A DNA stretch of 24,742 nucleotides from positions 1 through 24,742 of IMG/VR virus record IMGVR_UViG_3300046535_001340; one strand, given 5' to 3'. The stretch is from a virus. The translations under genes and the position numbers were made by a program. The notes under the pieces are model-generated. The model was not told the origin of the DNA. It did not search any database and worked only from the letters and a program-made list of their open reading frames with translations. Position 1 is the stretch's first letter, and each line of letters starts with the position of its first letter. This document shows, piece after piece, positions 1 through 24,742 of the stretch.

Positions 1-12
1 AATCCCGTCGCA

Positions 13-1482
13 GTGCTGTCATGCGGTGTCGTATCAAACACGGCCAACCAAATGACAGCAGCCCTGGCCCTTCGTGCCAGCGGCGGTCTACCTACCACCG
101 CCGCCAACCCCGCCGTCCCGGCGCTGCGTGTTTACCAACACGAAGCGATCGATTGGTTGTTAAACACATCATCGCTCAACAAGAACCGGTTCCTGGTACT
201 CGACCCCGGTCTTGGAAAGACCGCGATCGCCATCCGCGCGGCCTATCTCGCGGGAGCACAAAACGTCCTGGTGATCTGCCCGGCCATCGCCCGCATCATC
301 TGGGCGGCCGAACTTATTAAATGGTGGCCCACCGACAACATCTTGATCCCCGAGTTGCTCGTCGTGCAACCTGGCACCAGTATCCGCCGCCCGGTCCCGA
401 GACCTGGCTGGACGGTGATCGCCTACTCGAACCTCTCGATCACCAGCGACCCCTGGCTCCGACGTCTCGCCAAACTCGACTGGGACGTCGTTATCATCGA
501 TGAGTGTCAGTATCTCAAGGGGGCCAGCAACCGCACCCATGCGGTCTATGGCGGCCGGCTGGACACCCCGGTCGGTTCCCTGGCAGGAACCACCAACAAG
601 GTCTGGTTGCTGTCGGGCACACCCGCCCCGAACCATGCCGGAGAGCTCTACCCCCATCTCAAAGCGCTTTTCCGTGAGGCACTGCCGGCGGCAGTGAGAA
701 CTGTGTTCGAGTTCGAGAACCGCTTTTGCAACGTCCAGGACACGGTCTATGGCCGGCGGATTACGGGATCGAAGATCAGCGCAATCCCCGAGCTCCGTGA
801 CCGGCTGCGTCCCCACGTCTTCAGGCGTCGACGCGAGGACGTGCTGACCGATCTGCCGCCCTTAGCCTTCTACGATACGCCGATCGATGCCGAGAACACC
901 CTGCCTCTCCCTCTGGGCGCGGCCACACTCGATGATGATGATGATGACCAGCTGATCGCAGGGCTCCAACGCAACGAAGCTGCACTGGCGACCGGGCGGC
1001 GCGCTCTTGGTGAGAGCAAGATCGCTGCAAGCGCAGCATTCTGCGAGGAAACCCTCCTCCAGATGGCGCCCCACCAGCGCAAGCTGGTGGTTTTCGCCTA
1101 TCACCGCAGCGTGATCCGTGGTCTGGCGGCCGAGCTCAGTGAGTTTGCCCCCGTTGTCATCGACGGGTCCACGTCCCAGCGTGACCGCGAAATAGCCATC
1201 ACCCGCTTTCAGCAGGACGTGAACAGAACCCAAATCCTAATCGGTCAGATCCAGGCGGCCGGCACGGCCATCACCCTCACCGCGGCGCACACCGCGGTCT
1301 TTGTCGAGACCTCTTGGGTTCCGGCCGAGAACTATCAAGCCGCCTTGCGCATCCACCGCCTTGGCCAGGCCAACGCCTGCACCATTCACTTTCTTTACGT
1401 CCCTGGCTCGCTCGATCACCGGATCATGCGTGCCTATCGAAGAAAGGCCAGCGAACTCAGCCATTTGTTCGAGCACTTTTAA
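13..1482 (+). CDS. SNF2-family DNA helicase/ATPase (phage type)
   Basis: ATP-dependent DNA translocase of helicase superfamily 2, Swi2/Snf2 class, expected to act in phage DNA replication or recombination. Visible motifs, numbered from the GTG at 13: Walker A DPGLGKT (64-70), Walker B DECQ (163-166, in place of DEAH), motif III SGTP (201-204), and the C-terminal RecA lobe with AAGTAITLT (415-423) and the SNF2-type motif VI ALRIHRLGQ (444-452). The 489-residue length suits compact phage SNF2 proteins, which lack the accessory domains of chromatin remodellers. A run of six Asp (307-312, a GAT repeat) lies in the linker between the lobes. The start is unsure: the frame is open to base 1, GTG 13 and ATG 52 both lack a clear Shine-Dalgarno sequence, and homology begins only near residue 39 (LRVYQ). 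The gene could therefore begin upstream of the window. Family assignment is firm; the exact role is inferred from its neighbours. Confidence 0.9.
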   Translation: MLSCGVVSNTANQMTAALALRASGGLPTTAANPAVPALRVYQHEAIDWLLNTSSLNKNRFLVLDPGLGKTAIAIRAAYLAGAQNVLVICPAIARIIWAAELIKWWPTDNILIPELLVVQPGTSIRRPVPRPGWTVIAYSNLSITSDPWLRRLAKLDWDVVIIDECQYLKGASNRTHAVYGGRLDTPVGSLAGTTNKVWLLSGTPAPNHAGELYPHLKALFREALPAAVRTVFEFENRFCNVQDTVYGRRITGSKISAIPELRDRLRPHVFRRRREDVLTDLPPLAFYDTPIDAENTLPLPLGAATLDDDDDDQLIAGLQRNEAALATGRRALGESKIAASAAFCEETLLQMAPHQRKLVVFAYHRSVIRGLAAELSEFAPVVIDGSTSQRDREIAITRFQQDVNRTQILIGQIQAAGTAITLTAAHTAVFVETSWVPAENYQAALRIHRLGQANACTIHFLYVPGSLDHRIMRAYRRKASELSHLFEHF

Positions 1483-1531
1483 TTCCCCCGCCCGGGCTCA
1501 GCCCGCGCCAATCAAAAACCCCCATTTGGCA

Positions 1532-1537
1532 GGGAGG
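1532..1537 (+). promoter_or_regulatory. Shine-Dalgarno sequence deciding a TTG start
   Basis: GGGAGG lies 5 nt before the TTG at 1543. No ATG or GTG of this frame lies near it, so the SD supports TTG as the true start of the 158-residue gene. Confidence 0.7.
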
Positions 1538-1542
1538 AATCT

Positions 1543-2019
1543 TTGATAAATATCACGTTTGGCGGTGAAACCCTTGACGAGGCCAAGGAAGACTTCTGTC
1601 GCATAGGACGTGGTCTTTTTAACCTGGAGATTAGCGAAACCTCCGCTGGCACTGCCGGCGGTAACGGTCTCGACACTGCCGAGATCGAGCCGCCAACACC
1701 GACCCGTCGCCGCCGTGGTCGTGAGGCCGCGGCAGCTGGTGCTGCCGCGCCGCCGGAGGCCGAGCCGGAAGTCGAAAACCTCGATCCCGGCGATCTGCGC
1801 ACCAAGGTCATCGATCTCCTCCAGCAGTGCTATCGCCACAACAAGATCGGCGCCAGCAAGGTGGTCGACCTCCAGAAGCAATATGACGTCAAACGCTTCG
1901 CCGAGGTCCCCGACGCCAAGCTGGCCAAACTCTATGACCAGGCGAAAGCCCTCTGGGCCGAGCTTAACGGCGCAGCACTACCGCCAGCAGCACCCGCGGC
2001 TGACACCGGGCCCTTCTGA
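1543..2019 (+). CDS. Hypothetical phage protein of the replication operon, 158 aa
   Basis: I do not recognise a named family. The N-terminus (1-35) looks like a small folded strand/helix region. Residues 36-85 are a low-complexity Thr/Arg/Ala/Pro/Glu linker containing RRRRGR (54-59). Residues 86-142 form a predicted helical domain with the pattern LLQQCYRHNKIGASKVVDLQ then FAEVP and LAKLYDQA. That pattern resembles the C-terminal helical module seen in several phage recombination or ssDNA-related proteins, where a glycine-containing helix pair precedes an 'EVP' turn; this is resemblance only. It starts at TTG behind a good SD and ends TGATG with the DUF2800 nuclease gene, so the two are probably translated together. 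Its place between helicase and nuclease suggests an accessory role in DNA processing. Confidence 0.75.
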   Translation: MINITFGGETLDEAKEDFCRIGRGLFNLEISETSAGTAGGNGLDTAEIEPPTPTRRRRGREAAAAGAAAPPEAEPEVENLDPGDLRTKVIDLLQQCYRHNKIGASKVVDLQKQYDVKRFAEVPDAKLAKLYDQAKALWAELNGAALPPAAPAADTGPF

Positions 2020-3200
2020 TGGCGGTTGCGCACTCTCTTTTAGGTGCGTCCTCCGCGTCCCGGTGGATGACGTGCCCCGGTAGTTTTCGCGTAGCGAAAG
2101 CCGTGACCGACCCCGCGGGCTCGTCCCGCTGGGCGGCACAGGGCACCGTCGCCCACACCGTTGGCGAGCACTTGCTGACCCACGGCGGTCCGATCGACCA
2201 GTTTCTCGGCCAGACCCTCTACCACGACGGTCACGCCATCCTCGTTGACCAGGAGATGGTCGAAGCGGTCGAGATCTACCTCAACACCGTGCAGCCGATC
2301 GTTGCCGAGGCTGACGTCTGGGCGGCCGAGCAGCAAGTGAACCTAGCCAGCTATTGGTATCCCGCCGCCACACCGGTCGATCTCTTTGGGACGTGCGATC
2401 TCCTGGCCTACAGCCGTCGCCGGCGACGACTGACCATCGTCGACTACAAGAATGGCGCCGGTGTCTACGTCTCGCATTTGGATAATCTCCAAATGCTCTA
2501 CTACGCGGCCGGTGGCCTGGCCCTGTTGGAGGACGTCTATCAGGAGGATGCCTTAGAGGTCGAGATGATCGTCGTGCAGCCCCGCGTCCCGGGCCGTGAG
2601 GCGGTGCGCAGCTACGTCCTGCCGGTGATCGATATCCTCTTGTGGGTCGAAACCGAACTTAAACCAGCCGTGGCGGCTACCCAACAAGACGACGCCAAAC
2701 TCATCATGGGCGACCACTGCCGGTGGTGCCCCGGCCGGGTGATCTGCCCGGCCTTGCAGGCGGCTAAGCTGCGCGCAGCGCAAAAAGCCTTTAGCCCGGT
2801 CGCTGACGATACTCTCACCGACGCCACCCCGGCCGAACTTAGTGACTACCTCGACGACGCCGAGCGGTTGGAGGTGTGGATCCAGGGGGTGCGTGAGCTC
2901 GCTCAGCAACGCATCGAGGATGGGACGCCCGTACCCGGCTGGGGTCTCGTCCCGACACGTCCCAGACGCGTCTGGATCGACGAGAGCCAGGTCGAAACCC
3001 TCTTACGGTCGAATGGTGCCAACGATATCTGGGAGAAGCCCAAGCTGCGCTCTCCATCACAGATGGAGAAGCATGTCGGCACCCGCTCCTGGCGCGAGCT
3101 TCAGCCGCTGATCGAGGCGCGCTCATCGGGCATGAAGCTGGACCGTCAGACCCAACTGATCGATCCGTTTGAACGGATCGACGAGAAGGATGCGGCATGA
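2019..3200 (+). CDS. DUF2800-type PD-(D/E)XK nuclease with Cys cluster
   Basis: RecB/Cas4-like nuclease superfamily protein of 393 residues, expected to degrade or trim DNA in phage recombination. Visible signatures: the N-terminal SRWMTCPGS (14-22) typical of DUF2800, catalytic GTCD (124-127), then VDYKNG (141-146) giving the D-x-K of the PD-(D/E)XK core, and a downstream Q158/Y161 in the position of the usual QxxxY motif. Cys20 plus Cys234, Cys237 and Cys243 (DHCRWCPGRVIC) match the one-plus-three cysteine arrangement that holds a 4Fe-4S cluster in AddB- and Cas4-type nucleases; that a cluster is bound here is inference. ATG 2019 shares its A with the upstream stop (TGATG). The next gene begins at ATGA 3197. 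DUF2800 and DUF2815 genes often travel together in phages, as here. Confidence 0.88.
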   Translation: MAVAHSLLGASSASRWMTCPGSFRVAKAVTDPAGSSRWAAQGTVAHTVGEHLLTHGGPIDQFLGQTLYHDGHAILVDQEMVEAVEIYLNTVQPIVAEADVWAAEQQVNLASYWYPAATPVDLFGTCDLLAYSRRRRRLTIVDYKNGAGVYVSHLDNLQMLYYAAGGLALLEDVYQEDALEVEMIVVQPRVPGREAVRSYVLPVIDILLWVETELKPAVAATQQDDAKLIMGDHCRWCPGRVICPALQAAKLRAAQKAFSPVADDTLTDATPAELSDYLDDAERLEVWIQGVRELAQQRIEDGTPVPGWGLVPTRPRRVWIDESQVETLLRSNGANDIWEKPKLRSPSQMEKHVGTRSWRELQPLIEARSSGMKLDRQTQLIDPFERIDEKDAA

Positions 3201-3490
3201 AAGCCGCGAAGATCTGCGCCAAGGCTGGCGAGCTCGTCAGGGGAGATCGTGCCGCCCTTCACGGTGACAAGGCGATCAACCTTCAGAACATCGCGCACAT
3301 TTGGAACGCCATTCTTGTTGCCAAAACGGTTCGGGATGGCCATCGCGGGCTCAACGCCCTCGATGTCGCCAATATGCTTGAAGCCCTCAAGATCGCCCGC
3401 CGCTACAGCGGCGCCCATAACATCGACGATTACATCGACGGCGCCGGCTATGCCGGTTGTGCCGGTGAGATCGCGGATAACAACAAATGA
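3197..3490 (+). CDS. DUF6378-like small phage protein
   Basis: A 97-residue protein with the layout of the DUF6378 family: an N-terminal GDRAALHGDKAINLQNIA segment, an aromatic helix (HIWNAI), LNALDVANMLEALKIAR, then HNIDDYIDGAGYAGCAGEIA at the end. The family is common in phage replication regions and has no established function that I know of; the Asp/His-rich layout recalls small helical housekeeping or nucleotide-related folds, but I draw no conclusion. The start overlaps the DUF2800 stop by ATGA, and its own stop overlaps the next small gene in the same way, so it sits in a coupled chain. The family call is by memory of the motif pattern. Confidence 0.8.
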   Translation: MKAAKICAKAGELVRGDRAALHGDKAINLQNIAHIWNAILVAKTVRDGHRGLNALDVANMLEALKIARRYSGAHNIDDYIDGAGYAGCAGEIADNNK

Positions 3491-3630
3491 AGAAAGACTA
3501 TCCGCAGCTTAAATACATCAGAGAGTGCAGAAAGGACCCCGTGTTTGTGCGCCATGAGCTTGATAGACAGAAAGTCTTACGGCGCAAGAAAAAGCGCAGC
3601 ACCTTATCAACGTCCCCCGTGAAACCGTAA
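3487..3630 (+). CDS. Small basic protein, 47 aa
   Basis: This short gene fills the gap between the DUF6378-like gene and the ssDNA-binding gene. ATG 3487 overlaps the upstream stop as ATGA and the frame ends at TAA 3628-3630. The product begins MKKDYPQLKYIRECRKDP and carries a basic patch LRRKKKR (31-37), so it is strongly cationic and could contact nucleic acid. No family is recognised. Support comes from the ATGA coupling, which matches the rest of the operon, the good fit to the gap, and sensible sequence composition; the shortness leaves some doubt. Confidence 0.6.
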   Translation: MKKDYPQLKYIRECRKDPVFVRHELDRQKVLRRKKKRSTLSTSPVKP

Positions 3631-3646
3631 ACCGAGGAACCGACAG

Positions 3647-4270
3647 ATGGTTAATGTTGTCCAGACCCCCACCGGTATTCTCTCCTACCCGCACTTCTTC
3701 AAGCCACGCCCGGTCGTCGAGGGCGGCCAGCCGCGCTATTCGGCCAACTTGATCTTTGATGAGGTCACCCAAAAGGATCCGGCCTATCTCGCGCTGCGCA
3801 AGCTCGCCAACCAGGCCGCGGTCGATTTCTTTGGTGACAAGATGAAGGACCCGCGCTTTGTGGCGCGTCTGCGCAAGCCGTTCCGCGAGTGCGCCGACAA
3901 GGCTGGCGTCTCTGGTTATGACGTCCCCAACGGCAGCTTCATTGCGGCCTGGTCGAGCCAACCGGTCAAGATCGTCGGCCCCGACACCCACGAGATCACC
4001 GTCGCCGGGGACGTCTTCCCGGGCCAGCGTGCCCGCTTTCAGGTCTCTGCCTTTGCCTATGACCAGGGCGGCAATATCGGTGTCAGCTTTGGCCTGCAAG
4101 GGGTGCAGATCACCCGTCGCAACATGCCGCGGCTGGATGGCCGCGCCACCCTGCCTTGGGATCGTTCGAGCGAGGAGGATGACGACAATGCCGACGCTTT
4201 CGGAAACACCCCCGCTACAGCGGGAGCCGACGACATTCCGTTCTGGCAGCCTCTCGTCATCGCTGCCTGA
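3647..4270 (+). CDS. DUF2815-family single-stranded DNA-binding protein
   Basis: A 207-residue protein matching DUF2815, a phage family regarded as OB-fold single-stranded DNA-binding proteins comparable in role to T7 gp2.5. Seen here: the opening TPTGILSYPHFFKPRPV, the strand YSANLIFDE (31-39), VDFFGDKMKDPRF (59-71), a central region rich in aromatic and basic residues, and GQRARFQVSAFAYD (126-139). After residue 170 comes an acidic stretch EEDDD (176-180) of the sort SSB proteins use to recruit partners, although here the chain continues 27 residues further to a hydrophobic end. ATG 3647 is preceded by GAGGA at a suitable distance. Nuclease, SSB, helicase and polymerase in one operon form a coherent replication/recombination set. 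The 3' end encodes the start of another gene in a different frame. Confidence 0.88.
   Translation: MVNVVQTPTGILSYPHFFKPRPVVEGGQPRYSANLIFDEVTQKDPAYLALRKLANQAAVDFFGDKMKDPRFVARLRKPFRECADKAGVSGYDVPNGSFIAAWSSQPVKIVGPDTHEITVAGDVFPGQRARFQVSAFAYDQGGNIGVSFGLQGVQITRRNMPRLDGRATLPWDRSSEEDDDNADAFGNTPATAGADDIPFWQPLVIAA
4172..4178 (+). promoter_or_regulatory. Internal Shine-Dalgarno sequence inside the SSB acidic tail
   Basis: GAGGAGG here is formed by the Glu176-Glu177-Asp178 codons of the SSB gene and lies 9 nt before ATG 4188 in another frame. It is the best evidence for the start of the overlapping 84-residue gene. Confidence 0.6.
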
Positions 4271-4442
4271 CTACGACGAGGTTATCCACCAGGCATGTTG
4301 GCTGCTCGACCGGGCGATCAACGATCACCGCAGGGCGCAGCTGGAGGCCGAGGGGCAGCTATCGCGGAATGCGACCTACTACACCCCTCACGAGCGTTGG
4401 GGGTTCATCAAAGAAGCCAGGCGCCTCCTGGCGGGGTTGTGA
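4188..4442 (+). CDS. Hypothetical protein, 84 aa, overlapping the SSB gene
   Basis: The protein begins MPTLSETPPLQREP. Its first 28 residues are read from the last 83 bases of the SSB gene in another frame. The remaining part, YDEVIHQACWLLDRAINDH to HERWGFIKEARRLLAGL, reads as a compact helical domain with several aromatic residues. No family recognised. Start choice: ATG 4188 has GAGGAGG at the proper distance, while ATG 4179 is too close to the SD. The gene ends at TGA 4440-4442, which overlaps the GTG of the next gene as GTGA. The stretch beyond the SSB stop has no other gene, which supports a real coding region. Confidence 0.65.
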   Translation: MPTLSETPPLQREPTTFRSGSLSSSLPDYDEVIHQACWLLDRAINDHRRAQLEAEGQLSRNATYYTPHERWGFIKEARRLLAGL

Positions 4443-4753
4443 TCCGGGCGATGCTCGATCTCTTCGCGCCAACCTACGCCGACCTCCCCGCCGGTCTCTG
4501 CCGGAGCCTCCTCAAGGCCCCCGCGGCCGGCGGGTTGACGCTGCGCGAGGCGATCATCATGCACTGCGTCCTGGTGGCATCCGAGCCGCCTACCGTGGGT
4601 GATATCGCCCGGCTGATCCACGCCCCCCAACCCAGTGTCACCCGCTGTGTTCATCGTCTGGTGGGTCTGGGTTTTGTTCGTCGTCAAGCACGGGCCGCGT
4701 ACAACCGCCGCGGTCTTGTGCCGACACTTAAAGGTCAGGAATTGTTGACATGA
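4439..4753 (+). CDS. MarR-like winged-helix DNA-binding protein
   Basis: A small (104 aa) winged-helix protein. Numbered from GTG 4439: LTLREAIIMHCVLVA (33-47) gives the first helix of the domain, PPTVGDIARLIHAPQPSVTRCVHRLVGLGFVRR (50-82) is a MarR-type helix-turn-helix with its recognition helix near 64-75, and LVPTLKGQELL (93-103) is the usual wing-to-last-helix 'LTxxGxxLL' pattern. It probably binds DNA, either to regulate phage transcription or to mark a replication site. GTG 4439 overlaps the upstream stop (GTGA) and follows GGCGGGG; ATG 4451 is an alternative without SD. The open frame extends upstream to 4295, but there it lies on top of the 84-residue gene and has no matching domain. 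It lacks the N-terminal dimerisation helix of full-length MarR proteins. Confidence 0.75.
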   Translation: MIRAMLDLFAPTYADLPAGLCRSLLKAPAAGGLTLREAIIMHCVLVASEPPTVGDIARLIHAPQPSVTRCVHRLVGLGFVRRQARAAYNRRGLVPTLKGQELLT

Positions 4754-5037
4754 CCGCCGTCCGGCAACCCCCTGCCGCTACTAGCGATTTGGATCGGGCA
4801 CGCGCCTTGCTCGCCGACGACCCTGACGAAATGGATGAGCAGTGGCTGGCGGAGATTATCGCTGCCGTCCGAGCCGAGGCAGTCGCGGCTGAGCGCGAGC
4901 GCATAGCGCAGCGGGTCAGTGAGAGAGAAATCGTGCGGCTTAGTGTTGGCCGCGATCCGCTCGTGGAAGTGAACGAGATCATCCAAGACCTCGCGCACGA
5001 CATCGCGACTGACTGGGAAGATTATGTTGATGAGTGA
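4750..5037 (+). CDS. Hypothetical acidic helical protein, 95 aa
   Basis: Starts at ATGA overlapping the winged-helix gene and stops 3 nt before the polymerase start codon. The chain is acidic and mostly helical: an Asp-rich start of a helix (LLADDPDEMDEQWLAEII, about 20-37), a long charged Ala/Glu/Arg helix (AAVRAEAVAAERERIAQRV, 38-56) that could form a coiled coil, and an acidic C-terminus (DIATDWEDYVDE). No family recognised. Its position directly before the DNA polymerase could mean an accessory role, but nothing in the sequence proves it. Confidence 0.75.
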   Translation: MTAVRQPPAATSDLDRARALLADDPDEMDEQWLAEIIAAVRAEAVAAERERIAQRVSEREIVRLSVGRDPLVEVNEIIQDLAHDIATDWEDYVDE

Positions 5038-5040
5038 GTT

Positions 5041-6975
5041 TTGCACCGCTGCGTGATCGACATCGAGACCGGCTCGCTGGCCGATCTCCCCAAGGTCGGG
5101 GTCGACGCCTATGCCGAAGACCCGTCAACGCGCGTCCTGTGCCTGGCCTACCAGTTTGACGACGACCCGATCGAGCTCTGGTGGCCGGGGCAACCGCTAC
5201 CCTTCAGACTCACCCACCCCGACATTACCTGGGTCGCCCACAACGCGGCGTTCGAGATCGCTATCTGGCGGCATGTGCTGGCCGCACGCTATGGCTGGCC
5301 CCCTTGCCCGGCGGCGCATCAATGGTCGTGCACGATGGCCCGATCGCAGTATCATGGTCTGCCGGCGGCGTTGGACGACGTTGCCCTTGCGCTCCGCTTT
5401 CCCCCCTCCATGCGCAAAGACGCCGCCGGCAGGCGCGTGATGATGCAGTTGATGCGCCCGCGCAGCCTCTACCCGACGCCACGCTGGTGGCACGAGGATG
5501 CCCCGGCCAAGTTCGATGCCCTCTGCCGCTACTGTGTTCGGGACGTAGAGATCGAGGCCAAGCTCGACCGCATACTGCCCCCATTGCCCACCACGGAGCA
5601 CCACCTCTGGCGCATCAACCACGCGATGAACATGCGCGGCGTCCTCCTGGACGTCGATCTAATCGACGCCATGCAGAAGATTGTCGACAACGAAACCCAC
5701 CGGCTGAACGGCGAACTCAATCGCGTCACCAACGGCCGGCTGCGATCGATCAACCAGGTTGCCAAGGTAAAACAGTTTCTGTCAGACGAGCATGACTTAA
5801 AAGTCACCGGTCTGGATAAGGACGCCGTAGCACAAATCCTGAACACCGACCCGTTTCTCGACCCTGTCGCCCAGCGCATCCTGGAGATCCGCGCCGAGGC
5901 CGCCAAGACGTCGACCGCCAAGCTGGCCGCGATGAAGCGATCCACTTCCAGTGACGGCTATGCCCGCGGTCTATGGCGCTATTACGGCGCGTCCCGCACC
6001 GGGCGCTACTCCGGCCAGCGCATCCAACTACAGAACCTCGCCCGGCCGACGATCAAGTCGACCGCGGCGGCGATCGACCTCATCCTCAAGGACGAGCCTG
6101 CCGACGTGCTCAACATGCTGTTCGAGGATACCCCTCTCGGGGTGGTCTCCTCCTGCTTGCGCGGTTGCATCGTCCCAGAACCGGGTAACCTTTTTGCGGT
6201 CGGCGACCTGTCGCAGATCGAGGCTCGCATCGTCGCTTGGCTCGCCGGTCAGCAGGACGTGCTCGACGTCTATGCTAGCGGCGAGGACGTCTATGTCTGG
6301 ACCGCTAACCGAGTACGGTCAACGAGCCGCCAGCTGGGCAAGGTGATCCGCTTGGCGCTGGGCTTTGGCATGGGCTCGACGAAGTTCGTCGAGACCGCGG
6401 CGACCTATCAGATCCCCCTTACCGAGCACCACGCCCTTGCGATCGTCGATGAGTGGCGGGCCACTAGCCCCAATATCGTCCAGTTCTGGTACGAGCTCGG
6501 CTCCGCGGCAATGGCAGTCGCCACCGGCCGCGACGGCTACCACGAGACCGTGGGCCGCATCGGCCTCGAACGCCGACGCAAGGCGATGGTGATGCATCTG
6601 CCCTCCGGCCGCGAGCTCTTCTACCAATATATCGATCGCCTGTGGGACCCCGACCGCGGTCGCTTCCGGCTGGTTTACGAAGGGGTCAACCAGTATACCC
6701 GGCGTTGGGAGCGGATCAGCACCTGGGGCGGCAAGCTGGTCGAGAACGCCACTCAGGCCGTGGCCCGAGACGTACTGACGGATAGCCTGCGCACGCTCTG
6801 GGTCAAGCTTGACATCGTCGGGACGGTGCACGACGAGCTCATCGTCGAGAGCCCCGCGGCTCGTGCGGCGTGGGACCTGTCAACGATGTTGACAGTGATG
6901 AAGACGACGCCGGCCTGGGCGCCGGGTCTACCGGTCGGGGCCGAGGGGCGGGTCGTGACACGGTATGGAAAATAG
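5041..6975 (+). CDS. Family A DNA polymerase with 3'-5' exonuclease (phage)
   Basis: The replicative DNA polymerase, 644 residues, without a 5'-3' exonuclease domain. Proofreading domain: DIET (7-10), HNAAFE (67-72) and YCVRDVE (164-170) are the Exo I, II and III motifs of the DnaQ type. Polymerase domain: the fingers-entry stretch RYYGASRTGRYSGQRIQLQN (313-332), motif A DLSQIEARI (389-397), motif B RQLGKVIRLALGFGMG (430-445), and motif C HDEL (598-601 region). The opening VGVDAYAEDPSTRVLCLAY is characteristic of this phage lineage. Aligning motif B by eye with T7 polymerase (R518, K522, Y526) places Leu438 at the dNTP-discrimination position. The start TTG 5041 lies just after the upstream stop; GTG 5053 is possible but would leave only a stub before the DIET strand. 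Last large gene of the replication operon. Confidence 0.95.
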   Translation: MHRCVIDIETGSLADLPKVGVDAYAEDPSTRVLCLAYQFDDDPIELWWPGQPLPFRLTHPDITWVAHNAAFEIAIWRHVLAARYGWPPCPAAHQWSCTMARSQYHGLPAALDDVALALRFPPSMRKDAAGRRVMMQLMRPRSLYPTPRWWHEDAPAKFDALCRYCVRDVEIEAKLDRILPPLPTTEHHLWRINHAMNMRGVLLDVDLIDAMQKIVDNETHRLNGELNRVTNGRLRSINQVAKVKQFLSDEHDLKVTGLDKDAVAQILNTDPFLDPVAQRILEIRAEAAKTSTAKLAAMKRSTSSDGYARGLWRYYGASRTGRYSGQRIQLQNLARPTIKSTAAAIDLILKDEPADVLNMLFEDTPLGVVSSCLRGCIVPEPGNLFAVGDLSQIEARIVAWLAGQQDVLDVYASGEDVYVWTANRVRSTSRQLGKVIRLALGFGMGSTKFVETAATYQIPLTEHHALAIVDEWRATSPNIVQFWYELGSAAMAVATGRDGYHETVGRIGLERRRKAMVMHLPSGRELFYQYIDRLWDPDRGRFRLVYEGVNQYTRRWERISTWGGKLVENATQAVARDVLTDSLRTLWVKLDIVGTVHDELIVESPAARAAWDLSTMLTVMKTTPAWAPGLPVGAEGRVVTRYGK

Positions 6976-7132
6976 GGAGAGAGGCCCAGCCTTGTGGAGG
7001 GGCTGGACCCCGTTCCTACCGGCGAACTATGATGAGCTTGATCCTGACGGACCAGAACACCATAATCCACGGCAGGAGCCGGCGATGGGTACGAGCCATC
7101 GTTTTCTCTCCTGTAGTGCGGCGCCGGGCTAA
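6965..7132 (+). CDS. Possible small ORF at the operon end, 55 aa
   Basis: ATG 6965 lies inside the last codons of the polymerase gene in another frame, and the ORF ends at TAA 7130-7132, exactly in the loop of the operon terminator. The product begins MENRERGPALWRGWTPFLP and continues NYDELDPDGPEHHNPRQEP, a composition that looks protein-like. No family recognised. The nearest purine-rich sequence (GAGGGGCGGG) is rather far from the ATG. A competing frame (ending 7175) runs through the terminator and seems less likely. Kept as tentative. Confidence 0.35.
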   Translation: MENRERGPALWRGWTPFLPANYDELDPDGPEHHNPRQEPAMGTSHRFLSCSAAPG

Positions 7133-7148
7133 TCCCCGGCGCCGTTTT
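7119..7148 (+). terminator. Rho-independent terminator of the replication operon
   Basis: Perfect 10-bp inverted repeat CGGCGCCGGG (7119-7128) and CCCGGCGCCG (7135-7144) with a 6-nt loop, followed by TTTT and then CATTAT on the + strand. It lies about 140 nt after the polymerase stop, as expected for the end of the left operon. There is no matching T run on the opposite strand, so it should act in one direction. Confidence 0.85.
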
Positions 7149-7227
7149 CATTATGGCACAGGGGATTTGTCGTAGGCTTCCGGTTTTGATAGTGGTCATC
7201 CTCGGTAGACGATCAGCTTGACCCGAA

Positions 7228-7266
7228 GGGGAAACTGGCCGGGTCCAAACCGGTCAGTTCCTCCCC
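7228..7266. other. Predicted stem-loop
   Basis: ACTGGCCGG (7234-7242) pairs with CCGGTCAGT (7250-7258), nine pairs with one G-U, around a 7-nt loop. Beyond small internal mismatches, GGGG (7228-7231) pairs with CCCC (7263-7266). No T run follows on either strand, so it is not a standard terminator, but it could act as an RNA structure or a protein site in the convergent region. Confidence 0.45.
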
Positions 7267-7361
7267 TCGTTTAAGCCCTAAAATGTCCACTTGTGTCCAA
7301 ACAAAACGCTTTGGCGGTCTCTGTGGGTAAACCTATTATTCGGCAATATCAAAGAGTTGGG

Positions 7362-7395
7362 TTGTAGAATTTGTCTTGCAAGACACTTCCTACAA
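7362..7395. promoter_or_regulatory. 34-bp interrupted palindrome, candidate operator or recombination site
   Basis: A perfect 14-bp palindrome TGTCTTGCAAGACA (7372-7385) is flanked on each side by 4 unpaired bases and then by the arms TTGTAG (7362-7367) and CTACAA (7390-7395). The whole is symmetric about 7378/7379. Such two-tier symmetry is typical of binding sites for dimeric proteins (repressors, resolvases or integrases). It could equally form a hairpin in RNA, though no T run follows. Confidence 0.55.
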
Positions 7396-7397
7396 TC

Positions 7398-7412
7398 GTC
7401 CTAATTTAGGAC
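7398..7412. repeat. 15-bp palindrome GTCCTAATTTAGGAC
   Basis: Two perfect 7-bp arms, GTCCTAA and TTAGGAC, around a single central T, just 2 bp after the 34-bp palindrome. Candidate operator half of the same control site. Confidence 0.5.
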
Positions 7413-7561
7413 GCTACATGTTGCATATTTTGGGCTGTAACCTATTGATGTATATCGCAAATCCATTGTCGGTTTACTTCCAACAAATGCGCCATTCCCG
7501 CTCCGATTTTTGTCGTGTCGTGTCGAGTGCGAATTTGCACTTTATTGATATTCCATAACTA

Positions 7562-7579
7562 AAGACACTTTTGTCTTGC
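7562..7579. repeat. Swapped copy of the 9-mers in the 34-bp palindrome
   Basis: AAGACACTT (7562-7570) followed directly by TTGTCTTGC (7571-7579). The same two 9-mers occur at 7371-7388 in the opposite order. Each site keeps an AAGAC/GTCTT inverted pair, once facing outward and once inward. Confidence 0.5.
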
Positions 7580-7624
7580 GATGTTCTCATTTTTGGGTGT
7601 CGCATAAATGGCGCGCCGATGGTG

Positions 7625-7645
7625 AACGGGGGCAAAACGGGGGCA
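7625..7645. repeat. Direct repeat AACGGGGGCA x2, 11-bp spacing
   Basis: AACGGGGGCA at 7625-7634 is repeated exactly at 7636-7645, one helical turn apart, so both copies face the same side of DNA. It lies 80 bp before the ribosome binding site of the small gene pair. Confidence 0.45.
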
Positions 7646-7714
7646 GAACAGAGGCGTATTCGGGGCGGCTAAAATGGGTTTTGTCCATTGGTGTAATATG
7701 CAACACTAGCCGAC

Positions 7715-7723
7715 AGGAGGTGA
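7715..7723 (+). promoter_or_regulatory. Perfect Shine-Dalgarno sequence AGGAGGTGA
   Basis: Nine bases fully complementary to the 16S rRNA 3' end, 6 nt (measured from AGGAGG) before ATG 7727. It is the strongest SD I noticed in the window and argues that the small genes following it are highly translated. Confidence 0.8.
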
Positions 7724-7726
7724 CCG

Positions 7727-7909
7727 ATGCCATCCAAAAAGACCGTCAAAGACCCCTACCCCGGCGCATTTGACACAAAGCCGCGGCCCCAAAACATCAC
7801 TCGCGCCCTGCCCCGGGATGCAACCCGTATTCGTAATACGGGCTCGCCGGTCGGGCCGGAGCACCCCCGCACGGTGCCCAAGGGCACCGGTACGAAGTCG
7901 CCGTTATGA
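7727..7909 (+). CDS. Hypothetical protein, 60 aa, first of a small gene pair
   Basis: Starts at ATG behind a perfect AGGAGGTGA. The product is basic, rich in Pro, Thr, Arg and Lys (MPSKKTVKDPYPGAFD, then PRPQNITRALPRD, ending VPKGTGTKSPL), without membrane segments or recognisable domain; it may be largely unfolded or bind nucleic acid or another protein. The stop overlaps the next start as ATGA, so the two genes are coupled. The DNA of this gene also contains two perfect hairpins. The pair lies on the + strand beyond the terminator of the replication operon and points into the late operon, so it needs its own promoter. Candidates include a host-takeover or lysis-timing peptide, but no evidence selects one. 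Confidence 0.7.
   Translation: MPSKKTVKDPYPGAFDTKPRPQNITRALPRDATRIRNTGSPVGPEHPRTVPKGTGTKSPL
7824..7842. other. Perfect hairpin CCCGTATT/AATACGGG
   Basis: Eight-bp arms with a 3-nt loop (CGT), inside the 60-residue gene and about 260 nt beyond the stop of the giant late gene when read on the - strand. No T run follows on either strand. Confidence 0.45.
7872..7889. other. Perfect hairpin CGGTGCCC/GGGCACCG
   Basis: Eight-bp arms separated by AA, so the real loop would open one pair to give four bases. It lies 30 bp from the previous hairpin, inside the same small gene. It may stabilise the 3' end of the late transcript or slow translation; neither is shown. Confidence 0.45.
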
Positions 7910-8178
7910 GTGCGGAGAAAGCCACCGTGCGGCTGGCGGCAAGCCGCGCTCATCGCGCCCGTGTTCAGGCCGAGGCCGCGATGGCAGATTTCAAGACAGC
8001 CCTTGACGCGCTCGACGCGGCGATCGCCGCGATGGGCGATTACAAGGTCGAGCAAATCATGCCAATCGCTTATGACAGCCTGGGACATCCGGTCTATTCA
8101 AAGCCGACGAGCAAGGAACTGCCCGACACCCCGCAAAGCGGGGACAGCGAAATCGTCGGCTATCCCCAAGAGCCCTGA
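7906..8178 (+). CDS. Hypothetical helical protein, 90 aa, overlapping the giant gene's 3' end
   Basis: Coupled to the upstream small gene by ATGA. The first half is a long Ala/Arg/Glu-rich helix (about residues 3-43, including HRARVQAEAAMADFKTALDA), probably a coiled coil or helical hairpin; the second half (DYKVEQIMPIAYDSLGHPVYSKP onwards) is Pro-rich and likely extended. No signal peptide or membrane segment. No family recognised. Its last 81 bases overlap the last 81 bases of the giant late gene on the other strand, so the same DNA encodes two C-termini. The upstream SD and ATGA link make it credible despite the overlap. Confidence 0.65.
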   Translation: MSAEKATVRLAASRAHRARVQAEAAMADFKTALDALDAAIAAMGDYKVEQIMPIAYDSLGHPVYSKPTSKELPDTPQSGDSEIVGYPQEP

Positions 8179-11100
8179 CGCCAGCGAGCCGGCGCCGGCC
8201 TCGCTGCCCTGTTTTTGTTTTGGCTGCGGGTGGTAATAGCGCTGTTGTTGCTGCTCGCGGGTCAGAGGCTTGCTGCTTTCGCCCTTTGGCCCGGCGATAG
8301 ACCGGGCGAACTGGTCCGATGCGGTCATCGACGTCCCGTATTGTCCTAAGAGGGACAGGAGGTAGGACGCACGAGGACCACCCGGCAGCGCTGCCGCCGC
8401 GGTGGCGGCAACCGGCATGCCGATCAGGGTGTAGAGGCCGCGCAGCATGCGGTATTCCGATATATTGGTTTCAGCACTGCCCCCGCCGCTAGCCCAACCG
8501 ATGATGTCCTGCAAGCTCTCGGCAAAGACGTTGGCCTGGGCGCCCAGCGCCAGCGACGAGATTTCGTGCTCGTACCTGACATGGGAGATCGCGTTGATGA
8601 GGGGGTCGGCGACACCGCCAAGACCGATGCGCGAGAACGCCAGCGCCATGATGTTCTCGATATAGCTGCCATCCTCCAGCCACTGGTTGGTGCGGTCGGT
8701 GTCGAACAGCAGCTGCCGCAGCATCGTCGTCGGAAGCTGGATCATCATCATCCCGGCAAGCGAGGTGGCGGCGTAGCCGGCCCACTTCGCTGTCCCGCTC
8801 AGCGTGCCCTGGACCTTGCCGAGCCGCCCGCGCTCATAGGCCATTGTGGTGAACCAGCGGTTAAAGAACGGGTTGAGCACGGCCCGCTGAAAGCCGAAGT
8901 TGTACGATTGCAGCCCGTAGATCCATCGCCCCAGCGCGGAGTTTGCCCCGCGCGCCTTCTCGGAGGCGATCGGCTCGATCACCGTCTTCTCGACAAAGCG
9001 CTGAACCGCCTCGGCCCAACGCTGCCCCATCGGCGTCTGCGTCATCTCGTCGAGCGAAGGCATCTCGTCGCGGCTGGTGACCCACTTGGCAAAGTCGGCG
9101 TGCTCGCTGTTCGGGATGCCCAGCTCGCGCAATTCGCCGTGCGGGTCGAACAGCGACCCCCGCCGCTGGTTGATGATCTGCTTGCCCCAGATCTTGAGGG
9201 CGGCATCCGCGCTGGCGATGGCGCCGACCTTGTTGGCATTGGTGATGTAGGTGAGGCCCGATCGCCGGTAGGCATTCGACATCAGTCGGCCGGGGGAGCC
9301 CAGCAAACCGGCGTTTCGCCCGGTCAGCATCCCCTCGCTAAGCCGGGTCGACGTCACCCCCAGGACATTGGCAATGTCGCGCAGATGCTCGATCCGCTCG
9401 TTGGGTTTTAGCAGGTTGAGGTCGGCCAGCAAGGCGCGGGTCGCCGTCGTAAAGCCGTGAAAACCAGCCTTGAACGAGCCGGTCTGCATCGTCGCTACCA
9501 TCGGTTCGGCCACCGACGACCAGGCGGCGCGGCCCATCAACCCGATCGTATAGAGGCCGCGCGCCCAGGTGGCGAATTGATGGCCGGTCGAAACCTCGTT
9601 CGAGGTGAGGATGCCGATCGAGCTCTCGATCGATCGTTGGATCTCGACCCGGTCCTCGCGCGACACTCCCGCCGCCATCAGGTCGTTCTTGACCTTATCG
9701 AGGACTTCGCCTTTGGCGCCAAAGGTCTGGTTAAAGGCAATCTTGCGTGATACCCGGTGGAAATAGTAGGGCAGCAATTCACTCGGTGTGGTGTGGATAT
9801 AGCCGCCCTCGGCGAGAATATCCCTCGCTTCGGCCGACAGGACGCGGTTCTTGAGAGGGTTGCTGGGGCTAATGCCGCCAGTGTTCTTGTAACCCCATGG
9901 GACGTCGTTTAGCCCATAGACCCACTCATCGGCACGCTGCTTGGCCCAGGCATCGCGCATTGGATTGTGCAGCGTATGCAAGAGTTGTTGCTGCTGTCGA
10001 TCGAGATCCGCCAGCTTTTGCGGATCTGTTTCGTTGCGCATCTGCTCCTGGACTTGACCGAGCTTGGTCATCCCGTCTTTGATCGATTGGGGCAGGTTGT
10101 TCTTACCGTCGAGAGTGAGATCCTTGTAGGCTTCGTGGATAAAGGCGCCGTTCTGCTGGCGCTGCTTGACCTCGAAATCGACACTCATCGCCCGGCTGAT
10201 CGTATCGTGAGCCGGTTTTCCATCAGCCAAGATCTTTTCATTGTTGATGGAGATCGGGACGTAGCCCTCGTCTCGCGGCATGCCGACCGGGATACCGTTG
10301 CGCTCGATCTGATACCAAAAGTCGGCAAGGAGAGCGCGGACCTCGCCGGCGGCACGCTGCACGTTGGCCGGGATCGGCCCGGCACCGGTGTCGCGTCCCC
10401 GCAGCGCGTCCCATAGCTGCCGGTCGGTCTGCGCGCTGATCCGCGCGGTGTCGATCCCGTTATTGCGGAGGATCGCGTCGAGCTTGTTGACATGGCTCTG
10501 GGCCAGCCGGTTAGCCAGCCGCTCATAAGGTGTCGGCTGGTATCGGCCCTCGCTGTAGCGATAGCCGAGCTTGTCCATGACATTGCCGATAACCCGGGCC
10601 GCAGCGTGGTTGCCCAGGTTTTCGTAGCGCTCGCGATAGACGCCAAGCTGACCCATGTTCGAGTAGGCATAGGGGGTGACGACGTCCTTGAGGGTCAGCG
10701 CCCCGTGCAGGACGCCTTGCCTTGACCACCGCGGCACCTTCTCTGCGCCCATCCGGGCGGCAGTGGTTTCCAGCCCGGCCAGCATCCGCTGCCGCCACGA
10801 CGTGTAGGCGACGATCGGCTTCTTCAGCCCTGCGGCCAGCGCCGGGTTAGCCTGCGGCTCAGCCAGATTGCGCCAGTGGATGGGATCGAGAATGTCGTGA
10901 TCGCTGGGCACACTAGCCCGGGGGCCGTGCCCCAGGATCTGGTCGCGTTGCAGGACCTGATGGAGATCTTGAAACGCCTTAAAGATCGCGTCCCGGTCGG
11001 GGCCGTGCGGGTAGAGATCGTTAAACCGCTGGGTCGCTTGGTCGAGATAGGCCCGGTCGCCTTTGGTGATGAACTCGTTGCCGGCGCCCAGCACGTCGAC

Positions 11101-14100
11101 CAGATGCGCAACATAAGCTTCGTGTGCACGCGCCAGCAACTCCTCGGGTCTCGCGTGGTAGCGCGACTGCGCCCCCATACGAAACGCGGTCGGGCCGATC
11201 GTCTGATGCGTCCTGGCACCGGCGACGATGCGCGCGGCCTCTGCCGCGGCCGCCTGCCCGGCCTTGCCACCCTGCGCGGCCTTGGCGTTGAGATCGGCAA
11301 CCCGGGCGGCTTCAAGCGCGTGATCGTGAAAGATCGCGTTCATCACCCGGGCAAAGGCTTCCTCGGGGCTGCCCGGTCGGACATGGGTTTGGAGGGCGCC
11401 CTCCCGCGTGCGCGAGCTCATCAAGTTGCCGCGGGCGACGGGGCTGTTTGCCAGCTTGTCCATCAGCGCGTGATCGAGCGCGTGGGTCCATTCATGGGCA
11501 AACGAGTTCGACCGATCCGGCATGTGGATCGATTTGGTGTTGGGGTCGTAGAGGCCGAGATACGTATCTTTTCTGACGGACTTGAAGGGCTCAAGCCGCA
11601 GCGTGAGCTCGCCGTTGAGGCTCATCCCCTTCTCGGAATAACCCAGCGCATGAGCCATCCATTGCAGATTGTGGTGCGCATCCAGGAGGGTATCGATCAC
11701 CTTCTGCGGCTGCGCCTTGGGATCGACGACGACGTCCTTGAACCCGTAGATGCGCTTCAGGCCGGCGCTGAGAACATCGATCTGATCCTGCACCGGCTTG
11801 TTGACCATGACGTCGGGGTCGTAGCCCAAATCCCGAAACGCCCGGCGGTAGAGCGAGGGCCGGTCGGTAATGTCGGGCGGCACGATATTCGGCTGCCGGC
11901 GCATGTTCATTGCCGCGCGACCACGGCCGGCCTGTTGGAAGCGATCCGCAAGCGGCTGACCGCCGGGCGCGACATTCACGCCCTTGGCTTGTGCTGCTAG
12001 TTCAGGCGGTAAGGAAAACTCGGCGCCGGGAGCCGCGCCAGCCTTGTTCTCGTGTTGCGCCAGTTCAGTGGTTGGGACGTCGACATAAGAAATATCGTGC
12101 CCGTAAGCTTCGCGAAATGGCAGGGCGATACCCGGCAAATCGTTGGTGAATTGCCGGGCAGTGCCAATCTCTCCCGGTCGATTGCCGCGCCACAGCCGCG
12201 TGTAGCCATCCGCTACAGGCGGCAACGTCGCCTCGATTGCCGCGGCATCCTGACGAAACCGCACGATCGGGGCCTCGCCTTTAACCGGCTCGTTGCTGAT
12301 CGTCGGTCCCCGCGCGCCCGCGGTGTCTTGCTCTTCTGCCTTTCGTATGGCTTGAGCCTGTTCAAAACTCACAACTGAGCCATCGGCACGAACGAACAGA
12401 TTGCGGTCGGCTTTGCTGCTGCCGGGGTCGACACCGCCGTTTTCGCGAAGTGCTTGGTCGTAAGCTTCGCCGTGCGTAGCACCGGTGTAGAGCTTCCCGC
12501 CTACCCGCACCGCCGACGTCAACGTCTCCGGCTTGCCCTGCGCATCCTGCTCTTCAAGCGACAGGTGATCGGGCAACCGCTCGGTCGCCGGCGGGTGCCC
12601 TTGGGCGATGGCGTAAACAAACCCCGTGTTCGGGTCACGCACCGCGACGAGCGGGTTCTCGCCAGGACGCGCCATCAGATAGGTGTCGTGGTTGAGGTCC
12701 CCGTACTGCCCCAGAACCGAATACCGCTCCTCGGGGATCTCGACCGCGTGGCCCTCGGCGTCGTGCCCAACGACCATGACCTGGCCGGTTAGGGCATTGC
12801 CGTTCTGGTCTTTTACCGGGTCGCCGTTCTCGTCCTTGGGGGCTTCACCTTCGTAGGCCCCGGTCCAGGTGATGCCCTGCGTGGCATCGACATGGGTCGA
12901 CGTGACCAGGTCGTCTATCGCCTTGGTAGCTTTGAGATCGGTGTTGGTCTGCACCGGCTGGGTCTGCTCGGCATCCTTGAAATGCTGGTCGACAGTCGGA
13001 TTGTGCCCCTCGTTGACCAGGACGCCGGAATGGCCGATCCAGCTATTGCCCAGGCTGTCGGTCGCCCGCACCAGGGTCTGACCCTGGTCGGTGTTGGGAA
13101 CCGTGGTGATCCCCGCCTTGACCTTTTCGGCGTCGGGTGCCGGAGCGGGTAGTTCCGGCGCCTCGCGTTCCTGCTGTTGCCGCTTGGCAACCGCGTCACG
13201 CCACGCGTTGAGCACCGCGTCACGCTGAGCCTCAAAGCGGTTTACCGCAAGGTCGTGCTGGCCGGCACGGGCAAGACCGGCACCGTGCGGCAGCATGCCA
13301 AACAAGGTTGAAGCGACCATCTCCTTGGGATCGCCCAGCCCGGCGGTCAGCGATTGATCGGGATTTAGCCGGGCCTTGTCGATGACGTTGTTGACGAATT
13401 GCTGGGCCTGCGTCGCGCTCGTCATAAAGAGCCCGTCGGCCGCCATGCGGGTGGCTGCGACAAAGAAGACGCGCTTCTCGACCGGGGTCAGCGCCGCCAT
13501 CCAGCGAGCCATCGGGACCGTCATGATCCCGGCCGCGGCCATCGCCTTGAGGCCGGCGTCGGCCGATGCATCCTCGGGTGCGTAACCCGCCTTGGTGTTC
13601 TCCTGGTACGCTTGCGAGTAGGTTTGCATTCCCGCCACGCCGACAAGCCCCGGGAGACCTGTCGTCGTCGCCGCGATAACATACGCGGGCAGGGTGCCGA
13701 TCATCTGACCGACTTTCGTCGACAGTGCGTCCTCGTAGCCCGGCGGCGGCTTGATCTTTTCGCCTTGCGTGGTGAGCCAATCGCCCGGGGTAGCGATCGC
13801 TTCGCCGACTGCTTGGGCCCCCTTGAAAACCCCGGTCTCTTTGACCGGCGGCAGGGCGGTGATTTCGGCCTGGGCTTGTTGACGAATAGCCGCGCGCTGA
13901 TCCGCGGACGCATCCCGGTAATCGTTGCCAAAACTCTGCATCACCGCATCGTTGCTGTCGATGTGCGGGTTTTGGCCGGCATCGATCGCGTCCATGACCG
14001 CGATCTGCTGGCGCATATGCGCCTGGTAACCAGCAACAAGGCCAGCAGCACCACCGGTAATCATGTGCCCGGGGGCGGCGATCAGTTGGCCGGTCGAACT

Positions 14101-15780
14101 CACCAGGCTGCCCGTGGCGGCGTAAGCGAATGCATTGCCTGCCGAGGGTGTGGGTTGGTAGTCGGGCTGTTCCGCGCCCGGCGCTGCCGTCCCCATCGAC
14201 GCCTCGGAGCCGAGTTCGCCGGGGGCCGGAGCCGCATAAGGCGCTTGCGGCGTTGGCGGCTGCACCGCGCCCGGCGCTGCCGTCCCCATCGACGCCTCGG
14301 AACCCAACTCCGCGGGAACCGGGTAAGGCCCTTGCGGTGGTGCTAGCGGTGCAGCCGGCGGCTGCACCGCTCCCGGTGCAGCGGTTCCCATCGATGCCTC
14401 GGAACCGAGCTCGGCAGGAGCCGGGTAAACGACGGACACCTCTGGTAGCACCAGCTGCGGCGCCGGTTGCACCGCTCCCGGTGCAGCCGTCCCCATCGAT
14501 GCCTCGGACCCGAGCTCGGCAGGAACCGGCAATGCTGCTGGTGGTGTGACTTCTGGCTGTGGCGCCGGCTGCGGCTGTTCCGCTCCCGGTGCCGCTGTTC
14601 CCGCCGACGCCTCGGACCCTATCTCTTGACCGGTCGGTAGTTGCGGCAGCAATGACGCGAATGACGGTAGCGTCGGCAACGGAACCGGCGTCTCCGGTTC
14701 AGCCGCGAAGCGACCATCTTTAGTCGGATAGGGTGTCCAGGGGGAGGGCTTCTCCGATGTTCCCGGGGTTGGTGTTGTATCGGCAGTCGGGGTGGGCTGC
14801 GTCTCCCAAGGCGGGGACGTAGGCCACTGCGGCGTCGCTGGCGCCGCTGCCTCGGTTGGTTTTTCCCAAGGCGGGGACGTGGGCCACTGCGGGGCCGCGT
14901 CCTGGGACGTAGCGGGCGGGGCTGGCGACACTGCCGACGGTAACTCGGCCGGTTTTTCTTGCTGCTGCCAAGGCGGGGTCGTCGGCCATTGCGGTGGCGC
15001 GTACTCACCGGGCTTGGGTGGTGGACCGGGCGGCGGGGGCACACTATAAGCGCCGCCGCTCGCGGTCTGCGGCCCGAGGTCGGTAGCCGGCGCTGTCGCT
15101 ATTGCCGGTGCCGGTGCCGGCGCGGGCACCGGCTGCTGCGTCTCCCACGGCTTGGTTGTCGGCCATTGCGGCGCTTGCTGCTCCGGCTGCTCCGGCTGCT
15201 CCGGCGTTGCCGGCGCGGTTGGCGCCGCTACCGGGGTGGTGGCGAATTTCTGTTTGGCCGCGGCTGCTTCGCGATAGATCTCTTGGGCGTCGCCAAACCC
15301 GGGCGAAGCCCTGGCGCCCCCGAGATCATAGTGCATGATATCGCGCTGGCCGCTGCCCTTCTCCGTTTCAAAGTAATTGCCCCAGCCGAATTGCTGTGCC
15401 TTTTGCGGGTTGATGTATTGAAGATTGAGCAGCCCTTGCACCGCGGCATTACGATAGAGGCGCGTGACGTCAGGGCCGCGGTTGGATATATCGTTGCCGT
15501 TGTTATCGTAGATATGCCAGTCCTCGGCGTGGCCCGTGTAATGCTGCGAAGAAGGGTCACCACCGCGCACGCCCGATGTCATCACGGCGCGGAAACCCGC
15601 CGGCAGGACCGTGGCAAAAGCCGACGCCATTGCTCTGTGCAGATCGGGGTCGACCCCCGAGAGGACGCCGGGGCCGGCACTGCCGCCGCCGCGTCCTGGC
15701 ACTAAGGGTGTCGGCGGCCCTGTCGCTCGCCCCGCGGTGCCTGTCCCAGCGCCCCAGGTAAAGTCGTCGAGCGGCATCAC
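8098..15780 (-). CDS. Giant polyvalent internal virion protein (gp16 position), 2560 aa
   Basis: Last gene of the late operon, where T7-like phages keep the ejected lytic protein gp16 (about 1300 aa); this one is twice that size. Order: residues 40-155 carry an M15-type peptidase motif set, SQHYTGHAED (78-87) and DIMH (147-150), giving presumed zinc ligands H80, D87, H150 for cutting peptidoglycan. Residues 170-540 are Pro-rich with four PQWPT-type and five ELGSEAS-type repeats. Residues 550-850 are mostly helical with hydrophobic stretches (about 691-718). Residues 1190-1262 look ADP-ribosyltransferase-like (R1198, F1211-T1212, E1254). Residues 1300-1565 hold a zincin, HEWTH (1429-1433) with RPEELLARAHEAYV (1544-1557) offering a third ligand. 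The rest to 2500 is helical, with hydrophobic segments near 2332-2359 and 2451-2468, suited to crossing membranes. Start GTG 15780 or ATG 15777; both overlap the upstream stop. M15 and zincin motifs are clear; the ART call and the ejection role are inference. Confidence 0.93.
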   Translation of the reverse strand: MMPLDDFTWGAGTGTAGRATGPPTPLVPGRGGGSAGPGVLSGVDPDLHRAMASAFATVLPAGFRAVMTSGVRGGDPSSQHYTGHAEDWHIYDNNGNDISNRGPDVTRLYRNAAVQGLLNLQYINPQKAQQFGWGNYFETEKGSGQRDIMHYDLGGARASPGFGDAQEIYREAAAAKQKFATTPVAAPTAPATPEQPEQPEQQAPQWPTTKPWETQQPVPAPAPAPAIATAPATDLGPQTASGGAYSVPPPPGPPPKPGEYAPPQWPTTPPWQQQEKPAELPSAVSPAPPATSQDAAPQWPTSPPWEKPTEAAAPATPQWPTSPPWETQPTPTADTTPTPGTSEKPSPWTPYPTKDGRFAAEPETPVPLPTLPSFASLLPQLPTGQEIGSEASAGTAAPGAEQPQPAPQPEVTPPAALPVPAELGSEASMGTAAPGAVQPAPQLVLPEVSVVYPAPAELGSEASMGTAAPGAVQPPAAPLAPPQGPYPVPAELGSEASMGTAAPGAVQPPTPQAPYAAPAPGELGSEASMGTAAPGAEQPDYQPTPSAGNAFAYAATGSLVSSTGQLIAAPGHMITGGAAGLVAGYQAHMRQQIAVMDAIDAGQNPHIDSNDAVMQSFGNDYRDASADQRAAIRQQAQAEITALPPVKETGVFKGAQAVGEAIATPGDWLTTQGEKIKPPPGYEDALSTKVGQMIGTLPAYVIAATTTGLPGLVGVAGMQTYSQAYQENTKAGYAPEDASADAGLKAMAAAGIMTVPMARWMAALTPVEKRVFFVAATRMAADGLFMTSATQAQQFVNNVIDKARLNPDQSLTAGLGDPKEMVASTLFGMLPHGAGLARAGQHDLAVNRFEAQRDAVLNAWRDAVAKRQQQEREAPELPAPAPDAEKVKAGITTVPNTDQGQTLVRATDSLGNSWIGHSGVLVNEGHNPTVDQHFKDAEQTQPVQTNTDLKATKAIDDLVTSTHVDATQGITWTGAYEGEAPKDENGDPVKDQNGNALTGQVMVVGHDAEGHAVEIPEERYSVLGQYGDLNHDTYLMARPGENPLVAVRDPNTGFVYAIAQGHPPATERLPDHLSLEEQDAQGKPETLTSAVRVGGKLYTGATHGEAYDQALRENGGVDPGSSKADRNLFVRADGSVVSFEQAQAIRKAEEQDTAGARGPTISNEPVKGEAPIVRFRQDAAAIEATLPPVADGYTRLWRGNRPGEIGTARQFTNDLPGIALPFREAYGHDISYVDVPTTELAQHENKAGAAPGAEFSLPPELAAQAKGVNVAPGGQPLADRFQQAGRGRAAMNMRRQPNIVPPDITDRPSLYRRAFRDLGYDPDVMVNKPVQDQIDVLSAGLKRIYGFKDVVVDPKAQPQKVIDTLLDAHHNLQWMAHALGYSEKGMSLNGELTLRLEPFKSVRKDTYLGLYDPNTKSIHMPDRSNSFAHEWTHALDHALMDKLANSPVARGNLMSSRTREGALQTHVRPGSPEEAFARVMNAIFHDHALEAARVADLNAKAAQGGKAGQAAAAEAARIVAGARTHQTIGPTAFRMGAQSRYHARPEELLARAHEAYVAHLVDVLGAGNEFITKGDRAYLDQATQRFNDLYPHGPDRDAIFKAFQDLHQVLQRDQILGHGPRASVPSDHDILDPIHWRNLAEPQANPALAAGLKKPIVAYTSWRQRMLAGLETTAARMGAEKVPRWSRQGVLHGALTLKDVVTPYAYSNMGQLGVYRERYENLGNHAAARVIGNVMDKLGYRYSEGRYQPTPYERLANRLAQSHVNKLDAILRNNGIDTARISAQTDRQLWDALRGRDTGAGPIPANVQRAAGEVRALLADFWYQIERNGIPVGMPRDEGYVPISINNEKILADGKPAHDTISRAMSVDFEVKQRQQNGAFIHEAYKDLTLDGKNNLPQSIKDGMTKLGQVQEQMRNETDPQKLADLDRQQQQLLHTLHNPMRDAWAKQRADEWVYGLNDVPWGYKNTGGISPSNPLKNRVLSAEARDILAEGGYIHTTPSELLPYYFHRVSRKIAFNQTFGAKGEVLDKVKNDLMAAGVSREDRVEIQRSIESSIGILTSNEVSTGHQFATWARGLYTIGLMGRAAWSSVAEPMVATMQTGSFKAGFHGFTTATRALLADLNLLKPNERIEHLRDIANVLGVTSTRLSEGMLTGRNAGLLGSPGRLMSNAYRRSGLTYITNANKVGAIASADAALKIWGKQIINQRRGSLFDPHGELRELGIPNSEHADFAKWVTSRDEMPSLDEMTQTPMGQRWAEAVQRFVEKTVIEPIASEKARGANSALGRWIYGLQSYNFGFQRAVLNPFFNRWFTTMAYERGRLGKVQGTLSGTAKWAGYAATSLAGMMMIQLPTTMLRQLLFDTDRTNQWLEDGSYIENIMALAFSRIGLGGVADPLINAISHVRYEHEISSLALGAQANVFAESLQDIIGWASGGGSAETNISEYRMLRGLYTLIGMPVAATAAAALPGGPRASYLLSLLGQYGTSMTASDQFARSIAGPKGESSKPLTREQQQQRYYHPQPKQKQGSEAGAGSLASGLLGIADDFAVPALRGVGQFLARRL
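14164..14625 (-). repeat. Five protein-level repeats, ELGSEASMGTAAPGA
   Basis: Within the giant protein, copies begin at residues 386 (EIGSEASAGTAAPGA), 422, 457, 491 and 522 (all ELGSEASMGTAAPGA), spaced 31-36 residues apart by Pro/Ala/Gln linkers. DNA copies differ mainly at third codon positions, for example at the Gly, Ala and Ser codons. Confidence 0.85.
14803..15171 (-). repeat. PQWPT(T/S)xPW repeats
   Basis: Four copies in the giant protein: residues 204-213, 263-272, 297-306 and 317-326, with a worn relative PSPWTPYPT at 345-353. The last two copies are exactly 20 residues (60 bp) apart and nearly identical in DNA, pointing to recent tandem duplication. Confidence 0.8.
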
Positions 15781-15947
15781 CTACCCATGCGGGGAGGACG
15801 CGGCAGCGGTTTCTTCGCGGCGGGGCGGGGCACGCGCTTGCTGCGTATGATCGGTTCGGCGGGAAGACGCGGCGCGACCGGCAAACCCGGAGGCGACGGT
15901 ACGCCACCAAGGGCGGCGCCGGGGACGGTGATCCTGGGTGTTTTCAT
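15777..15947 (-). CDS. Small basic Pro/Arg-rich protein, 56 aa
   Basis: Starts at ATG 15947 overlapping the stop of the internal protein gene (ATGA) and ends at TGA 15779-15777, which overlaps the start of the giant gene (GTGA or TGATG). The product opens MKTPRITVPGAALGGVP and ends KKPLPRPPRMGR; roughly a quarter is Pro and it carries about ten Arg/Lys with a single Glu, so it is strongly cationic and probably unfolded alone. The reading frame stays open much further upstream to 16376, but that part lies on top of the internal protein gene. It may be a minor virion peptide packed with DNA or a chaperone for the giant protein; no family recognised. Confidence 0.6.
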   Translation of the reverse strand: MKTPRITVPGAALGGVPSPPGLPVAPRLPAEPIIRSKRVPRPAAKKPLPRPPRMGR

Positions 15948-17473
15948 TGCCGGTAATTCCCGTTCTTTCTGGCGGTGGCGATTTGTGCTGCGGTGGCAAC
16001 GCCCCAGTTCGCTGCGTTGTTGGGGTCGCCACTGGTATAGACACGGTTCCCCCAAACAGCGCCCGGCTGGATAGCACCGCTGGAGGCGGCGCCGGCCGGC
16101 TTTGCTGCCGCAGGCTTTGCCGCCGCGGGTGCCGGTGCGGTGTATCTTACGGGTGGGGTCGCTGGCGCCGGTTTCGGCAGCGCGGATGTTCCCGAGGGTG
16201 CCACTGGGGTCGCTGCCGGCGGCGCTGCCGCCGGCGGTGCTGTTGTCGACGGCGCCATCGGCGTTGTCGGCGTTGCTGGTCCCGTCTGATAAATCTCCGG
16301 CTGGCCGCCGCCCATAAAATGTCGGGTGGTGTCGAGTTTGCCGGCAGCTTTCAGCGGCTCGATAACATCGCTCCACGCCTGGTTGACCGCGGCATCGACA
16401 CTGCCAAACGTGCCTTTGCTCGCCGGGCTGAGCATCAACTGGTTCGCTCGGTTGGTGACCTGTGCTTTCAAGTCGTCCGAAAGGCGATACCGATTAGGAC
16501 TGCTTACATCAGCCTTGCCCGGGCCAAAGATGCCGCCGAGCCCTCCGGGCTGGCCGTAGGCTTCGGCAGCCTTGCGGTCGACCGCGATATCGAGACTTTC
16601 TTTGGCCTGATTGGTCGGCAGCTGACCCCTCTGCCCCGCTGCTGTCAGGTTTGTGCTGGCTTGGCCCGCCGGTGTGTCAGGATTAGTTGGCGCCGGATTG
16701 GTCGTTGTCGCTGCGCCCCCCTGGGGCCCCGTTTGAGGCTGTGTCGCTGCAGCCGGCGGCGATACCCCATGCGATGGCGGCGCTTGCTGGGCGCCCCTGC
16801 CACCCAGGACCGTCGCTGTATCAGCGGGGTTCTGATAGTTCGGCATGTAAGTGCCGGGGGGTGAGGCATTGACTTGATTGGGTGTGGCCAGTACCGGGCC
16901 AGCCGGGCCAGCATTGCCTTGACCACTGCTGGTAGCGGGTGCCGGTGTGTTGCCCCAGCGGTAATTCTCGTTTGTTTGATTGATGCCCGCCACGTCGCGC
17001 TGCGCGTTGGCCCCGATCGTCGCCGTGTTGACCTGGTTTTGCAGTTGAGCGTTAAAACCGCTCGGTGTGTTCCCGGCCGGGACCATGCCGGCCCCGGCAT
17101 TATATTGATCGCGTTGCGCTTGCGTCATGCTGGGGACGTTCTGGATGACCCCTGCCAGATTGTTGTGCCAGGCGTTTTGCTCGTCGGCCGGCAGCGTCGT
17201 CATCCACGAGTAGATCTGCGCCCGGTTGTTGGGGTCGGCGGCAGCGTTGGGGTTGGCAAAGATCGTCGCGAGATTGCTGCGTGCGGTAGCTTGCGTGTTG
17301 AGCAGCTGGGTCTGTGTGTTCTTGTATCGCGCATCGGCCAAGGAATTGGGGTCGGGAAAGAGCCCCTTGGCTAGGTTAGAGATCCCTGTGGCCCAGCCCT
17401 GGGACGCCGAGCCGGCCCCGGTGTTGAGGTCCGGGACGTAGACTGAAGGCCCAAAAGGATCGTTTACCGGCAT
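15944..17473 (-). CDS. Pro/Ala-rich internal virion protein (gp15 position)
   Basis: A 509-residue protein located between the gp14-like genes and the giant gene, which is where T7-like phages encode internal core protein gp15. No direct homology is visible. Regions: 1-25 extended; 26-170 mainly helical, Asn/Gln/Ala-rich (LLNTQATARSNLATIF, DEQNAWHNNLAGVIQNV); 175-285 Pro/Thr/Ala low complexity; 290-390 a more ordered domain (AKESLDIAVDRKAAEAYGQ, RYRLSDDLKAQVTNRANQL, VDAAVNQAWSDVIEPLK); 400-470 Pro/Ala/Thr-rich; 475-509 ending NWGVATAAQIATARKNGNYRQ. ATG 17473 follows the preceding stop by 12 nt with only a weak SD. It probably forms part of the inner core or the ejected channel together with its neighbours. 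Confidence 0.82.
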   Translation of the reverse strand: MPVNDPFGPSVYVPDLNTGAGSASQGWATGISNLAKGLFPDPNSLADARYKNTQTQLLNTQATARSNLATIFANPNAAADPNNRAQIYSWMTTLPADEQNAWHNNLAGVIQNVPSMTQAQRDQYNAGAGMVPAGNTPSGFNAQLQNQVNTATIGANAQRDVAGINQTNENYRWGNTPAPATSSGQGNAGPAGPVLATPNQVNASPPGTYMPNYQNPADTATVLGGRGAQQAPPSHGVSPPAAATQPQTGPQGGAATTTNPAPTNPDTPAGQASTNLTAAGQRGQLPTNQAKESLDIAVDRKAAEAYGQPGGLGGIFGPGKADVSSPNRYRLSDDLKAQVTNRANQLMLSPASKGTFGSVDAAVNQAWSDVIEPLKAAGKLDTTRHFMGGGQPEIYQTGPATPTTPMAPSTTAPPAAAPPAATPVAPSGTSALPKPAPATPPVRYTAPAPAAAKPAAAKPAGAASSGAIQPGAVWGNRVYTSGDPNNAANWGVATAAQIATARKNGNYRQ

Positions 17474-17485
17474 CTAGGTATCTCG

Positions 17486-18547
17486 CTACACAAAGGGTGT
17501 GTTGCCCCAGGTCTTGATACTGTTCAAGAAGCTGCCAGAGCTGTTGTTGAGACCAAGGCTGCTACCGGCACCGAGATAGCCGGAGCCATACGAACCGACC
17601 TGGCCGACCGCGGAGAGGATACCGGGGAGCGGATCGGAGGCAGCTTTCCAGGCCGCCACCGCAGCCTGGTTCTGGGCAGCGTTGCCGATGTCGGCTTGTT
17701 GCAAATCGGCGGTGGTGATGTCGCCGGCGCCGATGGCGCCGGAGACGTTGAGGCGCCCCTGGGTGCGCGCCTGAATGACGTCAAGCAAGCTCTTGTAGTA
17801 ATTGCCTGCGGTCTGATAGCCGACCGTGCTTGGCCCTAGTTGGACCGGCAGCGATGCTTGGATCTGCCGCTCGCGATCCGCGAGAGGCAAGCTCGTGGTA
17901 TTGAGCCCTTGCGTCACGTTGGCGATCTGGGCGAGCGGCGCCCCGTAGGACGCGACTGTGGCGCGTTTGCCAGCATAGTCGCGGGTCTGTGCCGCAGCCT
18001 GGGCCAGTCTTGTAGCGATCGCCGAGGCGGTCTCGTTGCTGGTCGGGGCGGCGACCCCCGCCGGGTTGCCGCTGGCATCGGCCGGCGCGGCCGCAGTGGG
18101 GCCTGTCGCGGCACCACCCCCGCCCCCTGCCGTGGCCATCGCCACGATCTGTTGTTGCTGTGCTGCCTGGGCCTGGGCGGGATTGATCCGGGACGTGGCG
18201 TCGGCGATGGCCTGTTGCGCTTGGGAACCGATCGTCTTGGCTTGCTCATTGGACGAGGCAATCTGGGCTTCGCGGTCGGCCGTCGCCTGGTTCTGCGATG
18301 TCTCAAGCTGGTTTTGCGCGTCGGCGCGCGCCTGGATTGCGGACTGTTGGGTCGCATAATCACGTTGCTGCTGATCGGACTGCGCTTGCAGCCGCTGCAT
18401 AAAACCGGTGTTCTGCGCGACCTGGGTCTGCCGCGCCGCCGACATCTGAGCGTTGGCCACGCTGGCCTGGCTCTGGGACGACATGATCGCGCCGCCGACC
18501 GTGGCGACAGCGCTGACAGCGGCGATAGCAAGGAGGGGTGTGCACAT
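17486..18547 (-). CDS. gp14-like internal core protein
   Basis: The start MCTPLLAIAAVSAVATVGGA followed by IMSSQSQASVANAQMSAARQ strongly recalls T7 gp14 (MC, a short hydrophobic N-terminal helix, then Gln/Ala helices); gp14 is ejected and inserts in the outer membrane to begin the DNA channel. Residues 25-140 are a Gln/Ala/Arg helical region likely to form coiled coils (QAQSDQQQRDYATQQSAI and others); 142-165 is a Gly/Ala hinge; 170-290 is helical again (DYAGKRATVASYGAPLAQIA); the end is Gly/Ser-rich, GSYGSGYLGAGSSLGLNNSSG. At 353 residues it is longer than T7 gp14 (196). ATG 18547 begins 3 nt after the upstream stop. Confidence 0.82.
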   Translation of the reverse strand: MCTPLLAIAAVSAVATVGGAIMSSQSQASVANAQMSAARQTQVAQNTGFMQRLQAQSDQQQRDYATQQSAIQARADAQNQLETSQNQATADREAQIASSNEQAKTIGSQAQQAIADATSRINPAQAQAAQQQQIVAMATAGGGGGAATGPTAAAPADASGNPAGVAAPTSNETASAIATRLAQAAAQTRDYAGKRATVASYGAPLAQIANVTQGLNTTSLPLADRERQIQASLPVQLGPSTVGYQTAGNYYKSLLDVIQARTQGRLNVSGAIGAGDITTADLQQADIGNAAQNQAAVAAWKAASDPLPGILSAVGQVGSYGSGYLGAGSSLGLNNSSGSFLNSIKTWGNTPFV

Positions 18548-18550
18548 GGC

Positions 18551-19402
18551 CTATAACCCTGGCGCTGTTGGGCCTTTGCCGCCGCCGCCGGCAGCACCGC
18601 CGGCGCCACCGACTTGGGCGGCGTTGTAGGCTTGGTTGCCCTGAAGGAAGTTGCCGATCCCGGTGCCGACCCCGCCAAAGATATTGCCGATGGCCGACGA
18701 GGTCGGCAGCTGGCCGATCTTGGCGATCTGGTCGGCACCGGTCACCGAGACGTCTTGCAGGGATCGGTTGGTGTTGTCGATCGCGGCTTGCATGGCCTCA
18801 GGCGTGGCTGGCGACACCGGTTGCCCCAAGGCACCCGTCGAGAGGATCTGCGTTAGAAGCGAGTTCTGGGTCTGGCCAACCTGGCTCTTGAGGGCCTGTG
18901 CGGCCTGGGACGCATTGGTGGCAAGGTCGGTCATCGCGCGTCCCCGCGCCTGGTCGAGCGAACCCTGGAGATCGGCGTGCGACTGGGAGTTCAGCTGCCC
19001 GTTACGGGCAAGGCCAAAGACCATCTGGCCGTGCGCGTTGGTGTACTGCCGGTCGATCTCGGGTTGCAGCGCCGCAGCATAGTCTTTGGCGTACTGGTTG
19101 TAGTAATCATCGTTGTAAGGCGCAAAGGTCTGGTTGACCCAGTTGGTGTACTGGTTGGCCAGCTGCGAACGATTTCCGTCATAATTCGCCTGGACCTGGG
19201 CGGTCGTGACGGCTTCTTGCTGACGCTGGGCGTCCTGGGACTTTTGATAGTCAAGCGCTTCTTGCGACTGTTGGTTCTGCTGGTCGGCGATCTTCTGCTG
19301 GAGGTCGGCGTTCTGGCTGGCGATCTGCTGCTGCGCCTGGATCTGCGCTTGCGCGATCGGCACACTGTAATCCGGGCCTGGGCTCGCACCACCGAAGCAC
19401 AT
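18551..19402 (-). CDS. Second Gln-rich internal virion protein, MCFGG type
   Basis: I chose ATG 19402, giving 283 residues beginning MCFGGASPGPDYSVP, because an MC(F/W)-Gly start is a hallmark of internal core proteins in podoviruses; the longer frame to 19450 would add 16 residues that only retranslate the gp13-like gene. Residues 16-70 are a Gln/Ala coiled-coil-like stretch (AQIQAQQQIASQNADLQQK), followed by a Tyr/Asn-rich part (FAPYNDDYYNQYAKDYAAAL), more Ala/Gln helices and a Gly-rich tail ending GGGGKGPTAPGL. Its build parallels the next gene, so the two may be paralogues or two subunits of the inner core. The SD is weak, so translation is probably coupled to the gp13-like gene, which it overlaps by 152 nt. 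Confidence 0.8.
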   Translation of the reverse strand: MCFGGASPGPDYSVPIAQAQIQAQQQIASQNADLQQKIADQQNQQSQEALDYQKSQDAQRQQEAVTTAQVQANYDGNRSQLANQYTNWVNQTFAPYNDDYYNQYAKDYAAALQPEIDRQYTNAHGQMVFGLARNGQLNSQSHADLQGSLDQARGRAMTDLATNASQAAQALKSQVGQTQNSLLTQILSTGALGQPVSPATPEAMQAAIDNTNRSLQDVSVTGADQIAKIGQLPTSSAIGNIFGGVGTGIGNFLQGNQAYNAAQVGGAGGAAGGGGKGPTAPGL

Positions 19403-19874
19403 CCTGCGGGGTCCACACGTAGGAGACGAAGTCCTCGCCGTGGCGTCCAAGGCCGCGGCGGGTCCCCTCTTCGCGGGCGCCTAGCGCCTCCATCCAGCGC
19501 CGGCTATCCCTGTGCGTTGCGAGTGCGACCGCTTCCGCGCGGTGGAACCGCGCGCGCAAGAGTGCGGGGATAATAAAGCGTCTGGAATGCTTTGTCATCG
19601 CCAACACGACTTGCGGCCAACGGTGGGTGCCAAAGGCCCAACACGACCAGACGCCGGGGCGCACCGGCCAGGCCCCTTGCAGCGAAATCGGCTCGTCGTC
19701 ACGCCACCAGATCCAGGTCATCGCGCCGGCCCACAGCATGACCTCGTCGACCAACTTCTTCTCGTCGTCGTCCCAGCGCAGGGCAAAGATTTCCTCGCGA
19801 TCCCGCGGGCGCAGGTTTCGTACAATGTGCTCGACCGCATCCCGCTCGACCGGACGGTGCTGGGCGACAGTCAT
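19251..19874 (-). CDS. gp13-like protein (DUF2833), GNAT-like
   Basis: Residues 1-150 match the T7 gp13/DUF2833 pattern, a small GNAT-like fold in the late operon: an N-terminal charged helix (DAVEHIVRNLRPRDREEIFAL), WWRDDEPISLQGAWPVRPGVWSCWAFGT, the helix HSRRFIIPALLRARFH, the segment HRDSRRWMEALGA and the ending DFVSYVWTPQDV. T7 gp13 is needed for correct virion assembly but its chemistry is not established. ATG 19874 overlaps the fibre gene stop as ATGA. The family usually ends near residue 155, but this frame runs about 50 residues further through the start of the next gene, with a Pro/Arg/Ala-rich sequence that looks like an unintended readout. The extension may or may not be part of the working protein. 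Confidence 0.8.
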   Translation of the reverse strand: MTVAQHRPVERDAVEHIVRNLRPRDREEIFALRWDDDEKKLVDEVMLWAGAMTWIWWRDDEPISLQGAWPVRPGVWSCWAFGTHRWPQVVLAMTKHSRRFIIPALLRARFHRAEAVALATHRDSRRWMEALGAREEGTRRGLGRHGEDFVSYVWTPQDVLRWCEPRPGLQCADRASADPGAAADRQPERRPPAEDRRPAEPTVARSA

Positions 19875-20710
19875 CGCGCCCGCCGCGCACTGAGCGTCCC
19901 GCCAACCGTTAAGGCCGCCGTGCTAAAAAACTGAAATGACGTCAGGTAAATCGTTGTCGGGCTCGCGAGCGACAGACGCTGTTGCGGAGCCACCAGGCTG
20001 ATTGTCGGGGTCGTCCAAGAGCCCTGCCATGCCGCATACCGCGACTGGTCCGGCAAACCGCCCGAAACCGTCCCGACGCCACCGCGGAAGTCGACGAGGA
20101 TGGCGCCAGACCCATTTGCCGCCACCACGCCCCACACATCCCAGTCGCCCGCCGTCAGGCTAATACTCGTCACATTCAGGATCGCGCCGCTCGTCGCCGT
20201 CAGCCCAGACGCGATTGGAATGTTGCTCTCGACATACTCCCCGACACGCCCCGCCGCGGCGTTGTCGTTGGTGGTCGTCGCGGGAAGCTGACCGGCAGCA
20301 ATGCTCGACGCGACGGAGGTCGGCGAGGCGGCGATCGGGATCTGGCCGGCGACCATTCCCGACATATTGGCCGAACCCGCCGGCCCCGTTGCTCCTGTTG
20401 GCCCTGTCGGCCCTGCCGGCCCTGCCGGGCCCGGCACCGTGCTGGCAGGGCCTGTCGGGCCCGGTGGCCCGGCCGGACCCGGGGGGCCGGCCGGTATCGC
20501 GGCAACCGCGGTATGAACAAAGGCTGTCGTCGCAACACTGGTGTCATTGTCGCCGGGCGGTGGCGTCGGCGCTTGCGGGTCGCCGGTAAACACCGGAGAA
20601 CCAAGCGGCGCGTAGTCCTGGTTCGCGATATTCGTGATATAGCGCTTCAGTGTAATTGCCAGATGCGGCGCGTCCCCCGGGTGTGCCAGACGACGAAGCG
20701 TTTGCGCCAT
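19871..20710 (-). CDS. Collagen-like tail fibre/appendage protein
   Basis: A 279-residue trimeric fibre candidate. The N-terminus (1-65) carries YITNIANQDYAPLGSPVFTG and PPGDNDTSVATTAFV, the attachment-and-repeat sequence common in phage tail fibres. Residues 75-112 are collagen-like Gly-X-Y triplets (GPPGPAGPPGPTGP and GPAGPAGPTGPTGATGPAG), broken once at ASTVP. The C-terminal part (120-279) with VGEYVESNIPI, LNVTSISLTAGDWDVWGVV and a strand-rich end resembles the compact beta-sandwich head domains that follow collagen stalks in phage adhesins. It likely binds the host surface. The order after tail tubular B and before gp13 differs from T7, where the fibre gene comes last. ATG 20710 overlaps the upstream stop (TGATG). 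Confidence 0.85.
   Translation of the reverse strand: MAQTLRRLAHPGDAPHLAITLKRYITNIANQDYAPLGSPVFTGDPQAPTPPPGDNDTSVATTAFVHTAVAAIPAGPPGPAGPPGPTGPASTVPGPAGPAGPTGPTGATGPAGSANMSGMVAGQIPIAASPTSVASSIAAGQLPATTTNDNAAAGRVGEYVESNIPIASGLTATSGAILNVTSISLTAGDWDVWGVVAANGSGAILVDFRGGVGTVSGGLPDQSRYAAWQGSWTTPTISLVAPQQRLSLASPTTIYLTSFQFFSTAALTVGGTLSARRAR
20375..20488 (-). repeat. Collagen-type Gly-X-Y repeat region
   Basis: Encodes residues 75-112 of the fibre protein: about eleven Gly-X-Y triplets dominated by GPA, GPP and GPT, with one break. This length is enough for a short triple helix. Confidence 0.85.
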
Positions 20711-22137
20711 CAGCCGCCCCCGCCTTTGACTTCGCCGTCCTGGTAATTGATCGAGATCGAGGCGATGCGTCCCGCCGTCGCGTCCTGGGACGTCAGCTGC
20801 AAGCCGATATGGGTGCCGTAGCCGGCAAACTTGATCTTCTGGAGCGAGAAGGTCTCCCCCGTGAAAACCCCGCAGCGTTCATAGGTAAAGGGGGCGCCGG
20901 GGTTCATCCCGATATCCAAGGCCCACGATCCCTGGATCATCAGGTCGATCGACGAGATCCGTTTCCAGATGCTGGGAGATTGGTTGTGCATCATCGGCGT
21001 GCGTACAATCGCCGGGGTCGCGTCGTAGACCAGCCCGCTCGCGCCGCCGTAAAGATAAAGATTGTCGCCGTTGCGCAGATAGACCTGGTTATTGGTCGAC
21101 GCCATGTAATCGATGTGAAACGGCACCTCAAAGGTCGACCAGGCGCTGACCTTCGACGAGGGAAAATACGACAGGACGTAGATCGTGTTGTCAAATGCTA
21201 GCCAATAGCGCCCATTGATCGGCTCGATCACCGCCCGCGCGACATAAGCCTCGCTCGGGTTGGTCAAGATGTGGTTGGTCACGATCGGATCGATCGGTGA
21301 GCCGACATCGATCACCGAGGCGGCCATCGAGATGTTCATCGCGCGTAGCGAACGAATGCCGCTATCGGAGAGAAACATCACGTCGCCAGTGCCAAACTGG
21401 ATCGCCGAGAGCCCGGAGATCGTGCCGATACGCAGGGTCTGCAAGAGATTGTTCTGGGTCGGGTCGGGATCGAGATACCAGATTAGCGTGACCAGCCGCG
21501 ACAGGACCGCCATGCGATCGTAATAGATCTCCAGACCGTTGATAAACTCGGCGTCGGCATCGTCCTGGGCCATCGAGATAAAGCCCGCTCCGCGGGGGTC
21601 GTTGACGTCCTGGTCGCTCCACGCGCCGGGGTCGCCGACATCGGAAAACCGCAGATCGGCCTGGTCACCAAGATAGAGTTTGGAGCGATGGGTGCGGCAG
21701 TATTGCCCGGCGACAGGCACGTTGACCTGGCCGGCTGGACCAAGCCACATCGGCCGATTAGAGCCGTTATCGCCTTGCGCGATAATAAACGGGTAATTAT
21801 CCCAGGTGTCGTAATCGACGATCCGGGCCAGCGATGTGGCGCTCAGCACCGAAACATCGACGTGTTTGCAGTTGACCGGGATCGGGCAGTTGGGGACCGA
21901 TAGCGGGCCATCGGGCAACGATGACGAATACACCGTGATCTGGCCGTCCCAGGCCGAGAGCCCTACCGTCCCCGGCGGCAGCGGGCCGACATCGACAAAC
22001 GCCTTGCGCCGCTCGATCTCGGCGCCATTGGTCAGGACGCAGTCTTGCAGCATCTGCAAGCTGCCCGGCGGCGCGGTTAGCGGCGATTTGCGAACATCGA
22101 GGCCGTGAGTAAAATCCTCGATCAGGAGGATCGGCAT
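20710..22137 (-). CDS. Tail tubular protein B-like (gp12 position)
   Basis: A 475-residue strand-rich protein starting MPILLIEDFTHGLDVRKSPL with PPGSLQMLQDCVLTNGAEIERRKAF, the standard opening of podovirus nozzle/tail-stabilisation proteins, which announce where tube proteins list gene products 'per contig' of the propeller. Following repeats alternate short strands and aromatic turns (RSKLYLGDQADLRFSDVGDP, DSGIRSLRAMNISM, NGRYWLAFDNTIYVLSYFP), as in beta-propellers of the T7 gp12 family. It should form the tail nozzle through which DNA leaves. The gene starts directly after the gp11-like stop (TAAATG) and ends TGATG with the fibre gene. It is shorter than T7 gp12 (794 aa), which carries additional domains, and nearer in size to P22-type nozzle proteins. 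Confidence 0.8.
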   Translation of the reverse strand: MPILLIEDFTHGLDVRKSPLTAPPGSLQMLQDCVLTNGAEIERRKAFVDVGPLPPGTVGLSAWDGQITVYSSSLPDGPLSVPNCPIPVNCKHVDVSVLSATSLARIVDYDTWDNYPFIIAQGDNGSNRPMWLGPAGQVNVPVAGQYCRTHRSKLYLGDQADLRFSDVGDPGAWSDQDVNDPRGAGFISMAQDDADAEFINGLEIYYDRMAVLSRLVTLIWYLDPDPTQNNLLQTLRIGTISGLSAIQFGTGDVMFLSDSGIRSLRAMNISMAASVIDVGSPIDPIVTNHILTNPSEAYVARAVIEPINGRYWLAFDNTIYVLSYFPSSKVSAWSTFEVPFHIDYMASTNNQVYLRNGDNLYLYGGASGLVYDATPAIVRTPMMHNQSPSIWKRISSIDLMIQGSWALDIGMNPGAPFTYERCGVFTGETFSLQKIKFAGYGTHIGLQLTSQDATAGRIASISINYQDGEVKGGGG

Positions 22138-22857
22138 TTACGGCCTCGCCGGGCCAGAGCCATAGCCGGGCGGGATGTAGTCGATACCGATGCGCGGCTG
22201 CGTCATGTCGCCGGTGCCGCCACCCCCTACTACGAAGGGCCGGCGCTTGTGAGCGGTCTGGCGCGTCTGGAGCCGATGCAGATAGGCGTTGGCCTTTTGC
22301 AGCTTGATCGGCGCGTCCTTGGCGTTCTCGCGCGCCAGGAGCTCGGCCGCGGTGAATAGCACGATCATGGTTGGGTCCATGATGCACGTGTCGTCCATCG
22401 CGATGAGCTCGGGGATGAGAAGATGCCCACGCAGCCGCAGCGTGCCGGTTTGCGAGGGGATCGGCCAGCACTCGAACTCGCTTTGATCGTAGTTATGCAT
22501 CCAGCGCTGCACCGGCCACGAGATAAAGCCGAGGTCCGAGTTCCAGATGGCAAAGTGCTCGGGGTAGATCCCGTACTCGATGACGTTCCAAACGTTGTTG
22601 AGCAGCACCCACATATCGTTGACTTGCTCGAACGGCATGTCTGCGGGGTACGGGTAGTAACGCTGGTTGGCGACCAGCACGATATCCCGGTCGATCTGGA
22701 GGTTTGGCCAATCGTAGGAATAGGCCAGTTCGTTCTGAGTACGGTTGATTAAGTAAGTGATCGTCTCGACGTCGTTGACCCCCATCGCCGGGGACGTCGA
22801 GTGCCCGGCTTCCATGCGGGTCGCATTAAGCAGATCACTAAGCAAACGGCCCGGCAT
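22138..22857 (-). CDS. Tail tubular protein A-like head-tail adaptor (gp11 position)
   Basis: A 239-residue protein with the marks of podovirus adaptors: MGVNDVETITYLINRTQNEL near the start, NLQIDRDIVLVANQRYYPYP (a strand pair with Tyr-Pro turn), then EQVNDMWVLL, FISWPVQRWMHNYDQSEFEC, PSQTGTLRLRGHLLIPEL, and a closing helix bundle with FTAAELLARENAKDAPIKLQKANAYLHRL. It would join the portal ring to the tail nozzle, as T7 gp11 and P22 gp4 do. The last 30 residues are Gly/Pro-rich and extended. ATG 22857 overlaps the preceding gene by 20 nt and its stop touches the start of the gp12-like gene. Confidence 0.85.
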   Translation of the reverse strand: MPGRLLSDLLNATRMEAGHSTSPAMGVNDVETITYLINRTQNELAYSYDWPNLQIDRDIVLVANQRYYPYPADMPFEQVNDMWVLLNNVWNVIEYGIYPEHFAIWNSDLGFISWPVQRWMHNYDQSEFECWPIPSQTGTLRLRGHLLIPELIAMDDTCIMDPTMIVLFTAAELLARENAKDAPIKLQKANAYLHRLQTRQTAHKRRPFVVGGGGTGDMTQPRIGIDYIPPGYGSGPARP

Positions 22858-23344
22858 CGTCGCCTTCCTCGAACCGGCCGCCGGCGATCGGGCTCACCCG
22901 ATCGGCCGCGTGGGCGGTGCGGTCGCGATGGGGTTTTGCCTTGGGGGTCGGCTCCGGGATATTCATGTTTTCGAGACTGGGGCCCGGCCCCGGGGTCTCG
23001 GCCGTCTTGGCCGTCTTGGCGTCCCGCGCGTCCTGGGCCGCCAGCAAGACCGCGCGTGCCTTGGGGAACTCGTCGCTGCGGGCGGTGAGATTAGGCCGGG
23101 CGCCCGGAAAACATTGCTGTACCGCCTCCTTGGGATAGGTCAGCTGCAAGTGGTGCAGAAGATCGAGGTTCGACATATTGAGGGTGCCGACTTCCGCGAT
23201 CTCGGTAACCGCGTCATCACCGTGCATAAACTGCACGATGAGGACTTCAGGGTACGTAAGCGGGCTCTCCGCGCCACGATAGACGACGCTGTCTTTTGAT
23301 CCCGCCAGCTGAATGCGGCAGCTAAGAAGTTGGAAGTCGGCCAT
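22838..23344 (-). CDS. Hypothetical late protein between capsid and adaptor, 168 aa
   Basis: Residues 1-115 look folded: strands in FQLLSCRIQLAGSKDSVVYRG, then YPEVLIVQFMHGDDAVTEI, a helix region LDLLHHLQLTYPKEAVQQCF and DEFPKARAVLLAAQDARDAK. Residues 115-168 are a charged Pro/Thr/Lys tail likely to be unfolded. No family recognised. Position directly after the capsid gene suggests a capsid decoration, head-completion or connector component. An upstream AAGGGA sequence supports ATG 23344. Confidence 0.75.
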   Translation of the reverse strand: MADFQLLSCRIQLAGSKDSVVYRGAESPLTYPEVLIVQFMHGDDAVTEIAEVGTLNMSNLDLLHHLQLTYPKEAVQQCFPGARPNLTARSDEFPKARAVLLAAQDARDAKTAKTAETPGPGPSLENMNIPEPTPKAKPHRDRTAHAADRVSPIAGGRFEEGDDAGPFA

Positions 23345-23359
23345 AGGTTCCCTTTGCGT

Positions 23360-24442
23360 TTACGCGATATCGTAGACCCCGGACTGGTTCAGCTGCTGCG
23401 CCACCATCTGACCGGTAGCGGTGAGTGATTTATACATCACAAAGCTGTTGTAGGGTCTCGCCGGCGTGAACAGATGACGCCATTCGTCATCCATCTTCAT
23501 CAAGTAAACATGCCGCGGATCAAACCAATAGGCCCGCTTGCTGTAGCCGAGGTCGTCGAGCCAGGGGTCGTACTGGATGGTGATGCCGTTAAACATCATC
23601 CCGCCGATTGAGCCGTCTTGCGGCCCGCGGAAACCGCGCTGGGTGTAGACACCGTTGGCCCGCATCTCGACTTCCATTGCATTAATAAATGCGCTCCCGG
23701 CCAGGAACTCGGTCGGGTCGCCGCCATAGCGGATCAACTGCCGGTATTCTTGCTGAAGCACCTGCAAGAGCGCGCCGCCATTCGTCGCGGCCGAGGTGAT
23801 GGGCGCGTTGCCGCCGGCAGCGCCCGCGGCTGTCGTGTAGGCACGGTTGCGCCACCACGAGTGCAACGCGGCATCGATACCGCCGACCACACCGGTTGCC
23901 GGGTTGTCGCGGATGATCGACCGGATACCGGCGAGTGCCTTGGGATCGGCCACGCCATCACCCCACAGGAGCTTGGTCATCGACCGGGCGTACTGCTCGC
24001 CAAAGTCGTTGAGCTTGTCCTCCAGGAGGTTAACCAGGACGGTCATTTCGCGCTGGGTGTGACGGCTCAAATTGTCACCATTACCCTCTTCATCGGTGAC
24101 ACTGATACCGTCGATCTTGAGCTCGGTGTGAGTGAGGGTCAGGCCGATATGGTGCTCACGCCACGGGTAGTTCGCACGCAGGATATTAGCGGGCGTGTAG
24201 AAGTTCACCGCGTCGTTGTGGGTGTAGCCGACAACGCTGTCGTTGGTGCCGCCAGCGCCAAAGTCGCCCTTGATCGCCAGGGAGATATTGCCCTTGCCAC
24301 CCGGGAAAGACTTAGCGGTCCGTTCCGCTTGGTTGAGCAACGGCTTGGCTTGGATGGTCTGTTTGAAGGTATCGCCTCGGTTAAAATAGAAGTCTAAGGC
24401 GGCGTTTGCGATGTTGGTGATTTCTCCAGCTGTAAATGCCAT
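23360..24442 (-). CDS. Major capsid protein
   Basis: A 360-residue shell protein, assumed to have the HK97 fold. It begins AGEITNIANAALDFYFNRG and shows features shared by this capsid family: an early Phe/Gly-rich part (KSFPGGKGNISLAIKGDFG), WREHHIGLTLTHTELKIDGI, LEDKLNDFGEQYARSMTKLLWG, the segment VVGGIDAALHSWWRNRAY, the helix LLQVLQQEYRQLIRYGGDP, FLAGSAFINAMEVEMRANG, and a P-domain to C-terminal run with GGMMFNGITIQYDPWLDDLG and RHVYLMKMDDEWRHLFTPARPY. It lies between a small C-terminal gene fragment and the tail genes, as in T7-like and related podoviruses. ATG 24442 has GAAGGG 7 nt upstream, sitting in a hairpin. Confidence 0.93.
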   Translation of the reverse strand: MAFTAGEITNIANAALDFYFNRGDTFKQTIQAKPLLNQAERTAKSFPGGKGNISLAIKGDFGAGGTNDSVVGYTHNDAVNFYTPANILRANYPWREHHIGLTLTHTELKIDGISVTDEEGNGDNLSRHTQREMTVLVNLLEDKLNDFGEQYARSMTKLLWGDGVADPKALAGIRSIIRDNPATGVVGGIDAALHSWWRNRAYTTAAGAAGGNAPITSAATNGGALLQVLQQEYRQLIRYGGDPTEFLAGSAFINAMEVEMRANGVYTQRGFRGPQDGSIGGMMFNGITIQYDPWLDDLGYSKRAYWFDPRHVYLMKMDDEWRHLFTPARPYNSFVMYKSLTATGQMVAQQLNQSGVYDIA

Positions 24443-24445
24443 TGG

Positions 24446-24464
24446 ATTAGCCCTTCAGGCTAAT
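24446..24464 (-). promoter_or_regulatory. Hairpin in the capsid gene leader
   Basis: On the - strand, ATTAGCC and GGCTAAT form a perfect 7-bp stem with a 5-nt loop, immediately before the capsid ATG. The stop of the upstream gene is within the first arm, and the ribosome binding site GAAGGG spans loop and second arm. Confidence 0.55.
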
Positions 24465-24742
24465 GCACGCGCTGCGCACCTCGTTGAAGCCCAAGGATGG
24501 CTGCCTCCATCAGGGTCCTGGGCTCTGGGGCCGCACTGCCGTTGCCGTTTGCATGATGGACGTTTGAGGATGGGCTGGGGCGTGTCGCGGCTGGCTGCGG
24601 TCGCACCCGGCCGAGTACACGGTTGGCTTCCTCATAGGCTTCCTGGGCCATCGCCACTGCCTGTTGTGGTGATGTTGGCCGCCCCTTTGACATGACGAGG
24701 GACTGCGAGAAGCGTTCGACAACGTCCGCTTTGAGCGCCCAA
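24460..24742 (-). CDS. 3' end of a gene leaving the window (scaffold by position)
   Basis: The first ATG in this frame is 24693, but the frame is open to the edge and the upstream codons read sensibly (WALKADVVERFSQSLV before MSKGRPTSPQQAVAMAQEAY), with no SD before 24693. I therefore treat it as the C-terminal part of a longer gene. It shows a helix (PQQAVAMAQEAYEEANRVLG), a Pro/Ser/Asn-rich linker, and a final helix RTLMEAAILGLQRGAQRVH. A scaffold protein normally precedes the capsid gene in podoviruses and ends in a coat-binding helix, so that role is plausible but not shown. An independent 77-residue gene from 24693 remains possible. Confidence 0.65.
   Translation of the reverse strand, partial: WALKADVVERFSQSLVMSKGRPTSPQQAVAMAQEAYEEANRVLGRVRPQPAATRPSPSSNVHHANGNGSAAPEPRTLMEAAILGLQRGAQRVH

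Follow-up and report, generated by a model that had tools for sequence, protein, structure and literature searches.

Introduction

Gp16 of phage T7 has an N-terminal wall enzyme and a helical body, and is located in the membrane and the cytoplasm after ejection (PMC8954989). In other phages, nine proteins were identified by ESI-MS/MS in the virions of LUZ24 (PMC3517423), and a DarB-like protein of 4515 aa was found in the virions of the Bcep22-like phage JC1 (PMC9144972). The LUZ24 record itself labels gp50 as a virion structural protein. For the zincin metallopeptidases (MPTases) of phage-type polyvalent proteins, Iyer et al. described an Asp three residues after the HExxH motif (PMC5512222). 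Here we describe a giant gene in a 24.7-kb virus fragment (24,742 nt, IMGVR_UViG_3300046535_001340), hereafter the window. Its product is probably an ejection protein of the gp16/internal-virion-protein-D class, from a LUZ24-like podovirus, that has been enlarged to a polyvalent protein.

Results

A frame check of the window revealed a frame of 2560 codons on the minus strand at 8098-15780; the 2560-residue late protein of the original prediction is thus real, and every part named for it is present (Table 1). The ATG is the more likely start than the GTG, because a 56-aa ORF conserved in the related contigs L001 and L008 overlaps the gene there as TGATG and because L008 has TAG-ATG without the GTG. 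In turn, the end of gA overlaps the small ORF as ATGA. A 2637-aa version of the giant protein, with about 92% identity, is found in two IMG/VR contigs (L001 and L002, which may be one virus), and the version in L008 has 2377 aa and is 53% identical over the core. Given these homologues, together with a near-full-length one in an isolate record, the chance that separate genes were fused artificially into this frame, by assembly or by a frameshift, is negligible; nothing was found in favour of such a fusion and it was rejected.

Table 1. Features of the giant gene and of the late genes that precede it
Feature	Position	Strand	Remarks
Giant ejection-type polyvalent protein gene	8098..15777	-	2559 aa from ATG; 2560 aa from GTG at 15780
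M15-like peptidase domain, aa 43-180	15241..15654	-	Motifs, alignment, AlphaFold topology, Foldseek, hhalign
SxHxxGxAxD metal motif, aa 78-87	15520..15549	-	S78-Q-H80-x-x-G-x-A-x-D87
DxxH second metal motif, aa 147-150	15331..15342	-	D147xxH150
Pro/Ala-rich repeat linker, about aa 181-545	14146..15240	-	4x PQWPTxxPW, 4x ELGSEASMGTAAPGA
Gly/Ala-rich segment, aa 546-870	13171..14145	-	Moderately hydrophobic; no transmembrane helix called
Segment aa 871-1165	12286..13170	-	No match in annotated phage records
ART-like domain (putative), aa 1170-1268	11977..12273	-	LWRG, FTNDL, AEF.LP
Zincin metallopeptidase domain, aa 1325-1625	10906..11808	-	Includes LPD1 (1537-1612); profile matches, alignment, AlphaFold
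HEWTH (HExxH) motif, aa 1429-1433	11482..11496	-	
E1554, candidate third zinc ligand	11119..11121	-	Invariant in 46/46
Alpha-helical tail, aa 1686-2560	8098..10725	-	Homologues: virion proteins of PaP3/LUZ24/KPP25; model matches internal virion proteins of gp16 type
56-aa basic Pro-rich ORF	15777..15947	-	Starts/stops overlap both neighbours; conserved in L001, L008
gA, putative internal protein	15944..17473	-	
gB, putative internal protein	17486..18547	-	Gln/Ala-rich
gC, putative internal protein	18551..19450	-	Gln-rich (also Gln/Ala-rich); true start probably downstream of listed TTG
gD, phrog_308 internal virion protein	19251..19874	-	gp13-like by position
gF, nozzle/tail tube B-like	20710..22137	-	Homologous to the 'packaged DNA stabilization protein' of Mae-Yong
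gG, SU10-type adaptor	22138..22857	-	
Major capsid protein	23360..24442	-	

On the minus strand, the order of transcription is major capsid protein, one further ORF, SU10-type adaptor, gF, collagen-like fibre, gD, gC, gB, gA, the small ORF and the giant gene, and this series converges with plus-strand genes for an SNF2 helicase, an exonuclease, an ssDNA-binding protein and DNA polymerase A. The giant gene closes the late operon behind the capsid, adaptor, nozzle and internal-protein genes, which is the slot of T7 gene 16 and agrees with the earlier placement as the last of the internal-protein genes. The T7-like framing of the locus holds for this slot but not for the genome, as the late genes are LUZ24-like and the closest annotated record is that of Microcystis phage Mae-Yong1326-1, which has its gene order in common with the window, PaP3 and LUZ24. 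No match was obtained by BLASTP between gD and T7 gp13. The nozzle gene was found at 48 loci of the relatives, always upstream and on the same strand, and the DNA polymerase gene is convergent, downstream on the opposite strand, in 15 of 15 loci.

Using an alignment of the Mae-Yong, L001 and window proteins as the query, with NSFAHEW among the retrieval patterns, about 76 IMG/VR contigs with the same zincin-tail core were retrieved, most of them spanning nearly the whole 1265-aa core. A core profile built from 46 sequences matched PaP3 orf19 in hhalign over 627 columns (99.2%, E 3e-19; homologous stretch about aa 1686-2416) and the KPP25 structural protein (99.7%, E 6e-27); PaP3 orf19, of 1056 aa, is annotated as a virion structural/constituent protein. 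The same profile did not match the C-terminus of the N4 virion RNA polymerase (vRNAP), P1 DdrB or an LPD38 protein, which served as negative controls and were rejected as sequence relatives of the core. The AlphaFold model of aa 1165-2360 (pLDDT 80, pTM 0.74) has an all-alpha tail, and its Foldseek comparison with viral models (BFVD) returned KPP25 (E 1.4e-14, prob 1.00) and internal virion proteins of RSB3, LIMElight, VP2, PS, JG068, LKA1, BB8, CB5A and pEp_SNUABM_12 (E 1e-9 to 1e-5, prob 1.00). C-terminal residues 762-1046 of T7 gp16 also align with the tail (254 columns, P 0.0014), a match that is weak taken alone. By sequence, neither the whole protein nor the core had a significant match in the PDB, and a Genome_contigs search gave one weak match only, of 90 residues. 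In a scan for membrane-inserting helices, the hydropathy of the tail was no higher than that of shuffled sequences. Taken together, profile and model comparisons support placing the tail with podoviral internal/ejection proteins; the long helical tail of the original prediction is borne out in this way.

The region upstream of the tail matched NCBIfam CLCA_X (E 2.6e-11) and Pfam LPD1 (E 3.1e-10). NSFAHEW, the second His, the Asp that follows three residues later, E1547, R1551 and E1554 are all invariant in 46 of 46 sequences; for NSFAHEW this is partly built in through the retrieval pattern, whereas the second His, the Asp and the Glu were not in the pattern. An HExxH alone would be weak evidence, because 6.6% of shuffles carry one. 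HEWTHALD together with E1554 has the polyvalent-type MPTase pattern, in which an Asp three residues after HExxH is accompanied by a downstream Glu. LPD1 spans the helix on which the candidate Glu ligand sits and so probably forms the C-terminal portion of the zincin, not a domain of its own. Against the PDB, Foldseek of the aa 1165-2360 model gave no significant match, the list being dominated by unrelated helical proteins, so that the zincin fold, for which a structural match had been named as a check, is not confirmed against solved structures. Judged from profiles and conserved residues, the domain is a genuine polyvalent-protein metallopeptidase, as had been claimed for it.

That such a domain cleaves is not a given: the N4 vRNAP likewise has a zincin, and its MPTase region is needed for encapsidation, yet the protein is packaged without processing (PMC5512222). 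As in the window protein, an HExxH domain is followed by a large helical domain in its structure (PMC12633501). The window protein could, on this precedent, be an ejection protein whose zincin is a structural or assembly factor, the polypeptide staying whole and releasing no cargo. We regard this as unlikely in view of the catalytic set that is invariant throughout the 46 sequences, with the reservation made above for NSFAHEW, and of the lack of sequence similarity to N4 vRNAP. Still less likely is a role in maturation, with the zincin cleaving ahead of packaging or in its course and leaving fragments in the virion: Iyer et al. proposed this model for P1 DdrB (PMC5512222) and most relatives have a ddrB-ParB domain upstream of the zincin, but the zincin-tail core has no detectable homology to P1 DdrB. 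Cleavage during or after ejection is the reading that we carry forward.

At the N-terminus, H80, D87 and H150 do not vary between the window protein and those of L001 and L008, giving the H, D, H zinc-ligand pattern of M15 peptidases, and the two-part motif SxHxxGxAxD plus DxxH arose in 6 of 20,000 shuffles. The AlphaFold model of this region (pLDDT 57) has the order of elements of the M15 (hedgehog/DD-peptidase) fold, helix-strand-(SxHxxG)-strand-helix-strand-strand(DxxH). When this low-confidence model was compared by Foldseek with 350,542 PDB chains, the top match was the M15 domain of Ply500 (2vo9; E 0.11, prob 0.69), and hhalign to the A500 endolysin aligned both metal motifs (P 0.005). 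Pfam gave no M15 match in the window protein and a sub-threshold Peptidase_M15_4 match in L001 (E 0.04). The region had no significant match in the PDB by sequence and none in annotated phage records, and in further scans the domain was restricted to this small clade. The N-terminal domain is likely M15-like on the basis of motifs and model; of the wall peptidase originally predicted, the H-D-H motifs stand and the fold is weakly supported. The resemblance to Ply500 would also suit a late lysis enzyme without a virion role, with the M15 domain as endolysin, a reading that we hold to be very improbable for a protein with homology in its tail to annotated virion structural proteins and with its gene in the gp16 slot. 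An ejection protein with an N-terminal M15-like domain is therefore retained.

A Pro-rich stalk had been proposed across aa 180-1150; it is found as the repeats of aa 181-545 and does not extend over the rest, which is Gly/Ala-rich up to aa 870 and had no match in annotated phage records over aa 871-1165. Near the end of this last segment, L001 has an insertion of about 77 aa. Many relatives begin with repeats of short linear motifs (FDDLIP or DFRPS, for example), and the PQWPT/GSEAS repeats of the window may be an analogue of these.

The segment at aa 1170-1268 is common to other large phage proteins at 52-68%, including an LPD38 protein and DarB-like helicase/methylase proteins, and LWRG, FTNDL and AEF are conserved in the family; the R, T and E positions recall those of R-S-E ARTs, by analogy only. 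Compared with known ARTs, it had no Pfam match and no PDB sequence match; it did not match the adjacent second ART-like segment of L089, and the PDB search with the aa 1165-2360 model returned no ART fold. Searches of annotated phage records with the ART-like and middle regions gave no match. Because it is common to several large phage proteins, the segment is a mobile polyvalent module, and its ART nature is putative: what survives of the possible ART first proposed is a conserved module recurring in giant phage proteins, which was matched to no known family or fold of ARTs.

A Pfam scan of the front ends (first 1100 aa) of 45 relatives detected ddrB-ParB in 30 and ART-PolyVal in one, and recovered no known wall enzyme; neither ddrB-ParB nor ART-PolyVal was detected by Pfam in the window protein. 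Outside the closest contigs, no relative was found to combine M15-like and ART-like domains in the window's order ahead of such a tail. Sequence comparison thus suggests a zincin-tail core common to the relatives and a front-end cargo that differs and may be swappable.

Discussion

The tail homology and the gene slot point to a window protein that is probably packaged and injected with the DNA. By analogy with T7 gp16, the helical tail, whose homology is established, would position the protein in the head and, on infection, pass through the portal and the nozzle so as to reach the inner membrane and the cytoplasm before the DNA. We give slightly better than even chances to the next step, in which the M15-like domain, on its long flexible Pro/Ala tether, would cut peptide cross-links of the peptidoglycan and let the channel through the wall. 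The zincin, placed between cargo and tail, could then cut a polypeptide, most likely its own, during or after ejection and part the cargo from the tail; the odds of this seem to us a little short of even. That the ART-like domain just upstream is thereby freed into the host cytoplasm, where it would modify a host or defence protein, is rather doubtful. In relatives, the same zincin-tail chassis bears other cargo, most often ddrB-ParB.

More broadly, and tentatively, a large environmental group of LUZ24-like podoviruses might use the zincin and gp16-type tail as a general delivery chassis that cleaves itself: the tail would take the protein across the envelope, the zincin would sever the tether, and ddrB-ParB, an M15 wall enzyme or an ART-like effector would be exchanged between phages as front-end cargo. 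If so, a single system would comprise both the podoviral ejection machine and the polyvalent effectors. The route of polyvalent effectors into cells is largely assumed; here, about 76 contigs encode a front end of effector type in one polypeptide with a tail that is homologous to known virion/ejection proteins. The apparently intact protease between the two suggests a testable route, in which the tail packages, the zincin releases and the cargo is exchangeable.

Among known systems, ORF38 of Mae-Yong1326-1 (UUJ74515, 2441 aa) is 30% identical to the window protein over aa 1296-2515 and resembles it in slot, gene order and the combination of zincin, LPD1 and tail. It differs in that no M15 motif or ART-like domain was found and in an extra HELGH site; it is labelled peptidoglycan transglycosylase, a label that we rejected since Pfam finds no such domain. 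PaP3 orf19 and the KPP25 structural protein have tails homologous to that of the window, and the PaP3/LUZ24 proteins are also encoded towards the close of the late region, but these have 1056 aa, and Pfam scans of PaP3 orf19 and of the covered part of the KPP25 protein gave no enzyme domain. T7 gp16 (internal virion protein D) is alike in its slot, in joining an N-terminal wall enzyme to a helical body and in the many gp16-type structural matches. Unlike the window protein, its enzyme is a transglycosylase, it has 1318 aa with no zincin or ART-like domain reported, and direct sequence similarity is marginal. The N4 vRNAP (gp50) is likewise giant and ejected, is encoded where the late genes end and has an HExxH domain followed by a large helical one (PMC12633501), but its cargo is an RNA polymerase and no sequence similarity was detected. 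With the phage-type polyvalent proteins, P1 DdrB among them (Iyer et al. 2017, PMC5512222), the window protein has in common a zincin MPTase with HExxH-Asp, LPD1, the mixing of modules and a late-gene context; the ddrB-ParB of P1 DdrB is absent from the window protein. Indeed, several unrelated domains per polypeptide are typical of such proteins, and the window protein matches with its M15-like, ART-like and zincin/LPD1 domains and its ejection tail. Polyvalent proteins and gp16-type ejection tails are both known; new are this combination of domains and, as the most useful point, the explicit link between polyvalent cargo and an ejection tail across a large environmental group.

Results and discussion

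The proteins of the window and of L001, a contig encoding a longer version of the giant protein, are 92% identical and differ in length by roughly 77 aa, part of which is accounted for by additional L001 residues at the junction (window aa about 1150-1165). Judged from the sequences, the difference at this junction is a module indel. In the DarB-like giant protein of record L089 (aa about 2500-2760), a putative ART-PolyVal-type segment is immediately followed by the ART-like domain of the window protein. Moreover, the N-termini of many giant proteins among L008-L080 carry recurring short linear repeats (FDDLIP, FADL, DFRPS, GFFDD), which might be packaging or docking signals.

Upstream, a small ORF absent from the gene list has start/stop overlaps with both neighbouring genes and is also kept in L001 and L008. 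The true start of gC probably lies downstream of the listed TTG.

Features discussed
Feature	Coordinates	Strand	Remarks
Small ORF	15777-15947	(-)	56 aa, basic, Pro-rich; MKTPRITVPG...PRPPRMGR
gC	18551-19450	(-)	200-base overlap with gD, as listed
gD	19251-19874	(-)	
Mae-Yong1326-1 protein	L003:16425-23750		labelled peptidoglycan transglycosylase

In the Microcystis phage Mae-Yong1326-1, Pfam found no peptidoglycan transglycosylase domain in the protein so labelled, which carries a second HExxH, HELGH (aa 954). This phage has been described as long-tailed (PMC9503304), whereas its genes are LUZ24-like podoviral.
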